From Bernardetiaceae bacterium (GTDB lineage Bacteria; Bacteroidota; Bacteroidia; Cytophagales; Bernardetiaceae), in the NCBI GenBank assembly GCA_020832465.1, contig JAFIER010000066.1, positions 1-64,000 of the forward strand: 64,000 nt of DNA, in the 5' to 3' direction. Both the position numbers and the translations under genes were made by a program. The notes beneath the pieces were generated by a model. The model worked only from the letters and a program-made list of their open reading frames with translations. It did no database searches and was not told the origin of the DNA. This document shows, in pieces, positions 1 to 64,000 of the stretch. Each line of letters starts with the position of its first letter. Within the stretch, counting starts at the first letter, position 1.

Positions 1-97
1 CATTGCAATCTGAATCCCAATCTTCTTCAACATCAAAAGAACTGTCAAAATAATCAGGTGGTAGAACGAGTTTTATGTGCGTAAGTTCTGTTGACAT
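1..97 (-). CDS. Start of an unidentified protein, cut by the window edge
   Basis: An ATG at 95-97 on the minus strand opens a frame that stays open for 32 codons to the left edge. It begins MSTELTHIKLVLPP and becomes acidic (DSSFDVEEDWDSD). The fragment is too short to assign a family. It continues the run of small minus-strand genes to its right. No clear ribosome binding site is seen, which is common in Bacteroidota. Confidence 0.5.
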   Translation of the reverse strand, partial: MSTELTHIKLVLPPDYFDSSFDVEEDWDSDCN

Positions 98-122
98 TTT
101 TTTTACTTTTAGTTTTGAATTT

Positions 123-197
123 CTGACAGAAATGTGGGTTCTAAAAATTTTTCCATAGCGTAGGGTTTGCAAAACCTACGCTATGGAAAATGTATTC
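123..197. repeat. Partial family 1 hairpin element
   Basis: A half hairpin (TTCTGACAGAAATG, GGTTCTAAAAATT) is followed by a near-perfect palindrome that opens TTTTCCATAGCGTAGGG and closes CCTACGCTATGGAAAATG. This is the right half of the family 1 elements described at 37549-37667. The terminal CATACTACT arm is missing. Confidence 0.7.
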
Positions 198-256
198 ATC
201 TAACCATCGGGCGGGTCTCACGACCACTTCCGAGGTTTTTGAGAAACCCTTTTTGA
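198..256 (-). repeat. Cassette-end repeat, copy 1
   Basis: On the minus strand this reads from GGGTTTCTCAAAAACCTCGG to CGCCCGATGGTTAGAT. About 46 bases are identical to 1453-1500, and the last 12 bases (CCCGATGGTTAG) recur at 2164-2175. It lies directly downstream of the gene ending at 262. A short hairpin GGTC-TCAC-GACC sits in the middle. Confidence 0.8.
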
Positions 257-261
257 AAATT

Positions 262-822
262 TTAGGCGTTTAGCGTACTGGTTATATGCGATTTTTTTAG
301 TATTTTCTTTATTTCAGATAAAATTTTTGCATTTTCTTTATGTTCTTTTTCTAAATGTAATACTTTATCAAAAAGTTGTAGCATTAGATTTTCTTTCTGC
401 AAAGCATCTTCCAATTTAGCTTTTAGCTCGAGTGCATAAGGTTCGTATCTGTTTGCCTCGAAGAAGGTTTTTGGCGAAGGGAGATAGTCTTCGGGCACAT
501 CTTCAAAAGCAGTCATGTATATGCCCATTGGGTTTAGCTTATCATCTAAATCTAAAAAAGTAAGCGTATTATTTTGTGCAATTAGGTCGAGTTCTGAAAA
601 TTGGCTATTAAAAAACTTTATCAAATCTTGGTTTGAGGATTTGAAAACGAGCCAACGATTAGCTTTTTGGTCATTATCAACCCATCGGTAAAAAAAATGT
701 GTATCGTTTTGGTTTTCGTCCTGAAAATGGGAAAGTAGAGGACCTTCATAATATATAAGGTCGCCCATTTTTTTGGGGTTAAAATCTAATCGACTTATAT
801 TTATGCACTTTAATTTTTTCAT
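262..822 (-). CDS. Hypothetical protein, 186 aa, second gene of a coupled pair
   Basis: I do not recognise a family. The protein is soluble, with no signal peptide or membrane segment. Residues 1-130 look like a mixed alpha/beta domain rich in aromatic and acidic residues. Residues 130-180 form a likely amphipathic or coiled-coil helix (LELKAKLEDALQKENLML onward). Its ATG overlaps the stop codon of the upstream gene by four bases (ATGA), so the two are probably translationally coupled. The pair is followed by the cassette-end repeat at 198-256. The small coupled pair in an accessory patch could be a toxin-immunity or effector module, but nothing in the sequence proves that. Confidence 0.7.
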   Translation of the reverse strand: MKKLKCINISRLDFNPKKMGDLIYYEGPLLSHFQDENQNDTHFFYRWVDNDQKANRWLVFKSSNQDLIKFFNSQFSELDLIAQNNTLTFLDLDDKLNPMGIYMTAFEDVPEDYLPSPKTFFEANRYEPYALELKAKLEDALQKENLMLQLFDKVLHLEKEHKENAKILSEIKKILKKSHITSTLNA

Positions 823-1283
823 AATTTTATAAAACTTGCTATGATTTGAAAACGATTTTCGTAATCAACAGGTTCAAAAGGGTGGTGGTTAAAGTGTCCA
901 TTATTATCAATTTCGCTATTTACTCCGTCTTTTTCGGTAATTTCTGCAAAGGCAATATGTTTTCCAAATTCGGCTTTTGGAAACCTTTCCGATAAGAATA
1001 TAAAGCTATGTTCAGCCTCCTCGGCTGTGATATACATAGAATAAGCCATATCTTCGCACATTTTTTTTCCTCGCTTTTTAAGGTCTGAAATATCGTTATA
1101 TCTTTTAGGTGGCTTTGAAGGATTAGGAAATCTTTTCATAAACTTTTCATACTGTGTCTGAAAATTCCTTTCGTCCCCAGCCTCAAATACCCATCTATAG
1201 GCATTAATACGAAAAGATTTATAGTTTTTGGGCGGACATTCTACCTCAAGTCTTTTATGATGTTCTTTATATTTAAAATCCAT
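819..1283 (-). CDS. Hypothetical protein, 154 aa, first gene of a coupled pair
   Basis: No family is recognised. I prefer the ATG at 1281-1283 (MDFKYKEHHKRLEVECPP). The open frame extends further up, but those 33 residues come from a cysteine- and glycine-rich stretch that looks non-coding. The protein is hydrophilic and rich in Lys, Arg, Phe and Tyr, with no signal peptide. It contains RWVFEAGDE, a KKRGKKMCEDMAYSMYIT stretch and a His-rich NNGHFNHHPFEP segment. The last codon overlaps the start of the 186-aa gene by four bases, so the two are co-translated. Function unknown. Confidence 0.65.
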   Translation of the reverse strand: MDFKYKEHHKRLEVECPPKNYKSFRINAYRWVFEAGDERNFQTQYEKFMKRFPNPSKPPKRYNDISDLKKRGKKMCEDMAYSMYITAEEAEHSFIFLSERFPKAEFGKHIAFAEITEKDGVNSEIDNNGHFNHHPFEPVDYENRFQIIASFIKL

Positions 1284-1452
1284 GTTAGCGATTATCAGTT
1301 CCCCTAAAAGCACACCTCTACCTACATAAAGTAAGCAAGGTTGTGGGCACGGCAGGCAGTGTAATGTAGAATGCCCCCCCACCTATTTTAAATGTCTTAT
1401 TTTTTTAAAACGCAAAAGGCTTTGAAAAGTTCGAATTGGGAAAGTTTTTTTA
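1284..1452. other. Leader region of the coupled pair
   Basis: This stretch holds a seven-G run on the minus strand (1374-1380) and GC-richer sequence that contrasts with the AT-rich surroundings. No gene is apparent. The 33 codons open in frame with the gene at 819 start from this region and are probably not translated. Confidence 0.4.
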
Positions 1453-1507
1453 CTAACCATCGGGCGGGTCTCACGACCACTTCCGAGGTTTTTGAGAAAA
1501 CCTTTTT
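1453..1507 (-). repeat. Cassette-end repeat, copy 2
   Basis: Nearly identical to 198-256 over about 46 bases, again ending CCCGATGGTTAG on the minus strand. It lies about 45 bases downstream of the SAM-like gene, so it holds the same position relative to its gene as copy 1. Confidence 0.8.
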
Positions 1508-1510
1508 TGT

Positions 1511-1534
1511 GTCAGAGATGAGTATCTGACACCA
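1511..1534. repeat. Perfect 8-bp stem hairpin next to copy 2
   Basis: GTGTCAGA and TCTGACAC flank an 8-base loop. The word AGTATCTGA from the right arm recurs at 2117-2125, on the other side of the SAM-like gene. There is no T-run, so it is not a typical terminator. Confidence 0.55.
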
Positions 1535-1552
1535 CGCAAATATAAGAGAAAT

Positions 1553-1987
1553 TTAATAGGCTTCGGATTCGTCCCAGTAATCATCTACGGCTTGTAGCCA
1601 ATCTTCTTTTTGATGTTTAATGGTCTGTTTCAATTTGTTTAAGTATTCAGCAGATATACTTCCCTTTTCAAACAAAAAAGTATAAAATTTTTTAAAACTT
1701 GCAATATTTTCTTTAATGGAGTACTTACTTCCCCAATAAGTTTTCTTAATCAAAAAACTACCAAGGAAAAGTCCAATTTGTAGCGCACCATTGTGTGCTT
1801 CTGTCGGCTCATATCGGACTAAAAATTCATTGATAAAAAAGTCCATATTTGATGTATGTCGCTCTATGGTACTCTCAGCCAATTTTTTGTTTTTTAACCA
1901 TAATTCAAACTCTTTAAGGAGTTCTATATTATTTTGTCTTATTCGTTCAACTTCGGCTTCCCATTCTTTAAATTCTTGTTCACTCAT
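1553..1987 (-). CDS. Stand-alone SAM-like (recombinase N-terminal type) protein, 144 aa
   Basis: I prefer the ATG at 1985-1987 (MSEQEFKEWEAEVERIRQ); the frame runs on to about 2113. An N-terminal charged helix (1-25) leads into a segment like the core-binding, SAM-like domain of tyrosine recombinases: LAESTIERHTSNMDFFINEF at 37-56, then SIKENIASFKKFYTFLFEKG around 94-113 and an acidic tail. Such proteins keep only the DNA-binding fold and lack the catalytic Arg-His-Arg-Tyr domain, so it cannot recombine DNA alone. Repeat-like sequences flank it on both sides. The family match is by eye. Confidence 0.65.
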   Translation of the reverse strand: MSEQEFKEWEAEVERIRQNNIELLKEFELWLKNKKLAESTIERHTSNMDFFINEFLVRYEPTEAHNGALQIGLFLGSFLIKKTYWGSKYSIKENIASFKKFYTFLFEKGSISAEYLNKLKQTIKHQKEDWLQAVDDYWDESEAY

Positions 1988-2163
1988 ATTTTTGAGATAA
2001 TTGTATTTTGATAAATATACTGTATGCACACCTTTTATCTTACAAGTTGAAAATACAAAAGGTTTTACAAAAAAGCAAATTTTTTCCGTGCTGTCTGTTC
2101 CTCCGAACCGCATAAAGTATCTGAGAGCATGAACAGACTAAAGTCTATTCTACTTATTATCAA

Positions 2164-2208
2164 TCTAACCATCGGGAGGTTCTATTGGTCTCTTTCGTTG
2201 TTTTGTGA
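2164..2208 (-). repeat. Diverged cassette-end repeat, copy 3, overlapping a gene end
   Basis: On the minus strand it runs from CTCACAAAACAACGAAAGAG to CCTCCCGATGGTTAG. It aligns along its length with copies 1 and 2, with about a dozen differences, and ends in the identical CCCGATGGTTAG. Its first part encodes the last residues (NNERDQ) of the methyltransferase. Confidence 0.55.
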
Positions 2209-3120
2209 GTATTTCCAATTAGGCTGTAAGACATAAATAATTGAACTTGCGTTATTTACGTTTTTTTGTGCTGAGAGAAAGCTCATTGCACCACGCCAAA
2301 AGCCGCTCAAAGGTGCAAGTTCATTTTTGCGATACTTTTCACTTAAAAGGGCTACATAAAATGGATCAAAGGGCATAGCCTCTTTATAAGAAATATCAAA
2401 ACCATGCTTTATGGCTAAATTTTGCATAGCTAAAGGAGAGAAATGCCAAAGGTGTCGTGGTACGTCCCACCCAGCCCAATCTTCACCGTAAGTATATGCG
2501 TCCTTGCTTTTATAATTAGGCACGGCAATAATGACTTTTCCTTTTTCAGTAAGCAAACGACGAATATGTTGCATATATTCATGAATGCGATGGATATGCT
2601 CGAGCACATGCCAAAGTGTAATGACCTCAAAAGAAGCATTGGGTAGCGCATTAAGTTTTTCTGGTGAGTCTATTTCTAAGCTGAAATTTTGCTTTCCGAA
2701 ATGGCGTGCATCATCATCTGGCTCGATACCGCTAACCTTCCAGCCACCTTTGCGCATTGTATCTAAAAAGTATCCTGTACCACAACCTATATCTAAAAGT
2801 TGCTTTGGCTCTTCTGATATTGTAGGCTGTAAATTTTCAATAAGCCGCCGTTTGCGCCCAAGCATATAATTGCGCACTTTATGATAAGTTTTATTAAACA
2901 AACCTTTTTGCGTATCGCTATGCGAGATATAAGTATCAGATTTATAAAATGCACCGATATGCGCTTCATCAGGTACGCCTTGTGTAAACGCCGTATGACA
3001 ATCTCTGCATATATCTATGCGAAAAATCTGCTGCGAGACAGTATAATCTTGGGCTACTTGAAATGGTTCAATATGAGGACTACCGCAAATAGGGCATTGA
3101 CTGTAAATAATCTCGGACAT
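2182..3120 (-). CDS. Class I SAM-dependent methyltransferase with N-terminal zinc ribbon
   Basis: The protein has 312 aa from the ATG at 3118-3120; the three codons above it start with TTG and are less likely. Residues 8-45 hold two CxxC pairs (CPIC and CRDC), a probable zinc ribbon. Residues about 110-215 are a Methyltransf_11/23-type domain: motif I LLDIGCGTGYFLD, acidic IEPDDD after strand 2, and the post-I LWHVLEHIH. This architecture is common in enzymes that modify surface glycans or lipids, but the substrate cannot be read from the sequence. The final codons overlap copy 3 of the cassette-end repeat, suggesting the C-terminus was altered there. Confidence 0.85.
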   Translation of the reverse strand: MSEIIYSQCPICGSPHIEPFQVAQDYTVSQQIFRIDICRDCHTAFTQGVPDEAHIGAFYKSDTYISHSDTQKGLFNKTYHKVRNYMLGRKRRLIENLQPTISEEPKQLLDIGCGTGYFLDTMRKGGWKVSGIEPDDDARHFGKQNFSLEIDSPEKLNALPNASFEVITLWHVLEHIHRIHEYMQHIRRLLTEKGKVIIAVPNYKSKDAYTYGEDWAGWDVPRHLWHFSPLAMQNLAIKHGFDISYKEAMPFDPFYVALLSEKYRKNELAPLSGFWRGAMSFLSAQKNVNNASSIIYVLQPNWKYSQNNERDQ

Positions 3121-3212
3121 AAAAATCAAAAAATAAAATAAAAAAACTTTACAAAGCTAAGAAAAAAAATAGAATTTTTGAGCACAGGCTGCAAACAAAA
3201 TTTTACAGATTA

Positions 3213-3354
3213 GGTAACTACTCAGGTCTTGGGGACTCGGTTTGTGTTTGGTGGAGAATTTTAGAAATAACATCTCTGGCAGAAATGTTATTTCTAAAAT
3301 TAAATAGCTTTTAAATACCTATGATACACACTTTTGAGTACCTGATTAGTTACC
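3213..3354. repeat. 142-bp element with 15-bp terminal inverted repeats
   Basis: The left end GGTAACTACTCAGGT and right end ACCTGATTAGTTACC are inverted repeats with one mismatch. Inside are half of the GTGTTTGG module of family 3 and a complete hairpin (ATTTTAGAAATAACAT with ATGTTATTTCTAAAAT). It therefore looks assembled from modules used in other families here. No coding capacity. Confidence 0.75.
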
Positions 3355-3372
3355 AGTCCTTTTTAGTTATTT

Positions 3373-3425
3373 AATAAGCTCATAAATAGGTAGCTGCTGA
3401 AATAATAAAAAAGCAGTGGTGCTTA
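3373..3425 (+). repeat. Dispersed 53-bp repeat, copy A
   Basis: It opens AATAAGCTCATAAATAGG and closes AAAAAAGCAGTGGTGCTTA. The other copies are at 17130-17183 (same strand) and 38141-38195 (opposite strand), with only a few differences. Confidence 0.75.
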
Positions 3426-3621
3426 GTATTAAATGAGGAGTTATTTTTTGTTCATTCATACAAATTTAGCATCACTATCTATGTAATTATCAGCTTTTAT
3501 GTCGTTTATAAAGTGTATTTTTAAGATTATCTAAAAAAAAACAGCGTTTTGCAAGGTATTTTGTAAAATACTGTTTATTTTTAGGCAAAAAGAAATTTTC
3601 ATCACACAAAACATAGATTGA

Positions 3622-5184
3622 ATGAAGCATATCACTGACACAATTCACCCTTTCGAGACCTTAGCTAAAAAAGATGCCGAAGCCGAACTCGGCGGTGGCG
3701 AAGCTCGTATTGAAGCACAGCATCAAAAAGGGAAACTCACAGCACGCGAACGCATAGCACTACTCTTAGACGAGGGTTCGTTCGAAGAGATAGGTAAATT
3801 TGTTATGCACCGATGTAAAGATTTTGGTCTTGATGAGCAGTATTATCTCGGCGATAGCGTTGTTACGGGATACGGTACAATTAATGGCAGGCTTGTGTAT
3901 GTTTTTTCTCAGGATTTTACTGTTTTTGGCGGTTCGCTTTCTGAGGCTCATGCTGAAAAAGTATGTCGTATTATGGATTTGGCTATGCAGAATGGTGCAC
4001 CCGTTATCGGACTTAACGATTCAGGTGGTGCGCGCATTCAAGAAGGCGTTGTTTCTCTTGCGGGTTATGCCGATATTTTTTATCGCAATACCTTAGCCTC
4101 AGGCGTTGTGCCTCAGATATCAGCTATCATGGGACCTTGCGCTGGTGGTGCTGTTTACTCGCCAGCGATTACAGATTTTATTATGATGGTCGAAAATACA
4201 TCTTATATGTTTGTAACGGGTCCTAATGTTGTGAAAACAGTAACACATGAGGAGGTTAGCTCTGAGGAGCTTGGCGGTGCATCGGCACATGGGCAGAAAA
4301 GTGGGGTTTCTCATATTTCAAGTCCTAATGAAGTGCAGTGCATTCAAGACATCAAAAGGCTTATGTCTTATATTCCACAAAATTGCGAAGAAGATGCACC
4401 TTCATATCCTTACGAGGCTACAGATGACGAGCTTCGTGTGAAGCTCAATGATATTGTTCCTGAGAGTCCTAATCAGCCCTATGATATTCGTGATATTATC
4501 AATGGCACTGTTGATGATGCAAGTTTTTTTGAAATTCATAAAGACTATGCCGAGAATATTATTGTAGGCTTTGCGCATTTGGCGGGCAAGAGTATTGGTA
4601 TTGTAGCTAATCAGCCTGCGATGTTGGCTGGTTGTTTGGATATTAATGCAAGTAAGAAGGCAGCGCGCTTTGTACGTTTTTGCGATGCTTTTAATATTCC
4701 ATTGCTTGTTTTTGTAGATGTTCCTGGCTTCCTACCAGGCACTGACCAGGAGTGGAACGGGATTATTAGTAATGGTGCAAAACTGCTTTATGCTTTCTGT
4801 GAAGCAACCGTCCCACGTGTTACGGTTATTACGCGCAAAGCTTATGGCGGTGCTTATGATGTCATGAACTCCAAACATATTGGTGCAGATATGAACTTTG
4901 CTTATCCTAATGCCGAAATTGCAGTGATGGGTGCAAAGGGCGCAGCAGAAATTATTTTTAGAAAAGAAATTCAAGAAGCGAGTGACCCAGAAGCAAAACT
5001 CAAAGAAAAGGAGGACGATTATAACCTCAAGTTTGCAAATCCTTATCGCGCCGCACACCGGGGGTATATTGATGAGGTTATCAAACCTGAAGAAACACGC
5101 ATAAAACTTATTCGTGCCTTTAAAATGCTTGAGAATAAAGTGGCTAAATTGCCTAAGAAAAAACACGGCAATTTGCCATTGTAA
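3622..5184 (+). CDS. pccB: Acyl-CoA (propionyl-/methylmalonyl-CoA) carboxylase, carboxyltransferase subunit
   Basis: At 520 aa this is the usual length of PccB/MmdA-type carboxyltransferases, which move CO2 between carboxybiotin and propionyl-CoA or methylmalonyl-CoA. Both crotonase-like halves are present: the N half carries GGARIQEG and the oxyanion-hole segment [12 protein letters not shown] near 170-182; the C half carries [14 protein letters not shown] and [10 protein letters not shown] near 405. The ATG at 3622 opens [17 protein letters not shown], as expected. The biotin carrier partner is probably the 167-aa protein at 23314-23817, about 18 kb away. Whether it runs as a carboxylase or a decarboxylase is not decided by sequence. 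Confidence 0.93.
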
Positions 5185-5205
5185 TGTTAAGTATTTTGTA
5201 AAAAC

Positions 5206-5290
5206 CATACTACTAGACCTTCGCTAGCCAGAAATAACATTTCTTTGAGAAATGTTAATTCTAAGCTATGGAAAAATGTATAGTAGTATG
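5206..5290 (+). repeat. Family 1 inverted-repeat element, short copy
   Basis: The 85-bp element starts CATACTACTAGAC and ends GTATAGTAGTATG (inverted). Between them are the CGCTAGCCAG linker, the hairpin GAAATAACATTTCTTTGAG with its partner arm, and CTATGGAAAAATG. The large CCATAGC palindrome of longer copies is missing. Confidence 0.8.
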
Positions 5291-5296
5291 TGTAAA

Positions 5297-5340
5297 AACA
5301 AAAATGACATTTCTTTGAGAAATGTCATTTTTGTTTTTTT
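5297..5340. terminator. Bidirectional terminator between convergent pccB and the LysM gene
   Basis: A long perfect stem (AACAAAAATGACATTTCT and its complement) with a TTG loop is followed by seven or more T. On the other strand it is preceded by an A-run, so it can serve both genes. Its core is the same hairpin type as in the repeat elements. Confidence 0.8.
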
Positions 5341-5434
5341 TACGTTTATCAAAATGCGTAAGTTGTAGCTACGCTTATTTGTACATTACCCTTTCATTTT
5401 TTTGGGTAGCTTTGTCTCAAGATTTCTGTTTTTA

Positions 5435-7618
5435 TTACTCACTGACAATCAGTGTAGCACCTTTCAGAATTTTATCACCTTCAATATTATTCCAAGCACG
5501 CAACTGCTCTATACTTATCTTGTATTTTCTGGCGATACTGCTCAACGTTTCACCGCTATCTACGGTGTGTTGCAACTTACCTTGTACTACTTGCATTTCA
5601 TTGGGTGCGTCTTCTGTAGTGTTTTCTGCTTTTGCAACTTCATTTTCTTGTTTTGTAGTTTTGGGTTTAGCAGCTAGAGCAGCTTCTGAAACTACGAGCT
5701 TTGTACCAGCTTCAAAATTATAAGTATCAAAGTCTAAGTTGTTCCATTGTCTGATATTTGCAATAGATATTTTGTATTGATTAGCGATTTGATAAATATT
5801 TTCGTCTCGTTGCACAATATGAAATCCGGCCCCTGCTGCGTGTGCGGGTGGAATAACTTTAGTATTGTTTTTGTTATCAGTAGCTGCTGTTGTAGTTTTA
5901 TTATCATTTGTAGCCGGCATTTTGTTTTCGGTATTTTGTGCTTTATTTTTTCTGGGTTCAGTTGCGACTTGTGTAATCTCGTCATAAAATTTTTGAGAAA
6001 CAATTAAATGCTGTCCTTCTTTGAGTTTTGAAAGCTCTTCGTCGTTGAGGTTATTCCATTTCATAATATTACGATAGCTTACGCCGTACTTTTGTGCAAT
6101 CATAATAAGATTTTCACCTTTTTGTACGGTATGCTCACCAGGATTTTGTACGCTTTGTTTATTTTTATCCATATCTGCTGCTGTAGTATCTTCTGTGTTA
6201 GGGCGATAAGTTTTGCCATCAGGCCCTACTGCGGCATCATAATATACGGTATTTGCTTTGGCTTTAGTATAAGTAGCAGCGGTACTTTGTGTACTAAATG
6301 TTTTATTTAGAGCAAGCCTTTGATTGATACCAATTAAGTCAGGGTCTGCTATACCGTTCCATTCAGTGAGTTGCTTCATTGTGATGCCGTATTGCTGTGC
6401 AATGCTCCATAAAGTTTCACCTTCTTGTACGATATGAAAATCTCTTTCGTCCATATCCTTCACCAAGTCGTGTGGTGTTGCCATGCGTGTAATGCGCTCG
6501 TCATTACTTGGCGTGGGCATTTGGGTAGAATCTCCAAAAGCTAAGTCATCATCTGCATAATTATTATTTTGTTTTGGCGCTTTAGTATTGGCATTTATCT
6601 TTTCAGCTATGGCAAATTTTTGACCTTTTTGGACTTGTAATTCCATATCTGGAATTCTGTTCCATAGTTTAAATTTTTCGAGCTCGACATTATTAGCACG
6701 TGCAATGCCTATGAGTGTTTCTTCTTCTAGTTTTACAGTGTAATACTCATATTTTTCAGGCAGGTAGGGCGGTGATTTGACATACTGTGGCGTTGCCACT
6801 ACGAGTGGCTCACCAGTATCTGTATGTTTTTCACCAGTTTCTTCGGGCTCATCTATTTTGTTATCAAGGGGTTGAGTATTTCTTTTTCTTGTATTTGTAT
6901 TTTCTTGTTTTTCGTTTTCAGGTTTTTTAAGGTCTTTCATGTCGTTCGCTAAAACGTCAGCCCATTCGTCTCTGAGGTCGTCTTCGTCCTCTTCTTTATT
7001 GGGGTTATTTCTATCAGTAGTGGGTTCTTCCTTGCGGGTTGGGATATTAATTAGTGCTTCATTGCTTCGTTTTTCCACTTTTTTAGAGGGGACTTCTCTA
7101 ATCTCTATGGGTACTTTTCTTGGTCTTCGTGTCTGTAACCAAAGTACACGCCCAGCTTGTGGAGCTTCATTTCTATCCATTCTGTTGAATCGGTAAAGAT
7201 TTCTCAAAGAGATACCAAATTTATGAGCAACGTCCCAAGTTGATTCGTCGGGGTGTAACACATAAGTAGCAATGGGGGCTATATCATTTTTGGGTTCGAG
7301 GTAATAGGCAACTCCTGCTTTAAGCTCGTCAGTAGTTTCCATATCATTAAAATCAAGGAATCGTTTGAGCTCTATATCAAAGGCAGCAGCTAATACCGAG
7401 AGTTCGGTTTGGGGCTGTGCAATAACAGCTTTTAACCCGTTAGCCATTACGGTAAGATAAGTATCATCACCTTTTTGCACTGCCTTTTTTTCTGTAAGCA
7501 GTGGATAGTCATCTTTTTTTACTTTAAAAGCGGGGTTTTCATTTTCTTGCGAAAACACTGTGGATATGCTAAAGCAAATTAGCCCCCATACCGCTATCAA
7601 GTGCGCTATATTTTTCAT
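5435..7618 (-). CDS. Secreted protein with about seven LysM domains
   Basis: I chose the ATG at 7616-7618 because it starts a signal peptide (MKNIAHLIAVWGLICFSIST, then VFSQ). LysM-like modules lie near residues 50-105, 120-168, 291-337, 390-435, 495-540, 599-643 and 683-727. The best have the form HTV..GETL..IA..Y.IS...L..WNN followed by L..G..L.VS. The linkers at 170-290 and 340-390 are charged, Pro/Thr/Asn-rich and probably disordered. LysM binds peptidoglycan or chitin-like glycans, so a cell-wall role is likely; no catalytic domain is present. The gene lies 50 bp downstream of the O-methyltransferase on the same strand. Confidence 0.9.
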   Translation of the reverse strand: MKNIAHLIAVWGLICFSISTVFSQENENPAFKVKKDDYPLLTEKKAVQKGDDTYLTVMANGLKAVIAQPQTELSVLAAAFDIELKRFLDFNDMETTDELKAGVAYYLEPKNDIAPIATYVLHPDESTWDVAHKFGISLRNLYRFNRMDRNEAPQAGRVLWLQTRRPRKVPIEIREVPSKKVEKRSNEALINIPTRKEEPTTDRNNPNKEEDEDDLRDEWADVLANDMKDLKKPENEKQENTNTRKRNTQPLDNKIDEPEETGEKHTDTGEPLVVATPQYVKSPPYLPEKYEYYTVKLEEETLIGIARANNVELEKFKLWNRIPDMELQVQKGQKFAIAEKINANTKAPKQNNNYADDDLAFGDSTQMPTPSNDERITRMATPHDLVKDMDERDFHIVQEGETLWSIAQQYGITMKQLTEWNGIADPDLIGINQRLALNKTFSTQSTAATYTKAKANTVYYDAAVGPDGKTYRPNTEDTTAADMDKNKQSVQNPGEHTVQKGENLIMIAQKYGVSYRNIMKWNNLNDEELSKLKEGQHLIVSQKFYDEITQVATEPRKNKAQNTENKMPATNDNKTTTAATDNKNNTKVIPPAHAAGAGFHIVQRDENIYQIANQYKISIANIRQWNNLDFDTYNFEAGTKLVVSEAALAAKPKTTKQENEVAKAENTTEDAPNEMQVVQGKLQHTVDSGETLSSIARKYKISIEQLRAWNNIEGDKILKGATLIVSE

Positions 7619-7668
7619 TGTAATTCTAAATTTAGTATTGAAAATGTATTTAAACTTCCACACAAAAC

Positions 7669-8307
7669 TCAAGACTTCACTGCCAGCATTAAGCCATCGC
7701 GAATGGGCATGAGCGTATTGAAAGCCCTATTATCTTGATGCACTTTTTGGTTAAATTCCATAAGTGCTTGTGTAGATTTATCATTATTTTTTGGATTGAG
7801 TACTTTTCCACTCCAAAGGACATTATCCGCAATAATCAAGCCGCCGCTTCTGAGCTTATTCCATACTAAGTCGTAATAAGCAGAATAATTTTCTTTGTCA
7901 GCATCTATAAAAACCATGTCAAATGTCTCTTCAATCGTAGGAATAATATCTATTGCATTTCCCAAGTGGAAATGAATTTTATCTTCTAAGTTAGCTTTTT
8001 GAAAAGCTTCACGCACAAAAGGCTCGAGCTCTTCGTTGTTATCAATTGTATGTAAAATTCCATCTTCGGATAAGCCTTGCGCCATACAAATTGCAGAGTA
8101 TCCAGTATAAGTGCCTATTTCTAAAATACGACGAGGGCGCATCATACGGGCAAATGTTTGTAATACATTACCTTGCAAATGCCCTGAGAGCATACGAGGC
8201 TGGTTAATTTTGAGGTGCGTTTCACGATTGATATATGCCAATAACTCTGTTTCAGCAGTGCTATGCGCCTCTGCATATTCTGCTAATGCGGGTTCTATAA
8301 ATTCCAT
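7669..8307 (-). CDS. O-methyltransferase, class I SAM-dependent (CCoAOMT-like)
   Basis: The 212-aa protein has the family 3 O-methyltransferase layout: motif I RILEIGTYTGYSAICMAQGL near 59-78, acidic DNNEE, and the metal-site motif FIDADKENY with DNVLWSGKV. Family members act on catechols or, in the TrmR group, on 5-hydroxyuridine of tRNA; the sequence alone does not separate these. It is the first gene of a two-gene set with the LysM protein. Confidence 0.88.
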   Translation of the reverse strand: MEFIEPALAEYAEAHSTAETELLAYINRETHLKINQPRMLSGHLQGNVLQTFARMMRPRRILEIGTYTGYSAICMAQGLSEDGILHTIDNNEELEPFVREAFQKANLEDKIHFHLGNAIDIIPTIEETFDMVFIDADKENYSAYYDLVWNKLRSGGLIIADNVLWSGKVLNPKNNDKSTQALMEFNQKVHQDNRAFNTLMPIRDGLMLAVKS

Positions 8308-8820
8308 GATGATGTAGTGGGTTTGTTGTGGAATAAGTTTATATGATATAACTTTTGTAATCCTTTTCTGTTTGGAATAAGCATGAGCACTAACGGCTTT
8401 GGCAAAAGGCTGTTAGTGCTAATGGCTATAACGTAATAATTTTTATTATTGAGCTAAAAAGCCCTAAAAAATAGGTATAAAAATCGCAAAAAATTACAAT
8501 TACTTGTCTTTTACAAAAATAACAAAATATCCAAAGTTATACAAATTCTTCTAAAAATACGCTTTTTGCAGTACGAAGTAAAATGTAGCATAATTTTTAA
8601 AGTATTATTTTGCATAATAGCTTAAAAAAGATTATTTTGCAACTGACTAATCAATGCGCTGTTCGAGTGAGTGATAACTTTGTTTAAATAAGTATTATTT
8701 TTATGCGTAACTTTAAGTGTTAGTTTGTTTTTTAAGTGTTTGTTTGTGAGTGAATTAACTTCTTTTTTTACGCTCAGTAACTACACTGTCTTTTGTTTGA
8801 CTTTTAAATACATCATAGCT
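8308..8820. other. 510-bp divergent intergenic region
   Basis: It separates the minus-strand O-methyltransferase from the plus-strand stress protein. It holds the hairpin at 8386-8420 and one -7-like box on each strand: TAACTTTG at 8675-8682 on the plus strand, and CAAAGTTA at 8532-8539, which reads TAACTTTG on the minus strand. Neither has a well-spaced -33 TTG. No gene is seen. Confidence 0.5.
8386..8420. repeat. AGCACTAAC-type hairpin
   Basis: AGCACTAAC pairs with GTTAGTGCT around GGCTTTGGCAAAAGGC. It is a free copy of the hairpin class whose arms vary together across the window. Confidence 0.65.
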
Positions 8821-9687
8821 ATGCCTATTTCGTCTGCTACAGAGGGTTCTCTGATTTTCGTTGCTGACTTATCTCCAGGGGGGGAGTCTGCTTTAGATTA
8901 TGCCATTGCAATAGCTGTGGAGCAACATTGGCGTTTAGAAATATTACATTGTTTTTATGTCTCGGTTGCGCCAGGTGCTAATCAGTATTTGTATGACCAA
9001 GAGAAAGCATCTAAAAAGTATGAAGCTGAGGGCAAGATGAGAGCTATGCTCGAGCACATCAAAACACATAATTACCCACATAGCGAACGCCCCTTAGAAA
9101 TCCATAGCCAAATTTTAGAAGGAAATTACGAAGATAACCTGCTTAAAATAGCAGAAGCTACGCATACAAAACTTATTTTGATGCGCACGCAAAGTAAACA
9201 CAAACTTGCTGATAGCTTTTTAAGTGGTTCGAGTGATATTTATAAACGCATTAAATGCCCTATACTTACTGTGCCACCAGAGGCGCATTTTAAGGGATTT
9301 CACCACATTGTCTATACTACCGACTTTGACAATGCTGATCATAAAATTATCCAAGAACTTATAAATTTTTCACGAAAAGTTGATGCCAAACTAGATTGCC
9401 TACACATAACAACAAGTGGCAAAAATCTTATTGCTGAAAATCAAAAAATGACGCTTCTTCAAGAGAAGTTCAGTAATTTTACTGATGAAAAACTGCGTTT
9501 TAAGGTCATTTTAGAAAAGAAAATGGTCAACGGACTTGAGAACTATTTAGATAAAAATGAACCTAATCTACTCGTCATGCTCAACCACGAACAAGGATTT
9601 ATAGACCGCCTACTTTCTCGTAATCCTGTTAAGTATATTGCATTGAATGCTCGTATTCCCACACTTGTTTACAGAAAAAATAGCTAA
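8821..9687 (+). CDS. Universal stress protein with two UspA domains
   Basis: I chose ATG 8821 (MPISSATEGSLIFVADLSPG). The frame runs 32 codons further up, but those are hydrophobic and non-homologous in appearance. The 288 aa form two UspA-like halves: residues about 8-150 with FVADLSPGGESALDYAIAIA and SFLSGSSDIYKRIKCPILTV, and residues about 155-285 with VYTTDF...LLVMLNHEQGFIDRLL. The second half lacks a clean GxxGS nucleotide motif. Universal stress proteins are cytoplasmic and often bind ATP or AMP. It is a single gene between convergent and divergent neighbours. Confidence 0.87.
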   Translation: MPISSATEGSLIFVADLSPGGESALDYAIAIAVEQHWRLEILHCFYVSVAPGANQYLYDQEKASKKYEAEGKMRAMLEHIKTHNYPHSERPLEIHSQILEGNYEDNLLKIAEATHTKLILMRTQSKHKLADSFLSGSSDIYKRIKCPILTVPPEAHFKGFHHIVYTTDFDNADHKIIQELINFSRKVDAKLDCLHITTSGKNLIAENQKMTLLQEKFSNFTDEKLRFKVILEKKMVNGLENYLDKNEPNLLVMLNHEQGFIDRLLSRNPVKYIALNARIPTLVYRKNS

Positions 9688-9721
9688 ATGCACAAAAAAT
9701 ATAATCAATACTGACCTATAA

Positions 9722-10867
9722 TTAGCGCGAAAGAGGCTCAAATTTCTTACTTCCGTCAGGGTTTTCTAATTCAAAACCGTATTTATCTGCTACAAAACGC
9801 AGGCTTTTATAGGTTATTGGAAAAATGAGTTTACCTTCGCTATTGGCAAGTCCGTATTTATCTCCTTTTTTGACTTGTAAAAAATCACGATAGAAACTAT
9901 CTTCATAGTCAGCAGGTACGATATATTTAATTTCATCGTAGCTCAATGCCAATATTTTATCTCCTTTGATATTGATAAGACCATAGTTTTTGCCTTTGCG
10001 CACAATAGCAGCCTCCGCACGAAAAGACTCTGCGTGGTCATAGATTGTAGCTATATGCTCCTTTCCGTCTAGATCCAGAAAACCAAATTTTCCTTTACGC
10101 TGGACAAGGGCACGCTCGTCATAAAAAGGTAAGATTTTATCGTATTTAAAATCGGTTTGTGGTTTTTTATCATCAACATTTTGTAGCGAATAAAGATTTT
10201 TTTCTGCTACTCGTAGTAGTCTAACTTTCTTGCTTTTTTTGCCTTTGCCTACTTCCAGGCTCTGTAAAAAGTCAATAGCAGCATATTCTGTACGAAAAAG
10301 TGGGGTTTGTGTGCGCAAATCAAAAAGTCCATATTGCTGTCCTTTCCTTACTTTTATCATCTCTGGCACTGCCAAAAGCGAATCTTGATATACATCTAAC
10401 AAAAAATCTAACTCATCATAGGCAGGACGTATCAATACAGCACCATCAGGTGCGGAGAGCCCATATTTTCCATTTTTTTTGATTCGAATTACATTACTCG
10501 AAGGGTGTGCACTTTGGCAGGAGGCGATCAAAAAATCTATACTTTCATAATCTAAAGCCGTAAGTGGCTTACCTTCATGGTTGGCTAAGGCAAATAAACC
10601 GTCTTTTTCTACCAAAAAAAAGCCATTCCATATTGTACAAAGGGTGTCCGAAGCGTTAAAAAATGAAATTTTATCGTAAGCAAAAGGCAACAGCACTTGA
10701 CCCGTATCACCCAAAATCCCTTGCTTAACCCCCACTTTAGCAATATGCACTTCTACATCATATACTTCTAAATAACGAGTCTCTATTTTGACGGTATCTT
10801 GGGCAAAAAGTGAACCTATAAAAATTGTAGAAAAAAAGCAGAAAAAAATAAAATAACGCATTAGCAT
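9722..10867 (-). CDS. Secreted WG-repeat protein
   Basis: Two ATGs at 10865-10867 and 10859-10861 precede a signal peptide (MRYFIFFCFFSTIFIGSLFA). I use the outer one. The rest is a chain of about seven WG (KWG-type) repeats such as KKNGKYGLSAPDG, RKGKFGFLDLDGKE, RKGKNYGLINIKGD and KKGDKYGLANSEGK, each followed by a Y-D-x-I/L segment. WG proteins are frequent in Bacteroidota envelopes and are thought to mediate protein contacts; the specific role is unknown. It converges with the stress protein gene, only 34 bp away. Confidence 0.85.
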   Translation of the reverse strand: MLMRYFIFFCFFSTIFIGSLFAQDTVKIETRYLEVYDVEVHIAKVGVKQGILGDTGQVLLPFAYDKISFFNASDTLCTIWNGFFLVEKDGLFALANHEGKPLTALDYESIDFLIASCQSAHPSSNVIRIKKNGKYGLSAPDGAVLIRPAYDELDFLLDVYQDSLLAVPEMIKVRKGQQYGLFDLRTQTPLFRTEYAAIDFLQSLEVGKGKKSKKVRLLRVAEKNLYSLQNVDDKKPQTDFKYDKILPFYDERALVQRKGKFGFLDLDGKEHIATIYDHAESFRAEAAIVRKGKNYGLINIKGDKILALSYDEIKYIVPADYEDSFYRDFLQVKKGDKYGLANSEGKLIFPITYKSLRFVADKYGFELENPDGSKKFEPLSR

Positions 10868-10982
10868 AGTCTTTTTAGAAACATCAGATGTCAAAGCAAT
10901 TCGTTAGAAAAGCTAAATATAAAACAATGTAGCAATTTAGTTATTAAAATCCAAAAAAGAAGGGACGATCCCCGCCGGTCTC

Positions 10983-12143
10983 TTACTTCAAATGACTATT
11001 GACAACTTCTATTATTTGTTCTACTTCTACATTAAGTTGCATAGCGATCTCTTCTATGGGCATATTTTGCGCATAAAGTAGCTTTATGAAGCGTATTTCA
11101 AGTTCTTCACGCTTGCGCTGTTCCTCCTCACGCTTGCGTTGTTCCTCCTCACGCTTTTGTTGTTCTTCCTCACGCTTTTGTTGTTCTTCTTCACGCTTAC
11201 GCTGCTCTTTTTGCTGTATTTGCTTGGAGGCTTCAGCCTCCAAAAGAGCCTTTGCCTCGCGTAATAGAGATTCTTCAGCACGTTTTTCAGCCTGTTCACG
11301 CAAGTTTCGTTCTTGCTCATAATGCTTTTTATAGTGCATCAAATCAACTATTTCCTCGTAAATTACATCTAATTCTTCCATTCCTTTGCGTATTTCGGGG
11401 TCTTGCGCCGCTTTGTAAAGTCGGTCTATAAATTTATGATATTTCTCGGGTATTTCCTCTTTGCTTATTTCGAGTATATACCTATCGGAATTTTTTTTAT
11501 TGCTTTGATCAAAAATGGAAAGCAACTGCTCTAACTCTGTGCGTTTATACTTGCTTAATGCAGGCACAGAAATCATAAAACTTTCGTGGCTAAGACTTTG
11601 CACGAAGTAGTCTCGTACTTTGATTTCTTGTTTTGTTGTGTAATCTTCTAATACATTTCTTACATATAGAATTGGCACTTCCTTTATTATTGGCAACCCA
11701 CTTCCCAAGATATAAATTCCGATGACTGGAATTCCAATTTTCTTAGGATATTTCAGATGTTCTGCAATAGTTTCATAAGCCTCTTTATCGCTATAGAGTT
11801 TTCCGAGATATCCTCTAAATCTCATTGTATCATTTGGCAAGCTCTCTTTTTGTAGCTCAAGCATAACAGTTTTAGTGCCCTCTTCGGTTCTGATTTTAGC
11901 CAAAAAATCTAGACGAAAAATACTCATTTGTAAAGCCCTTTGCAGCGATGTATTTAAATCTTTGTATTTATTTTTTTGTTTTTGATTATCAATTGTAGGT
12001 TTTTCTTGGGGTCTAATAGTTAGTTCTTCAATTTCGTAGCCGAGTACGGCTTCTAAAAAAAGTTTTGCAATAGATAATTCTTCAAACAAAAACTTTAAAA
12101 CTACATCATAAATTGGATTAGCTATCTGAACTGAATTTTTCAT
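10983..12143 (-). CDS. Rpn-type PD-(D/E)XK nuclease with a repetitive coiled coil
   Basis: The 386-aa protein matches the Rpn/putative transposase PD-(D/E)XK family: N-terminal YDVVLKFLFEELSIAKLFLE (13-32), then RLDFLAKI and VMLELQKES near 74-94, which supply the Asp and Glu-x-Gln/Lys of the core. Residues about 270-350 are a coiled coil with five heptads of the KREEEQQ/R type, encoded by a 21-bp tandem repeat. The C-terminus (LYAQNMPIEEIAMQLNVEVE) looks like a helix-turn-helix. Known Rpn proteins cut DNA and promote RecA-independent recombination; this function is inferred from the family. It is a single gene. Confidence 0.82.
   Translation of the reverse strand: MKNSVQIANPIYDVVLKFLFEELSIAKLFLEAVLGYEIEELTIRPQEKPTIDNQKQKNKYKDLNTSLQRALQMSIFRLDFLAKIRTEEGTKTVMLELQKESLPNDTMRFRGYLGKLYSDKEAYETIAEHLKYPKKIGIPVIGIYILGSGLPIIKEVPILYVRNVLEDYTTKQEIKVRDYFVQSLSHESFMISVPALSKYKRTELEQLLSIFDQSNKKNSDRYILEISKEEIPEKYHKFIDRLYKAAQDPEIRKGMEELDVIYEEIVDLMHYKKHYEQERNLREQAEKRAEESLLREAKALLEAEASKQIQQKEQRKREEEQQKREEEQQKREEEQRKREEEQRKREELEIRFIKLLYAQNMPIEEIAMQLNVEVEQIIEVVNSHLK
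11108..11212. repeat. Five tandem 21-bp units inside the Rpn-type gene
   Basis: Units start at 11108, 11129, 11150, 11171 and 11192, each opening CACGCTT on the plus strand. Each encodes one heptad. Copy-number changes would add or remove seven residues without breaking the frame. Confidence 0.85.
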
Positions 12144-12425
12144 GGTGCATAACTTGATTAAATGAATTGTGCCTGTAAGCTAAGAATAATTTACAATAAA
12201 AACAAGAGTTTTGTCGAAGATTCGCATTTTTAAATATTGAAAACAGACGGCGATGATATTATAGATTTAGAAATTAAACAGATGTTAAAAACAAAAAGTA
12301 TTTGCTTATACAGTGTTACTAAGATAGGTTATTTTACGTCTCTTGTGCGTGCTTAAGTAATTTTGTGCTTAAAAGTACGTCTAACTATTTTCAAAAACTT
12401 ACAATTATAAAAATCAATTGCTATT

Positions 12426-14819
12426 ATGCAAAAATCAATTGTTTTGATACTCTTTCTTTTTTTTGGAATGTGTGCAATCCCGATGTTGGTAAACGCACAA
12501 AGCAACAAATTCACAATTAGTGGAAGCATCAAAGATGTCAGCAATGGAGAGGAATTGCCTGGCACTAGTGTATCAGTCAAAGAAATACCTGGCACGGGTG
12601 CAATCACGAATCAGTACGGATTTTACTCACTGACTCTGCCTGCGGGTAATTATACGCTTGTTTTTTCGTTTATCGGATATGAGGAGATAATACGTGAAAT
12701 TGTATTAGATAGAGACCTTAAAATCTCGGTAGAACTCAAAGAAGATAGCCAAGAGCTTGCTGAAATTGTAGTAGAAGACCGCAACGAACGCCAAAATATT
12801 GAATCCGTAGAGATGAGTAAGCAGACTATTACAATGGAGGAAGTAAAGAAACTGCCAGCTCTCTTTGGCGAAGTAGATGTGCTGCGTACACTTACACTTA
12901 TGCCGGGTGTACAAAACGTTGGCGAAGGCACTACTGGGCTTTTTATTCGTGGAGGTGCAAATGATCAAAATTTGATGCTTCTCGATGATGCACCCGTTTA
13001 TAACGCTTCGCATCTGCTCGGCTTTTTTTCAGTTTTTAACCCCGATGCTGTCCGCGATATGACACTTTATAAGGGCGGAATCCCAGCACAATACGGAGGT
13101 AGGCTCTCTTCTATTATCGATATTCGAATGAAAAATGGCAATGACAAAAACTTCGAAGCCTCCGGTGGACTGGGTTCTATCTCGAGCCGGCTTACACTCG
13201 AGGGGCCAATTGCTAAGGATAAAGCCTCTTTTATAGTTTCTGGAAGACGAACCTATGCAGACCTTTTTCTAAAACTTTCGCCTGACGAGGATATTCGCAA
13301 TAACACGCTTTATTTTTATGATTTTAATGCCAAAGTAAACTGGAGAATCAATGACAATAACCGAGTTTTTCTCTCTGGATATTTCGGTCGTGATGTATTT
13401 CGTTTTGGTGATAATTTTGGTATTGACTGGGGGAACGCTACAGGTACTTTGCGTTGGAATCATATTTTCAATAGCAAACTATTCCTAAATACTACGCTCA
13501 TATACAGCAATTTTGACTACGGATTTTTGGTTAATACTGGGTCAGCACAAAATTTCAATTGGAAGTCGAGCTTAAACGATATTGAAATTAAATTCGATTT
13601 TGATTATTTTATCAATCCCAATAATACGATTGTTTTTGGTGCTACCAATATTTTTCACCAGTTTAGACCTGCTGAAATTACTATTGAAGCAGAAAGTTCT
13701 ATTTTTGAACCACTCAAACTTGATAATACTTACGCCCTTGAGCAAGCTTTTTATATTGGTAATGAGCAAAGAGTCAATGACAAACTCAGCTTACAATACG
13801 GACTCCGCTATTCCTTGTATCAAAATGTCGGACCAGGACGGCAGTTTGTATATGGAGAAGGCAATGCTATTTTTGAGCGTGAGATTATCGATACGATTGA
13901 TTATAAAAGAGGTGAATTTTATAGCTTTTATCACGGTCTCGAGCCCCGATTTTCATTTAAATACAGCCTCGGGCAGAGCAATTCTATCAAAGGCTCATAC
14001 AACCGCACTCGCCAATATATACAAACCGTAGCAAGTAATACGGCTGGTTTGCCTTTCGACCGATGGATTGGTAGCAACAACCACATCGAACCACAAATTG
14101 GAGACCAATTTGCACTTGGTTATTTTCATAACTTAGCGCGAAATCAGTACGAACTCTCGGCAGAAGTTTATTATAGAGATATGCGCAATCAGCTCGACGT
14201 GCTTGATGGTGCAAATGTGCTACTCAACAACAGCATTGAAGATGCCGTCTCAGCTGGTAATGCTTGGGCTTATGGCATCGAGCTTTTAGCAAGGCGAAAT
14301 ATTGGAAAACTCACAGGTTGGGTGAGCTACACTTGGTCAAAAGTGCAACGCCAAATCCCTGAAATTAACTTTGGAAATCCTTATAGCCCACGATACGACC
14401 GCCGTCATGATTTTGCCGTAGTAGCAAGCTATCAGCTTAGTGAGCGAGTTATAATCGCAGGAAACTTTGTCTATACTACGGGCGCTGCCGTCTCCTTTCC
14501 TATTGCAAGATACGAAAAGGAAGGAACGATTATTACACTCTATGATGATGCCAACCGAAATGGAGACCGCATGCCTGATTATCACCGCATGGATATTTCC
14601 CTTACGCTCGACGGAAAATACAAGCCTGGGCAACGCTGGAAGGGAAGTTGGAACTTCTCGGTCTATAACTTGTATAATCGTATGAATCCGTTTACTATCA
14701 CTTTTAGAGAAAAAGCTGGTACTGGTACTAACAACGGACAGCCCGCACAAATGGAAGCCGTACAAAATTCTCTTTTTGGAATAATACCTTCCGTTACTTA
14801 CAATTTTAGATTTATGTAA
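12426..14819 (+). CDS. TonB-dependent outer-membrane receptor with carboxypeptidase-regulatory-like domain
   Basis: The signal peptide spans residues 1-24. A CarboxypepD_reg-like domain follows (about 28-112: GSIKDVSNGEELPGTSVSVK, ITNQYGFYSLTLPAGNY, FSFIGYEE). The plug domain is near 125-235 (RTLTLMPGVQNVGEGTTGLF, IRGGANDQNLMLLDDAPVYN, GGIPAQYGGRLSSIID). The rest is a 22-strand-type barrel ending in Phe-Arg-Phe-Met after TYN. Such receptors import nutrients using TonB energy. No SusD partner is adjacent, which argues against a SusC/SusD glycan pair. A -7-like TAATTTTG lies at 12358-12365 without a good -33. Confidence 0.93.
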   Translation: MQKSIVLILFLFFGMCAIPMLVNAQSNKFTISGSIKDVSNGEELPGTSVSVKEIPGTGAITNQYGFYSLTLPAGNYTLVFSFIGYEEIIREIVLDRDLKISVELKEDSQELAEIVVEDRNERQNIESVEMSKQTITMEEVKKLPALFGEVDVLRTLTLMPGVQNVGEGTTGLFIRGGANDQNLMLLDDAPVYNASHLLGFFSVFNPDAVRDMTLYKGGIPAQYGGRLSSIIDIRMKNGNDKNFEASGGLGSISSRLTLEGPIAKDKASFIVSGRRTYADLFLKLSPDEDIRNNTLYFYDFNAKVNWRINDNNRVFLSGYFGRDVFRFGDNFGIDWGNATGTLRWNHIFNSKLFLNTTLIYSNFDYGFLVNTGSAQNFNWKSSLNDIEIKFDFDYFINPNNTIVFGATNIFHQFRPAEITIEAESSIFEPLKLDNTYALEQAFYIGNEQRVNDKLSLQYGLRYSLYQNVGPGRQFVYGEGNAIFEREIIDTIDYKRGEFYSFYHGLEPRFSFKYSLGQSNSIKGSYNRTRQYIQTVASNTAGLPFDRWIGSNNHIEPQIGDQFALGYFHNLARNQYELSAEVYYRDMRNQLDVLDGANVLLNNSIEDAVSAGNAWAYGIELLARRNIGKLTGWVSYTWSKVQRQIPEINFGNPYSPRYDRRHDFAVVASYQLSERVIIAGNFVYTTGAAVSFPIARYEKEGTIITLYDDANRNGDRMPDYHRMDISLTLDGKYKPGQRWKGSWNFSVYNLYNRMNPFTITFREKAGTGTNNGQPAQMEAVQNSLFGIIPSVTYNFRFM

Positions 14820-14911
14820 TTATTTTTTTTGATTGAATAATTGTGTAAATTGCTTGAAAATGCCTCCAATCTTCTTTAAGTAGGGGGGAGCAGCAGTTGA
14901 AGATTATATCC

Positions 14912-14947
14912 TTAGCACCAACAATTTCCAAAAATTGTGGGTGCTAA
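14912..14947. repeat. AGCACC-type hairpin between two genes
   Basis: TTAGCACCAACAATTT pairs with AAATTGTGGGTGCTAA with one mismatch. It is the same hairpin class as 8386-8420, with changes in both arms. Confidence 0.6.
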
Positions 14948-14983
14948 AATTACACAACCTCATTTTAAATTTTACTAACAACA

Positions 14984-15877
14984 ATGGAAAAATATACATT
15001 TGCTCGGATTAGTCTTTGTTTTTTATCTATGATTGCGCTACTTTCTTCTTGTAGCGTAAAAGAGCCAGAGGTACGTTCCGTAGAGTCTTTGATGATTCGC
15101 AGCGTTTCTGAAAAGCATATCGGCGGCGATATTGCGGTTGTTTTGTATCACCCTAATAGTTTTGATGCTAAAATTAGAGCGGCTCAAATTGAAATTTTTT
15201 GCGAGGGTAAAAAGCTCGGCACAGGTACAATGGACCACCCCACCACGCTCAAAGCTGAAGATACTGCCCGTGTGAGTTTTCTTACGGAGTGGAATCTTGA
15301 AAATCTCATCGAGCTAATCGCTAATAATAGCCAAGAAAAACTCAAAATTGAGGGCACTTATACCATAAACACACCTTTCAAAGAAATTGAGTTTAAGCGT
15401 ACACATACACCCGATATCGATTGGCGTGCTTTATTGCAAAAGCAACTCGGCAAGCTTATCGCAGAGCATATCAAAATGCAAAAAGTAAGAAGTACGGGGG
15501 GAGATAGTGAGTTTTTATATTGGGAAGCTGCATTAAAAATCAAAAATCCGATTGCACAAAAAATTGAAATTCAAGAAATTGATATGGATTTTGCGATAAG
15601 CAAAAATGGAAGAGGACTTGGCAATTGGAAAACACGAGAGGCATTTACACTCGAGGCAAACGAAGAGCGCATGATCAAAACAGATATAAAAGCACAACAA
15701 AAAATTATTCTCAAAGAGTTTGGAAGAGCTTTTTTTGGTGGAAGCCTTGATAAAATCTATACCAAAGGACAACTAAAATTGCTTATCAACAAGCAAAGTT
15801 TAGAAATACCTATTCAAGCCGAATTTCCTATTGACTTGAAAGAAATGCTCTCGCAACGACCCGAAGGCGAACAATAA
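14984..15877 (+). CDS. Lipoprotein with two LEA14/WHy-like domains
   Basis: A lipobox (MIALLSSC) places the lipidated Cys near residue 23. The mature part has two repeats of a LEA type 2-like pattern: VVLYHPNSFDAKIRAAQIEI with KAEDTARVSF near 40-115, and ALKIKNPIAQKIEIQEIDMD with ANEERMIKTD near 180-245. The asparagine-proline turn and alternating strands are typical. The protein should face the periplasm or sit in the outer membrane; its specific role is unknown. It follows the TonB receptor after 165 bp and ends at a strong hairpin terminator. Confidence 0.8.
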   Translation: MEKYTFARISLCFLSMIALLSSCSVKEPEVRSVESLMIRSVSEKHIGGDIAVVLYHPNSFDAKIRAAQIEIFCEGKKLGTGTMDHPTTLKAEDTARVSFLTEWNLENLIELIANNSQEKLKIEGTYTINTPFKEIEFKRTHTPDIDWRALLQKQLGKLIAEHIKMQKVRSTGGDSEFLYWEAALKIKNPIAQKIEIQEIDMDFAISKNGRGLGNWKTREAFTLEANEERMIKTDIKAQQKIILKEFGRAFFGGSLDKIYTKGQLKLLINKQSLEIPIQAEFPIDLKEMLSQRPEGEQ

Positions 15878-15884
15878 GACAGGA

Positions 15885-15926
15885 TTTTAGCCCTAATCAT
15901 TTTTTGAAAAATCATTAGGGCTAAAA
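15885..15926. terminator. Terminator hairpin after the LEA-like lipoprotein
   Basis: TTTTAGCCCTAAT pairs perfectly with ATTAGGGCTAAAA around a CATTTTTTGAAAAATC loop region. It sits between convergent genes (15877 and 15982) and belongs to the window's AGNNCTAA hairpin class. There is no long T-run. Confidence 0.65.
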
Positions 15927-15981
15927 CTGTATAGTAGGAAAAATATTCAGATTCCTATTATATCATAAGATAAAAGTTGAA

Positions 15982-16686
15982 TTAAAAAGGATTGGTAGCA
16001 ATGACGGTGAGTTCACGAATAAACCCTCTATCGTCCATCTCGAGTACGGATTTAATAGCGTGCGCAATCTCCTCTGGGCGCAATTTGTTATCGATTTCTT
16101 CTCTTTCTATGCGGTCGGGGTTTGCAAAGGCGGTCGTTACCTCACTGGGGTTGATGAGCATAACACGGACATTATTTCGTCGCAGTTCGTCCTGCCAGCA
16201 CTCAGTCATGCCGCGTAATGCAAACTTAGAAGAGGCATATACCGTTCCGCGCGCAAAGCCTTTTGTCGCTGCTGTGGAGGCGATATTTATAATATGACCA
16301 TAGTTTTGGGCTTTAAAAATCTCGGCTGCTTTTTGCGTAGTCATTGCCAATCCGAAGACGTTGGTGGCATATACTTTTTCAAACATCTCGAGTGTGAGCT
16401 CTTCTAAGTACGGAAACTCGCCAATGCCAGCGTTATTGATGAGTACATCTAACTTACCGTCCCATTTTTGGGCAATCAAATCAAAGCATTTCTGAATATC
16501 TTCTTTTTTGGAAATATCAGCTTGGCAGGCTATCGCACCTGTTTCTTGGGCTGCCGCCTCGAGGCGTTCGCTGCTGCGCCCTGTAATAATAACTTCCGCT
16601 CCTGCTTCTACTAATTTTTGGGCAGTGGCTTTGCCAATACCGAGGCTACCGCCCGTGAGTAAAATTTTTGCGCCTTTAAGGTTCAT
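15982..16686 (-). CDS. Short-chain dehydrogenase/reductase
   Basis: The 234-aa classical SDR has the nucleotide motif GGSLGIGKATAQKL (about 12-25), NNAGIG near 86-91 and the catalytic Ser...YASSK near 137 and 149-153. ITGRSSERL after strand 2 suggests NADP(H) preference. The substrate is unknown. It is a single gene convergent with the LEA-like lipoprotein, with the terminator hairpin between them. Confidence 0.9.
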   Translation of the reverse strand: MNLKGAKILLTGGSLGIGKATAQKLVEAGAEVIITGRSSERLEAAAQETGAIACQADISKKEDIQKCFDLIAQKWDGKLDVLINNAGIGEFPYLEELTLEMFEKVYATNVFGLAMTTQKAAEIFKAQNYGHIINIASTAATKGFARGTVYASSKFALRGMTECWQDELRRNNVRVMLINPSEVTTAFANPDRIEREEIDNKLRPEEIAHAIKSVLEMDDRGFIRELTVIATNPF

Positions 16687-16913
16687 ATTTTGTTTTTATT
16701 TTTTTGAAAAATGCTTAGCTTGCTTTTTTGCAAGTCGTAGGTTCAATAACTTTTATAGCTTATGATTTGTTTAACGCTTGGCAGACGTAAAAAACGCTCC
16801 TCTACTTAGCATCTTGCTAAGCATTTAGAATCTTATGAAAAAAATATGTCTAATTGAGACTGTATTCAAACTAAGTTAATACAAAGGCTGTACTTCAAAA
16901 CGGGCGTATGTCA

Positions 16914-16991
16914 GGTTGCTAAATCGGTTTAGATAGTTTCAGTGCTAACAGTTTTTCGAAAATTGTTAGTTATGGGCTAATTTAGCAAACC
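16914..16991. repeat. Family 2 inverted-repeat element
   Basis: The left end GGTTGCTAAATC and right end AATTTAGCAAACC are inverted repeats, with the hairpin AGTGCTAACAG...TTGTTAGTTATGG inside. It is related to 20441-20539. Confidence 0.65.
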
Positions 16992-17129
16992 ATGGCGAGA
17001 GGTGCATGAGCATTGTGCTACCGATTTAATATGAAATGTACTCCGCAAGACAAAGCTACACAACAAGAATTTTTTAACTAAAACATAGATAAGTAAGGCT
17101 ATAAAAAGAGCAACCCTTTTAGTGAATTA

Positions 17130-17183
17130 AATAAGCTCATAAACAGACACCTACTGAAAATAATAAAAAAGCGCTGGTGCTTA
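17130..17183 (+). repeat. Dispersed repeat, copy B
   Basis: It opens AATAAGCTCATAAACAGACA and closes AAAAAAGCGCTGGTGCTTA. It shares nearly all bases with 3373-3425 and with the reverse strand of 38141-38195. Confidence 0.75.
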
Positions 17184-17262
17184 ATTTTGTATTCAGGCAG
17201 AAATAAGCAAAAAATTACAGCCTGCCACTGTAGGCTTGATAAAAAGCTTGGGTAAAGGTTTA

Positions 17263-18573
17263 TTACCGAAAGACATATAAAATATCAGGGTAGAAGAGCA
17301 ACAGTGTAAGCAGTGTGAGTTGAATAATCACAAAAGGCATAATCCCCCGATACAAATGAGATGTTTTGACCTCTGGCGGAGCTACCCCCTTGAGATAAAA
17401 AAGTGCAAATCCGAAAGGAGGAGTCAGGAAAGAAGTTTGCAAATTGATAGCCAGCAGAATCCCCACCCAAACCAAATCTAAGCCTAAAGCCTGAAAAATA
17501 GGGGTAACTATCGGTACAATGATAAAAGTAATTTCTATAAAATCTATGAAAAAACCCGCAACAAAAACAATAGCCATAACTAAAAGCAAGAACCCGCGAG
17601 GGCTTAGATTTGACCCCTCTACCAAAGAAATAATATAATCATCGCCCCCTAAATCGCGAAATACAAAACCAAAAGCCGTTGCACCAACTAAAATAATAAA
17701 AACCATAGAGGTCAGCTGGGTCGTATCGCGCATGACTTTTTTGAGAATAGGTAGGCTTAGTTTTTTTTGTGAAATAGTGAGCAAAATTGCACCCATTGCA
17801 CCAAGGGCAGCGGCTTCTGTCGGGGAAGCAATCCCTCCAAAAATAGAGCCTAGTACTGCCAAAATAAGAGCTAAGGGCAACAGCATCGATACAATAATTT
17901 CTTTCAAAATATTTTTACCATTAGCAAAATTTTTACGCTCCTCACGACTCAAAGGTGGTGCAGACTTTGGGTCTATCCAAGCCTTAAAAAATACGTAAGC
18001 CATATAAGCAACTACTAAAATAATACTTGGCACAACAGCCGCTACAAACAAATCGCCAACCGAAACTTGCAATACGCTCCCAAGTAGCACAAGTACAATA
18101 CTTGGCGGTATAATCTGCCCGAGCGTCCCAGAGGAGGCTATCGTACCTGTAGCTAAGGCAGGGCTATAGCCACGTTTGAGCATAGGCGGCAGGGCAAGCA
18201 ATCCCATTGTTACGACCGTTGCGCCAACAATACCCGTAGAGGCTGCAAGTAGCGCACCGACCGCAATCACGGCAATACCCAAACCGCCACGCAAACCCGC
18301 AAAGAGATAAGCCATGGTGTTGAGCAGCCTTTCGGCAATGCCGGACTTCTCCAGCATCAATCCCATGAATACAAAAAGCGGCACAGCAATCAGTATAAAA
18401 TTATTCATACTGCCATAAATGCGAAGCGGCAGAATATAAAATATATCAGCCCCATGTATGATCAATCCAAAAATAATGGCTATGCCACCCAAAGTAAAAG
18501 CTACGGGAAAGCCTGCTAAAATAAAAATCAATACGACCAAAAATAGCAACAATGCTAATAAGCCTCCGTCCAT
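17263..18573 (-). CDS. TRAP transporter large permease (DctM-like)
   Basis: The 436-aa protein has about 11-12 membrane segments and the DctM signatures: FPVAFTLGGIA near 22-32, FVFMGLMLEKSGIAERLL near 66-83, GTIASSGTLGQIIPPSIVLV near 142-161, and SPTEAAALGAMGAI near 250-263. TRAP permeases drive uptake of carboxylates using ion gradients and need a DctQ small subunit and a binding protein. Neither is adjacent; the only binding protein in the window is the TAXI type at 25536. It is a single gene. Confidence 0.9.
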   Translation of the reverse strand: MDGGLLALLLFLVVLIFILAGFPVAFTLGGIAIIFGLIIHGADIFYILPLRIYGSMNNFILIAVPLFVFMGLMLEKSGIAERLLNTMAYLFAGLRGGLGIAVIAVGALLAASTGIVGATVVTMGLLALPPMLKRGYSPALATGTIASSGTLGQIIPPSIVLVLLGSVLQVSVGDLFVAAVVPSIILVVAYMAYVFFKAWIDPKSAPPLSREERKNFANGKNILKEIIVSMLLPLALILAVLGSIFGGIASPTEAAALGAMGAILLTISQKKLSLPILKKVMRDTTQLTSMVFIILVGATAFGFVFRDLGGDDYIISLVEGSNLSPRGFLLLVMAIVFVAGFFIDFIEITFIIVPIVTPIFQALGLDLVWVGILLAINLQTSFLTPPFGFALFYLKGVAPPEVKTSHLYRGIMPFVIIQLTLLTLLLFYPDILYVFR

Positions 18574-18598
18574 AATTCAAGCGAAATTTTTGTCTGAA

Positions 18599-18709
18599 TG
18601 GGTGCAATTCAAAACTACGCGGTTTGTGTTTGGCGGGGACACCAAACACGGCGAGAGTAGTTATTTTAAGACAATAGCTTATGCTACTGAGTAAATATGA
18701 ATTGCAACC
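18599..18709 (+). repeat. Family 3 inverted-repeat element, copy A
   Basis: The left end GGTGCAATTCAAAACTAC and right end ATGAATTGCAACC are imperfect inverted repeats. Inside is the stem GTGTTTGG...CCAAACAC flanked by GCGGTTT and GGCGAG. It lies upstream of the TRAP permease. Confidence 0.75.
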
Positions 18710-18740
18710 GTCTGAATCTATTTTTAGGATTCAAATAAAT

Positions 18741-19238
18741 TTAAAATGCACCAGCAATTACTAATATTACAAATACTAAAAAGCCTGCGCCTAAGAGTCC
18801 TAATATACTCGAGATAATGCCTGCTATGGCCCAACCTTTTCCTTTTGTTGTTTTTCTGATGCCTATAATGCTCACGATAAGTCCAGCAATAGCCAGCAGA
18901 AAACTAATGAGAAAAAAAGCGGGGTAGCTAAAAGCTACAAAAAAAGAAACTACGGAGAGCAATCCTATGACAAAGCCTACTTTTGCCGCTGCATGTACAT
19001 CGCCTTTGCGCTCTGCTTTACGCTTTTTGCGCTCAAGTTTTTGCTCTATTTTCTGAATTTTATGCTCAAGGTGTAACTCTTTTTTGCTTTTTTGAAAACT
19101 CGGCGCAGCACTTTTTTCTTTGTGTATAGCGCGAGGGGCGGTTGCGCTACTCAATCCTATCCAAAGGCTAAGAAAAATGATAATTAAAGAGCAACGAAAC
19201 CCACTTTGAGTAGGTATTACAACAGATAACTTGTACAT
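18741..19238 (-). CDS. Membrane protein of DUF4190-like type with charged N-terminal region
   Basis: I prefer the ATG at 19236-19238 (MYKLSVVIPTQSGFRCSLII); the frame extends 25 codons up without a plausible start context. It has 165 aa. A first hydrophobic segment (18-37) may be a signal anchor. Residues about 45-85 are a Lys/Glu-rich helix (HKIQKIEQKLERKKRKAERK). Two or three membrane helices follow with the glycine-rich pattern seen in DUF4190 proteins (GFVIGLLSVVSFFVAF, GIRKTTKGKGWAIAGIISSI). Function unknown. It is divergent from the beta-propeller lipoprotein. Confidence 0.72.
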   Translation of the reverse strand: MYKLSVVIPTQSGFRCSLIIIFLSLWIGLSSATAPRAIHKEKSAAPSFQKSKKELHLEHKIQKIEQKLERKKRKAERKGDVHAAAKVGFVIGLLSVVSFFVAFSYPAFFLISFLLAIAGLIVSIIGIRKTTKGKGWAIAGIISSILGLLGAGFLVFVILVIAGAF

Positions 19239-19350
19239 ACAATTTTTTTTTAATAATTTGCGATACGTAATAAAGTAAAACGCTTTACACAAAGCCGAAA
19301 TGAATAGTATCAAACCAAACTTTTTCGTTAGGCTATACTAAACAAAAAAA

Positions 19351-20430
19351 ATGAAAAACATAAAAAAAACACCGATTATTTTTGCGATTTTTGCTTTTTG
19401 TCTTTTGCTCATAGGGTGTGCAGAGGAGAGCTTACCTCCACAAAGCACCGACCCTACACCTGATAGCGGGGAACGGATAGACTTTTCACAAGGAATTTTT
19501 GTGGTTAATGAAGGAAATTTTGGTTGGGGGCATGGCAGTATTAGCTTTATAGATGCCCAAGGCAAGGCGCATCAAGAGGTTTTTCGCAGAGCGAATGAAG
19601 GGCAAATTTTGGGTAATGTTGCGCAGTCTATGAGTTTTTATAACGAAAAGGCTTTTATTGTGGTGAATAATTCCCAGCTCATCGAGGTCGTAGATAGGTT
19701 TAGCCTCAAGCGCATAGGCACTATCGAAGGCTTGCGCTCGCCGCGTTATATATTGCCTTTGAGCGAAAGCAAAGCTTACGTAACCGATATGTATGAAGCC
19801 TGTGTATGGATTGTAAATCCTCAAACACTACAAATTACAGGGCGCATCGACGTAGGCGGCTGGTGCGAGCAGCTCATTGTGCACGAGGGCAAAGTCTATG
19901 TTTGTAATTTTTCTGATGGGCAACTCATAGAAATCGATCCTAATCGTGATGAAATTATTACACGACACAACATAGGTTTAGGTGCAACTCATATTTTGCT
20001 CGATGCAAATAAGAAAATCTGGATACTTTGTAATGGCAATGGTGCAAATCGTATCAATGCCGAAAACCCCGAACTTTATCAATATGATCCTACAAACGGA
20101 CAGTTTTTACAGCGTTTTGTATTCCCCGAAAGGGAAAGTTCGCCAGGCGGGCTTTGCATCAGTCCTGATGGGCAGCAGCTATTTTTTATCAACGGCGATA
20201 TTTTTAGATTGCATATACTTGATGAGCATTTACCTACAAGTTCGTTTGTCCCTCGTGATGGGAGGTTGTTTTATAGCTTAGGTATCTCAAGCGAAGGTTT
20301 GCTTTATGCTGCTGATGCGATTGATTATGTACAAGACGGCAATGTATTTGTGTATAATATACAAACGGCAGCACTGCTACAAACACATAAAGTAGGGGTA
20401 ATCCCGACGCAGTTTCAAGAGGCAAAATAA
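19351..20430 (+). CDS. Beta-propeller lipoprotein, YncE/DUF5074 type
   Basis: The signal peptide ends in a lipobox (FCLLLIGC, Cys near residue 23). The mature 335 residues form a propeller with repeated short blades: IFVVNEGNFGWGHGSISFID, YILPLSESKAYVTDMYEACV, VYVCNFSDGQLIEIDPNRDE and GLCISPDGQQLFFINGD. DUF5074 proteins of Bacteroidota are surface or periplasmic and often accompany TonB receptors, including those for cobalamin; here no receptor is adjacent. The start ATG is the first after a short leader. Confidence 0.85.
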   Translation: MKNIKKTPIIFAIFAFCLLLIGCAEESLPPQSTDPTPDSGERIDFSQGIFVVNEGNFGWGHGSISFIDAQGKAHQEVFRRANEGQILGNVAQSMSFYNEKAFIVVNNSQLIEVVDRFSLKRIGTIEGLRSPRYILPLSESKAYVTDMYEACVWIVNPQTLQITGRIDVGGWCEQLIVHEGKVYVCNFSDGQLIEIDPNRDEIITRHNIGLGATHILLDANKKIWILCNGNGANRINAENPELYQYDPTNGQFLQRFVFPERESSPGGLCISPDGQQLFFINGDIFRLHILDEHLPTSSFVPRDGRLFYSLGISSEGLLYAADAIDYVQDGNVFVYNIQTAALLQTHKVGVIPTQFQEAK

Positions 20431-20440
20431 GTGCTTCGCA

Positions 20441-20539
20441 GGTGCATCAAGTTTGGTAAAACGATTTAGGTAGCCTCCGAGCTAACAGTTTTACGAAAAC
20501 TGTCAGTTCGGAGCTAATTTAGCAAAGTTGTCGTACACC
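20441..20539. repeat. Family 2 inverted-repeat element
   Basis: It starts GGTGCATCAAGTTTGGTAAA and ends AATTTAGCAAAGTTGTCG then TACACC. Inside is a long hairpin (CTCCGAGCTAACAGTTTT with AAAACTGTCAGTTCGGAG). It follows the beta-propeller gene directly. Confidence 0.75.
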
Positions 20540-20590
20540 AATAGCGTAATTCCTAACTGGCATAATTTTTATTTTTTTGCGTATGCTTAT

Positions 20591-20618
20591 AACCAATTGA
20601 TATATAAATTGGTTTTTT
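20591..20618 (+). terminator. Rho-independent terminator
   Basis: AACCAATT and AATTGGTT form a perfect 8-bp stem with loop GATATATA, followed by six T. It lies downstream of the beta-propeller gene and 50 bp before the TPR lipoprotein. Confidence 0.75.
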
Positions 20619-20667
20619 ATATGCAAATTGCTTGCTTATCCTATTCAATACACTAATAACAAATTGT

Positions 20668-21390
20668 ATGCAATTCAATATTGGAAGATTTATATTGATA
20701 ATCAGTATTTTGATGCTTGTATCTTGTCAGGCATCTATCAAAAAACAACTCGATGAGGCGCGCAATCTTTTGGCTGAAGAGAATTATGAAGCTGCGCTTG
20801 CCGTACTCAATGAAGCAATTAAAAAAAATAAAAGAGAACCTGATGCTTATAATATGCGTGGAGTTGTTTTTTTTGAACAAGGAGATTTTGCGCAAGCTAA
20901 AGATGACTTTGCACGTGCCGTGAAGCTCAATGATAAAAATTATAAATATTTGTATAATTTGGCTAATGCAAAGCGGGCTTCTGGTGATTTAAAAGGCGCA
21001 CTTGCTGACTATGATATCGCACTCGAACGCAATCCAGATATATCAGAAGTTTATCTTAATCGCGGCATTACGCTCTTCGAGCTTAATCGAGATAAAGAAG
21101 CAGTCTTGGACTTAAATCAATCTATAAACCTTAATGCTGCCGATAAAAATGCCTATTATGCACGTGGAGAGGTATTTTTTCGTATGAAAGAACTCGAGAA
21201 AGCCGCTACGGATTTAGAAAAATGTGTACGTCTTGATGAGCGTTTTGGAAAAGGCTATCATTTGCTTGCCCTTATAGAATTAGCAAAAAATAAAGGCAAA
21301 AAAAATACAGCTATTTGTGAGCATCTAAACGCTGCTTTAAGATATGGATTTAGAGAAGCACAAACAACTTTGAAAACTTATTGCAATTAG
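20668..21390 (+). CDS. TPR lipoprotein
   Basis: I chose ATG 20668 (MQFNIGRFILIISILMLVSC) because it gives a signal peptide with lipobox Cys at residue 20. The 240-aa protein is almost wholly tetratricopeptide repeats, about six, e.g. NYEAALAVLNEAIKKNKREP, GDFAQAKDDFARAVKLND, GDLKGALADYDIALERNPDI and RDKEAVLDLNQSINLNAADK. Such lipoproteins act as scaffolds in the periplasm. The client is not evident from neighbours. It is preceded by a terminator hairpin, so it has its own promoter. Confidence 0.85.
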   Translation: MQFNIGRFILIISILMLVSCQASIKKQLDEARNLLAEENYEAALAVLNEAIKKNKREPDAYNMRGVVFFEQGDFAQAKDDFARAVKLNDKNYKYLYNLANAKRASGDLKGALADYDIALERNPDISEVYLNRGITLFELNRDKEAVLDLNQSINLNAADKNAYYARGEVFFRMKELEKAATDLEKCVRLDERFGKGYHLLALIELAKNKGKKNTAICEHLNAALRYGFREAQTTLKTYCN

Positions 21391-21397
21391 TTTGTAA

Positions 21398-21470
21398 GGG
21401 TGTACGACAATTTTGCTAAATTATCTCGGAAATGACATTTCTGACAGAAATGTTACTTCTAAAAATTTGA
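21398..21470 (-). repeat. Family 2 element, one-ended copy
   Basis: It starts GGGTGTACGACAATTTTGCT and contains the hairpin GAAATGACATTTCTGACAG with its partner arm. On the minus strand it aligns with 55144-55213. The second terminal arm is not visible. Confidence 0.65.
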
Positions 21471-21489
21471 CATCTAATATCTTTAATGC

Positions 21490-21565
21490 CTGTAGTACGA
21501 AGCTCCAGCTTCGTTATAAGCCACTTCCGAAACTGGAGCTTCGGGCTACAGCTTTAAAAACTGTG
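21490..21565. repeat. GAAGCTCCAG hairpin element, copy A
   Basis: CTGTAGTACGAAGCTCCAG and CTGGAGCTTCGGGCTACAG are inverted arms around TTCGTTATAAGCCACTTCCG. Copy B at 55071-55135 lacks 15 bases of the left arm. Confidence 0.75.
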
Positions 21566-21704
21566 AGAGTTGCACCCCCCACACTATGGATAAATATATT
21601 GTGATATGGTTTGTACTACAAAATACCTAAACTTTGAGAAAGCTCAAAACTTTGTCAAAGTTTCATTAAATGATTAGCATACATCTTCAACACCAATTAA
21701 CATC

Positions 21705-22676
21705 ATGCTACCAACTTCTTACGCACACTATGCTACTGCTTGCGATACTTTTGAGGCTCAAATGCAGGCATTAGTACAGGCACTTGGGCAAATAGCCCCT
21801 CTTTTTGACAAAACTATCAATACGCTACTCACTACCGAAGGTAAAGTTGTAGTAACAGGCGTAGGAAAATCAGGAATTATTGCACATAAAATATCAGCAA
21901 CGCTTGCCAGCACTGGCACACCTTCTGTATATTTGAATGCTTCGGAAGCCTTACACGGCGACTTGGGCATGGTTAGTCAAGGTGATGCTATTTTGATGCT
22001 TTCTAAAAGTGGTACAACGCTCGAACTGATGCGTATGCTACCTACATTAGAAAAAATTGGCGTACAGACTATTGGTATTTTTGGGAACACAAATACAAAC
22101 TTAGCCCAGAATTTAGATATTTGCCTCGATGCCAGCATCGAGCGTGAGGCTTGCCCGCTGAACCTCGCCCCTATGAGTAGCACTACTGTTGCCCTTGTCA
22201 TTGGAGATGCCATTGCAGCAACTTTAATGAAGGCTCGTAATTTTCGTAGCGATGATTTTGCGCTTTTTCACCCCGCTGGGCAACTAGGACGAAATTTATT
22301 ACTGCGCGTCTCTGATGTTATGCACAAAAATAAAGCAAAAGCCAAGCCCGAAGATAGCCTCAAAACTCTACTTATCAATATGACTCAACATAACCTCGGT
22401 GCGGTATGTATTTGTGATAAACACAATAAATTGATGGGAATTATTACTGACGGAGATGTGAGACGTGCACTGATTCAAAACCCTGACTTGGACATGAAGG
22501 CTACTATGCTCATGACCCGAAACCCTACCTGTTTATCCCCTAATATGAAACTGGCAGAAGTTATGTCTATTATGGAAAACCCACAAAAGCAAATTTACAT
22601 AGCCCCTGTTATAGACGAAGACGAACAGTATTTGGGCTTAGTGAGAATGCACGATATTTTACAGAATTATGGATAA
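21705..22676 (+). CDS. kdsD: Arabinose-5-phosphate isomerase (KdsD/GutQ type), SIS plus two CBS domains
   Basis: The 323 aa match the family's usual length. Residues about 30-175 are the SIS domain: VVVTGVGKSGIIAHKISATL, the substrate segment NASEALHGDLGM and SKSGTTLEL. Two CBS domains occupy about 205-265 and 270-323 (LGAVCICDKHNKLMGIITDG with DVRRAL; MLMTRNPTCLSPNMKLAEVM). The enzyme converts ribulose 5-phosphate to arabinose 5-phosphate for Kdo in LPS. It is a single plus-strand gene; no other Kdo genes are near. Confidence 0.92.
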   Translation: MLPTSYAHYATACDTFEAQMQALVQALGQIAPLFDKTINTLLTTEGKVVVTGVGKSGIIAHKISATLASTGTPSVYLNASEALHGDLGMVSQGDAILMLSKSGTTLELMRMLPTLEKIGVQTIGIFGNTNTNLAQNLDICLDASIEREACPLNLAPMSSTTVALVIGDAIAATLMKARNFRSDDFALFHPAGQLGRNLLLRVSDVMHKNKAKAKPEDSLKTLLINMTQHNLGAVCICDKHNKLMGIITDGDVRRALIQNPDLDMKATMLMTRNPTCLSPNMKLAEVMSIMENPQKQIYIAPVIDEDEQYLGLVRMHDILQNYG

Positions 22677-22680
22677 AAAT

Positions 22681-22713
22681 AGCACTAAGCGGGCTTAAAG
22701 GGCTGTTAGTGCT
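22681..22713. terminator. Hairpin between convergent kdsD and rnhB
   Basis: AGCACTAAG...CTGTTAGTGCT forms an imperfect stem of the window's recurrent hairpin class, placed 5 bp after kdsD and just downstream of rnhB. It has no strong T-run. Confidence 0.5.
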
Positions 22714-22725
22714 AATTTGAATATT

Positions 22726-23301
22726 TTATAACAGTCTGAAACTTTGACGGTGGTGTGGCGATACCCCCTTTGAGCGTATAGCCTCGCGGTGGGCTTTCGT
22801 GGGGTAGCCAACATTGCGTTCCCAAGCATAATCTGGGTAGCTCAAAGCTAAATTTTGCATATATTCGTCTCTTGCTGTTTTGGCAAGCACTGAGGCTGCT
22901 GCAATAGATAAAAACCGTGCATCGCCTTTTATCAAACAAGTGTGTGGCACGTCTGTTTGATTATAAAAACGATTACCATCGACAAGCAGATAAGCTGGGC
23001 GAAGCTCAAGCTGTGCTACGGCACGGTTCATAGCCAAAAAAGAGGCTTGTAAAATATTGATTTTATCGATTTCTTGCGGGCTTACATGCACAACGGCATA
23101 AGCTAATGCTACGGCTTCTATTTCTTGTTTTAAAATATTACGCCATTTGAGCGAGAGTATTTTCGAGTCATTGAGTTTTGCATTTTGATAATCAGGCGGA
23201 AGAATAACTGCCGCTGCTGTTACAGGACCCGCAAGTGCGCCTCGTCCAGCTTCATCTGTACCCGCCTCGGGATACTTACCGCTATAATTTGAAATAAGCA
23301 A
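22726..23301 (-). CDS. rnhB: Ribonuclease HII
   Basis: The 191-aa protein carries all RNase HII marks: GTDEAGRGALAGPVTAAAVI (two acidic residues), LNDSKILS, LLVDGN and the downstream KGDARFLSIAAASVLAKTAR. It removes RNA from RNA-DNA hybrids and single ribonucleotides from DNA. It starts 12 bp after the biotin carrier gene's stop on the same strand, so the two are co-transcribed. Confidence 0.95.
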   Translation of the reverse strand: MLISNYSGKYPEAGTDEAGRGALAGPVTAAAVILPPDYQNAKLNDSKILSLKWRNILKQEIEAVALAYAVVHVSPQEIDKINILQASFLAMNRAVAQLELRPAYLLVDGNRFYNQTDVPHTCLIKGDARFLSIAAASVLAKTARDEYMQNLALSYPDYAWERNVGYPTKAHREAIRSKGVSPHHRQSFRLL

Positions 23302-23313
23302 AGGATTTTCTAT

Positions 23314-23817
23314 TTATTCAAACTCAATGAGCACTTGATTTTTTTCTACATTTACGCCTTTTTCTATTTTCAAGGCTTTGATAACTACATCTGCGGGAGC
23401 TTTCAAAACATTTTCCATTTTCATGGCTTCTAAGATAAGCAACATTTCGCCTTCTTTGACTTGCTGCCCTACTTCAACAGATACATCTAAAACTAAACCA
23501 GGCATAGGTGCTTTGAGCTCAGATATTTTTTGAGATGCCATATCGCTCATACCCATTTTTTCAAGAAGCAAATCAAATCTATCTTTTGCCGTTACGTCCA
23601 TGAGTTTGCCGTTGAGCCTAATACTAAAAGTTTTGTTTTTTGTATCGGCTTCTACAACCTCGATAGTATAGTTTTTATTGTCTTTAATGGCGTGAAAAGT
23701 GCGATTATTGAGCTTTTGTAAATCCCATTCAAAAATTTGATTATCAATAAGTAATGCCTTATCTTCATTTAGGCTTACGGTATGTGCCTGCTCTTGAGCT
23801 ACTGTGATTTTCCACAT
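23314..23817 (-). CDS. Biotin carboxyl carrier protein of an acyl-CoA carboxylase
   Basis: The 167-aa protein ends in a biotinyl domain (about 98-167) with the biotinylation site EAMKMEN, Lys133, and the usual MPGLVLDVSVEVGQQVKEGE. The N-terminal 95 residues resemble the BT domain that joins carrier and carboxylase in propionyl-CoA or related carboxylases. The likely partner is the carboxyltransferase at 3622-5184; a biotin carboxylase subunit is not in the window. The gene is upstream of rnhB in a two-gene unit. Confidence 0.9.
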   Translation of the reverse strand: MWKITVAQEQAHTVSLNEDKALLIDNQIFEWDLQKLNNRTFHAIKDNKNYTIEVVEADTKNKTFSIRLNGKLMDVTAKDRFDLLLEKMGMSDMASQKISELKAPMPGLVLDVSVEVGQQVKEGEMLLILEAMKMENVLKAPADVVIKALKIEKGVNVEKNQVLIEFE

Positions 23818-23867
23818 ATAAATTTTAGCGTTTGTAAAGGTTTTGGGAGAAAATAATTAAGATTACT

Positions 23868-23991
23868 CATACTACTATACATTATCGCCTGTCAAAACCA
23901 ACATTTCTTTGAGCAATATTAGTGCTAAGCTACTTTTTATATATCGTGGGGCTTGCAAAGCCTACAATATGGAAAAAGATATAACAGTATG
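23868..23991 (+). repeat. Family 1 inverted-repeat element, diverged copy
   Basis: It starts CATACTACTATACATT and ends ATATAACAGTATG. A weakened hairpin (AACATTTCTTTGAGCAATAT) and the palindrome with GTGGGGCTTGCAAAGCC lie between. The palindrome ends read ATATCG and CAATAT where other copies have AGCG and CGCT. Confidence 0.75.
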
Positions 23992-24020
23992 AAGATTGAT
24001 AATGAGTTATGGTGCGTCCC

Positions 24021-24425
24021 TTACGCTTTGATAATTTTTTGGGATTCGCCCGTATTCAAACGCAATATATACAATCCATTTGGTAAATCCGAAATTCGGA
24101 CTCGAGTTTTTTTAGTTTTTTGTAAGTATTTGATGTATTTAACCCGCTCACCTCTACTATTAAAAACTTCAACGTCTTGAAAATATGTTATTGATTCGAC
24201 TTCTAATATTCCTGAAAAATTAGGATTAGGAAAAATTTGAAGATGATTATTATGATTTATCTCTTGCCTTGCTGATAAGCCTGTAAGCCTGCGCTCATAC
24301 ATATCGGAAGCGTATCCACTACCACTGCCCCCAGCAAACTGTGCTTTTAGCGATGCCAATGGAAAGAGCATGCTAATCGTGAGCAAGAAAAAAAGTGGTA
24401 TAATTTTGGACATTGATGTCTGCAT
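24021..24425 (-). CDS. Short secreted protein with a T9SS sorting domain
   Basis: The 134-aa protein has a signal peptide (MSKIIPLFFLLTISMLFPLA, ending near residue 29), a linker of about 30 residues rich in Gly, Ser, Tyr and Arg, and a type A C-terminal sorting domain over the last 75: LQIFPNPNFSGILEVES, VEVFNSRGERV, VRISDLPNGLYILRL and the basic end. Cargo of this type crosses the outer membrane through the T9SS. There is almost no cargo here, so the sorting domain may itself be the product. The ATG at 24413 is an alternative start. Confidence 0.85.
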   Translation of the reverse strand: MQTSMSKIIPLFFLLTISMLFPLASLKAQFAGGSGSGYASDMYERRLTGLSARQEINHNNHLQIFPNPNFSGILEVESITYFQDVEVFNSRGERVKYIKYLQKTKKTRVRISDLPNGLYILRLNTGESQKIIKA

Positions 24426-24600
24426 TGTTTTGGTATAAAGTTTTATTTTTGGGAAAAATTAAAAATATTGGGATTTTAAAACACAGTTTTGAAAGCACTG
24501 TGTGATTTTATACGCTTAATAATCAGGCTGATTGCGTTATTACAAACAAAAATACAAAAAAACAAGGTATGTTCATAAAAATAGAACGCTTAGTTTTATC

Positions 24601-24631
24601 TTGTCATTTTCGAGTGTTTTTGTTATATTTG
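24601..24631 (+). promoter_or_regulatory. Bacteroidota-type promoter for a candidate small RNA
   Basis: TTG at 24601-24603, 20 bases, then TATATTTG at 24624-24631 match the -33/-7 consensus. Transcription should begin near 24637-24640, where the small-RNA hairpin starts. Confidence 0.65.
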
Positions 24632-24637
24632 TATCCA

Positions 24638-24704
24638 TTAAGAGTAAGTAGCCAATATTGTGGGTGCGGTATTGCACAATATAAGCCTTTTTACTCTTTT
24701 TTTT
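24638..24704 (+). ncRNA. Candidate small RNA, about 65 nt, with terminator
   Basis: AAGAGTAA (24640-24647) pairs with TTACTCTT (24691-24698). Inside, ATATTGTG (24655-24662) pairs with CACAATAT (24675-24682). Eight T follow at 24697-24704. The predicted start coincides with the first paired base, so promoter, folded body and terminator fit one short transcript. An alternative is a terminated leader of the gene at 24825. No known RNA family is recognised. Confidence 0.55.
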
Positions 24705-24824
24705 GTTCACAAATAAATATAAGTTTTACACAGCCCCTTTTTTTACAGCATAAAACAGCTACGGCTGACTTGCCATACCTATATAGGCTTTATATCAAAT
24801 CGCTAATCTATCTCCCTACATTTT

Positions 24825-25385
24825 ATGTTATTTTTCTTGCAAATGATTTGTTCTTTTTTTTTCAAAACATTGTCTGCTTTACGCTTACATTTTATATGCC
24901 TTACTGTGGCTGTGTTTGTTTTTATACTGAGTGGATTTATAATTCACCCTATACATTTGATTGTGAGTGATTTACGCTATAACGAGGCGGAGCGTAATTT
25001 TAATGTTGTACACAAACTTTTTATCGATGATTTTGAAGATGCAATTGAACAGTTAGAAGGTATTGCGCTTAACCTCGAAGCGAAGAATCAACACCCCGCT
25101 ACTGATGCCACTGTGGCTGCCTATATCAAAAAACATTTTCAGATGCAAGCAGATAACAAACCCATAGCTTTTGATGTCTTGGGGTGGAAGCTGGATAAAG
25201 ATGTAATAAAAATTTATGCTGAAAGCGAGTCGGTCCGAAAAGTAAAAAAAATAACGCTGAAAGTAAGTTTTCTTTTTGATTTATTTGATGACCAAAAAAA
25301 TATTGTACACGTCAATTACAAAAAACAAAAAAAGAGCATTATGACCAATAAAACACAATGGATAGGTACGCTACAATTTGATTAG
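24825..25385 (+). CDS. DUF6702-like envelope protein
   Basis: The 186-aa protein starts with a long hydrophobic stretch (about 1-45, including HFICLTVAVFVFILSGFII), probably a signal anchor; the exact start is uncertain. The mature part has the pattern of DUF6702: HLIVSDLRYNEAERNFNVVH, KLFIDDFEDAIEQLEG, then strands ending in KTQWIGTLQFD. The family is small, found in Bacteroidota and of unknown function. It has no operon partner and lies 120 bp after the candidate small RNA. Confidence 0.65.
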   Translation: MLFFLQMICSFFFKTLSALRLHFICLTVAVFVFILSGFIIHPIHLIVSDLRYNEAERNFNVVHKLFIDDFEDAIEQLEGIALNLEAKNQHPATDATVAAYIKKHFQMQADNKPIAFDVLGWKLDKDVIKIYAESESVRKVKKITLKVSFLFDLFDDQKNIVHVNYKKQKKSIMTNKTQWIGTLQFD

Positions 25386-25535
25386 CCCTCTAATTTTGAG
25401 CCCTCGTCGTCAAGACTTGCATAACCGTCGAAAAATAATCGCAGTGGCATATAAATACAATAATTACGAACGATTTTTGCCAATTTATAACAGATGTAAG
25501 TTTTTTATTATTATCAAAAATCAAAGTACAAACGA

Positions 25536-26594
25536 ATGAAACGACTCGTATTATCCTTATCGATTATTATGGGGCTTATGTTGCTTTTTGCCAACAGCGC
25601 CCAAGCCCAAGTACGCCTCTACTCGGGCTACTCCGAAGGCACTTATCACAGCTTAGGTCTTGATTTAAGCGATATTATCAATAGTAACCGTATCCTTATT
25701 GAAAACGACACAATACACGGTCTCGATAGCTTTGGCGAAGAAGCGCAAAGCGATACTGCTGATGCAGATGCCGTAGATGATGATTTTGCAGATTTTGATA
25801 ATTGGTACTCCGCTGTTGTCAATCGCAGGAAAGTCACAAAAGTAAAAAGCGATACGATTGACTTAGGTAAGCTCATTATTTTGCGAACCTCTCACGGCAG
25901 CGTTGCAAATTTAAATAAACTTACTGAAAATAAGAGTGTTGTACCCTCAATAGCTTTTATGCAGTACGATGTCCTCACCAATAGTAAAGAAAAAAGTTTG
26001 CAAATTTTAGCCCCTTTAGGTTATGAAGCCATTCACCTTATTACACTTCAAAATAGTCGTATTCACTCCCTCAAAGATTTAAAAGGCAAAAATATAGGCA
26101 TTGGTGCTGCCGATGAAGGTTCGCATTATACAGCCCTACGCATACAAAGTGAATGTAAAATTCCTTGGATTTCCTTCAATTACGCCTTCCCCGATGCCAT
26201 TAGAGCTTTGATAGAGGGTAAAGTAGATGCCATATTTTTTGTAGGTGCTACGCCCGTAACGGCTTTTGGCTATCCCTATCTCAAAGAAAGATTGCGCATC
26301 GTACCTATGGCACACAAAAACTTAGATAAAATCTATAAAAATATTACTATTGACTCTAATACTTACAGCTGGGTAAGCGAAGCTACACCCGCTTACGGCG
26401 TACCGCTTGTGCTTGTAAGTGATGAAAATCTGAAAAAAGAAGATGCAAAAGAAATCATCACTACGCTAAAAAATAAGCACGATATTCTCAAAGAAAAGGG
26501 ACACTTGCATTGGAAGGATATTAAATTTAGCTTCCAAGGTATCAACTGGAATATTTATCCCGGTGCTAAAGATTGGCTCGGTTGGAAAGATTAA
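25536..26594 (+). CDS. TAXI-type TRAP transporter binding protein
   Basis: A signal peptide (1-24, ending ANSAQAQ) precedes a TAXI-type solute-binding fold: RLYSGYSEGTYHSLGLDLSD, then SIAFMQYDVL, LKDLKGKNIGIGAADEGSHY and ALIEGKVDAIFFVGATPVTA. TAXI proteins usually feed a fused TRAP permease. None is adjacent, and the DctM permease at 17263 belongs to a different branch. An Asp/Glu-rich insert (about residues 68-90, SDTADADAVDDDFADFDN) is unusual. Confidence 0.85.
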   Translation: MKRLVLSLSIIMGLMLLFANSAQAQVRLYSGYSEGTYHSLGLDLSDIINSNRILIENDTIHGLDSFGEEAQSDTADADAVDDDFADFDNWYSAVVNRRKVTKVKSDTIDLGKLIILRTSHGSVANLNKLTENKSVVPSIAFMQYDVLTNSKEKSLQILAPLGYEAIHLITLQNSRIHSLKDLKGKNIGIGAADEGSHYTALRIQSECKIPWISFNYAFPDAIRALIEGKVDAIFFVGATPVTAFGYPYLKERLRIVPMAHKNLDKIYKNITIDSNTYSWVSEATPAYGVPLVLVSDENLKKEDAKEIITTLKNKHDILKEKGHLHWKDIKFSFQGINWNIYPGAKDWLGWKD

Positions 26595-26608
26595 AACCCC
26601 TGAATTGC

Positions 26609-26647
26609 ATTAAAACTAACAGTTTTCAAAAAACTGTTAGTTTTAAT
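26609..26647. terminator. Bidirectional terminator between the TAXI gene and purE
   Basis: ATTAAAACTAACAGTTTT and its perfect complement flank CAA. The stem is 18 bp, followed by TTTTATTACTTT, and lies between convergent genes ending at 26594 and 26652. Confidence 0.75.
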
Positions 26648-26651
26648 TTTA

Positions 26652-27155
26652 TTACTTTATGAGATTGCGCCAGCCCTGCTTATCTACATTTTCTACGCTT
26701 TGCAATACTTTATCTTTGAGTTCTGTTTTAAATACATGTAGCTTTTTACTTAGCTCGGCATCAGAAATAGCTAATATCTGCGCAGCTAAAATTCCCGCAT
26801 TTTGGGCTGCATTCACAGCCACAGTAGCCACTGGCACGCCATTAGGCATTTGTGCAATAGAGAGCAACGAATCCCAACCATCTAAAGAATTAGAAGACTT
26901 CACTGGTACGCCTATAACAGGTAAAATTGTCATAGAAGCCACCATACCCGGCAAATGAGCTGCCCCACCCGCACCAGCAATAATTACCGAAATGCCACGC
27001 GCCTCTGCCTGTGTAGCATAATCATACAAACGATCAGGCGTACGATGAGCCGAAACAATGCTCAACTCATAAGCAATATCCAGACCCTCTAAAAACTCAG
27101 CAGCAGCAGCCATAATCGGTAAATCTGACTGACTCCCCATAATTATTCCGACCAT
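26652..27155 (-). CDS. purE: N5-carboxyaminoimidazole ribonucleotide mutase
   Basis: The 167-aa protein has the PurE signatures: GIIMGSQSDLPIM at the N-terminus, SAHRTPDRLYDYA near 40-52, AGAGGAAHLPGMVAS and PVKSSNSLDGWDSLLSIAQM. It moves the carboxyl group of N5-CAIR to give CAIR in purine synthesis. purK is not adjacent. It is a single gene. Confidence 0.96.
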   Translation of the reverse strand: MVGIIMGSQSDLPIMAAAAEFLEGLDIAYELSIVSAHRTPDRLYDYATQAEARGISVIIAGAGGAAHLPGMVASMTILPVIGVPVKSSNSLDGWDSLLSIAQMPNGVPVATVAVNAAQNAGILAAQILAISDAELSKKLHVFKTELKDKVLQSVENVDKQGWRNLIK

Positions 27156-27226
27156 AATCTTATGAAAATTTAATGATAAGCACTTGTGCCAAAATAGTTT
27201 AAATTATGAAGCTGTTAAAAAACAAT

Positions 27227-27351
27227 CATACTGATAGACATTTAGCAATCAGAACTAACATTTCTTAGAGAAATGTTAGTTCTAAGCTCATTTTTCCATA
27301 GCCTGTGGGGGGGGGCAACCCCCACGCTATGGAAAAATGTATAGTGTTATG
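27227..27351 (+). repeat. Family 1 inverted-repeat element, full copy
   Basis: It starts CATACTGATAGACATTT and ends AATGTATAGTGTTATG. It has the perfect hairpin AGAACTAACATTTCT-TAG with its complement (27251-27283) and the large palindrome (CCATAGC...GCTATGG) with a nine-G run in the left arm. It lies in the leader region of purE. Confidence 0.82.
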
Positions 27352-27398
27352 AGTTTTGACTTTTTATACAACCGCTTAGATATACCGATGCACTCTCA

Positions 27399-28208
27399 TT
27401 AGGACTGCATAGCCTCGACTACCTCAGGCGAGATACCTACGGAAGAGAATCCACCATCGTGATACAAATTTTGCATCGTGATTTTTTTGGTTAAATCTGA
27501 AAAAAGTGAGATAACAAAATCAGCACATTCATCAGCAGAGGCGTTGCCCAGTGGTGAAGTTTTTTCAGCATAAGAGAGAAAAGCATCAAAACCACTCACA
27601 CCCGTACCTGCTGTAGTAGGTGTGGGTGATTGCGAAACGGTATTTACTCTAATTTTTTGTGCTTTGCCCAGTCTATATCCATAACTACGAGCGATAGACT
27701 CGAGTAGGGCTTTGGCTTCAGCCATATCGCCATAATCAGGGAACGTACGCTGCGCTGCAATATAAGACAAACCTACGATAGAAGCCTCGTCGTTAAAAAT
27801 TCCTTTTTGCTCACCTACTTGCATCATTTTATGAAACGAAATAGCTGAAATATCTAATGATTTTTGAAACCAATCGTAGTTCAGATTGCCGTGATTGCGT
27901 CCTTTTCGTACATTAGGGCTCATGCCAATAGAGTGTAAAAGAAAATCTATTTTACCCCCTAAATGTGCTTCCGACTCTTCGTATAGTTTTTCAATATCAG
28001 CTACAGAAGTGGCATCAGCAGGGATTACAATCGTATTACAAGCCTCTGCTAAGGCATTGATTTTGCCCATGCGCAAAGCCACGGGCGCATTAGTAAGTGT
28101 AAAAGTTGCGCCCTCTGCCTGTGCACGCTCTGCGATTTTCCAAGCGATAGAGTTCTCATCTAATGCACCTGTAATGATGCCCCGTTTTCCTTTTAGTAAA
28201 TTATACAT
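27399..28208 (-). CDS. fabI: Enoyl-[acyl-carrier-protein] reductase
   Basis: The 269-aa divergent SDR reduces enoyl-ACP in fatty acid elongation. Visible are the N-terminal GIITGALDENSIAWKIAERA, LLHSIGMSP near 90-98, and the catalytic YIAAQRTFPDYGDMAEAK with the Tyr-x6-Lys spacing of FabI. SQSPTPTTAGTGVSGF is the substrate-loop region. It is a single gene on the minus strand. Confidence 0.95.
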   Translation of the reverse strand: MYNLLKGKRGIITGALDENSIAWKIAERAQAEGATFTLTNAPVALRMGKINALAEACNTIVIPADATSVADIEKLYEESEAHLGGKIDFLLHSIGMSPNVRKGRNHGNLNYDWFQKSLDISAISFHKMMQVGEQKGIFNDEASIVGLSYIAAQRTFPDYGDMAEAKALLESIARSYGYRLGKAQKIRVNTVSQSPTPTTAGTGVSGFDAFLSYAEKTSPLGNASADECADFVISLFSDLTKKITMQNLYHDGGFSSVGISPEVVEAMQS

Positions 28209-28632
28209 GCTTTGAAGTGATTTTCTTGTATGTGATAAAATGTTGAATGTATGGTTTTCCGATGCCCTCTTTTTTTTAAGGCGCAGGCATAACTCGATTT
28301 CAAAGTTAAGATATTTTTATAAAAAAAGTAAGTATTGCGCCATTTTTCCGCTATATATTCAAATAAACCATTGCAGATTTACTATCATAAGCCATACTAT
28401 TAGATATTTCCCAGATAGGAATGACATTTCTCAAAGAAATGTCGTTTCTAAGCCCATTTTTCCATAACGCTATGGAAAAATGTACAGTAGTATGATCATA
28501 AGCAGAAAATACAGCACTTTTTGGGCTACTTACATGCCCTTTTATAAATTATTGTTTACCTTTGCTCATATTGACAAAGCTCAAGACAAACAATACTTTT
28601 ACCTTTATTACCTTCAAATGTAAAATATAACT
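28209..28632. other. Divergent region between fabI and the exonuclease gene
   Basis: It contains a family 1 element (28393-28494). A palindromic stretch follows (ATTGTTT at 28551-28557 with AAACAAT at 28588-28594; CTTTG at 28560-28564 with CAAAG at 28575-28579) overlapping a TACCTTTG box. A TTG at 28571-28573 and TACTTTTA at 28594-28601, 20 bases apart, may be the exonuclease promoter. Confidence 0.45.
28393..28494 (+). repeat. Family 1 inverted-repeat element with shortened palindrome
   Basis: It starts CATACTATTAG and ends GTACAGTAGTATG. The hairpin reads GGAATGACATTTCT...AGAAATGTCGTTTCT. The large palindrome has shrunk to CCATAACGCTATGG, which suggests deletion of its centre. Confidence 0.8.
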
Positions 28633-29442
28633 ATGACGCTAAATTTAAAAAATCCCTTAGCCTTTTTTGACTTAGAAGCGACGGGTGTAGATACCGTAAA
28701 CGACCGCATTGTCGAGATTGCCATTATCAAAATTTTACCTAATGGCGAACGCGAAGAGCGCACAAGACGCATTAACCCTACAATTCCGATACCAGAAGAA
28801 GTTACTAAAATTCACGGGATTAGCAATGAAGACATTAAAGATGAACCTACTTTTAAACAAATTGGAAAATCATTAGCCGATTTTTTGAAAGGGTGCGATT
28901 TGGCGGGTTTTAATATTTTGCATTACGATGTACCGCTTTTGGTAGAAGAGTTTTTGCGTGCTGATATAGATTTTGATGTCAGCAACCGCCGTTTAATTGA
29001 TTTACAAAAGATTTATCACCTCATGGAGCCGCGCACACTCTCGGCGGCTTATCGTTTTTATTGTGATAAAAACTTAGAAAATGCGCACTCTGCTTATGCC
29101 GATACAGAAGCCTGCCTACATATCCTCGAGCAGCAAGTGCAGCGTTACGAAGGCGAAGAAGTATTTGATAAAAAAGGAAATATGCTCACTACAGTAAGCA
29201 ATGACATGGACGCACTACACAAACTCTCATTTTCTAATAAATTAGATTTGGCAGGGCGCATTGTGTATGATGACAAAAAAACACCTGTTTTCAACTTCGG
29301 AAAATACCGAAACCGCCCCGTCAAAGAAGTCTTAGACAAAGACCCATCTTATTATAATTGGATGATGAAAGGCGACTTCCCACGCAATACAAAACAGGTA
29401 CTCACACGCCTCAAACTCGGCGATTTGATTCGTAAAAAATAA
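28633..29442 (+). CDS. DnaQ-family 3'-5' exonuclease
   Basis: The 269-aa protein has an exonuclease domain at about 9-175 with the DEDD residues in FFDLEATGVDTVNDRIVEIA (ExoI), GFNILHYDVPLL (ExoII) and HSAYADTEACLHIL (ExoIII, with the His of the DEDDh type). The C-terminal 60 residues (FNFGKYRNRPVKEVLDKDPS, YYNWMMKGDF) form the small domain seen in exodeoxyribonuclease X-like proteins. It is probably a stand-alone repair or proofreading nuclease. No polymerase domain is present. Confidence 0.9.
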   Translation: MTLNLKNPLAFFDLEATGVDTVNDRIVEIAIIKILPNGEREERTRRINPTIPIPEEVTKIHGISNEDIKDEPTFKQIGKSLADFLKGCDLAGFNILHYDVPLLVEEFLRADIDFDVSNRRLIDLQKIYHLMEPRTLSAAYRFYCDKNLENAHSAYADTEACLHILEQQVQRYEGEEVFDKKGNMLTTVSNDMDALHKLSFSNKLDLAGRIVYDDKKTPVFNFGKYRNRPVKEVLDKDPSYYNWMMKGDFPRNTKQVLTRLKLGDLIRKK

Positions 29443-29466
29443 AAATTTAAGTTGGCAAGTGCTGAG

Positions 29467-29536
29467 CTGAGCACAGACTTTAATCCTGTGGCTCAAAATT
29501 TCAAATTGAAATAGATTAAGGCTTTGTGCTTATTTT
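29467..29536. repeat. Imperfect inverted repeat before the CHAT gene
   Basis: GAGCACAGACTTTAATCC and GATTAAGGCTTTGTGCTT are imperfect inverted arms about 30 bp apart. There is no match to the other families. It may form a terminator for the exonuclease gene. Confidence 0.45.
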
Positions 29537-29592
29537 TAATTGTTTTTTCATAATTTGTGCTTAATTACCTAAAAGGCATAAATACTAAAAAC

Positions 29593-32268
29593 ATGACAAA
29601 ATTATATTTCTCGATGCTTTTGCTTTTGATTAGCAACGCACTTATAGCGCAAATAGAACAAATAGAGCGCGCAGATTCACTTTTTTATGCAGCGGAGTAC
29701 GAAAAAGCCAAGCCATTTTATGCTAAAGCCTTAGCCGAAACTTCAAGGTCAAACTCCTACCTTATGCGCCGTTATGCAGACTGCCTGCTCCGCCTAGGGC
29801 GTGCACCTGAGGCTTTGGCATTCATACAGCAACAAGCACAACAAGACAGTGCTACGCTCCTGCTACCGATTAAGGCTATGGCTTATACTTATATCGGTAA
29901 AAATGACTCGGCAAGCATAGCACAAGCACATTTTATTGATTATAACCTCGAGCAGCCTATACAAGATTCGTTATTCTTAGCCGATGCTTATAATCTTTTT
30001 GGTATTGTAAGTTGGCAGAATGGAAACCGAGAGCAGGCTATTGAATATTTGATGCAAGCACTATCTATTCATCAAAATCAAACCAAAGTATCGCCAGAGC
30101 GAGCCGCAGTGTATAACAATTTAGGTTTAATATGGAGTGATGAAAATGCTCAAAAAGCAACAGAGTATTACCTTCAAGCCCAAAAAATTTATAGCCAACT
30201 TTTTGGCGAAAGCCATCAAGGTGTGGCTATTGCGCTTATCAATCTTGCTGATATCGCACGCCAGCAAGGACAATACGAACAAGCCAAAATACAACTTGCA
30301 CAAGCCTTGAGCATTCGCCAATTGATTTATGATAAAAATCACCCCAGTGAGGCTTATGTATATGCTGCCATAGGGAGAGTCCTTACCGAAGCCAATACAG
30401 AGCTAAGCCAAGCCCATTTTTATTATGAGAAGGCACTCAAAATTTATACAGAAAACTACGGAGATAAGCACCCCGAAATTGCTAATATACAGAATTTTAA
30501 AGCAGGTATTTATAAAAAAGAAGGGGCACTCGCTCTAACTTTAAAAACCTTGCAAACTGCTTTGCAGGCTAACTCAACTAATTTTTTTGATAATAATATC
30601 TATACACTGCCCACCGCCTTAGATTTTTATCAACCTGATATTATGCTACAAACCCTGCTGCTCAAAGCCGAAACCCTCGAGCAGCTACACCTCAACAAAA
30701 CCCTAAAACGCAAAGATTTAGAAGCTGCTTATGCAAGCCTTATGCTTGCCGATAGCTTGATTCAACATATTCGTAACCAGCGAAATCGCCGTGAAGATAA
30801 AATTGCCTTAGGGAATATCGCTATGCAAACTTATGAAGCCGCACTGCGTGTAGTCATGAGGTTGATAGATATAAGCCCCTTTTCACGTACCAAATACGAA
30901 CACCAGGCTTTTTATTTTGCCGAGCAGAGCAAAGCAGCAGTACTTCTGGCTACCATTACCGAAAGTAAAGCCAAACGTTTTGCAGGTATCCCACAAGATT
31001 TGCTCAACGAAGAGCAAGATATTCAAAGCCAAATTGCAGTCATTATGCAGAAATTAGCGAAAAAACCCGAACCAAAAGAAGCAACAAAACTTCAACAAAC
31101 TCTTTTTGAACAAAGACAAGCAGAGTATAAATGGCTCAAAAATATCGAACAAAACTATCCCGAATATTTCAAACTCAAATACGATAAGCAATATCTTAGC
31201 GTCGAACAGGTGCAAGCACTGCTCGATGATGAAGCGGCTTGCGTGAGTTATTTTATAGCCGAAAAAAATCAAAGAATTTATATTTTTTGGATTCAAAAAA
31301 ATCGTTTTAAAGTTTATAATGTAGCGCAAACCGCTGACTTAAATGCACAAATTACAGGATTTAGAAATAGCCTTACTTATCGCTCCTCCGAGATTTATGC
31401 CCAAACAGCACACTTGCTTTATAAGCAACTATTTCCCTTTGCTATTCCCAAACGAATCAAAAAAATATGTATTATCCCCGATGGGCTGCTCAACAGCATA
31501 CCCTTCGAACCGCTTCTGCAAAAAGCCATGCCAGACCCCAATAAGGTAGATGTCGATTTTAGCTCACTCGAGTATATGCTCAAGGATTATGCACTAACGT
31601 ATAGCTATGCACTTGCTCTTTGGGCCCAACCCAAAACACCGCAAAAAAACATCTCCTCAGCACTGATTTGTGCACCTATTCAATTTTCAGAAGTCGGAAT
31701 GAACGCACTGCCCGGCACCGAAACAGAGGCTTTGCTCATAGATTCACTTTTCAAATTAAAAAACATCTCTACGCAAGTATTACTTCATAAGCAAGCCAAT
31801 ATCGAAGAATTTAAAAATGCTAAAACCGATAATTTCGATATTTATCATTTGGCTACACACGGCATAGCCGATGCCGAGCACCCCGCACTCTCTCGCATTA
31901 TTTTCGCCTCTCAAAACACTCAAGAAAACGGATTACTCTATGCAGGTGATATTTATGCCTTACGACTACCCTCCAAGCTCATTACACTCTCGGCTTGCCA
32001 AACCGCACTGGGCAAACTACAAGCCGGAGAAGGTATGATAGGTCTTTCGCGCGCACTCATTTATGCCGGTGCAGAAAATGTAGCCGTATCGCTATGGAAT
32101 GTTTCTGATGCCTCCACTGCCGCCCTTATGCCTAATTTTTATAGTCAAATACTTCAAGACTATAGCTTGGGCATCGCTTTGCAAAAAGCAAAACTAGCAC
32201 TTATAAACCAAAAACAATACGCCGAACCTTTTTATTGGGCTGCCTTTATTTTGATTGGAAACGAATAA
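29593..32268 (+). CDS. Secreted TPR-CHAT protein (caspase-like protease fold)
   Basis: I chose ATG 29593, which gives a signal peptide (MTKLYFSMLLLLISNALIAQ). The 891 aa comprise tetratricopeptide repeats from about 25 to 330 (YYLQAQKIYSQLFGESHQGV, YYEKALKIYTENYGDKHPEI), a helical middle region, and a CHAT domain from about 590 to 890. The caspase-like dyad looks intact: His756 in LATHG and Cys802 in LSACQT, followed by AGEGMIGLSRALIYAGAENV and SLWNVSD. CHAT enzymes are peptidases; several act in defence or programmed death, but a secreted TPR-CHAT form is a common Bacteroidota lineage whose substrate is unknown. Confidence 0.9.
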   Translation: MTKLYFSMLLLLISNALIAQIEQIERADSLFYAAEYEKAKPFYAKALAETSRSNSYLMRRYADCLLRLGRAPEALAFIQQQAQQDSATLLLPIKAMAYTYIGKNDSASIAQAHFIDYNLEQPIQDSLFLADAYNLFGIVSWQNGNREQAIEYLMQALSIHQNQTKVSPERAAVYNNLGLIWSDENAQKATEYYLQAQKIYSQLFGESHQGVAIALINLADIARQQGQYEQAKIQLAQALSIRQLIYDKNHPSEAYVYAAIGRVLTEANTELSQAHFYYEKALKIYTENYGDKHPEIANIQNFKAGIYKKEGALALTLKTLQTALQANSTNFFDNNIYTLPTALDFYQPDIMLQTLLLKAETLEQLHLNKTLKRKDLEAAYASLMLADSLIQHIRNQRNRREDKIALGNIAMQTYEAALRVVMRLIDISPFSRTKYEHQAFYFAEQSKAAVLLATITESKAKRFAGIPQDLLNEEQDIQSQIAVIMQKLAKKPEPKEATKLQQTLFEQRQAEYKWLKNIEQNYPEYFKLKYDKQYLSVEQVQALLDDEAACVSYFIAEKNQRIYIFWIQKNRFKVYNVAQTADLNAQITGFRNSLTYRSSEIYAQTAHLLYKQLFPFAIPKRIKKICIIPDGLLNSIPFEPLLQKAMPDPNKVDVDFSSLEYMLKDYALTYSYALALWAQPKTPQKNISSALICAPIQFSEVGMNALPGTETEALLIDSLFKLKNISTQVLLHKQANIEEFKNAKTDNFDIYHLATHGIADAEHPALSRIIFASQNTQENGLLYAGDIYALRLPSKLITLSACQTALGKLQAGEGMIGLSRALIYAGAENVAVSLWNVSDASTAALMPNFYSQILQDYSLGIALQKAKLALINQKQYAEPFYWAAFILIGNE

Positions 32269-32520
32269 GTACAGCCATAGATATAGCACTCAAAAAAAAT
32301 TGAAAAAAAAAAATTTTTTTGAAATAAAATAAACCTACTGTTTTGTCTAAATTTATACTTTGTTAATGCGGTTTTGATAATGAATAAAGAATAATATTCC
32401 TATAAACTCCTCATGAAACGATTTTATGAGCTTGGGAGCAGCATAGCGCAATTTGCAAAATTGAAAAAAAATGTGCACTTTATTTTTGAAATTTATCGTT
32501 ACACCCAAATTTATTTACCT

Positions 32521-33243
32521 ATGTTTGAAATTATACCTGCCATAGATATTATCAACGGCGAATGCGTGCGCCTCATTGAAGGCGACTATGCGCGAAAAAC
32601 TGTATATGAAGACTCGCCACTTATGCGTGCCAAGCAATTTGAAAGCTACGGATTTAAACGCCTTCATATCGTAGATCTCGATGGAGCAAAAGCTGCTGAA
32701 CCCTTGCAAGCCCATATTCTCAAAGAAATTAGCGAACAAACCGATATGATTATTGACTACGGCGGCGGTATTCAAGATGCCAATGATGTCGATATGCTTC
32801 TTGAAGCGGGGGCTACAATGGTGAGCATTGGTAGCTTAGCGACCAAAAAACCAACGCTTTTTGGTGGCTTGCTCAGCAGTTTTGGAGGAGATAAAATTTT
32901 GCTTGCTGCTGATGTAAGAGATAATAAAATTGCTTTTAATGCTTGGAGGGAGCGTAGCCGTTTTTCAGTTTTTGAAATTATAGAAAAGTTTATCCCAGCG
33001 GGATTAAGCCAATTTTTTTGTACTGACGTGCAACGGGACGGACGCTTAGAAGGTATCAACGAAAAATTATATACGGATTTGCGCAAAGCATTTCCCAACA
33101 TAAAAATTATAGCCAGTGGGGGCGTGAGCAATATCAATGACATCAAGTTACTACAAGATATTGGTATTGATGGCGTTATCGTGGGAAAAGCTTTTTATGA
33201 AAATAGAGTACAGCCCGAAGAGGCACTCGCACTCCTCAAATAA
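32521..33243 (+). CDS. hisA: Phosphoribosylformimino-5-aminoimidazole carboxamide ribotide isomerase
   Basis: I chose ATG 32521 (MFEIIPAIDIINGECVRLIE), the normal HisA start; the frame runs 36 codons further up. The 240-aa TIM barrel has catalytic Asp9 in PAIDI, the phosphate-binding DYGGGIQ and ASGGVSN, and the second acidic site TDVQRDG. It catalyses the Amadori rearrangement in histidine synthesis. No other his gene is present, so the operon is broken up in this genome. A near-consensus box TATACTTTG lies at 32355-32363. Confidence 0.95.
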   Translation: MFEIIPAIDIINGECVRLIEGDYARKTVYEDSPLMRAKQFESYGFKRLHIVDLDGAKAAEPLQAHILKEISEQTDMIIDYGGGIQDANDVDMLLEAGATMVSIGSLATKKPTLFGGLLSSFGGDKILLAADVRDNKIAFNAWRERSRFSVFEIIEKFIPAGLSQFFCTDVQRDGRLEGINEKLYTDLRKAFPNIKIIASGGVSNINDIKLLQDIGIDGVIVGKAFYENRVQPEEALALLK

Positions 33244-33310
33244 CTTTTTTGCTAAGTAATTGCATATATTGGCTTTATATAGAGGTACGACAATTAGTAA
33301 GTATCAAGCA

Positions 33311-33343
33311 AGCACTCACTGTTTGCGAAAAAATGTGAGTGCT
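33311..33343. repeat. AGCACTCAC-type hairpin
   Basis: AGCACTCACTGTTTG...AAATGTGAGTGCT. Compared with 8386-8420, both arms carry matching changes (ACTAAC/GTTAGT to ACTCAC/GTGAGT). Confidence 0.6.
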
Positions 33344-33392
33344 AAAACTACTCAAGTTGATTGATCTAAGTGCTTGTACTAATATAGTTTAT

Positions 33393-33492
33393 CATACTAC
33401 TATACATTTTTGCATAGCGTGGGGTTTGCAAACCCCACGCTATGCAAAAAAGGCTTAGAAATAATATTTCGTTGCGACATGTTATTTTTGAG
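33393..33492 (+). repeat. Family 1 element, right end missing
   Basis: It starts CATACTACTATACATTTTTG and has the perfect palindrome GCATAGCGTGGGG...CCCCACGCTATGC, in which the outer C-G pair of other copies is G-C. The hairpin AGAAATAATATTTC...TGTTATTTTTG follows in place of the right arm. The element provides an upstream ATG (33442) in frame with the next gene. Confidence 0.75.
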
Positions 33493-33540
33493 CTTTTTTC
33501 TATTTATCTTTTATTTCTGCTTTTACCAACGCATTGCAAT

Positions 33541-35049
33541 ATGATACACCTGAAGTGGCGGTTTGTTTTAATATATGCCATTTTGAGCTTTTTTCAAATA
33601 GAAGTTTCTGATATAGCAGCAAATAATTTGCGTTTGAGCGAAACCCAACTCATAGATGCACACACGCTGCGTCTGCGTGTGGCTTGGGATAATGCTTGGC
33701 ACAACAATGCTGAAAGTCGCGATGCTGTTTGGCTTTTTTTCAAATATCGACGTTTTGGTGGGGACTGGGAGCATGCCACACTTGCGCAAAGTGGGCACTC
33801 GAGCAGTGATGAGGTGCTACTCGAGGTGAGTAGCGATGCTAAGGGTATTTTCGTAATAACGCCCGTGGGACATACTGCTGTCGATACTTTTATTGATATA
33901 AAGCTTGCTTCTGCTCTTGTGGTTGGTGAGCATAGCCTCAAATCTTTGGGTATAGAAATGGTATGGATTCCTGAGGCTGCTTTTTTTATTGGAGATTCCG
34001 TAGCCTCTCAAAATGCTTTCCGTGAGGGGATTTTTGCTTTAGATTCCCAAGCCGTTTATCCTTACCCAATAAGGAGCGAAGCCGAGATAGAAGTGGGCAA
34101 AGAAGCGGGTTTACTCTATGGAAATGCCGATGATAGCCATTCGCCGAAAGGCAACATCACAGCAGCTTATCCTAAGGGTTTTCGTGGTTTTTATGCTATG
34201 AAATATGAAATTACACAAGGTCAGTATGTTGATTTTTTGAATATGCTTCCTTTTGGTGCACAAAAAATGCGCACTCAAGCACCACCTGATTCCCCTGCTG
34301 GTACTGCTGCCTTAGCACCAAGGGAGCGATTGCGCTTTCGCAATGAAATTCGCATCACACGAGCGGGCGGGGCATTTAGTCAAATGCCGGCTATTTATGA
34401 AGCTACTATCGCTTCCCATCGGGCTTGCAATTTTTTAAGCCCCGCTGATGTTTTAGCATACTTAGATTGGGCGGCATTGCGCCCTATGACAGAGTTTGAA
34501 TTTGAAAAAATTTGCCGAGGCACGGCATCACCTCAAAAAGGCGAGTTTGCGTGGGGTACGCCATTTATTATCGATGCCAATACACTTAGCCAAGATGCTA
34601 CACCGCAAGAAACAGTCATAGAAAAAGCTGATAGCATAAGTGGATTGGCCAGTTTCAATTCCGATTTGAATGCCCCTCAAATAGAAGGTCCTTTACGCAG
34701 CGGCTTTGGCGGGCGTGTAGATTCTGACCGCTTACAGTTGGGCGCGGGCTTTTATGGCAATGCCGAAATGAGCGGAAATCTATGGGAAATGTGCGTAACC
34801 GTAACTGCAGAAGCATTAAATTTTGTAGGTAACGCTGGCGATGGCAAGCTCGATGCCGATGGCCATGCTGATGCATGGGATTTTACTGCGCCAGAGCAAC
34901 TGCTGCGCCCTCGTGGGGGGGCATGGAATAGTTTTATTTTTGATGTAGAAGAGTTCAGAGATTTGGCAATATCAGCTCGTTTTTATGCTGATTTGATTTC
35001 TGCCGCAAGGCGCAATACAACAGGAGGACGTGGTGTGCGCTATCCATAA
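33541..35049 (+). CDS. Secreted SUMF1/formylglycine-generating-enzyme-like protein
   Basis: I chose ATG 33541 (MIHLKWRFVLIYAILSFFQI), which starts a signal peptide; the ATG at 33442 lies inside a repeat element. The 502-aa protein has a beta-rich N-terminal domain (about 35-155) and an FGE-sulfatase domain (about 165-500): MVWIPEAAFFIGD, GFYAMKYEITQGQYVDFLN, RPMTEFEFEKICRG, GNLWEMCVTV, RGGAWNS and the C-terminal GGRGVRYP. True formylglycine enzymes need a Cys pair near the C-terminus, which I do not see, so it is probably a structural or binding member like the GldK/GldJ relatives. It has no lipobox. Confidence 0.83.
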   Translation: MIHLKWRFVLIYAILSFFQIEVSDIAANNLRLSETQLIDAHTLRLRVAWDNAWHNNAESRDAVWLFFKYRRFGGDWEHATLAQSGHSSSDEVLLEVSSDAKGIFVITPVGHTAVDTFIDIKLASALVVGEHSLKSLGIEMVWIPEAAFFIGDSVASQNAFREGIFALDSQAVYPYPIRSEAEIEVGKEAGLLYGNADDSHSPKGNITAAYPKGFRGFYAMKYEITQGQYVDFLNMLPFGAQKMRTQAPPDSPAGTAALAPRERLRFRNEIRITRAGGAFSQMPAIYEATIASHRACNFLSPADVLAYLDWAALRPMTEFEFEKICRGTASPQKGEFAWGTPFIIDANTLSQDATPQETVIEKADSISGLASFNSDLNAPQIEGPLRSGFGGRVDSDRLQLGAGFYGNAEMSGNLWEMCVTVTAEALNFVGNAGDGKLDADGHADAWDFTAPEQLLRPRGGAWNSFIFDVEEFRDLAISARFYADLISAARRNTTGGRGVRYP

Positions 35050-35069
35050 GGTACAAAATCAAAACTAAG

Positions 35070-35227
35070 CATTCAATTTGAGCAAGATTCGTACTGGATT
35101 TTACGTTTAATTTTAGAAATAACATTTCTGCCAGAAATGTTATTTCTAAAATTCGGTGCTCAATATCTATTATGGCCGTGTTTGGGGTCCCCACCAAACA
35201 CAAACCGCATAGTTTTGCATTGCACCC
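35070..35227 (-). repeat. Family 3 element, copy B, with an inserted hairpin
   Basis: On the minus strand it begins GGGTGCAATGCAAAACTATG and carries GCGGTTTGTGTTTGGTGGGG with CCAAACACGG, closely matching 18599-18709. A perfect hairpin (ATTTTAGAAATAACATTTCT with its complement, about 35114-35154) follows, then a weak right arm AAATTGAATGC. Confidence 0.72.
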
Positions 35228-35282
35228 GTTCTAATCTAAAGCGAATAGCTAAGGGTGTGGTAAAACAACTAATTTCAAAAGA

Positions 35283-35738
35283 TTAAAAGCCTCTAAAAAG
35301 TCGTACGCTATCCCAAGGGATACGCGAGAGTACTAAAATAATGGCTACCAAAGAAAATATAAAAGAGTTTTTGTGTTTTGCCAAATCCGTAACTGACTTT
35401 TTGATTCGGATTCTACCTACTTGTGCAATGACAATTGCAATAATCATCGTTGTGATATGCTCTACAGCCCAATAGCGCACCGCACCATTTTTCATCACCG
35501 CTCCTACGCCTGCATCAAAAGCCTGAAGACCCAAGGGGCTAAATACAAAATACAACAACAAACCAAGCAAAAGCTGTAAGTGCATAAAACCTACAAAACT
35601 TGCACTTATTGCATTATCTGCTTTGACAAAAGCTTTCTGTTGCTGCCAGCCCATAAAGCCGCGCACAATAACCACTAAGGCTAAAATCAAAACAGCCCAG
35701 CGCAAGTAAGAGTGAATATAAAGGAAAAATTCGTACAT
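35283..35738 (-). CDS. Small four-helix membrane protein, cytochrome b-like
   Basis: The 151-aa protein has four hydrophobic helices (about 5-25, 45-68, 87-107 and 123-143). Conserved-looking His residues lie at HSYLRW (near 9), FMHLQ (near 52) and VEHITT (near 93), which could ligate haem, as in proteins often named cytochrome B in Bacteroidota. The haem role is inferred. It is 47 bp from the start side of gldG's stop on the same strand and may be its downstream partner's neighbour rather than its operon mate. Confidence 0.65.
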   Translation of the reverse strand: MYEFFLYIHSYLRWAVLILALVVIVRGFMGWQQQKAFVKADNAISASFVGFMHLQLLLGLLLYFVFSPLGLQAFDAGVGAVMKNGAVRYWAVEHITTMIIAIVIAQVGRIRIKKSVTDLAKHKNSFIFSLVAIILVLSRIPWDSVRLFRGF

Positions 35739-35784
35739 AATTATTAAAACAATTAAGCGTTGGTAATAGAAAATTAGAAAAAAA

Positions 35785-37467
35785 TTAGTCTTTACTTCGG
35801 TATTTTTTACGTCTCAAATAGTTCCAGCCTACGGCAAAAAGTAAAAGTAAGACTACAGGCATAGCAATATTAAACATCTGCCAATACGTGCGTTCTTTTT
35901 GCAATCTGAAGCTATCGAGCGGTCGCATTTTTATTTCTTTTCCCCGTGCGCTAATCACACCTTGCGCATCAATAAGATAAGCCAATGTATTCATAAAAAA
36001 ATCTTTATTGCTAAACTGCGCCTGCGTAATCGGGTCATAGCCCAAGGGGAGCATTTGCCCGTTGCGACGGTCTTTTTCGCTACGAATAATATCGCCATCG
36101 GCTATAACAATAACTTTTGTTTCCTTACTCTGTTCTTTAAAAAGTGTTTTATCTTCTCCCTCAGGCGGGAATCTACCCTTAAACCCTGATTGAAATACGC
36201 CTTCTAAGAGATATACCACAGGCAAATGTGGCGATGTATATTGCTCGGGTTCTAAATCTTTTTTAAGCTCTTCGAGGCTTATAAGCAATGGAACTTGCTT
36301 CTTACGTGAATAGTTAGAAGTAAAAACAAGAGGAATTTTTCTTACGCCCGTAGATTTAACCGTATCAATAGAGCTTATAAATTGGGTATAAATGGCGTCC
36401 ATATTTTTCGTAATGGGGTGCGTGCTAAAGGTGTTCAAAATCGGAAAATATGGAAAAGGCAATCGTTGCAAATTAGGACTTGAGCCAAACTGCCCCACAT
36501 TCAAAACAACCATACCCGCTTGCTGGTCTTGAATAAGGTCTTGATTGACACGTACACCATAGCGAAAAAGCAAGTCATTGATATTCAAATCATAAGCAAA
36601 GGCATAAGTACCCGTGCTTTGCGAAATGCTATCGAGATTCATCTGCACTTGGTCTAACAAGAAAATAGCCTTGCCACCGTTCATAATGTACTGATCTATA
36701 TAGTATTTGGCTTTATCCGTAAACCGGGCTTTCGGCTGTGCAATAATCAATATATCCAAATCGGAATCAAAGGGTTGCTCTGCCTTTTTTCGTTCGACGA
36801 TATAAAGGTCTGACATGGCTCGTGTAAGGTCGGCAGTAGCTTCATAGTTGAGTGTATTAAAACCCTCGAGGAAGGCTATACGGGGTTTTTCGCTAATGCT
36901 TACTTTCTGAATTGCCGAAATTAGATTATACTCGACATTTTCTATGGACTGATTGAGCTGCTCCTGTGGCGAAGCGGCTTTGTTGCCTCCCAAAAGCTGT
37001 ACGCTCTGTTCTTTATTTTTGTACGATATAATGGCACCAGGGAATATACGTTTTTGTATTTTTTTGCCTTTTACAGTTTCAAAGACATCTGTTGGCACTA
37101 CTCCTTTTCGCATAAGCTCTTGATAATAAAGAGATTGCTGCTCAGGGTTATCCGTAACAGTTTCTGGATTGATAAATTTGTATTGAATATTGGCACCTGC
37201 TTTAGCGCGAAACTCATCGAGTGTTTCTTGTATAGATTTTTGTAACCTTTTAAAGGAAGCATTGAGTTCGCCCTCTAAATATACTTCTATATAAACAGGC
37301 TCTTCAAGGTTTTTTAACACTTTTTGAGAGGCTTCAGAAAGGGTATAGCGTTTGTCCTCGGTGAGGTCTATCCGTACGAAATAACGCTCTGCTAAAAGAT
37401 TCAACAAGATAATTGCCAATACAATTACAAGCAACTCGGCTATATCTTCCCATTTTCTTTTTCGCAT
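35785..37467 (-). CDS. gldG: Gliding motility ABC transporter auxiliary protein GldG
   Basis: The 560-aa protein has one N-terminal membrane helix (about 10-27) and one near the C-terminus (about 533-552), with a large extracytoplasmic part between. RIDLTEDKRYTLSEASQKVL, FKRLQKSIQETLDEFRAKAG, the IAFLEGFNTLNYEATADLTR region and PLGYDPITQAQFSNKDFFMN are typical of GldG. It works with GldF and GldA in an ABC system linked to gliding in Flavobacterium. gldF is normally directly upstream; here that position holds only repeats. Confidence 0.92.
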   Translation of the reverse strand: MRKRKWEDIAELLVIVLAIILLNLLAERYFVRIDLTEDKRYTLSEASQKVLKNLEEPVYIEVYLEGELNASFKRLQKSIQETLDEFRAKAGANIQYKFINPETVTDNPEQQSLYYQELMRKGVVPTDVFETVKGKKIQKRIFPGAIISYKNKEQSVQLLGGNKAASPQEQLNQSIENVEYNLISAIQKVSISEKPRIAFLEGFNTLNYEATADLTRAMSDLYIVERKKAEQPFDSDLDILIIAQPKARFTDKAKYYIDQYIMNGGKAIFLLDQVQMNLDSISQSTGTYAFAYDLNINDLLFRYGVRVNQDLIQDQQAGMVVLNVGQFGSSPNLQRLPFPYFPILNTFSTHPITKNMDAIYTQFISSIDTVKSTGVRKIPLVFTSNYSRKKQVPLLISLEELKKDLEPEQYTSPHLPVVYLLEGVFQSGFKGRFPPEGEDKTLFKEQSKETKVIVIADGDIIRSEKDRRNGQMLPLGYDPITQAQFSNKDFFMNTLAYLIDAQGVISARGKEIKMRPLDSFRLQKERTYWQMFNIAMPVVLLLLFAVGWNYLRRKKYRSKD

Positions 37468-37548
37468 AAGTGCTTTTGTGATTTATTTTAATTCGTTAAG
37501 TTTATTAGGCTATCCCAAATGCAAAATGGGGTATATTGCAAAATGGGT

Positions 37549-37667
37549 CATACTACTATCGCTAGCCAGAAATAACATGTCTCAAAGAAATGTTATTTCT
37601 AAGCCCATTTTTCCATAGCGTGGGGTTTGCAAACCCCACGCTATGGAAAAATGCATATAGTGGTACG
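37549..37667 (+). repeat. Family 1 inverted-repeat element, best full copy
   Basis: In order: CATACTACTAT, linker CGCTAGCCAG, hairpin AAATAACATGTCT...AGAAATGTTATTT, linker CTAAGCCCATTTTT, perfect palindrome CCATAGCGTGGGGTTT...AAACCCCACGCTATGG, and the inverted end ATATAGTGGTACG. It is 119 bp with no coding capacity and serves as the reference copy for the family. Confidence 0.85.
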
Positions 37668-37688
37668 AAAAATAGATAAAAAATCATA

Positions 37689-37752
37689 GTGTGCATTTCA
37701 AAACTACTTAGTTGGTGTTTGGTGCGGACACCAAACACAGCGAATGCTACTA
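37689..37752 (+). repeat. Family 3 element, copy C
   Basis: GTGCATTTCAAAACTACTTAG, then GTGTTTGGTGCGGACACCAAACAC type stem and AGCGAATGCTACTAT. The right arm is weak. Confidence 0.65.
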
Positions 37753-37869
37753 TCAAAATGTAAGTACAATATTAGTAAAAAACTTGGTGTTTTGTACTAC
37801 AAAAGCCTTGCTTTTTTTTCGGAAACCCTTGAATGACTAAAAAGTACTATTCTCAAGCGCATTCGTGCC

Positions 37870-37900
37870 TTGTAATATACTGCTATTGCCCTTACCTTTG
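37870..37900 (+). promoter_or_regulatory. Consensus Bacteroidota promoter for a candidate RNA gene
   Basis: TTG at 37870-37872, 20 bases, TACCTTTG at 37893-37900. This is one of the best promoter matches in the window, with no protein gene on the plus strand for more than 1 kb downstream. Confidence 0.7.
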
Positions 37901-37905
37901 TAACA

Positions 37906-38082
37906 TAGATAGATTTTTTTCGCAAAACAGAAAACCTTACAACTGCACAATTTTTTATTGATGTAGTTTGTGATACTTGGGTATAGTAATAAAATATCTA
38001 TGCTCATAAAAACAGACGGATAACTTATAGCGAAGTCATCCGCATTTAGACTGCTTAACTGATTTTTGGTTAAGCAGTTTTT
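37906..38082 (+). ncRNA. Candidate structured RNA, about 175 nt, with terminator
   Basis: The 5' end (CATAGATA...TTTT, 37904-37917) pairs with AAAATATCTATG (37992-38003), enclosing a hairpin ACAACTGCA...TGTAGTTTGT. A second hairpin CGGATAACTT-ATAGCG-AAGTCATCCG lies at 38017-38042 with one mismatch. The terminator ACTGCTTAAC...GTTAAGCAGT plus T-run is at 38050-38082. Length, promoter and terminator fit a stable small RNA, perhaps a 6S-type RNA. I do not recognise the family from primary sequence. Confidence 0.6.
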
Positions 38083-38107
38083 CTTGCTAAAGGGCAGTCT
38101 AAGCAAG
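38083..38107 (+). promoter_or_regulatory. Second hairpin that competes with the terminator
   Basis: CTTGCT and AGCAAG can pair (38083-38107). GCAGTCTAA at 38094-38102 is also a 9-base complement of TTAGACTGC at 38046-38054, which overlaps the terminator's left arm. The two pairings exclude each other. Confidence 0.45.
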
Positions 38108-38140
38108 TAGGTGTTATTTGCTTTGGCGGTAGGCCGTTTT

Positions 38141-38195
38141 TAAACACCAGTGCTTTTTTATTATTTCAGCAGGTGTCTGTCTGTTTATGGGCTTA
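38141..38195 (-). repeat. Dispersed repeat, copy C
   Basis: On the minus strand it opens TAAGCCCATAAACAGACAGA and closes AAAAAAGCACTGGTGTTTA. Matches 17130-17183 and 3373-3425. Confidence 0.75.
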
Positions 38196-38196
38196 G

Positions 38197-38228
38197 GAAT
38201 AACATTTCTTTGAGAAATGTTATTTCTA
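38197..38228. terminator. Hairpin downstream of the STAS-like gene
   Basis: GGAATAACATTTCT-TTG-AGAAATGTTATTTCT, 8 bp past the stop of the minus-strand gene. It is the common hairpin module and may act as its terminator. Confidence 0.5.
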
Positions 38229-38235
38229 TATGGGA

Positions 38236-38667
38236 TTACCTATTTTTTATAATCCAAGCTACGGCATCTTCATAAGAATCAAATTTTTGAATATCGATAT
38301 TCAAAATTTTTTTAGCGGCTTGTGCTAAATATTTGAAAGACACACGCTTTCCCATGTGTTTGCTTTCTATCAGCACGACAGCAAGGCTACCTGTTAGACT
38401 TTTACGCACATTAGGCATATATTGCATAGCTAACCACGCCCTAAGCGAAATACGAATATGACCTATATGACGTTGATCCACAAGCACAGTTTGTGCTTTG
38501 CGCTTCAAAAACTCATCTTGTATGAGCAACCAAAGATTTTTATAATCACTTTCAGAAATGTACTCTTTCGCAGGCGATTCGTCTGCTTTCCAAACTAAGG
38601 CTAAGTAGTTAGCCTCCCTTACATAGGATAGTTTTGCATAGGGTTTATCTAATATTATTTCTGGCAT
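38236..38667 (-). CDS. Small STAS/SpoIIAA-like protein
   Basis: The 143-aa soluble protein has an alternating strand-helix pattern: AKLSYVREANYLALVWKADE, SDYKNLWLLIQDEFLKRKAQ, TVLVDQRHIGHIR, SLAVVLIESKHMG and YEDAVAWIIKNR. This resembles the STAS/SEC14-like proteins common in Bacteroidota, with VLVDQRH in the place of the family's D-R strand. Function unknown. It is a single gene. Confidence 0.6.
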   Translation of the reverse strand: MPEIILDKPYAKLSYVREANYLALVWKADESPAKEYISESDYKNLWLLIQDEFLKRKAQTVLVDQRHIGHIRISLRAWLAMQYMPNVRKSLTGSLAVVLIESKHMGKRVSFKYLAQAAKKILNIDIQKFDSYEDAVAWIIKNR

Positions 38668-39107
38668 AGCATCGTTATTTAGGTATTGTATTGTATTTTA
38701 GCAAATGTTTTTCACTGTATTTATGATTTGTCTTTGAACATAAATCTAAGATAATACAATCTTTTGTAAAAGCCAAAATTTGCGCCGCTTTGTATAAAAA
38801 CAAAAAAGCAAGACAAGAAAAAAAATGTGCAGGCGGTAATCTTCTTATTTTTCAGGGCACAAGTCATAGAAATAATATTTCTGAGATAATTTAGCAAAAT
38901 TGTCGTACACCCGCTGACTTCACTACAAACCCTACGCTATGGAAAAATGTATAGTGGTATGATTTTTTATGAACCTGCCCTGCTTTAATCATATAACTTT
39001 CTCTTATTTAAGGTTTGTTAAAAGTAAAAACTTTGTAGTTTGTGTGAATAGCTATTATATTTGTAGAAAATATGAGCAAACAATTTTATACACACACAAA
39101 AGCAATT
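38668..39107. other. Divergent region before icd
   Basis: It holds the right half of a family 1 element (ACGCTATGGAAAAATG to ATAGTGGTATG, ending 38961), fused to a family 2 end (AATTTAGCAAAATTGTCG at about 38888-38905, then TACACCC), and the icd promoter. No gene is seen. Confidence 0.6.
39032..39063 (+). promoter_or_regulatory. Promoter of icd
   Basis: TTTG at 39032-39035, 20 bases, TATATTTG at 39056-39063. Transcription should begin near 39070. The in-frame ATG at 39072 would then be almost leaderless, so the ATG at 39108 is favoured. Confidence 0.75.
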
Positions 39108-40562
39108 ATGAGCAAAAAAACACCCATCACAGTAGCTTATGGAGATGGTATCGGTCCTGAGATTATGAAGGCTACGCTTCAAATTTTGGAGGCTGCTGGT
39201 GCCGAGTTAGATATTGACGAGATTGAAATTGGAGAGAAGGTATATTTAAAAGGGAATACGGCAGGGATAGAACCAAGCTCTTGGGACTCGCTACGCCGCA
39301 ATCGCATTTTTTTAAAAGCACCTATTACTACTCCACAGGGCGGGGGGTTTAAAAGCCTGAATGTTACGATTCGGAAAACATTAGGACTTTATGCCAACGT
39401 GCGCCCCTGCATTTCATATAGTCCTTATATCACGACAAAGCACCCCAAAATGGACTTGGTCATTATTCGTGAAAATGAAGAAGACCTTTATGCAGGCATT
39501 GAGCACCAACAAACAGACGAAGTTACGCAGTGCTTAAAACTAATTTCACGCCCTGGTTGTGAAAAAATCGTACGTTATGCTTTTGAGTATGCACGTGCTT
39601 ATGGGCGCAAAAAAGTAACTTGTCTTGTCAAAGACAATATTATGAAGCTCACTGACGGGCTTTTTCATCAAGTATTTAACGAAATTGCAGCTGAGTATCC
39701 AGATATTGAGCACGACCATTGGATTGTGGACATCGGCGCAGCACGTGTAGCTGATACACCCGAAATTTTTGATGTTATTGTTACGCTAAACCTTTACGGT
39801 GATATTATTTCAGATATCGCAGCGCAGATTACAGGCTCCGTAGGTTTGGCTGGCTCGGCAAATATTGGTGATGGTATTGCCATGTTTGAAGCCATACATG
39901 GTTCTGCACCTCCTATTGCGGGGCAGAATGTAGCAAATCCCTCTGGTCTTTTGCTTGGAGCAATCCAAATGCTCGTATATATAGGGCAGAGCAAAGTAGC
40001 TGAAAAAGTACACAACGCATGGCTACGCACGATAGAAGACGGCGTACATACAGCTGATATTTATTGCGAAGCAACAAGCACGCAACAAGTAACAACAAGT
40101 GAGTTTGCAGAAGCGGTTATTAAGCGTATAGGGCAAGCACCAGAAAAGTTTAAAGTGGTAAGCTATGATAGTGATAATGCGATTAAACTACAAGAAGTAA
40201 AGACCCGAAAAATGAAAAAAGAAATCGTAGGCGTCGATATCTTCTTGCAATGGTCTGAAAAAAGCGGTGAAAAACGCCCAGCTATACTCGGCGATGCGCT
40301 CGCAAAGTGTGAAGCAGAAGGCTTAAAACTTAAAATGATTACTAATCGCGGGCTTAAAGTATATCCCGACGGATTCCCCGAGACTTTTTGTACTGACCAC
40401 TGGCGTTGTCGTTTCCAAAAAATTGATGAAACCCCCGTAAGCAACGCAGATATTATTCAACTTATGCAAGTCGTTGATAAAGCTGGTTTTGATATTATCA
40501 AAACTGAAAACCTTTGCACCTTTGATGGAAAAATTTCTTATTCATTAGGACAAGGACAGTAA
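39108..40562 (+). CDS. icd: NADP-dependent isocitrate dehydrogenase (Thermus-type)
   Basis: The 484 aa from ATG 39108 (MSKKTPITVAYGDGIGPEIM) fit the long isocitrate/isopropylmalate dehydrogenase branch. Visible are the N-terminal GDGIGPE, TTPQGGGFKSLNVTIRKTLG with the isocitrate-binding Ser and Asn, NVRPC, IRENEEDLYAGIEH, the metal-site DIISDIAAQI, and the cofactor loop HGSAPPIAGQNVANPSGLLL. About 130 C-terminal residues after GQAPEKFK are an extension known in this branch. It makes 2-oxoglutarate and NADPH in the TCA cycle. A strong terminator follows. Confidence 0.93.
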   Translation: MSKKTPITVAYGDGIGPEIMKATLQILEAAGAELDIDEIEIGEKVYLKGNTAGIEPSSWDSLRRNRIFLKAPITTPQGGGFKSLNVTIRKTLGLYANVRPCISYSPYITTKHPKMDLVIIRENEEDLYAGIEHQQTDEVTQCLKLISRPGCEKIVRYAFEYARAYGRKKVTCLVKDNIMKLTDGLFHQVFNEIAAEYPDIEHDHWIVDIGAARVADTPEIFDVIVTLNLYGDIISDIAAQITGSVGLAGSANIGDGIAMFEAIHGSAPPIAGQNVANPSGLLLGAIQMLVYIGQSKVAEKVHNAWLRTIEDGVHTADIYCEATSTQQVTTSEFAEAVIKRIGQAPEKFKVVSYDSDNAIKLQEVKTRKMKKEIVGVDIFLQWSEKSGEKRPAILGDALAKCEAEGLKLKMITNRGLKVYPDGFPETFCTDHWRCRFQKIDETPVSNADIIQLMQVVDKAGFDIIKTENLCTFDGKISYSLGQGQ

Positions 40563-40610
40563 AGGCTGCAAAAAAAGAAGAATTAGCACTGCAAAGCTCA
40601 ACGAAGATAA

Positions 40611-40644
40611 AAAAGCCCCAGTAAAAAAACTGGGGCTTTTTTTT
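40611..40644 (+). terminator. Strong Rho-independent terminator of icd
   Basis: AAAAGCCCCAGT pairs perfectly with ACTGGGGCTTTT over a six-A loop, followed by a T-run to 40644. Confidence 0.92.
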
Positions 40645-40749
40645 GTCTGACTTCAAAATCAAATATGCGCTGTTAAATAGAAGACAAATAAGCAAAAAGA
40701 ATAACAAAACTACTGTTTACAAGTTTTTTGCAAGTTTTTTTGCCTAAAA

Positions 40750-40781
40750 TTTGTATATATGTAAAATTATAAATATATTTG
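40750..40781 (+). promoter_or_regulatory. Promoter upstream of the flavoprotein gene
   Basis: TTTG at 40750-40753, 20 bases, TATATTTG at 40774-40781. The transcript would carry a leader of about 240 nt that includes the hairpin element at 40830-40931. Confidence 0.65.
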
Positions 40782-40829
40782 ATTGTAGTTCAAAATTAGT
40801 AGCGAAAAGTAATATTTCATGGCAATTCG

Positions 40830-40931
40830 GGTAGTGTATAACAAGTAATGCTTAGAACTAACAGTTCTTTGAGAACTGTTAGTTTTGAAAGACTTTGAGC
40901 ATTACATCTTTAAGACTACCGCAATTCGTAT
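40830..40931. repeat. Nested hairpin element in a gene leader
   Basis: The outer arms are GCAATTCGGGTAGT and ACTACCGCAATTCG (imperfect). The middle arms are GTAATGCT and AGCATTAC (perfect). The inner hairpin is AACTAACAGTTCT-TTG-AGAACTGTTAGTT. Its inner module matches the other families; the outer ends are unique here. Confidence 0.65.
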
Positions 40932-41024
40932 CTATCTATCTAAGGTAGAAAGCACTCCGGAATTTCAATCGCAACTAAATACTATTCAAAAAAAATCTGT
41001 TATACTAAATACATATCAATACTG

Positions 41025-42236
41025 ATGAACCATACAAAATATCAAGTATTAGTCTTAGGTGGTGGCAATGCGGGTATATCCGCCGCCGCACAATTACTAA
41101 TTGCACGCCCAGATTTAGAAGTCGCTATTTTAGAGCCTTCAGAAACGCACTATTATCAACCCGCTTGGACTTTAGTAGGGGGCGGTGATTTTGACATCAA
41201 AAAAACAGCACGCCCACAAGCAGAATGCATGCCCGAGAAGGCCAAATGGATAAAAGGACGTGCAAAAACTTTCCTACCTGAGGAAAATGCCGTTATCACC
41301 GATGCTGGCGAACGCCTCGAGTATGAATATTTAATCGTAGCACTCGGCATTCAGATTGATTGGCACAAAATTAAGGGCTTAGAAGAATCCATAGGAAAAA
41401 ATGGCGTATCGAGTAATTATTCCTACAAATACGCACCCTATACCTTCGAGTGTGTACGGCAACTCAAAGGCGGAACTGCCATTTTTACCAATCCGAATAC
41501 ACCCATTAAATGCGGTGGCGCACCTCAAAAAATCATGTACCTCGCCTCTGATTACTTTCGTAAAAATGGTCTCTTGAATAAAATAGAAGTTAATTTTTGT
41601 TCAGCAGGAGGTGTTATTTTTGGAGTAAAAAAATATGCAGATACACTCAATAAAGTCATAGAACGCTACGGCATCAAAACTAATTTTAAAGAAAACTTAG
41701 TAGAAATACGAGGTGATGAAAAAATTGCAGTTTTTGATCGTACCAATCCCGACGGGAATATAGAAAAAGTAGAGCGTAGTTATGATTTTTTACACGTAAC
41801 GCCCCCGCAGTCAGCACCTGATTGCATCAAAGAAAGCCCCTTAGCAGATAAAAGCAACGCCTTTGGTTGGGTTGATGTAGATAAGCATACGCTCCAGCAT
41901 AATCGCTTTCCTAATGTATTTAGTTTGGGAGATGTAAGTAGCACACCTAATGCCAAAACAGGAGCTGCCGTGCGCAAACAAGCACCCGTATTAGTGCAAA
42001 ACCTTTTGAAAGTAATGGATAATCAAGCCTTAGATCAAAGTTATAATGGTTATGGCTCCTGCCCACTTGTAACAGGATATGGCAAACTCGTACTTGCTGA
42101 GTTTGATTATAATAACGAGCCTGCCGAGAGTTTTGCCCTTATAGATCAATCCAAAGAACGATATAGCATGTATTTGCTCAAAAAATATGGTTTACCATTC
42201 TTATATTGGAACAAAATTTTGAAAGGCACTGCCTAA
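41025..42236 (+). CDS. Sulfide:quinone oxidoreductase-like flavoprotein
   Basis: The 403-aa pyridine nucleotide-disulphide-type protein has the FAD motif VLGGGNAGISAAAQLL near 10-25, YYQPAWTLVGGG near 44-55, a Cys in PIKCGGAPQK near 166 and a second in NGYGSCPLVTGYGK near 348. FSLGDVSSTPNAKTGAAVRK is the second FAD-contact region. This pattern fits type II/mitochondrial-like SQRs, which oxidise sulphide and pass electrons to quinone. It is a single gene with its own promoter. Confidence 0.85.
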   Translation: MNHTKYQVLVLGGGNAGISAAAQLLIARPDLEVAILEPSETHYYQPAWTLVGGGDFDIKKTARPQAECMPEKAKWIKGRAKTFLPEENAVITDAGERLEYEYLIVALGIQIDWHKIKGLEESIGKNGVSSNYSYKYAPYTFECVRQLKGGTAIFTNPNTPIKCGGAPQKIMYLASDYFRKNGLLNKIEVNFCSAGGVIFGVKKYADTLNKVIERYGIKTNFKENLVEIRGDEKIAVFDRTNPDGNIEKVERSYDFLHVTPPQSAPDCIKESPLADKSNAFGWVDVDKHTLQHNRFPNVFSLGDVSSTPNAKTGAAVRKQAPVLVQNLLKVMDNQALDQSYNGYGSCPLVTGYGKLVLAEFDYNNEPAESFALIDQSKERYSMYLLKKYGLPFLYWNKILKGTA

Positions 42237-42260
42237 AATTCCTAAAAATAAATCATAGAC

Positions 42261-42392
42261 CATACTGCTAAGCCCATTCATAGACAAAAAAGGCACAGTA
42301 CTCATGGATTTGAGTGCTATGCCTTTTTTATATTAAAAATCCATAGGGCTATACTACAGCTCCATGCTATGGAAAAATGTATAAGCAGTATG
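42261..42392 (+). repeat. Family 1 element carrying a terminator
   Basis: It starts CATACTGCTAAGCCC and ends AATGTATAAGCAGTATG, an exact match of the end arms over CATACTGCT/AGCAGTATG where other copies have ACTACT/AGTAGT. The core holds the hairpin at 42285-42330 and ATGCTATGGAAAAATG. Confidence 0.75.
42285..42330. terminator. Bidirectional terminator between the flavoprotein and sufD
   Basis: AAAAAGGCACAGTACTCA pairs with TGAGTGCTATGCCTTTTT (one mismatch, one G-T), with A and T runs at the outer ends. It lies between convergent genes, inside the family 1 element. Confidence 0.75.
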
Positions 42393-42414
42393 GTACAACC
42401 AATTTTTATTCAGA

Positions 42415-43728
42415 TTAAGACAATCTGTGCTCTATTTGCAGTGCTAAAAATTCACGCAAAGATTCGAAAGCGATACGCTCGGTAACTTCTTTAGCAAAAG
42501 CCTGCACCATCATAGCTTGTGCCTTCTTTTTCGAAATACCTCTTGATTGCAAATAAAACAGTGCTTCTGTATCTATTTTCCCTGTGGTAGCCCCATGCGA
42601 ACATTTTACATCATCAGCCCAAATTTCGAGCTGTGGTTTTGTATCTATAGCTGCTTTGTCAGAGAGTACAATATTGCGATTAGATTGGAAAGCATTTGTT
42701 TTTTGAGCATCTTGGCGCACAAATATTTTACCATTAAAAACTCCTCGCGACTGCCCATCGAGTATGCCTTTGTAAAGTTCATGACTTTCTGAATGGGGTT
42801 TAGCGTGATCTACGGCTGTGTGGTTATCGACGTGCGTTTTGCCTTTGAGCATATAGAGTCCGTTCATATAACTCTCACAGCGTTCGCCGAGTTTGATTTT
42901 AAGGTCGTTGCGCACGATATCTCCTGTAAGAGAAATTGTGGTATTGCTAAAACTGCTTTCATCGGCTTGACGTACGTAAGTTGTACCGACGTGATAGTTT
43001 AGGCTCTCGTCGATTTGCATTTTATAATGATCAACGTGTGCATGCGGTGCGACGGCAATTTCAGTAACGCTATTAGATAGATGCTTGTAGTCTCCAATGC
43101 CTATAAAGTTTTCAATAACTTTTAATCTGCTATTTTCACCTACAATCATTAAATTACGCACCTGCGCAAGGCTATTTACCGCACGCGCATCACTCAAAAA
43201 GTGTAGCACTACGGGGTAGCTCAACTCCGTAGCACGTGGTACGTGAATAAGTGCACCATCGGTAAAATAAGCCGTATTGAGTGCTGTAAATATAGCATCT
43301 TCGGCATCGGTAGTGTAGTTATCGAGGTGTGCGGTAAGCCACTCCGAATCTTGTCGGATAACACTTGCCATAGGCTCTATTCGTATGCCTTTCCCCTCTG
43401 GTAGGATTAGCGAGCTTTTAGGCGAAAAGTGCCCATTGACAAATACCAAGTGATGCGCTTCTTCGGTTATGGGCAGTGTTTTTTGGCAATGTTCGAGGAA
43501 TGAAGCCTCGTCTTCGTTGCGCTCAATTTGGATTTTAAAATCCGTTTTATAAACTGCTTCAAGTGAGGTATATTTCCACTCTTCATGCCTTTTTGTAGGC
43601 AAATCGAGCGCATTGACATGGGCTTGCGCCTGTGCTCTCAGTTCGGAGAGTGTATGATTTTGGGCTTTTTCAAAAACTTCGAGAAAAGCCTTATGTACAT
43701 TATTTTTCAAACCTGTCGTACTTTGCAT
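42415..43728 (-). CDS. sufD: Fe-S cluster assembly protein SufD
   Basis: The 437-aa protein has the SufB/D beta-helix core in its C-terminal half: YKGILDGQSRGVFNGKIFVR, NIVLSDKAAIDTKPQLEIWA, DDVKCSHGATTGKID and ALFYLQSRGI. The N-terminal half (RHEEWKYTSLEAVYKTDF) is typical of SufD. It joins SufB and SufC in the scaffold that builds iron-sulphur clusters. It lies 44 bp downstream of sufC in the same operon; sufB is not directly next to them. Confidence 0.95.
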   Translation of the reverse strand: MQSTTGLKNNVHKAFLEVFEKAQNHTLSELRAQAQAHVNALDLPTKRHEEWKYTSLEAVYKTDFKIQIERNEDEASFLEHCQKTLPITEEAHHLVFVNGHFSPKSSLILPEGKGIRIEPMASVIRQDSEWLTAHLDNYTTDAEDAIFTALNTAYFTDGALIHVPRATELSYPVVLHFLSDARAVNSLAQVRNLMIVGENSRLKVIENFIGIGDYKHLSNSVTEIAVAPHAHVDHYKMQIDESLNYHVGTTYVRQADESSFSNTTISLTGDIVRNDLKIKLGERCESYMNGLYMLKGKTHVDNHTAVDHAKPHSESHELYKGILDGQSRGVFNGKIFVRQDAQKTNAFQSNRNIVLSDKAAIDTKPQLEIWADDVKCSHGATTGKIDTEALFYLQSRGISKKKAQAMMVQAFAKEVTERIAFESLREFLALQIEHRLS

Positions 43729-43772
43729 TGTATAAGTTTTTTGGAATTAGCAAGAAAAAAAAATAGAACTTA

Positions 43773-44525
43773 TTAGGCCAAAACTTCCGTTTTTATCCAA
43801 TCATAGCCTTTATCCTCGAGCTCGAGGGCGAGTTCTTTTGTACCAGATTTTACGATTTTGCCTTGATAGAGTACGTGCACAAAGTCAGGTACGATATAAT
43901 CCAAAAGACGTTGATAATGCGTAATTACGATAACAGCGTTGTCTTTATTTCTAAACTTATTTACTCCCTCCGAAACGATTTTTAAAGCATCGATATCGAG
44001 CCCTGAATCCGTCTCATCTAAAATAGCGAGTTTAGGATTAAGCATCAAAAGTTGAAAAATTTCGTTGCGTTTTTTTTCACCCCCCGAAAATCCTTCATTG
44101 AGTGAGCGTGAAAGCAAAGACTGCTCAATATCCATGAGCTTTGCTTTTTCTTTCATGAGCTTTAAAAATCCGACAGCATCGAGCTCCTCTTCGCCTTTGT
44201 ATTTGCGAATTTCGTTGATAGCTGTTTTCAAAAAATTTGTATTCGAGACGCCAGGAATCTCAATGGGATATTGAAAAGCCAAAAATAAGCCCTCGCCAGC
44301 ACGCTCCTCAGGCGCAAGTTCAAGTAAATCCTTGCCGTCAAAACTGACTTCACCGCCTGTAACTTCGTACTCTTCACGACCAGCAAGCACTGAGGCTAAT
44401 GTACTTTTTCCCGAGCCGTTGGGTCCCATAATGGCATGTACTTCACCTGGTTTTACCTCCAAGTTTAGCCCTTTAAGAATATTTTCTTCCTCGATACGCG
44501 CTTGTAAATTTTTTATTTGAAGCAT
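43773..44525 (-). CDS. sufC: Fe-S cluster assembly ATPase SufC
   Basis: The 250-aa ABC-type ATPase has Walker A GPNGSGKSTLASVLAG near 34-49, Q-loop FLAFQYPIEIPGVSN, signature GFSGGEKKRNEI and Walker B PKLAILDETDSGLDIDALKI. The D-E-T-D-S-G-L-D end is typical of SufC. It powers the SufBCD scaffold. It is the first gene of the sufC-sufD unit. A box reading TAAATTTG on the minus strand lies at 44693-44700, but no -33 TTG at the right spacing is seen. Confidence 0.96.
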   Translation of the reverse strand: MLQIKNLQARIEEENILKGLNLEVKPGEVHAIMGPNGSGKSTLASVLAGREEYEVTGGEVSFDGKDLLELAPEERAGEGLFLAFQYPIEIPGVSNTNFLKTAINEIRKYKGEEELDAVGFLKLMKEKAKLMDIEQSLLSRSLNEGFSGGEKKRNEIFQLLMLNPKLAILDETDSGLDIDALKIVSEGVNKFRNKDNAVIVITHYQRLLDYIVPDFVHVLYQGKIVKSGTKELALELEDKGYDWIKTEVLA

Positions 44526-44932
44526 AATTCAATGTTGTATTTTGTGTATTTTTTAAGAGTAAAAACTATGTTTGCACCTACAAAGATTTTGCAAAATCTT
44601 ATAGGCTTAAACTTTTGACAAAAACCTTCTCAGGCTTAGATACAATTGCCCTCTTGAGCTACATTTTTCTATGGCAAAAAGGCATATTGATACAAATTTA
44701 GGCAAAAAAAAAGAGTTTCTCTTGCTGTTTACTAAATTTTTATCATTTTTGTAACTTGAGTGGCGCACTTAGGCTGACTTACTCACTAACAGCCTTCGAA
44801 AAAATGTTAGTCATTAAGCCAATCTTAGTTATGTAACGCTAATTTGTATTTAATCTAATTACAGGGTGTTTTGTTACAAACAATCAGCAAAATTTATTTT
44901 TTTTTTAGTATCTGCTAATTCTAACACGCTTC
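44526..44932. other. Divergent region between sufC and porZ
   Basis: It contains a hairpin AAGATTTTGCAAAATCTT (44583-44600) and a weak hairpin of the recurrent class (CACTAACAGCC...TGTTAGTCATTAAG, about 44785-44818). The remainder is AT-rich with TAATTTG boxes but no well-spaced promoter or gene. Confidence 0.45.
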
Positions 44933-47224
44933 ATGGCGATTTTATTTGACGATATACGCAATCATCTTCTAGGCGTACTTATTATTTTGTTATTTTGTTA
45001 TTTTGCATTGCCCAATCTTGCGGCGCAAAATATTCCTGTTGGCGAATGGCGTAGCCATTTGACATACTACGATGCACGCCTTTTGGCTTGGAGCTCGGAA
45101 CGTGTGTATGCAGCCTCTGGGAATGCACTTTTTTATTGGGATAGGCAACAGCAGCAAGTGAGCACGCTCTCTCAAAGTGATGGGCTTAGCGATATTAGTG
45201 TAAGCTGCTTGGGCTATGATGCCGTGAGCGGTTTTTTAGTGGTAGGATACGAAAATGGAAATATTGACCTTGTTTCGGACGATGAGGTTATCAATATTCG
45301 CTCTATACTCAACGAAACAACGATTCGCGATAAGCGTCTCAACCACGTATCATTTCACGAGAATAAAGCCTATTTGAGCAGTCAGTTTGGTATTGTAGTA
45401 TTAGATATGCAAATTTTGCGCATCAGCCAAACTTATCGCAATTTAAATGCTCAGGGCAATCGCCTTGAGATTTTTAATACCGTAGTTTTTAGAGACCGTC
45501 TTTATGCCGCTACGGCAGAGGGCGTTCGTTCTGTATCGCTTAGTCCGAGTGTGAATCCAAGAGATTTTGCGAATTGGCAGACTTTAAGCCCTACTACGGG
45601 TAGCAGCAGCGTAAGCCAAGTTACGGCAACGGATACTCATCTTTACTTTGCTCTTCGTAACGATGGGCTTTATCGCTATGATGGTAATGCTGTTGAGGCT
45701 ATTGGCGCGACAAGGGGCTTAGTCGTTACGGGGCTTTCGGCTGCCGAGCGTGGTAGGGTTTGGCTTGCTGCTGATACAAGTGGTGTGTTTGAGGTGAGTA
45801 GCGGGGTGGCTGTGCGTCAGTTTCGTGAGAAATTTGTTGCGCCGCAATTTGCTTTTGAAGACCCCGAAGGTTTGCTTTGGATAGCTGATAGGGGTAGTGG
45901 CTTGCTGGGCAATGAAAGTGGTGATTTTGAGGCTTATTTTCCGTCAGGACCTTACAGCGCAGAGGCGCATGCTGTGCTTGAGTTTGAAGATAAAATTCTT
46001 GTGGTCTCGGGTGGCTATAGCAGTGATTATCGTCCACGAAATTCTACCAAAGGTTTTTATGTTTTTGAGCGTGGGGAATGGACAAACTACAATTCAGAAG
46101 GGATTTTAGAAGGCAGTGTTGCTATCCCTGCGCTGCGTGATTTGATAGCGGCTACTTATAGTCCGCTTGAGCGACGTATTTATTTGGCTTCTTTTCAAGA
46201 TGGAATTTTGGTTTGGGATTTAGAAAACGATAGTTTCAGCCAAATAGACTCTTCTAATAGCCCTTTGCGCCAGAATCAAGTAGCAGATGTCAAAGTTGAT
46301 GCAAGTGGAAATCTTTGGGTTGCACCTTGGGCTCCTAACCGCAATGATCCTACATTTTACCGCAAAAACCTTGAGGGCAGTTGGCAGTCTTATAATTTTG
46401 GTTTTGATAATGTCGATGCTAACGGGCTTATGCTCGATATCGCCGAGCAGGTTTGGGCACGCTTACGACCAGATAGGGGTGGGAATGTTTTGATTTTTGA
46501 TGCCGAGCGTCGCTCGCGCGTCCTGACCGAGACTTTCAATGAAGGGAATTTGCCGAGTTTTGCAGTGCGTTCTCTTTTAAGTGACCGCAGGGGCACTGTT
46601 TGGATAGGCACAAATGAAGGCATACGTGTTGTTTTTGATGTATTTCCTTTGCTCAATAATAATGCGATCAATGCCAGTGATATATTTTTTGAGAATCGTC
46701 GTTTGCTCCGTGATGAGCGTATTATTAGCCTCAAAAGCGATGGTGGCAATCGCAAATGGATAGCTACTAACAATGGTGCATGGCTTTTTGATGCGAATGG
46801 AAGCCGTCTTTTTCATCATTTTACTGCTGAAAATAGTCCGTTACTTTCCAACCAAGTTTTGGATTTAGGAATTATTGGCAGCACGGGGGAAGTTTTTTTT
46901 GCTACGGCATTAGGATTAGTGTCTTATCGGGGTACTGCTACTGATGCTACTCGTTTTCATCAGCAGGTGAAGGTTTTTCCCAACCCCGTTCGCCCTGCTT
47001 TTCAAGGGCTTATCACTATTGAGGGGTTGGCTTCTAATGCAGAGGTCAAGATTACGGATATCGAAGGCAAACTTATTTTTGAAACCCGAGCTTTTGGCGG
47101 TACAGCCACTTGGGACGGGCGTAGCTACCTCAATCAAAAAGCCTCTACAGGGGTATATTTGATTTTTAGCAGTACAAGTGATGGTGAAGATACCTTCGTT
47201 GCCAAAGTAGCAATTATTGAATAG
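44933..47224 (+). CDS. porZ: PorZ-like T9SS component
   Basis: A signal peptide precedes QNIPVGEWRSHLTYYDARLL (about 30-51), the usual PorZ start. Two beta-propellers of the two-component-regulator-propeller kind fill about 50-660, with repeated blades (ISVSCLGYDAVSGFLVVGYE, FEDPEGLLWIADRGSG, SLLSDRRGTVWIGTNEGIRV, RKWIATNNGAWLF). A C-terminal sorting-type beta-sandwich follows (VKVFPNPVRPAFQGLITIEG to FVAKVAIIE). In Porphyromonas, PorZ binds the sortase and A-LPS on the cell surface; the same role is inferred. The start of the reading frame is a little long, and a later Met or signal start cannot be excluded. Confidence 0.85.
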   Translation: MAILFDDIRNHLLGVLIILLFCYFALPNLAAQNIPVGEWRSHLTYYDARLLAWSSERVYAASGNALFYWDRQQQQVSTLSQSDGLSDISVSCLGYDAVSGFLVVGYENGNIDLVSDDEVINIRSILNETTIRDKRLNHVSFHENKAYLSSQFGIVVLDMQILRISQTYRNLNAQGNRLEIFNTVVFRDRLYAATAEGVRSVSLSPSVNPRDFANWQTLSPTTGSSSVSQVTATDTHLYFALRNDGLYRYDGNAVEAIGATRGLVVTGLSAAERGRVWLAADTSGVFEVSSGVAVRQFREKFVAPQFAFEDPEGLLWIADRGSGLLGNESGDFEAYFPSGPYSAEAHAVLEFEDKILVVSGGYSSDYRPRNSTKGFYVFERGEWTNYNSEGILEGSVAIPALRDLIAATYSPLERRIYLASFQDGILVWDLENDSFSQIDSSNSPLRQNQVADVKVDASGNLWVAPWAPNRNDPTFYRKNLEGSWQSYNFGFDNVDANGLMLDIAEQVWARLRPDRGGNVLIFDAERRSRVLTETFNEGNLPSFAVRSLLSDRRGTVWIGTNEGIRVVFDVFPLLNNNAINASDIFFENRRLLRDERIISLKSDGGNRKWIATNNGAWLFDANGSRLFHHFTAENSPLLSNQVLDLGIIGSTGEVFFATALGLVSYRGTATDATRFHQQVKVFPNPVRPAFQGLITIEGLASNAEVKITDIEGKLIFETRAFGGTATWDGRSYLNQKASTGVYLIFSSTSDGEDTFVAKVAIIE

Positions 47225-47227
47225 CAC

Positions 47228-47287
47228 CATACTAATAGACATTTTCTATTCAGAAATAACATTTCTGTCAGAAATGTTATTTCTATA
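47228..47287 (+). repeat. Family 1 element, left half
   Basis: CATACTAATAGACATTTT, then the perfect hairpin AGAAATAACATTTCT-GTC-AGAAATGTTATTTCT. The right half is replaced by a family 2 end (GATTTACCAACTTGACGTAC) at about 47304-47323. Confidence 0.65.
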
Positions 47288-47346
47288 AGTTCTGACACTA
47301 CCTAAGTCGATTTACCAACTTGACGTACACCCCAAAAACAATAAAT

Positions 47347-47859
47347 ATGAAAACTTTGATTCTTTTGCGACATGCAAAATCGTCTTGGAAAGAGGATCTT
47401 CCGGATATAGAACGCCCGCTCAATAAGCGTGGCAAGCGCAATGCACCATTTATGGCAAAGCGATTGCGGAGTGTGCAGGGCTTACAGCGTCATTCGCTTT
47501 TGGTGCTTTCGAGCCCTGCTTTGCGGGCACGACTTACGGCAGAAATTTTTGCGGGGCATTTAGCCATACCCAAAATTCAGATTGAAGAGGATTTATATTT
47601 TCAAGGTACGGAAGCCATGCGTGAGGTTGTGCGTGCGCAGTCTGATCATTTTCAAACTATTTTACTTGTAGCGCATAATCCAGATTTAAACGATTGGATT
47701 GATGAGATAGGCAAGCAAACACTCGATAATCTACCCACCTGTGCCTATTATGCACTCGAAGCACCGATTACTTATTGGGCTGAATGGGAGGACGAAAAGG
47801 CTGTATTTAGCTATTGGGATTACCCTAAACGTTACAAAAATCAAACAGATTTGCTTTAG
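47347..47859 (+). CDS. SixA-like histidine phosphatase
   Basis: From ATG 47347 the protein has 170 aa and opens MKTLILLRHAKSSW, with the phosphoenzyme His9 in the RH motif. Further marks are ERPLNKRGKRNAPFMAKRL, LSSPALRARLTAEIF and LLVAHNPDLNDWID with the second catalytic His. SixA removes phosphate from phosphohistidine in HPt domains, but small members also act on other substrates. The upstream in-frame ATG at 47320 lies in repeat-derived sequence and is disfavoured. Confidence 0.85.
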   Translation: MKTLILLRHAKSSWKEDLPDIERPLNKRGKRNAPFMAKRLRSVQGLQRHSLLVLSSPALRARLTAEIFAGHLAIPKIQIEEDLYFQGTEAMREVVRAQSDHFQTILLVAHNPDLNDWIDEIGKQTLDNLPTCAYYALEAPITYWAEWEDEKAVFSYWDYPKRYKNQTDLL

Positions 47860-48076
47860 TACGAACTTTTTGCGTATAGTTACGTTTTTGTCATTATCAT
47901 TTATACATTCATTATCACGTTTTGAATGCTAAACTGTTTGATTTGCCTTTATACGTAGTTTATAGGGCGCAACGGCAGTGAGTTCGCAGTTTTGAGCGCA
48001 AGGCTTAGGCTTTAAACTTTTTACAGACTTGGCAAGCCTAACAGATTTTTTTAGACTACAAATTTTATAATTTTGC

Positions 48077-49261
48077 ATGAGTACAAATACAAACTTCAAC
48101 AATTCGCACAAACAAGCTAATCAAAAAGCTCAAGAAACTCGTCTCGGTCGTTATAACGTCTTTGGAGAGGGTTATTTTAGTGAAATGTTTTATATGCTCA
48201 ATCGCTTTGACCAAAAGCCCATAGAGCTGAGTATGAGCGAATATTGTGAGAGCAATCTTCAAGTCGATTTAAATAAATTTATTGAAAAGCTCGAAAAGGC
48301 AGATTTTGCCCCGCTCAAACTTTACAAAAGATATACAAGTTTTAACAAAAAAGAGGGGCGTTATTCTATAGATTGGTATCTTTTTTTACGCGATGAGCGC
48401 ATTGTCATCAATGTCGATAGCGACTCGGTAAAGAAGCTCGATAAAGTGCGTTTTGCCTTGCATAACATTACAGCCATTGAAGACGAGACCCAAGAAGATT
48501 TGATGCAAATTTTTGAAATTGCACAAAAATGCCTCGTCGAGACCGAAGACGACCAAAAACGCTATATCAGTATTGTAGGTAATACACCACGTATCGGACT
48601 AACGCTTCGCAAACATGAGATTAAAGCACCTCATATTCCTGATTTGAATCTTTATTACGGTCAGGATTTTGATAAAAAGCACGAGACAATCGTTGAGCTT
48701 ATCAACCAACGCAATAGCTCTGGTTTGTTTATTTTTCACGGACTTACGGGCAGTGGTAAGACCAACTACATTCGTTATTTAATTAGCTCTGCCAAGCCCG
48801 AGATAGAGTTTATTTTCTATCCAATTTCGCTACTTCGCGATATTGCAAGTCCTGATTTTATTACGTTTTTGTCTGATTATCAAGATGCCGTATTGATTAT
48901 CGAAGAATCTGAGGATTCGGTGCAGGCGCGCGATAAATTTAATGCTGATAAGTCGGCTATTGCTAATTTACTAAACGTCTCTGACGGTTTGCTATCTGAT
49001 GTATTAAACCTCAAGATTATCTGTACGTTTAATACTGATATTCGCAACTTAGACCAAGCACTTTTGCGTGAGGGCAGGTTGCTTGCTATTCATAAATTTG
49101 ATAAGTTGAGCGTAGAAAATGCCAACGAAATTGCTAAGGTAAATAAGCTCAAAAAGAAATTTGAGAAACCTGTTTCTCTAGCACAAATTTTTAACAAAAA
49201 GCTCAATGAAGACCTTTCAGACTTTAAAGAAGGCACAGGAAGAATCGGTTTCGGTTCTTAG
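48077..49261 (+). CDS. AAA-type ATPase of unknown role
   Basis: The 394-aa protein has an N-terminal region (about 1-195) without recognisable domains, then an ATPase domain: Walker A FHGLTGSGKTNYIRYL near 218-233, Walker B AVLIIEESED near 271-280 (double Glu after the hydrophobic strand), sensor 1 LKIICTFNTDI near 311-321 and an arginine-finger-like ALLREGRLL. The fold resembles BCS1/AAA proteins used for protein handling. Similar stand-alone genes occur in Bacteroidota; the substrate is unknown. TAATTTTG directly before the ATG (48068-48075) resembles a -7 box but is too close to the start to be this gene's promoter. Confidence 0.78.
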   Translation: MSTNTNFNNSHKQANQKAQETRLGRYNVFGEGYFSEMFYMLNRFDQKPIELSMSEYCESNLQVDLNKFIEKLEKADFAPLKLYKRYTSFNKKEGRYSIDWYLFLRDERIVINVDSDSVKKLDKVRFALHNITAIEDETQEDLMQIFEIAQKCLVETEDDQKRYISIVGNTPRIGLTLRKHEIKAPHIPDLNLYYGQDFDKKHETIVELINQRNSSGLFIFHGLTGSGKTNYIRYLISSAKPEIEFIFYPISLLRDIASPDFITFLSDYQDAVLIIEESEDSVQARDKFNADKSAIANLLNVSDGLLSDVLNLKIICTFNTDIRNLDQALLREGRLLAIHKFDKLSVENANEIAKVNKLKKKFEKPVSLAQIFNKKLNEDLSDFKEGTGRIGFGS

Positions 49262-49395
49262 CTAAATAAAACAAATACTTTGAGTATGAACCTATAAGTT
49301 TGCTATTTATTTTGCTTTTGCATTTTTAAAATTTACAATTTTTCTATATTTTGCACTATTTGCATCATTATTATACACAAAACCAAATTATACGT

Positions 49396-49776
49396 ATGAA
49401 TTTTCCTGAAAACCTCCGTTATACTGAAGAACACGAATGGGTGCGCCTCGAAAATGACGGCACAATGACCATCGGTATTACTGATTTTGCACAAAGCGAA
49501 TTGGGCGATATTGTGTATGTAGAGGTCGATACCGTAGGTGATACAATTGAAGGCGGAGAAGTCTTTGGTAGTATAGAAGCCGTCAAGACAGTATCAGATT
49601 TGTATATGCCCGTATCGGGTGAAATTCTCGAGTTTAATGAAGCGATAGAAGACAACCCCGAGATTGTCAATACTAACCCTTATAAAGGGGGCTGGCTTAT
49701 CAAAATTAAACCCGAAAATGCCGACGACTTGGAAAACTTAATGACTGCCGAGGAGTATAGGGCTACCGTTGAATAA
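49396..49776 (+). CDS. gcvH: Glycine cleavage system H protein
   Basis: The 126 aa from ATG 49396 (MNFPENLRYTEEHEWVRLEN) form a complete lipoyl protein with the lipoylated Lys64 in GSIEAVKTVSDLYMPVSGE. It shuttles the aminomethyl group between the P, T and L proteins; the other gcv genes are not near. Its frame extends 15 codons up, but the HEW-containing start is canonical. A terminator hairpin follows. Confidence 0.95.
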   Translation: MNFPENLRYTEEHEWVRLENDGTMTIGITDFAQSELGDIVYVEVDTVGDTIEGGEVFGSIEAVKTVSDLYMPVSGEILEFNEAIEDNPEIVNTNPYKGGWLIKIKPENADDLENLMTAEEYRATVE

Positions 49777-49787
49777 AAACTAAAAGC

Positions 49788-49838
49788 CTGCACTTAAAAA
49801 ATAATCTTTTCGTGAGAAAATTTATTTTTTAAGTGCAG
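49788..49838. terminator. Long hairpin terminator after gcvH
   Basis: CTGCACTTAAAAAATAA pairs with TTATTTTTTAAGTGCAG around CTTTTCGTGAGAAAAT, which itself pairs further. It lies between gcvH and the RDD gene, so the two are not simply one operon. Confidence 0.8.
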
Positions 49839-49871
49839 AATTTGTATTTCTGATAACAAACTTCAAATCAA

Positions 49872-50603
49872 ATGGCAAGCATTCAGGTCTTGACTTCTCA
49901 AAATGTAGAAATTGAGTATAAAATTGCACCTCTTAGTGTGCGCATAGCCTCTACTGTCATAGATTGGCTTATATTTTTAGCCTATGTAATGTTAGTAGTT
50001 TTGCTGTTGCAATATATTGATCTTTTTCAGTCCTCTATAGTGGTAGCTTCTATCATTATTATTCCTATATTTTTCTATCCTTTGCTTTGTGAGTTGTTGC
50101 TCAATGGTCAAAGCATTGGAAAAAGAGTACTTAAAACCCGTGTAGTACAAATCAATGGTGAAATACCCGATACGGGTCAGTTTCTGCTGCGTTGGATATT
50201 TCGTTTTGTAGATATAACGCTGTCTATAGGTGGAGTCGCTGCGCTTCTTGTGCTGATTACACGTAGAAAGCAAAGACTTGGCGATTTGATTGCTGGTACA
50301 ACCATTATTATGATAGAAGCCAGTATAGGAACTAAGGTTACGATGCAACAAGTATTAGATAAGCATCAGCAAGAAGCCGATAGAGAAGTTGTATTTCCAG
50401 AGGCTGTCAAACTCAAAGAGGCGGAAATGCTAATTGTCAAAAAAGTAATCAATAGGGTAGTACGAAAACCCCAAAAAGAGCAAGCTTTGGCTACAGAAAC
50501 GGCTCAAATTTTACAAGAAAGGCTTCAAATTACACATAAGGAAGCAAGCGATTTAGTTTTTCTACAAACACTCCTACGAGATTATATCAAACTCACTCGC
50601 TAG
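49872..50603 (+). CDS. RDD family membrane protein
   Basis: The 243-aa protein has three to four membrane helices in its first 150 residues. The family pattern is clear: IAPLSVRIASTVIDWLIFLA (Arg and Asp at the first helix), NGQSIGKRVLKTRVV, FLLRWIFRFVDI and RRKQRLGDLIAGTTII. The last 95 residues are a cytoplasmic helical tail. RDD proteins are thought to take part in ion or small-molecule transport; no substrate is known here. Confidence 0.88.
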   Translation: MASIQVLTSQNVEIEYKIAPLSVRIASTVIDWLIFLAYVMLVVLLLQYIDLFQSSIVVASIIIIPIFFYPLLCELLLNGQSIGKRVLKTRVVQINGEIPDTGQFLLRWIFRFVDITLSIGGVAALLVLITRRKQRLGDLIAGTTIIMIEASIGTKVTMQQVLDKHQQEADREVVFPEAVKLKEAEMLIVKKVINRVVRKPQKEQALATETAQILQERLQITHKEASDLVFLQTLLRDYIKLTR

Positions 50604-50644
50604 CTTAAATTTTTCAATATGACAAGGTTATAGCAATAGGTTGC

Positions 50645-50727
50645 GCAAACTATAAGACTATGCTATGGAAAAACAGGCTTAGCAATAACATTGCTTTCAA
50701 AAATATTGTTTTTGGCTAGCGAATGGC
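50645..50727 (-). repeat. Family 1 element, reverse orientation, partial
   Basis: On the minus strand it reads CATTCGCTAGCCAAAAACAA, a hairpin with the centre TTTTTGAAAGCAATG, then CTAAGCCTGTTTTTCCATAG. Module order is that of 37549-37667, without the terminal CATACTACT arms. Confidence 0.65.
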
Positions 50728-50743
50728 TAAAAAAAAAAATTAT

Positions 50744-53635
50744 TTAGGATTGATTTTGAGCGGGTAGTATTATTTCAAACTTACTACCTATATTTTCTTG
50801 ACTTTCTAAGTTGATATGCCCGTTGAGTTTACGAATTGCACTTTGCACAATATAAAGTCCTAAACCGCTTCCCTTAGCTTGGTCTGTAGCCCTAAAAAAC
50901 ATATCAAAAATTTTATCTTGATGTATTTTTGAAATACCAATACCATTATCTTCAAAAATAACGTGTAAAAAATCTGGATTAGGCCGGTAGCAGTAAATTT
51001 TAAGATACGGATTTTGCTTTTTAAAATCAGCGTATTTAATTCCATTTTCTATAAAATTTTGAAATATAGTACGTAGCAGCGATTCATCAGATTCGAGGAT
51101 TTCATCATTGGATACATTCAAATCAACAGCAATTTTTTTATAATTTGGATAGTATTCGTAAGTTTTGCAAATAGAGCTCAAACAGTCTTTTAAGGTAATT
51201 TTGCTAAATCTCAAATTACCTTGTTTTATGGAAGAGACGTGGGAGAGGTCTTTGATAAGTTCGCTCAATTTGGCAATCGAATCGCTCATTAAATCGCAAA
51301 ATTGGGAGGCTGTATCGCCTTTTAGTTCCATGCGCATCAGGTTTATGATACCCATAATAGAACTAATCGGACCTTTAAGATCATGAGAAGCACGGTAAAG
51401 CAACTGCTCCATTTCTTTATTGATAGCTAAGACCTCATCTTGTGCTTTTTTGAGTGGTGTAATATCAGCAAGTGCAATAATACTTCCGAATATTTCACCA
51501 TTTTCTTCTATAATAGGGCTACTACTTACCCATACCCATATTTTTTGTCCATTTTTAGCTTTCATTTCGAGTTCGAGTTGTTGTTGGTCTTCATTTTTCC
51601 AACTCAAAAAAAGCGTATGCAAACTATTGACTTCCTCTGGCTGCGCAAGCAAGGTTTTAGCCGAGGCATATTGAAGTTCTTCTTTGGGGTATCCAAAAAG
51701 TTCTTCGGTTCGTTTATTGATAAATGTAATTTTATCGAGGGCGTTGATAACAAGTATAGGTTCGTGCATCGTTTCTATAAGTAACCTATATTTGCGTTCA
51801 CTTTCTCTAATTTCTTTTGCAGCTTCTTTTTCTTTTGTTACATCTCGCGCCATGCCAAGTACGCCTTTAAACGTGCCGTCAGGACTAAATTGAGGGATGA
51901 GCCTATCTTCAATCCAGACATACTTGCCTGTTTTTTTATGCCGTATTCTATAAGTACGCGTAACTTTTTTATTGATATTTACAGCATTCCAAAAAATTTC
52001 TTTGAGTGTAGCCTTTTCTTTAGGGTGTATTTGCTCTACGAACAATTTGGGATTATCAAAAACTTCTTGGGTTTCGTATCCCAAAATATTTTTGAGTTGT
52101 TTGCTTACAAAATCAAAATAAAGCCTGTGTGTTTCGGGGTTAAGCCGTAATACATACACAATCTCATCAATATTATTGATAAGCTGCTCGTACTGCTTTT
52201 TGCCTTTTTTAATCTCTTCTTCTGCTTCTCTTTTTTCGCTAACATCTCTGATTATAAGCAGTACTTCGTCTGAGCCACTTTCCATGAAGCGTCCTTCATA
52301 GTAAGCCATTTTAGATTTGACTTGCAAAGCGTAGTTAAGCGTTTGTAGTTCTTGCTTTTCTATGGTTTTACGAATCGTAATTTCCATGAGTGAGGCAAGC
52401 ACGGGCGGAAATATATTACTAATATGTTGGTTTTCAATTTCCTGGCCATAAATATCATTTTTATTGGCGGGCTTATAGGATTTGCATATCGCTTGTGCAG
52501 AAAAAACCATAATTTGGTCTGGTATAGTATCTATAAGTGCTTGCTTTTTCTGCCTACTTTCTCTGATTTCGATTTCTTGGGCTTTATTTTCAGTAATATC
52601 CGTAGCAATAACAGCAAAACCGTGTGGTTCTTTGTCAGTAAAAAGCGGTGCAATACGTACATTAAACCAAAAAACTTCGTCAGTTACTTGGTCTTTAATT
52701 CTCATTTCAGATTCGCCTGTATTATGCTTCACTCTTACTTTTTCGAATACTTGAAGTACGGCTTCCTTATCTTCTTCGCATACTAAGGATATAAAACTTC
52801 TGCCCATGAGGGTCATCATATTTAGCCCCATAAAATTACGATTGACGAACAAGATTTGCCCTTCTTGGTCGACGTGTAATACATAATTAGGTGCAGACTT
52901 AACAAGGCTATACCATTTTTCTTCGTTGCGGCTATATTTTGTAATATTCGTAAACTCACAAAGCAAGCACTGCTCGTTTCGGTAAGCGATGATTTGCGCA
53001 TTGAGTAAAACGTGTAAAGTTTTGTTATTTTTTCGTTTGAGTAAAAGTTCGAAATCTTGAATACTTCTTCGCCTTTTGATGCGCTGCAAAGCAGTTTGAA
53101 AACGCTCAATATCAATAAAAATATCGGCAGGTCGGAGTGTTTTACATTCCGCTACGGTATATAATAATTGGTCTGCAAATCTTTCGTTGATATAATAAAG
53201 TTCGTTATTTTCTAAGGATACAATAGCTACTTGGCTCGGTAAGTTTTCAAAAAAAGTATCTTCGTTATTTTTGCTTATAAATGTAGCTACCTGCATTTCT
53301 GTAAGCATAGCACTCACACCAATAATCAAATTATCAGCATTGCGCAAGGGCGAAATGCTGACTTGAAACATGCGCTTCCGCGCTTCAAAGGTAAAATTAT
53401 ATTTAATGCCGTGCAAACTCTGCTTATGAGCTTCTATACGAAAAAAAGGTTTGCGTTGGAGCAACGCCTCTTCTATCGAACGCCCTAAAAGCAACTGGGT
53501 ATCAATATGAAAAGTATGCTTGAGCTGCCCACTTATATAGGTAAGACGAAGCGTCTCGTCTGTATTCCAAACGAGTACGGGGAGCTGCTCAATAAGCAGT
53601 TCGGAAGGCTTGTATGCGCTATTATCCGTTTTCAT
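50744..53635 (-). CDS. Cytoplasmic histidine kinase with six PAS domains
   Basis: The 963-aa protein has no membrane segment. PAS domains lie near 10-110, 120-235, 245-350, 360-455, 485-600 and 610-720; the third, fifth and sixth carry PAC-type tails (DITENKAQEIEI, GMARDVTKEKEAAKEI, ALADITPLKKAQDEV). The kinase core has H-box SHDLKGPISSIMGI (His751), N-box FIENGIKYAD, G1 FEDNGIGISK and G2 GSGLGLYIVQSAIRKL. It should sense an intracellular signal and phosphorylate a response regulator not encoded next to it. It converges with the RDD gene across a repeat. Confidence 0.92.
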   Translation of the reverse strand: MKTDNSAYKPSELLIEQLPVLVWNTDETLRLTYISGQLKHTFHIDTQLLLGRSIEEALLQRKPFFRIEAHKQSLHGIKYNFTFEARKRMFQVSISPLRNADNLIIGVSAMLTEMQVATFISKNNEDTFFENLPSQVAIVSLENNELYYINERFADQLLYTVAECKTLRPADIFIDIERFQTALQRIKRRRSIQDFELLLKRKNNKTLHVLLNAQIIAYRNEQCLLCEFTNITKYSRNEEKWYSLVKSAPNYVLHVDQEGQILFVNRNFMGLNMMTLMGRSFISLVCEEDKEAVLQVFEKVRVKHNTGESEMRIKDQVTDEVFWFNVRIAPLFTDKEPHGFAVIATDITENKAQEIEIRESRQKKQALIDTIPDQIMVFSAQAICKSYKPANKNDIYGQEIENQHISNIFPPVLASLMEITIRKTIEKQELQTLNYALQVKSKMAYYEGRFMESGSDEVLLIIRDVSEKREAEEEIKKGKKQYEQLINNIDEIVYVLRLNPETHRLYFDFVSKQLKNILGYETQEVFDNPKLFVEQIHPKEKATLKEIFWNAVNINKKVTRTYRIRHKKTGKYVWIEDRLIPQFSPDGTFKGVLGMARDVTKEKEAAKEIRESERKYRLLIETMHEPILVINALDKITFINKRTEELFGYPKEELQYASAKTLLAQPEEVNSLHTLFLSWKNEDQQQLELEMKAKNGQKIWVWVSSSPIIEENGEIFGSIIALADITPLKKAQDEVLAINKEMEQLLYRASHDLKGPISSIMGIINLMRMELKGDTASQFCDLMSDSIAKLSELIKDLSHVSSIKQGNLRFSKITLKDCLSSICKTYEYYPNYKKIAVDLNVSNDEILESDESLLRTIFQNFIENGIKYADFKKQNPYLKIYCYRPNPDFLHVIFEDNGIGISKIHQDKIFDMFFRATDQAKGSGLGLYIVQSAIRKLNGHINLESQENIGSKFEIILPAQNQS

Positions 53636-53755
53636 ATATGATGTTTTGAAGCAGTCAGGATGTAATTAAAAAATAATATGACCAAAATACCACTCCTTTT
53701 GTTGTTATCTAACATAAAAAATAAATCCACACTTATTTTAGGGATAATGGCCAAA

Positions 53756-54754
53756 CTATTCGTGCTTACCATTGTTTTTATCTAAAAGCAAACTTTTAAA
53801 GAACTCACTTGTTTTGCGTGCAGCATCGCTAATATTCTCGCTTGTTTCTTTGAATACAGATTGTGTTGTCTCGGTAAAATCTCTGCCATAAGCACTGGTA
53901 GCCTCTTGCCAATCTGCTGTAAAATCAGCCTCTCTATAATCGCCTTGCAAAATATTATCGTACTCGCCCGTGCGTACCCAATTGACAAGCTCGAGCACAC
54001 GAAGTACGGGAAAAGGGTGGCTCTGTCCTATCAAATTCAAAAATTTATATACGCTATCTAAGCCTTTATTAGCATTTGTATATTCCTCCGCCTGCGCTAT
54101 AAATGCACCCAAATCCATTGAAGCCGTTTCTGTACCGCCCGCCATTTTCATAAGCGCCCGCACCGGAACATCGGGCTGTTGCACTGCAAGTAAACCTGCT
54201 CTATCGGCACTGAGCTCGCTTTTTCTATCCCATTCTTTGAGCACAGTAATGAGGGTCATTAAGGCAATACCAGTGAGTGGAATGCCTGTAGCCAGCCTCG
54301 ATAGGTTCATCACAATTTGTAATAGCGTTTTATAGAGTGCGTGCCCACTCAGTGCATGTCCGAGTTCATGACCCATGATATAACGAATTTCCTGCTCATT
54401 CATGATAGACATCAAAGAAGAGTTCAGTACAATAAAAGGCTTATCTACACCAATTGCACCCGCATTGAGAAAAGGATTTTGTGATACAAAAAGATCAGGG
54501 CGATAAGGGCTATCTAAGGTTTGGCAAACCTCGCCAAATATACCGTGCAAAGTTGAAAACTGACGCTCCGAAACTTTTACAGCTGATGCTAAAAAGATAA
54601 GCCGAAGAGATCGTTCGCTTGTTGCACCAAAAATAGTTTTGATAAGCGTATCCAAACCTGGTGCTTTTTTGAGTGTGCTTAGGGCTGCGCGGTCAGCAGG
54701 GTGCTCCCAAGTCTGAGGTGTAATATTTTTTAGTGTTGTATAATGTTGTTCCAT
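53756..54754 (-). CDS. M48-type zinc metalloprotease
   Basis: I chose ATG 54752-54754 (MEQHYTTLKNITPQTWEHPA); the frame extends 14 codons up. The 332-aa protein has the zinc site HELGH at 129-133, the third ligand Glu180 in KSELSADRAG, and hydrophobic stretches near 145-172 that may hold it at the membrane. NAGAIGVDKPFIVLNSSLM is the usual upstream strand. Family members such as HtpX and YfgC degrade envelope or membrane proteins. This one has no signal peptide, so the active site probably faces the cytoplasm. It has a promoter match on the minus strand at 54810-54842. Confidence 0.87.
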   Translation of the reverse strand: MEQHYTTLKNITPQTWEHPADRAALSTLKKAPGLDTLIKTIFGATSERSLRLIFLASAVKVSERQFSTLHGIFGEVCQTLDSPYRPDLFVSQNPFLNAGAIGVDKPFIVLNSSLMSIMNEQEIRYIMGHELGHALSGHALYKTLLQIVMNLSRLATGIPLTGIALMTLITVLKEWDRKSELSADRAGLLAVQQPDVPVRALMKMAGGTETASMDLGAFIAQAEEYTNANKGLDSVYKFLNLIGQSHPFPVLRVLELVNWVRTGEYDNILQGDYREADFTADWQEATSAYGRDFTETTQSVFKETSENISDAARKTSEFFKSLLLDKNNGKHE

Positions 54755-54809
54755 GGTGTAGGTATAAGCATCTAAATTTAAAATTCGAAAAATCAAATCC
54801 CTTGTATTA

Positions 54810-54842
54810 CAAAGTTTAGCGATAATATCTTATCGTAACAAA
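54810..54842 (-). promoter_or_regulatory. Promoter of the M48 protease
   Basis: On the minus strand TTTG (54839-54842), 20 bases, then TAAACTTTG (54810-54818), one base longer than consensus. The predicted start is about 50 nt before the ATG. The spacer carries the palindrome GATAATATCTTATC. Confidence 0.55.
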
Positions 54843-55070
54843 CAATTTACAAATAATAATTGAAATTCAAAACATAAAAACTCTAAAAAGTGAGAATTTA
54901 GCCTAAAAAATCAATGTAATAATTCAAACCCTAATATAACATTTTAAAAATCAAAATGCTTACGGCTAAAAATTACGCTTAAAGATTACCATCTTAGATA
55001 GCCCCGCTAAGAGTTCCGCCAAAACTTTTAGCAGGGGAGTACGGCAACTTGATATTTAATATTTGTGCGC

Positions 55071-55135
55071 CTGTAGTAACGAAGCAAGCCACTTCCAAAG
55101 TTGGAGCTTCGGGCTACAGTTTTTAGAAACTGTGA
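55071..55135. repeat. GAAGCTCCAG hairpin element, copy B
   Basis: CTGTAGTAACGAAGC, then AGCCACTTCC and GGAGCTTCGGGCTACAG. It matches 21490-21565 but lacks about 15 bases of the left arm. Confidence 0.65.
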
Positions 55136-55143
55136 AGGCTGAA

Positions 55144-55213
55144 ATTATCTCGGAAATAACATTTCTGAAAGATGTGTTATTTCTAAAAATTTAGCAAAAT
55201 TGTCATACACCCC
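55144..55213 (+). repeat. Family 2 element
   Basis: TTATCTCGGAAATAACATTT, the hairpin partner GTGTTATTTC, then AATTTAGCAAAATTGTCATA and CACCC. Homologous to the minus strand of 21398-21470. Confidence 0.65.
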
Positions 55214-55229
55214 CACGCACAGAGTTGCG

Positions 55230-55258
55230 TTTGATTTCTCTATTTTTTTAGTATCTTG
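55230..55258 (+). promoter_or_regulatory. Promoter of the restriction-modification gene
   Basis: TTTG at 55230-55233, 18 bases, TATCTTG at 55252-55258 (one T short of consensus). It gives a leader of about 35 nt before ATG 55298. Confidence 0.6.
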
Positions 55259-55297
55259 CCACTTTACTTGAAGCGAGATTAAAACCCTTTGTTTTTT

Positions 55298-58200
55298 ATG
55301 CAGCAGTATATTGATAAGTACCTTTCGGCAGTCCAGAAGCAGTATCAAATAGGTATAGCGAGTGAGCATAGGCATAGAGGATATTTGGCACAGCTCTTAT
55401 CCGAGCTCACTCAAGGTATTGAAATTACGAACGAACCTGCACGCATCGCTTGCGGTTCACCTGATTATGTACTTACGCAAAAAGCAATTCCTTTGGGCTA
55501 TATCGAGGCTAAAGATATTGGAGACAAAGACTTAGAAGGAAAAAGAAAAAACCGTGAACAGTTCGAGCGATATAAAGAGGCGTTGGATAATATTATTTTT
55601 ACAGATTATTTGCGCTTTATTTATTACCGAGAAGGTCAGAAAATAACCGAAATAACAATTGCAAAAATAGAAAACGAAAAAATTATTTCGCTCGAGGATA
55701 ATTTTGAAGCCTTCACACAGCTTATCGCAACTTTTACTAATAGGCAACATCAGCATATCAAAGACCCTTTGCAACTCGCCGAGATGATGGCTAAAAAAGC
55801 CCGTATGATTCAAGATGTGATTTACAAAACGCTTACAAGCGAAACCGAAAGCTCGTTGCACGGTCAGTTTTTTGCATTTCAAGACTTGCTTATCAAGGGT
55901 ATGAATAAAGCTACTTTTGCTGATGTCTATGCACAAACTATTGCTTACGGACTTTTTGCTGCTCGTTTTCACGACCGGCAGCTCGATACCTTTAGCAGAC
56001 AGAAAGCCGCCGAGTTGCTTCCACAATCTAACCCTTTTTTGCGAAAGTTATTTCAATACATTGCGGGCTACGATGTCGATAAACGCATGCTTTGGATTAT
56101 AGATGATTTGATAGAAATTTTTAGAGCTACTGATTTATCGCAGATTTTAAATGGTTTTGGCAAACATACGGGAGCGGAAGACCCTATTATACATTTTTAC
56201 GAAACTTTTCTATCACGCTATAATCCTGCGCTTCGCAAAAGTCGGGGCGTTTGGTACACACCCGAGCCTGTCGTAAAGTTTATTGTCCGTGCTGTCGATG
56301 AAGTGCTTAAAACCGAATTTGACCTCACAAATGGTTTGGCACACGAAGGAAAAATATACCACGAAAATAAACCATATCACAAAGTACAAATTTTAGACCC
56401 AGCTACGGGAACGGGTACTTTTTTAGCCGAAACAGTTAAGTATATCTATCAAACTTATTTTAAAAATATCAAAGGTGTATGGGCTGATTATGCTGAGAAG
56501 GAATTAATCCCACGTCTTAATGGCTTCGAGCTCATGATGGCGAGCTATGCTATGGCGCATCTCAAAATGGATATGCTACTCTTCCAAACGGGATATAAAA
56601 ATCCTAATAACCAACGATTTAATATTTTTCTTACCAATAGTCTTGAAGAGGCGCACTCGAGTTTGGAAAATCAGTTTACGCAGTGGCTCACCCGTGAAGC
56701 CCAAGAAGCTGATAGAATCAAAAAAGATGCGCCCGTGATGGTTGTTATGGGAAATCCGCCGTATTCGGTAAGCAGTCAAAATAAAAATGCATGGATAATA
56801 CATCTTATTGAAGATTATAAAAAGGAGTTGAATGAGCGAAATATACAACCCCTATCTGATGATTATATCAAATTTATTCGCTATGCGCAGCATCTGGTAC
56901 AAAAAAACGGCGAAGGAATTGTTGCAATGATTACGAACAACTCGTTTATAGATGGAACGATTCATCGCCAAATGCGAAAATATATTATCGATAACTTTGA
57001 TGCCGTTTATATTCTCAATTTACATGGAAGTGCAAAAAAAGAAGTAGTCTTACCTATAGATGTAACTAAAGATGAGAATGTTTTTGATATTATGCAAGGC
57101 GTGTCGATCAATATTTTTGTCAAAAAACCTTTGCAGAAGCAAAAAAAGTACGCTGAGGTATTTTACAAAGAGCTTTTAGGAAGTCGTAATTTTAAGCTTG
57201 AATTTCTCGATAAGCATAATCTAGAATCTGTGGTGTGGCAGAAAGTAGATTACAAAAAACCTTACTATTTCTTTTTTCCTAAGGATTTTGCAGGCGAGGC
57301 TATGTATAAAAAAGGTTTTGCTTTGGAAGAGCTTTTTAATGTCTATAGTGGCGGTTTGGTAACGGCAAGAGACCATTTGACTATAGCAAATTCGGTACAA
57401 GAAGCAAAAGATACTATCGATGATCTCGTATATCTATCTGAAAAAGAAGCACGCTCGAAATATAAACTCGGTGCGGATAGTCGTGATTGGGATATAAAAA
57501 GTGCTCAAAAAGATATTATCAAAACAGGAAGGCAAATATCTCATATTACCAAAATTGACTACCGTGTATTTGATTCCAAATTTATTTATTATACTAAAAT
57601 TTCAAAAGGCTTTATTTCGTACCCCAGATATGAAACCATGAAGCATTTGAAAGATACAAAAAACTATGCACTCATTACCACTAAGCTATTGAGCTCTTCT
57701 GCTTATAGGCACGTATTTATTTCGCAAAATCTTGTTGACAAATGTACCATATCTAACCGTGGAAAAGAAACTAATTATGTTTTCCCACTCTATCTCTATC
57801 CCAATATCAATACTCTGGAAGAGCAAACACAACTTTTAGAAAATATGAAATTGCGCTACGAAGAGGCGGAGGTCTTGTTAGAAGGGTTCGAAAAAGTAAA
57901 AGCTATGTATGAAAAAGCTAAAAAACCTGATGAGCTACTTGCAAAATATTATAACGAGCAAATGCAAGCCTATCAAAAGGCTCAAAAAGAAGCTGATGCC
58001 TATAAAAAAGAATGGAAAGAAAAACAAAATCAAAGTCTTTTTGCCAAAGATATTGACAAAAATCTGCGACTGCCCAATTTTAAATCAAAAACAATAAAGC
58101 GCATCGCCGAACATTTAGGTATGAGTTTTGAAGCCGAAAAAACAGATGATGATAATTCAAAATTTGCACCCATAGATATATTAGATTATGTCTATGCCAT

Positions 58201-58669
58201 TTTGCACGCTCCGACCTACCGCAAAACTTATAATGAATTTTTGAAAATAGATTTTCCACGCATACCGCTCCCACAAAAAGAAAATTTTTGGCAACTCGTC
58301 AAGTTCGGTGCAGAGTTGCGAGCATTGCATGGGCTCACGCATGAGTGCCTTGAAGAACCCTCAATATTATATCCCATAGACGGGGATAATCTTGTGGAAA
58401 CAATAGGTAGAAAAAGTTTTAAAATGACAGATTCATACAAAAAAATAGGTCAAGTTTGGATAAACTCAACCCAATATTTTACGCAAGTTCCTCAAAAGGC
58501 GTGGGAGTTTTATATCGGTGCGTATCAGCCTGCTCAAAAATGGCTCAAAGACCGAAAAGGTAGAAATCTTAGCCCTCAGGAGATTGTACATTATCAGAAA
58601 ATGATTACTGCATTAGTACAAACAGACAAGGTGATGCAAGCCATAGATAGCAGTTGTAGTTTGTCATGA
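55298..58669 (+). CDS. Single-protein restriction-modification enzyme (type IIG/ISP-like)
   Basis: I chose ATG 55298; the codons above start with TTG. The 1123-aa protein combines an N-terminal PD-(D/E)XK-like nuclease (CGSPDYVLTQKAIPLGYIEA, then Lys: the Asp...Glu-x-Lys core, about 52-74) with a gamma-class N6-adenine methyltransferase: motif I ILDPATGTGTFLAETVKYIY near 365-384 and catalytic NPPY near 485. A target-recognition region fills about 650-1123, with an acidic/lysine-rich coiled section near 850-920. No helicase motifs of the LlaBIII kind are seen. It should cut and methylate DNA with a single polypeptide. It stands alone. Confidence 0.87.
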   Translation: MQQYIDKYLSAVQKQYQIGIASEHRHRGYLAQLLSELTQGIEITNEPARIACGSPDYVLTQKAIPLGYIEAKDIGDKDLEGKRKNREQFERYKEALDNIIFTDYLRFIYYREGQKITEITIAKIENEKIISLEDNFEAFTQLIATFTNRQHQHIKDPLQLAEMMAKKARMIQDVIYKTLTSETESSLHGQFFAFQDLLIKGMNKATFADVYAQTIAYGLFAARFHDRQLDTFSRQKAAELLPQSNPFLRKLFQYIAGYDVDKRMLWIIDDLIEIFRATDLSQILNGFGKHTGAEDPIIHFYETFLSRYNPALRKSRGVWYTPEPVVKFIVRAVDEVLKTEFDLTNGLAHEGKIYHENKPYHKVQILDPATGTGTFLAETVKYIYQTYFKNIKGVWADYAEKELIPRLNGFELMMASYAMAHLKMDMLLFQTGYKNPNNQRFNIFLTNSLEEAHSSLENQFTQWLTREAQEADRIKKDAPVMVVMGNPPYSVSSQNKNAWIIHLIEDYKKELNERNIQPLSDDYIKFIRYAQHLVQKNGEGIVAMITNNSFIDGTIHRQMRKYIIDNFDAVYILNLHGSAKKEVVLPIDVTKDENVFDIMQGVSINIFVKKPLQKQKKYAEVFYKELLGSRNFKLEFLDKHNLESVVWQKVDYKKPYYFFFPKDFAGEAMYKKGFALEELFNVYSGGLVTARDHLTIANSVQEAKDTIDDLVYLSEKEARSKYKLGADSRDWDIKSAQKDIIKTGRQISHITKIDYRVFDSKFIYYTKISKGFISYPRYETMKHLKDTKNYALITTKLLSSSAYRHVFISQNLVDKCTISNRGKETNYVFPLYLYPNINTLEEQTQLLENMKLRYEEAEVLLEGFEKVKAMYEKAKKPDELLAKYYNEQMQAYQKAQKEADAYKKEWKEKQNQSLFAKDIDKNLRLPNFKSKTIKRIAEHLGMSFEAEKTDDDNSKFAPIDILDYVYAILHAPTYRKTYNEFLKIDFPRIPLPQKENFWQLVKFGAELRALHGLTHECLEEPSILYPIDGDNLVETIGRKSFKMTDSYKKIGQVWINSTQYFTQVPQKAWEFYIGAYQPAQKWLKDRKGRNLSPQEIVHYQKMITALVQTDKVMQAIDSSCSLS

Positions 58670-58705
58670 TTTTAGGCAGAGAAGAATAAGCATTCATCAT
58701 ATAGC

Positions 58706-59356
58706 TTATTTTTTAAAGAACTGCTCCTCTCTGCCGTCTATAATAAGGTAATAAAGCCCCGTGCTCAAGTCCGAACAGTTTACACTAAGCCCCTCACCCC
58801 GAATCAGTACAGTACGTTTTTTATCTAAAATTTGATAGCTTGTACTTCTCGAAAAGGTAATTTTGGAAGAGACACGCTTAGGATAGAAGCTCACGGCAGG
58901 GTCTTCTTTTGCAACAAAACTTACCGTAGGGGAATAAAAATATTTGCCCTCCGCATTCAGATATTTAATGCGATAGTTATTTTCACCTTTTTCGTGCTTT
59001 ATATCTACTTTATAAATGTTAGATTCTTCGCCTTTACCGCCCACACCTTTAATCAATGACCACGAATTATTACGTGCGCGTTCAATAAAAAATTGTCCAT
59101 TTTTGCGCTCATTCTTAGTCATCCAAGTAATCCACTCTTGGGTAACGTCCGTACCCTTAAACTCAAACTTGCCTTCAAAAAATACCAAAATAGGTGGCTT
59201 TTCATCACCTTTATCAAGGGTATGTACTCTGCCGCCTTTATCATAGTATATAGGCTCTGCAACGAGAAACCCAAATCCAAACCCTATGTACTGAAAAGTT
59301 AGGAGAAGCAAACAAATTAGAAAAATGCGCCGATAAGATGTTATATGCGTAGCCAT
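58706..59356 (-). CDS. Secreted protein with a C-terminal sorting-like tail
   Basis: The 216-aa protein has a signal peptide (about 1-30, IFLICLLLLTFQYIGFGFGF). The middle 120 residues are beta-rich and charged (ILVFFEGKFEFKGTDVTQEW, FFIERARNNSWSLIKGVGGK). The last 60 residues (VSFYPKRVSSKITFSRSTSY, LSVNCSDLSTGLYYLIIDGR, ending FFKK) look like a reduced T9SS C-terminal domain: a short strand, then DLSTGLYYLII and a basic end. I do not recognise the middle domain. It converges with the restriction gene 36 bp away. Confidence 0.65.
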   Translation of the reverse strand: MATHITSYRRIFLICLLLLTFQYIGFGFGFLVAEPIYYDKGGRVHTLDKGDEKPPILVFFEGKFEFKGTDVTQEWITWMTKNERKNGQFFIERARNNSWSLIKGVGGKGEESNIYKVDIKHEKGENNYRIKYLNAEGKYFYSPTVSFVAKEDPAVSFYPKRVSSKITFSRSTSYQILDKKRTVLIRGEGLSVNCSDLSTGLYYLIIDGREEQFFKK

Positions 59357-59658
59357 TTATTTGTATGTGTTTAAAATGGTTTTAATAGAGATACAGTGAA
59401 TTAGAAAACAACTAAAAAATACATTTTTTGCCATAAAATTGTATAAGAGCATTTTCTTACAGCAACAAAGCAAGGTTTAGGAAGCCTGCGATATTGCAGA
59501 TAGTTTTAGCTACCCTATAGCAATCAAGAAACGTAACTTAAGCCTAATATACGAACAAAAACTTCAAATCATCAAATTTGCCACCTACAAATTTGCATAA
59601 TTTGCAAAAATAAAGCAAATTTCTAAGCAAACAGATTCAATATTATGAAGATTTAGAC

Positions 59659-59720
59659 CATACTACTGTACTTTTTTCTATATTTTGGGGTTTGCAAACC
59701 CCAAAATATAGAAAAAATGG
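59659..59720 (+). repeat. Family 1 element, left end and palindrome
   Basis: CATACTACTGTAC, then the perfect palindrome TTTTTTCTATATTTTGGGG...CCCCAAAATATAGAAAAAA. Where other copies have GCGTGGGG/CCCCACGC this has TTTTGGGG/CCCCAAAA, so both arms changed together. Confidence 0.75.
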
Positions 59721-59777
59721 TCTTAGAAATCATATATATCAAAGATTATCTCGTTTGTTTTTCTACATCATGCATAA

Positions 59778-59801
59778 GTGTTTGGCGCTGACACCAAACA
59801 C
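59778..59801. repeat. Family 3 stem, isolated
   Basis: GTGTTTGG and CCAAACAC around CGCTGACA. The flanks of the full family 3 elements are absent. Confidence 0.6.
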
Positions 59802-59881
59802 GGCAAGTTTTCTTGTATTATTTAAACGTGATAATGCCTATTAAAAAAAATTATTTCTGACTTACAATGCTTACCTACTTA

Positions 59882-61021
59882 TCAAGACAAACGATTGCGA
59901 AAATGTTCGTAAGTAAAACGGCGCACAAGTCTAAAATTACCACTCTCCTCCCAGATGCCTATATCTGGGTGTTTTACACCATTAAAAGTATTCGTCTTGA
60001 CCATCGTATAATGAATCATATCATCAAAAATAATCTTATCACCGACCGACAAAGGCGCATCAAAAGAATAATCACCCATAAAGTCGCCAGCCAAGCAGGT
60101 AGAACCTCCTAAACGGTAAGTCGGCATACCCTCTCTTACATCAGTAGCACCTAATACCCTGGGCTTATAAGGCATTTCTAAGCAGTCGGGCATGTGCGCT
60201 GTAAAAGATACATTTAGAAGTGCAACTTTGATGCCGTCGCTGTCCATAATGTCTAAAATTTCTGAAACCAGATAACCCGTCTGCCAGCCTACGGCTTCGC
60301 CTGGCTCCAAAATAATTTTGAGATTATATTTTTGACTCATATATTTTATCAAACGAATAAGCAACTCGACATCATAGTCCTCACGTGTAATATGATGCCC
60401 ACCACCCATATTGAGCCATTTTGCACTATGCAAATACTTGCCAAATTTCTTTTCCAAATGCGGTAGCGTGCGCTCAAGCGTATCGGCATTTTGCTCGCAA
60501 AGTGTATGAAAATGTAAGCCCTCTATACCCTCGGGCAACGCCCCATTCAAATCCTGCGCACGCACACCAAAGCGAGAGCCTCGTATGCAAGGATTATATA
60601 AATCAACCTCTACTTCTGAATATTCTGGATTGATACGCAAACCACAAGAAATAGCTTTATGGCTTGCATTCAACTCGGGCTTAAAACGCTCCCATTGAGA
60701 AAGAGAATTAAAACTAATATGATTGCAATAAGTCATCAACTCGGCAAAATCATCAGGCTCGTAGGCGGGTGCATAGGCATGGACCTCGCCACCCATCTCT
60801 TCATGCGCTAAACGAGCCTCATGCAACGAGCTCGCCGTCGCACCCTTGAGGTACTGACGCACCAAAGGAAAGGTGCTAAACATCGAAAAACCTTTCAGTG
60901 CACAGATAATATCCGCACCGCTCTGAGCCTGCACATAATGCAAGATTTCTAAATTGCGACGCAACTTCGAAGTTTCTAATACAAAGCAAGGATTCGAAAC
61001 TTGCTGAAAATCAATTGACAT
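59882..61021 (-). CDS. nspC: Carboxynorspermidine decarboxylase
   Basis: The 379-aa fold-III PLP decarboxylase has the PLP Lys43 in ICALKGFSMFS, the phosphate loop near GGGHHITREDYDVE, the glycine-rich LEPGEAVGWQTGYLV, and the partner-side catalytic Cys in GSTCLAGDFMGDY. NspC makes norspermidine, or in related forms spermidine, by decarboxylating the carboxy form. carboxynorspermidine synthase is not in the window. It is divergent from the GAF protein gene. Confidence 0.92.
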   Translation of the reverse strand: MSIDFQQVSNPCFVLETSKLRRNLEILHYVQAQSGADIICALKGFSMFSTFPLVRQYLKGATASSLHEARLAHEEMGGEVHAYAPAYEPDDFAELMTYCNHISFNSLSQWERFKPELNASHKAISCGLRINPEYSEVEVDLYNPCIRGSRFGVRAQDLNGALPEGIEGLHFHTLCEQNADTLERTLPHLEKKFGKYLHSAKWLNMGGGHHITREDYDVELLIRLIKYMSQKYNLKIILEPGEAVGWQTGYLVSEILDIMDSDGIKVALLNVSFTAHMPDCLEMPYKPRVLGATDVREGMPTYRLGGSTCLAGDFMGDYSFDAPLSVGDKIIFDDMIHYTMVKTNTFNGVKHPDIGIWEESGNFRLVRRFTYEHFRNRLS

Positions 61022-61108
61022 ACAGTATGTAGGTTAGATATAAAATACAAAAAAAACACTTTATTATCGCATTTGCAAGTAAATAAAAAAGATAAGTCCG
61101 TTTTTTGC

Positions 61109-61138
61109 TTTGAAATAACAAAAAAACTACGTAATTTG
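61109..61138 (+). promoter_or_regulatory. Promoter of the GAF-domain gene
   Basis: TTTG at 61109-61112, 19 bases, TAATTTG at 61132-61138. Transcription would begin near 61144, leaving a leader of only about 10 nt before ATG 61154. The next ATG, at 61187, is an alternative start. Confidence 0.6.
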
Positions 61139-61153
61139 TGTGCTAATTATTAG

Positions 61154-63952
61154 ATGAGTTCAAATGAAGCTACAATGAACAAAGACAACATTATATCATA
61201 CCTACACCCCAAAACATTACGAGGACGCGTCGTGCTCGGATTTTTTGTGATTGCCATATCCGTAATCAGTGTGCTCGGATTTTACCTCGTGTATATGCAA
61301 AAGCAGGTGCTTTCGCAATATAACTATACTGTATATAACACAGTACCAACACGTTTTTATTGTAAAGTCATCGAAAACTGCATTACAGGCTCTACTAATG
61401 CCATGGATAACTATTTAGCCACCGACGAGGAAAGCCATCGTGATGAACGCAATGCAATATGGGAAGAGTGCCTAAATGCCATGGATTCACTCTCAAACTA
61501 CACAAACACTTGGAGAGAGGCTTCTGTTACAGCGCTTGTGTACGACGTAAGAATTAAAGCGAATAGACTTAGAGATAAGCAAAATCAAGTTGAAGAGCAA
61601 CATTTTAGGCTAAGAAGCAATCTAAGCGAAGAATCACGCTCTGAAAGAAGCAGGCAAGTAGGGCAAGTAAAAGTATTAGTCGACGATATTAAAGCCGTGT
61701 TAGACCTCATTGTCAATATTCAAAAAGAAGAGATTAATAGAACCCAAATGCAGATAGATCAAAATATCTATTTGCTTTATGGCACTATAACGCCCGTGAT
61801 CTTAGCCCTACTCATCTTACTTTTTGTTTATGTTGCCTATAAAATCAATAGCAGGCTTAGCTATCGCCTCGCAGTCTTGAATCATAACCTCAGTGAAATC
61901 AAAAAAGGCGAATTGCCTACTGTCAAAGAATACGAAAACGACGAAATTAGTGATGTACTCGAGCTTAGTAACGATATTACAGAAGACCTCAAAGAGCTCA
62001 AAAACTTTGCTATAGAAGTCGGTAAGAAAAATTTTGATACCCCTTTTAAAGCATTTGAAAAAGAAGGAGAACTCGGGCAAGCTTTTCATTATATGAGAGA
62101 TAGCCTCAAAAATATAGCCGAGAAGGATAAGAAAACCAATTGGGCTATATCGGGAGAAGCGTATTTTTCTAACCTATTACAAGAAAATACCAAAGACCTC
62201 GACGTGCTCTGCCAAAAATTTGTCAGTGCATTGATGCAATATGTCGATGCTAACCACGCCGCCATATATATCCTAAAAGAAAGCGGTAGCCATCAATGCC
62301 TCGAGCTTAAAGCTTGGTATGCCTATGACTATCAAAAAATTCAAGAAAAAACAATAGATATTGGTGAAGGACTTGTAGGGGAAGCCTACCGTGAAAAACG
62401 AAAAATACACCTACAGCACGTACCCGAAAACTTTATTAAAGTAAGCTCTGGATTAGGAGAAAGTACGCCCAGCTCTTTGCTTGTCCTGCCTATTAAATCC
62501 ATAGATAGAGTAGAAGGTGTATTAGAATTGGCTTCTTTCAAATCTTTAGAGCCGCATCAAATCGAGTTTATAGAGCGCGTTGTCGCAAGTTTCGCCTCAA
62601 GCGTCGTCTCTGTAAAAGTCGGTTTGCGCACACAGAGGTTACTGCAAGATGCACAAACACAAGCCGAGCAGCTGCGTTCGCAAGAAGAGGAAATGAGACA
62701 AAATATGGAAGAGTTGCAGGCTACACAAGAAGAAATGCAACGCAAACAGCAAGAACTTGAAGCAGCAAAAATAACATTAGAATCTAATGAAGCTGTATTG
62801 CAACAAGCACTTGCTAAAGCTAAACAAAACGAAGCTGAAAATAAAAAATTATTGAGAGATGCCCAAATGAGAGAAGAGCAGTTGCGTGCACAAGAGGAAG
62901 AAATGAGGCAGAACATGGAAGAATTGCAAGCTACACAAGAAGAGATGCAACGAAAGCAACAAGAAATTCAAAAAGCGAAGCAAGCACTTGAAATCAACGA
63001 GCAAATATTACAAAAAGCATTACAGAAATCTAAGAAAGGTGAGGCTGAAAACAAAAAACTCTTGCAAGAAGCGCAGGAGCAAGCCGAGCAGTTGCGTGCA
63101 CAAGAGGAAGAAATGAGGCAAAACATGGAAGAGTTGCAAGCCACACAAGAGGAGCTCTACAGAAAGCAACAAGCCGAAGAGAAAAAAGCAAGGCAACTCG
63201 CTGCTAACGAAGGAATTCTTCAAAAAGCACTCGAAAGAGCAAGAGAAAAAGATATCGAGAACAAAAAACTCTTACAAGAAGCGCAGGAGCAAGCCGAGCA
63301 GTTGCGTGCACAAGAGGAAGAAATGAGGCAAAACATGGAAGAGTTGCAAGCTACACAAGAGGAGCTCTACAGAAAGCAACAAGCCGAAGAGAAAAAAGCA
63401 AGGCAACTCGCTGCTAACGAAGGAATTCTTAAAAAAGCACTCGAAAGAGCAAGAGAAAAAGATATCGAAAACAAAAAACTCTTACAAGAAGCGCAGCAGC
63501 AAGCCGAGCAGCTGCGTGCGCAAGAAGAAGAAATGAGGCAGAACATGGAAGAATTGCAAGCCACACAAGAGGAGCTTAATAGAAAGCAGCAAGCCGAAGA
63601 GAAAAAAGCTAAGAAACTCGTAGCTAATGAAGTTATACTTAAAAAAGCACTCGAAAGAGCTAGTCAAAAAGACATTGAAAATAGAAAGCTACTTCAAGAA
63701 ACGCAAATGCAAGCCGAGCAGCTGCGCGCGCAAGAAGAAGAAATGAGGCAAAACCTCGAAGAGCTACAAGCTACACAAGAAGCTATGCAAGAGCGACAAA
63801 ACGAAATCAATAAAGTTAAATCAAGGCTTGAAGCCAACGAAAAAATATTGCTTAAGAAAATTCAGCAATACAAAAGCAAAGACGAGTTGCTCAAAGCCAA
63901 AGAACAAGAAGTTCAACAACTCAAAGCAGAACTCGATAAGTACAAAAAATAA
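61154..63952 (+). CDS. Membrane sensor: HAMP, GAF and a 70-residue-repeat coiled coil
   Basis: The 932-aa protein has membrane helices near 28-48 (FFVIAISVISVLGFYLVY) and 204-230 (IYLLYGTITPVILALLILLF), with a 155-residue extracytoplasmic four-helix-type domain between. A HAMP-like linker follows (about 231-285), then a GAF domain (about 349-490: QYVDANHAAIYILKESGSH, IDIGEGLVGEAYREKRKIHL, LVLPIKSIDRVEGVLELASF). From residue 505 to the end it is pure coiled coil built of 70-residue repeats (EQLRAQEEEMRQNMEELQAT). In relatives one such unit usually leads into a PAS or kinase; here there is no output domain. It probably signals by contact with partners. Confidence 0.88.
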   Translation: MSSNEATMNKDNIISYLHPKTLRGRVVLGFFVIAISVISVLGFYLVYMQKQVLSQYNYTVYNTVPTRFYCKVIENCITGSTNAMDNYLATDEESHRDERNAIWEECLNAMDSLSNYTNTWREASVTALVYDVRIKANRLRDKQNQVEEQHFRLRSNLSEESRSERSRQVGQVKVLVDDIKAVLDLIVNIQKEEINRTQMQIDQNIYLLYGTITPVILALLILLFVYVAYKINSRLSYRLAVLNHNLSEIKKGELPTVKEYENDEISDVLELSNDITEDLKELKNFAIEVGKKNFDTPFKAFEKEGELGQAFHYMRDSLKNIAEKDKKTNWAISGEAYFSNLLQENTKDLDVLCQKFVSALMQYVDANHAAIYILKESGSHQCLELKAWYAYDYQKIQEKTIDIGEGLVGEAYREKRKIHLQHVPENFIKVSSGLGESTPSSLLVLPIKSIDRVEGVLELASFKSLEPHQIEFIERVVASFASSVVSVKVGLRTQRLLQDAQTQAEQLRSQEEEMRQNMEELQATQEEMQRKQQELEAAKITLESNEAVLQQALAKAKQNEAENKKLLRDAQMREEQLRAQEEEMRQNMEELQATQEEMQRKQQEIQKAKQALEINEQILQKALQKSKKGEAENKKLLQEAQEQAEQLRAQEEEMRQNMEELQATQEELYRKQQAEEKKARQLAANEGILQKALERAREKDIENKKLLQEAQEQAEQLRAQEEEMRQNMEELQATQEELYRKQQAEEKKARQLAANEGILKKALERAREKDIENKKLLQEAQQQAEQLRAQEEEMRQNMEELQATQEELNRKQQAEEKKAKKLVANEVILKKALERASQKDIENRKLLQETQMQAEQLRAQEEEMRQNLEELQATQEAMQERQNEINKVKSRLEANEKILLKKIQQYKSKDELLKAKEQEVQQLKAELDKYKK
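62666..63856. repeat. 210-bp tandem repeat, five full units and a partial sixth
   Basis: Units begin at 62666, 62876, 63086, 63296, 63506 and 63716, each encoding EQLR(A/S)QEEEMRQN. Units 3 and 4 differ at only about four positions, so their duplication is recent; units 1 and 6 are the most diverged. Confidence 0.9.
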
Positions 63953-64000
63953 AGTGGAAATTCTGAAATATACTAATCAGGATAAAAAGTGCTGGAATGA

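Follow-up and report, generated by a model that had tools for sequence, protein, structure and literature searches.

In the draft genome of a Bernardetiaceae bacterium, family 2, a set of MITE-like elements with two different ends, shares a core hairpin (H) with two other MITE families, family 1 and F3, which are separate from it, and H is at the same time an independent repeat, more than a part of the three families. Ends and cores are partly linked, falling short of both strict linkage and independence. Cores are exchanged, for the most part after insertion and with dead elements as the usual outcome. We consider it likely, with some reservation, that family 2 was moved in trans, that the three families share a palindrome captured from the host, where it acted as a terminator, and that chimeras arose via the H arms. 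These repeats form new MITE families, the general kind being known; what is unusual is a single hairpin across different transposition systems. The preliminary description was made from the window, that is, the whole 64,000-nucleotide stretch analysed (contig JAFIER010000066.1, positions 1 to 64,000), and had reported one type of end at six places, combined with the inner hairpin of family 1 as if cores could be exchanged.

Family 2 elements and their two ends

The right end of family 2 is AATTTAGCAAARTTGTCGTACACCC and the left end is GGGTGTACGTCAAGTTGGTAAATC; read inward, the right end becomes GGGTGTACGACAAYTTTGCTAAATT, which is related to the left end yet distinct from it. Terminal inverted repeats are present, GGGTGTACG(T/A)CAA being common to both ends, which diverge further in. 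Across the draft genome (4,603,893 bases in 289 contigs), the right-end pattern TAGCAAAATTGTCGTACACC was found at 192 places with at most 3 mismatches and the left-end pattern GGGTGTACGTCAAGTTGGTAAA at 209 places, with 0 matches in the reversed control in either case. In the window, 9 matches to TTGTCGTACACC with at most 2 mismatches were obtained versus 2.03 expected, and 0 of 100 shuffles got to 9. Exact matches lie at 20528, 21399 (minus strand) and 38900; those at 47320 and 55200 have one mismatch, and at 16914 there is none within 2 mismatches.

Target duplications were analysed in a 1.19-Mb sample (26% of the genome), which was picked partly from contigs with family 2 matches; its counts therefore cannot be taken as a rate for the whole genome. 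An 8-bp target duplication with at least 7 of 8 positions alike flanked 42 of the 65 left-right pairs of family 2 and was perfect in 27, compared with 0.27% of random flank pairs at the same threshold. Single elements are short, about 60 to 310 bp (62-306 bp), with approximately 200 places per end; anatomy and sizes were taken from 44 pairs of an earlier, smaller set, in which one longer row is a tandem segment. The elements are non-coding, and a transposase gene would not fit inside them. Those with a duplication combine fixed ends with variable core modules in the layouts A, C, AC, C3 or none: A in 10 pairs, C in 4, A plus C in 11 and A with C3 in 6, the remainder carrying C3 without H (6), neither (4) or an unclassified core with C3 (one). 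The C3 module (CTGTAGCCCGAAGCTCCAGCTTCGG..CGAAGCTGGAGCTTCGTACTACAGG) is a further hairpin of many family 2 elements and is found in the window at 21470-21560 and 55070-55135, the copy at 55 kb being inverted. One family 2 element elsewhere (L053, 1501-1620) has three hairpin arms in series, as if the core unit had been amplified.

The window holds the following sites:

20439..20540, plus strand: family 2 element with a decayed left end (CAGGTGCATCAAGTTTGGTAAAACGATTTAG), a CTAACAG-type hairpin and an intact right end
20478..20510, no strand: core hairpin H, C type, of the preceding element
20516..20540, minus strand: right end of family 2 in the same element
16902..17004, plus strand: family 2 element with a left end (4 mismatches), a C-type hairpin (16941-16973) and a decayed right end (end coordinate by eye)
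21398..21608, minus strand: mixed-end element with a family 2 right end, H and the C3 module, then a decayed family 1 end
38888..38912, plus strand: family 2 right end, adjoining a family 1 remnant with its end at 38961
47228..47332, minus strand: mixed-end element with a family 1 end, H (47252-47284) and a family 2 left end; target duplication absent
55034..55212, plus strand: right-to-right-like element with a family 2 right end at 55212, right-end-like sequence at ~55034 and C3 inverted, by eye
5206..5290, no strand: family 1 element with an H core and the 9-bp duplication TGTAAAAAC
28393..28494, no strand: family 1 element with an H core and the 9-bp duplication ATCATAAGC
40830..40920, plus strand: F3 element of 91 bp with a C-type core and the 8-bp duplication GCAATTCG
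35115..35147, no strand: solo core hairpin, family ends absent
26612..26644, no strand: solo core hairpin AAAACTAACAGTTTT..AAAACTGTTAGTTTT, the nearest form to the sister-genus terminators
3263..3295, no strand: solo core hairpin

Thus, the repeat seen at the six places (16914, 20441, 21398, 38888, 47304 and 55144) is real and above chance, but two different ends had been merged into one: 47304, listed among places with TTGTCGTACACC-like ends, is a left end and not a right end. Likewise, copies or half copies had been listed there, but only 16902 to ~17004 and ~20439 to 20540 hold both a left and a right end, one of them decayed in each case, and neither showed a clear duplication when read by eye. 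The places 21398, 38888 and 55144 are right ends; the first of these and 47304 belong to mixed-end elements, the second adjoins a family 1 remnant and the third looks right-to-right. As DNA, the element at 20439..20540 folds with -21.6 kcal/mol (z -6.2). The flanks of 21398..21608 are GTTTGTAA and GTTTGTAC, 7 of 8 positions alike.

The right-end pattern was absent from 58 relatives, 10 of them of the same family, and an exact right-end search of 84,980 species genomes, a set that may omit near relatives, gave 0 matches. Literature searches, run without the name of the organism, gave no account of these repeats, which is weak evidence that they are unpublished.

One hairpin in three families and alone

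H is a 33-nt palindrome, AGAAATAACATTTCTnnnAGAAATGTTATTTCT or AGAACTAACAGTTCTnnnAGAACTGTTAGTTCT plus intermediates. The 1.19-Mb sample contained 476 copies (reversed control, 1), and a looser pattern matched at 799 places genome-wide (control, 0). After 8 cores near a locus edge had been dropped, 468 were used; for pairing counts, 28 that were not exactly 33 nt long were also left aside. In the remaining 440 cores, 555 of 6600 arm cells were mispaired compared with a shuffle mean of 1286, and the arms of H therefore vary together. Among the 468 cores, 56 lie between the two family 1 sides and 22 directly between the two family 2 ends; family 2 elements with two hairpins account for 19 + 19 and F3 for 37, and the 156 cores termed solo H lack a family module on both sides. 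Outer stems of at least 5 bp beyond the 33-mer were present in 57 of the 156 solo copies versus ~8 in the shuffle, with a sequence that differs among many copies. Around solo H, no direct repeats were found beyond the palindrome itself.

Family 1 (ends CATACTACTATACATT) measures 73 to 134 bp and is found both without H (73 bp) and with H (102-122 bp). Its end pattern is loose, with 369 matches and 167 in the reversed control; a strict table of ends with at most 16% mismatch, given below, meets this concern. A 9-bp duplication with at least 8 of 9 positions alike was detected in 28 of 60 family 1 pairs, and none at 8 bp; it therefore uses another transposition system than family 2 does. The third family, F3, which had escaped the preliminary description, runs from GGTAGTGTATAAC to GGTAGTCTTAAAG over 91 bp in nearly identical copies, with an 8-bp duplication in 31 of 39 pairs; it is probably the most recently active of the families. 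With both ends at no more than 16% mismatch, duplications were found in 38 of 54 pairs of family 2, 20 of 31 of family 1 and 31 of 39 of F3, and random flanks gave 0.27% and 0.11% in the duplication test. The proposal that the ends at the six places form a family apart from family 1 is borne out by these 8-bp versus 9-bp duplications.

A core hairpin common to families 1 and 2 was also correctly recognised, and versions of it occur in all three families. The inner hairpin belongs to the same superfamily, but its subtype is not always the one of family 1: the copies at 16914 and 20441 are CTAACAG, whereas family 1 mostly has ATAACAT. Arm types A and C were counted as 119:8 in family 1, 64:46 in family 2 and 0:40 in F3 (chi2 124, p 1e-27), and the loop CTCAAAG was present in 83/136, 7/113 and 40/40 cores, respectively, and in 26/140 solo copies. 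Because arm type and loop are biased by family, assortment is not independent. Thus, when end type and core type are compared, as had been proposed, strict linkage fails, but so does independence.

The cores had been thought exchangeable, and cross-family joins do exist, with modules of two families on opposite sides of 12 of the 468 cores. However, mixed-end pairs almost never carry a duplication: among 20 such pairs, only 21398-21608 has a possible 8-bp one (7/8, with a poor family 1 end), compared with 101 of 164 same-family pairs (Fisher p 7e-7). When both ends had at most 16% mismatch, the duplication was seen in 0 of 7 mixed family 1-family 2 pairs versus 89 of 124 same-family pairs, and it was absent from the single right-to-right pair in this set. 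Mixed-end pairs were therefore mostly formed after insertion and not moved as units. A swapped interior can nevertheless exist between functional ends, the swap having preceded or followed the move. In L093 (6300-6456), family 1 ends with a duplication of 8/9 enclose a piece of a family 2 left end, and in L119 (8410-8529) family 2 ends with a duplication of 7/8 enclose a family 1 piece.

Origin of the hairpin

Genes in this genome were called with a simple longest-ORF script. A facing stop codon lay within 40 nt of 56 of 144 solo H copies, whereas intergenic points picked at random gave 16%; the counts were 33/121 for family 1, 5/100 for family 2 and 3/35 for F3. Runs of at least 8 T in 12 nt accompanied 33 of 156 solo copies versus 6 of 300 MITE-borne ones (family 2, 2/121; family 1, 4/139; F3, 0/40). 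Clear copies of H were found in one other genome of the family, that of a sister genus, which has 10 (control, 0); one further genome of the family had a single weak match inside a gene. All 10 sister-genus copies follow a gene end at a distance of no more than 85 nt; several lie between convergent genes, and 2 of the 10 overlap a short predicted ORF. In 6 of 10, at least 5 of the 8 nt after the hairpin are T, and mostly A-runs precede it (distances and T-runs were read off the listing). By these sequence features, the sister-genus copies look like bidirectional intrinsic terminators, and they may represent the ancestral state, as judged from one genome and 10 copies. For MITE-borne H, T-runs are mostly missing and there is no G-U excess, and termination is thus no more than a candidate function. 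In tandem gene contexts, sense-strand mispairs comprised 70 G-U versus 77 A-C; G-U is not above A-C, and there is thus no sign of selection at the RNA level.

Under the explanation that we favour, H would originally have served the host lineage as a bidirectional intrinsic terminator, and each MITE family would have captured it, H then diverging along with its family. A transposase acting in trans and generating 8-bp duplications would mobilise family 2. Template switching at hairpins is a recognised process. When two copies of H meet as DNA is replicated or repaired, a switch of strand within their near-identical arms could join halves of different elements; a chimera with matching outer ends could move, and any other would be a dead relic. 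The hairpin may give its carrier a block on transcription into or out of the element. A bolder extension, which we put forward only tentatively and think rather doubtful, is that the host terminator palindrome is the shared cargo of several unrelated transposition systems, to mutual gain, and the crossover point at which they trade interiors. If this were so, the MITE families would gain insulated ends and harmless intergenic insertions, and the palindrome several independent routes of spread.

The same data could also be read as common descent, a possibility that deserves weight although we think it unlikely. A single ancestral MITE would already have contained the hairpin, its ends would have diverged or been replaced, the cores would never have been exchanged and solo H would be what remains of elements with decayed ends. 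The tight tie between core subtype and end family agrees with this, as do the 8-bp duplications of both family 2 and F3 and a faint likeness of their ends by eye (GTGTA..CAAGT). However, the duplications of family 1 are 9 bp long, and 156 of 468 cores lie outside all families, closer to stop codons than the cores of any of the three. Furthermore, solo copies have complementary outer stems of their own (at least 5 bp in 57/156 versus ~8 shuffled), and H is present in a sister genus where the search for the right end of family 2 gave no match.

Movement of the palindrome itself is less probable still. H would then be a mobile element that inserts into MITEs and other sites, such as a REP that has a Y1 (RAYT) transposase as its mover, in keeping with its high copy number, its solo copies and the existence of family 1 both with and without it. 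Yet the direct-repeat signature is absent around solo H beyond the palindrome, and no fixed tag adjoins the hairpin. The draft genome has three Y1 transposase genes (L171, L172 and L173), each flanked by other short palindromes, CACCCC..GGGGTT-like by eye; with 0 of 3 flanked by H, they were rejected as its movers. Finally, the H arms are very improbable as a DNA uptake signal whose paired copies serve as terminators, as in Neisseria and Pasteurellaceae: an ~11-nt word does occur in paired inverted copies at over 700 places, with solo copies near gene ends, but single words are rare in genes (ATAACATTTCT, 14 in ORFs versus 302 intergenic; CTAACAGTTCT, 2 versus 129), two words are interchangeable and the arms vary.

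Transposases, known repeat systems and other repeats

Insertion-sequence families have characteristic lengths of the target duplication and forms of the ends. As partner transposases, IS1595, IS4/IS5-type, IS1, IS256, ISL3 and IS6/IS240 families were sought in the whole draft genome. It had no matches to PF12762, PF00872, PF01610 or PF13610. The one match to PF03400 (IS1) was false; judged by eye, it was a reading artefact in an apparent spike-protein region. Three PF01609 (DDE_Tnp_1) genes were unrelated or had no matching ends in sight, detailed inspection covering the one on C207. No insertion sequence with matching ends was found in the draft genome, nor any long pair with a duplication save one: in this family 2 pair the duplication is perfect, but the pair is a segment repeated in tandem about two genes and not an insertion sequence. 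In L113 (11228-12713), a segment repeat contains GTCTGTTC four times, three copies adjoining left ends of family 2; the copies surround a small pair of genes that resembles a VapBC-type module. The partner transposase is either lost, in a gap of the draft or of another family than those sought. MITEs often lack an autonomous partner, and we therefore do not hold its absence to exclude MITE status.

Several known systems are similar in part. BOX, RUP and SPRITE of Streptococcus pneumoniae are, in the part of the published account drawn on here, MITE-like families of a single genome that are described as separate repeats. BOX is built of modules, with core copies that vary; terminal inverted repeats and target duplications are found in both BOX and RUP; and SPRITE is a hairpin that resembles a terminator and lies close to the 3' ends of genes (PMC3049150). 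The likeness, one of design only, lies in several MITE-like families per genome, modular cores and a terminator-like hairpin, whereas the three families described here differ in their ends and in duplication length yet have one common hairpin that also occurs alone. TIMEs, miniature elements derived from Tn3 with its 38-bp ends, 5- or 6-bp duplications and interiors made of genes, likewise combine constant ends with exchangeable interior modules, and hybrids are described; in the portion of that report considered here, however, hairpin cores are not shared between unrelated end types (PMC4133298). The uptake-signal terminators of Neisseria and Pasteurellaceae, as far as the passages used describe them, also pair a short word in inverted copies and form terminators at very many genes (PMC1852404), whereas the word found here is rarely single in genes and is carried in MITEs. 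REP/BIME systems with RAYT, again according to a partial account, comprise hundreds of short palindromes in mosaic arrangements (PMC2817692); here, in contrast, H is unlinked to Y1 genes and MITE ends with target duplications are present.

Bacterial MITEs are usually handled family by family, by their ends, whereas here three families that differ in their target duplications have one hairpin in common, which also exists in hundreds of free copies and, in a sister genus, looks like plain terminators. The genome thus offers a natural test of the origin and exchange of MITE interiors and of whether MITEs spread transcription terminators. It also carries a warning, in that clustering such repeats by whole sequence would mix families.

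The window encodes GldG and PorZ, that is, gliding and type IX secretion genes, which place the organism in Bacteroidota; it had 0 Rfam matches at gathering score. The window contains other repeats as well. A direct tandem repeat of ~210 bp in five to six copies (62627-63851) lies in or near a long ORF (61154-63952). Another repeat, ACCATCGGGCGGGTCTCACGACCACTTCCGAGGTTTT, is located at 193-239, 1446-1492 and 2158-2204, beside three ORFs of like size, and recurs in L113 and L171, and another hairpin family, GTGTTTGGCGGGGACACCAAACAC, is represented at 18602-18654, 37691-37743 and 59754-59806.

What the first reader, a model, noticed from the sequence alone, without database searches (positions are those of the whole stretch)
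37549..37667. Family 1: a widespread modular, palindromic intergenic element
At least a dozen full or partial copies lie between genes (123, 5206, 23868, 27227, 28393, 33393, 37549, 38930, 42261, 47228, 50645, 59659). The full order is CATACTACTATAC end, a GCTAGCCAG linker, a hairpin around AAATAACATTTCT, a linker CTAAGCCCATTTTT, a long CCATAGC...GCTATGG palindrome and an inverted GTATAGTAGTATG end. Copies lose or swap modules, yet the ends stay inverted. This fits a miniature mobile element or a REP-like element copied by an enzyme elsewhere. None interrupts a clear gene.
Basis: partly seen in the sequence, partly recalled or inferred. Interest (0 to 1): 0.75.

Follow-up and report, generated by a model that had tools for sequence, protein, structure and literature searches.

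The report
IS4-driven MITE carrying swappable palindromes
The scattered repeat is a tiny hitch-hiking transposon that is most likely moved by the enzyme of one full-size insertion sequence in the same genome, and its inside is built from palindromes that also live elsewhere in the genome, so in related species the same ends wrap different palindromes.

Summary
The element is a MITE (non-autonomous DNA transposon), canonical length 122 bp, with at least 149 full-length copies in the 4.6-Mb genome. Of 94 two-ended copies examined, 33 are flanked by identical 9-bp direct repeats and 49 match at 8 or more of 9 positions; essentially none match at any other length (mispaired control 0.025%). One copy has an intragenomic empty site. 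Two identical copies lie in different targets.

The likely mobiliser was found: a single 1224-bp IS4-like insertion sequence with the same 13-bp ends (12/13), encoding an intact DDE/YREK transposase. One locus carries a hybrid transposon with one MITE end and one IS end inside a 9-bp target duplication. RAYT/REP is rejected.

The "modules" are two hairpins whose stems covary. Hairpin H also sits in an unrelated MITE with 8-bp duplications, in a third repeat, and alone. In related species the same ends enclose other palindromes, which also occur without those ends. So constant IS4-type ends have wrapped resident palindromes repeatedly. A MITE as such is a known kind; this recurrent palindrome cargo is the unusual part. 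How the palindromes got inside is not shown.

The parts
37549..37667 (+). MITE copy named in the finding (119 bp; consensus 122 bp); target duplication eroded (AAAATGGGT / AAAAATAGA, 5 of 9)
   Evidence: 111.2 bits
37549..37559 (+). left terminal inverted repeat, inner part lost (CATACTACTAT)
37655..37667 (-). right terminal inverted repeat (ATATAGTGGTACG)
37568..37600 (.). hairpin module H (AGAAATAACATGTCT-CAA-AGAAATGTTATTTCT)
37606..37653 (.). palindrome module P (CATTTTTCCATAGCGTGGGGTTTGCAAACCCCACGCTATGGAAAAATG)
28393..28494 (+). MITE copy, 102 bp, short P; perfect 9-bp duplication ATCATAAGC at 28384-28392 and 28495-28503
5206..5290 (+). MITE copy, 85 bp, P mostly deleted; perfect 9-bp duplication TGTAAAAAC at 5197-5205 and 5291-5299
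23868..23991 (+). MITE copy, 124 bp; duplication 7 of 9 (AAGATTACT / AAGATTGAT)
27227..27351 (+). MITE copy, 125 bp, duplication eroded
   Evidence: 103.9 bits
33393..33543 (-). MITE copy, P first, one end decayed
   Evidence: 83.8 bits
59659..59782 (-). MITE copy with diverged P (TCTATATTTTGGGGTTTGCAAACCCCAAAATATAGA), one end decayed
   Evidence: 54.6 bits
104..194 (+). partial copy: half of H plus P, ends not recognisable
   Evidence: 42.4 bits
38918..38961 (+). partial copy: right half of P plus right end, beside an F2-type end
47228..47295 (+). partial copy: left end plus H, continuing into an F2-type end
38185..38235 (-). partial copy: H with the GGGCTTA linker
   Evidence: 26.5 bits

Best explanation
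It is a MITE family mobilised in trans by an IS4-like (IS4Sa-type) transposase. SHOWN from sequence: 13-bp inverted ends, exact 9-bp target duplications, an intragenomic empty site, identical copies in different targets, near-exclusive intergenic placement, one intact IS with matching ends in the same genome, and one transposed hybrid that uses a MITE end on one side and that IS's end on the other. INFERRED: the IS transposase binds the 13-bp ends, excises or copies the unit between them and pastes it into A/T-rich 9-bp targets (consensus ATnnnnnnT). The inside is cargo made of two hairpins, H and P. They are not specific to this family: H also sits inside an unrelated 8-bp-duplication MITE (F3), a third repeat (F2) and alone, and in related species the same ends enclose other resident palindromes. 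So IS4-type ends have repeatedly come to flank palindromes already resident in each genome. The step by which a palindrome gets between the ends is not shown. H and P keep pairing by compensatory change, by selection on the hairpin or by palindrome-correcting repair; I cannot tell which.
For: 9-bp duplications: 33 of 94 identical and 49 of 94 at 8 or more of 9, 0-1 identical at any other length from 5 to 13, mispaired control 0.00025. Empty site: L104:14885-14977 lies in a repeat (duplication GTGGGAGCT/GTGGGAGGT) of which at least six other copies run uninterrupted through the same point. Identical 122-bp copies on contig C12 with different perfect duplications AAGCCAAGT and AGTTGCTTT. IS C277:26832-28055, ends CATACTACTAGAC, 384-aa ORF with PF01609 at 5.5e-22 and a complete Y-2-R-3-E-6-K motif at 271-285; NCBIfam best hit IS4_2. 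Hybrid unit on C194: GGTTTGGAT-[MITE]-[last 31 bp of the IS]-GGTTTGGAT. Related genus: IS with a 34-35% identical transposase, ends TACAGTACTGGACATG and exact 9-bp duplications. Same-end MITEs with 9-bp duplications but other bodies in G001 and G008; bodies of two kinds also occur without the ends. H census: F1 127, F2 73, F3 38, other 68; F3 has 24 of 31 identical 8-bp duplications. Covariation: 9 pairs changed on both sides, 0 of 500 shuffles, slid controls 0-3; 8 of the 9 are in H and P, 1 in the end-end helix.
Against: The IS lies at a contig end, so its own target duplication cannot be read, and only one full copy is present. IS and MITE share only the 13-bp ends, so the MITE is not a simple internal deletion of this IS. 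The NCBIfam IS4_2 score (149.7) is just under its cut-off (152). Transposition itself was not observed. No sister strain is held, so empty sites could only be tested within the genome.
Confidence: 0.9

Rival explanations
1. REP-type element copied by a RAYT (Y1 tyrosine transposase): the palindromes are the mobile unit and the ends are incidental.
For: The genome has three Y1_Tnp genes; H and P are palindromes, and H occurs outside this family.
Against: The three Y1 genes are flanked by their own hairpins (for example CACCCCTTTGGGGTT and TACCCTTTAGGGTGCG), not by H, P or the ends. Exact 9-bp target duplications and inverted ends are DDE-transposon features.
Confidence: 0.03
2. A conserved regulatory RNA or terminator family kept by selection at many genes, not a mobile element.
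For: Strong three-way-junction fold (z about -13) and compensatory changes in H and P.
Against: No Rfam match in the window; neighbour-gene orientation equals background (co-directional 41, divergent 21, convergent 14 against 284:117:84); 9-bp duplications and an empty site show insertion. A secondary effect on transcripts is not excluded.
Confidence: 0.03
3. A relic MITE whose real mobiliser has been lost; the C277 IS merely shares ends by common descent.
For: Only one IS copy against at least 149 MITE copies; MITE bodies share nothing with the IS beyond the ends; MITE ends are mostly ...CTATAC, IS ends ...CTAGAC.
Against: The IS ORF is intact; some MITE copies have the ...AGAC end; the hybrid on C194 joins a MITE end with this IS's exact end in one duplication; two copies are identical.
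Confidence: 0.1

Closest known systems
Bacterial MITEs in general (RUP, NEMIS/Correia, ERIC, MITECca01 of Cardinium; PMC3733652, PMC9769881, PMC10969869)
   Same: Short, non-coding, inverted ends, intergenic, high copy number, mobilised by a resident IS, folds strongly as RNA
   Different: MITECca01 keeps internal sequence of its parent IS982-family IS; here only the 13-bp ends match the IS and the whole inside is palindromic cargo, part of it shared with other repeat families
IS4 family, subgroup IS4Sa (PMC2266710)
   Same: Size 1150-1750 bp, ends CA------T, YREK motif, 8-10 bp duplications as tabulated there; the IS here is 1224 bp, CATACTACT, YREK present, 9 bp (duplication length read from the MITEs, the hybrid and related IS)
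   Different: Best NCBIfam match just under cut-off; no tree against IS4Sa members was made. A word search of that paper's main text found no mention of MITEs
Pneumococcal BOX / RUP / SPRITE (PMC10969869)
   Same: Elements described there as clustered and inserting into one another; BOX is modular (own knowledge)
   Different: Here one pair of IS4-type ends encloses unrelated palindromes in different species, and one hairpin is shared by MITEs with different ends and different duplication lengths
REP/BIME with RAYT (PMC2817692, PMC3733652)
   Same: High-copy intergenic palindromes; mosaic composites
   Different: Target duplications and inverted ends, and no matching RAYT

Membership tests
MITE (non-autonomous DNA transposon) | Terminal inverted repeats, short, no coding capacity | tested here: met
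   13-bp ends, mostly 82-142 bp
MITE (non-autonomous DNA transposon) | Fixed-length target-site duplication | tested here: met
   9 bp, 33 of 94 identical, mispaired control 0.00025
MITE (non-autonomous DNA transposon) | Autonomous partner with the same ends in the genome | tested here: met
   IS C277:26832-28055, ends 12/13 identical; hybrid unit on C194
MITE (non-autonomous DNA transposon) | Empty sites / insertion polymorphism | tested here: met
   Intragenomic empty site at L104:14885-14977; no sister strain held
MITE (non-autonomous DNA transposon) | Demonstrated transposition in trans | not testable with these tools
   needs an assay
IS4 family (for the mobilising IS) | DDE domain and Y-2-R-3-E-6-K motif | tested here: met
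   PF01609 5.5e-22; YPLRWQIEVCFKHLK at 271-285
IS4 family (for the mobilising IS) | Curated NCBIfam family model over its cut-off | tested here: not met
   NF033591 149.7 bits, cut-off 152; filed as IS4-like rather than as a confirmed member
IS4 subgroup IS4Sa | Ends CA------T, 1150-1750 bp, 8-10 bp duplication | tested here: met
   CATACTACT, 1224 bp; 9 bp from MITEs, the hybrid and related IS, not from the IS itself; criteria from PMC2266710
REP/RAYT | RAYT gene flanked by the same palindromes | tested here: not met

The most novel reading that the evidence does not exclude
The palindromes (H, P and their counterparts in relatives) are themselves mobile units that enter the tips of hairpins or cruciforms, so any inverted-repeat structure, such as a MITE's paired ends or a terminator, tends to acquire them. 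That would explain why IS4-type ends in several species, and MITEs with unrelated ends in one species, all carry resident palindromes, and why stand-alone H copies sit at the tip of locus-specific hairpins (19 of 32 with arms of at least 5 bp against 3.4 expected).
Probability: 0.13. Interest if true: 0.75.

Novelty: new variant of a known kind. Interest (0 to 1): 0.5.

Why it matters
It ties a very abundant bacterial intergenic repeat to a specific type of enzyme, with a duplication length, an empty site and a hybrid transposon as evidence. It also suggests a reusable principle: the ends are a transposase signature, while the palindromic inside is exchangeable between MITE families and species. 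That gives a way to study why bacterial MITEs so often contain hairpins and where widespread Bacteroidota palindromes come from.

Tried and rejected
(1) A 1.4-kb unit on C209 with exact inverted ends first looked like an autonomous transposon; it is two separate MITE copies either side of a gene that does not look like a transposase (read by eye). (2) Rfam: no family in the window. (3) RAYT: rejected. (4) The other two PF01609 genes have no F1 ends. (5) Intrinsic terminator reading of P: its A/T arms place U before and A after the stem, opposite to a terminator (sequence reading). The stretches were chosen partly on contigs rich in the end motif, so copy density in the sample is not an unbiased genome estimate. 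(7) The genome-contig scan with the transposase gave one Phaeodactylibacter relative with no recognisable ends.

Full report
CHECK OF THE OBSERVATION. The end motif is over-represented in the window (13 against 1.2 expected) and genome-wide (341 with up to 1 mismatch against 17 in the reversed-pattern control). The element at 37549-37667 has exactly the order of parts described.

IT IS A TRANSPOSON. In about 1.1 Mb of the genome plus the best-matching loci, 94 copies with two ends were collected. Their flanks are identical over exactly 9 bp in 33 cases and over at least 8 of 9 in 49; 0-1 are identical at any other length from 5 to 13, and mispaired flanks give 0.00025. Targets prefer A-T at positions 1-2 and T at position 9. 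One copy interrupts another repeat whose other copies run straight through the same point. Two identical 122-bp copies on one contig have different perfect duplications. Only 1 of 86 copies lies inside an ORF of at least 150 aa, although these cover 77% of the sample, and there is no bias in neighbour-gene orientation.

THE ENZYME. Of three PF01609 transposase genes in the genome, one lies in a 1224-bp IS with ends CATACTACTAGAC...GTCTAGTAGTATG, 12 of 13 identical to the MITE ends. Its 384-aa product has the DDE domain and a complete YREK signature. By the published IS4 table (PMC2266710) its size, CA------T ends, YREK motif and the 9-bp duplication read from the MITEs fit subgroup IS4Sa; the NCBIfam IS4_2 score is 149.7 against a cut-off of 152. 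The best link between IS and MITE is contig C194: a 9-bp duplication GGTTTGGAT encloses a MITE followed directly by the last 31 bp of the IS, including its end. The simplest reading (inference) is that a MITE had inserted near the IS end and the transposase then moved a unit using the MITE's far end and the IS's end. In the related genus, IS with a 34-35% identical transposase have ends TACAGTACTGGACATG and exact 9-bp duplications, so the duplication length belongs to this IS lineage.

THE MODULES. Folded as RNA the element is a three-way junction: end-end stem, hairpin H, palindrome P. The stems show compensatory changes (9 pairs changed on both sides in all, 0 of 500 shuffles, slid controls 0-3); only one of these is in the end-end helix, where one position is unpaired in half of the copies. 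So the ends behave as protein-binding sites, while H and P are maintained as pairs, either by selection or by repair that perfects palindromes; sequence alone does not decide.

H is not private to this family. In the 1.1-Mb sample 127 H copies are in F1 (this family), 73 in repeat F2, 38 in MITE F3 and 68 elsewhere. F3 is a 91-bp MITE with unrelated ends (GGTAGTCTTAAAGATGTAATGCT) and 8-bp duplications in 24 of 31 copies. P is almost confined to F1 in this genome, but in relatives it occurs without F1 ends, and in G007 inside a different inverted repeat with ends GACTTTCGCAAATTC. In relatives the same IS4-type ends, with 9-bp duplications, enclose other palindromes; two of these bodies were searched and also occur without the ends (G001/G004: AGGTCAGTCCC...; G008: AACCGTCGTTGAGG...). 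The pattern is constant ends with exchangeable resident palindromes.

WHAT IS NOT SHOWN. Transposition was not observed. No sister strain is held. How palindromes come to lie between the ends is open: insertion of a palindrome into a MITE, IS ends arising around a palindrome, or recombination are all possible. Stand-alone H copies often sit at the tip of locus-specific hairpins (19 of 32 with arms of at least 5 bp; re-paired flanks give 3.4 on average, at most 9), which is the basis of the novel case and remains a hypothesis.

NOVELTY. MITEs moved by an IS are well known (PMC9769881, PMC10969869). The paper searches made here found no description of this family or of IS4-type ends carrying different resident palindromes in related species; subscription literature is largely outside that library, so this is not proof of novelty.

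Noticed in passing
window 40830-40920; window 23081-23171; L045:18782 and others in the sample: F3: a second, very uniform 91-bp MITE (ends GGTAGTCTTAAAGATGTAATGCT / AGCATTACTTGTTATACACTACC) with exact 8-bp duplications in 24 of 31 copies and an H-type hairpin (AACTAACAGTTCT) in the middle; its transposase was not sought.
   Followed up: partly
window 21398-21484, 55131-55211, 38868-38912; L045:9916-10066: F2: repeat family with ends GGTGTACGACAACTTTGCTAAAT / ATTTACCAACTTGACGTACACC, variable inside (H, H-like hairpins, GAAGCTCCAGCTTCG palindromes); duplication length unclear (possibly 10 bp).
   Followed up: partly
L094:11232, L094:15885, L106:16606, L057:2402, L050:11800: Stand-alone H hairpins sit at the tip of longer, locus-specific palindromes, several of which look like terminators ending in a T run.
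   Followed up: partly
L044:1466-1547, L120:6793-6874, L111:3495-3588: P-less copies read AAGCCCATTTTTG; full copies differ by the palindrome core plus one AAAAAT arm, so gain or loss of P involves an inverted copy of the neighbouring ATTTTT.
   Followed up: no
window 18602-18654, 35162-35231, 37691-37743, 59754-59806: Another dispersed palindrome, GTGTTTGGCGGGGACACCAAACAC; the copy at 37691 lies just beside the element of the finding.
   Followed up: no
window 193-239, 1446-1492, 2158-2204: A 47-bp block TAACCATCGGGCGGGTCTCACGACCACTTCCGAGG repeated beside three similar-sized minus-strand ORFs (186, 187, 186 aa).
   Followed up: no
window 62627-63851: 210-bp tandem repeats (5-6 units) inside a 932-aa ORF (61154-63952).
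   Followed up: no
L150, L151, L152: Three Y1 (RAYT/IS200-like) transposase genes, each beside its own short hairpin repeats; L151 and L152 lie next to genes that look like restriction-enzyme subunits by eye.
   Followed up: partly
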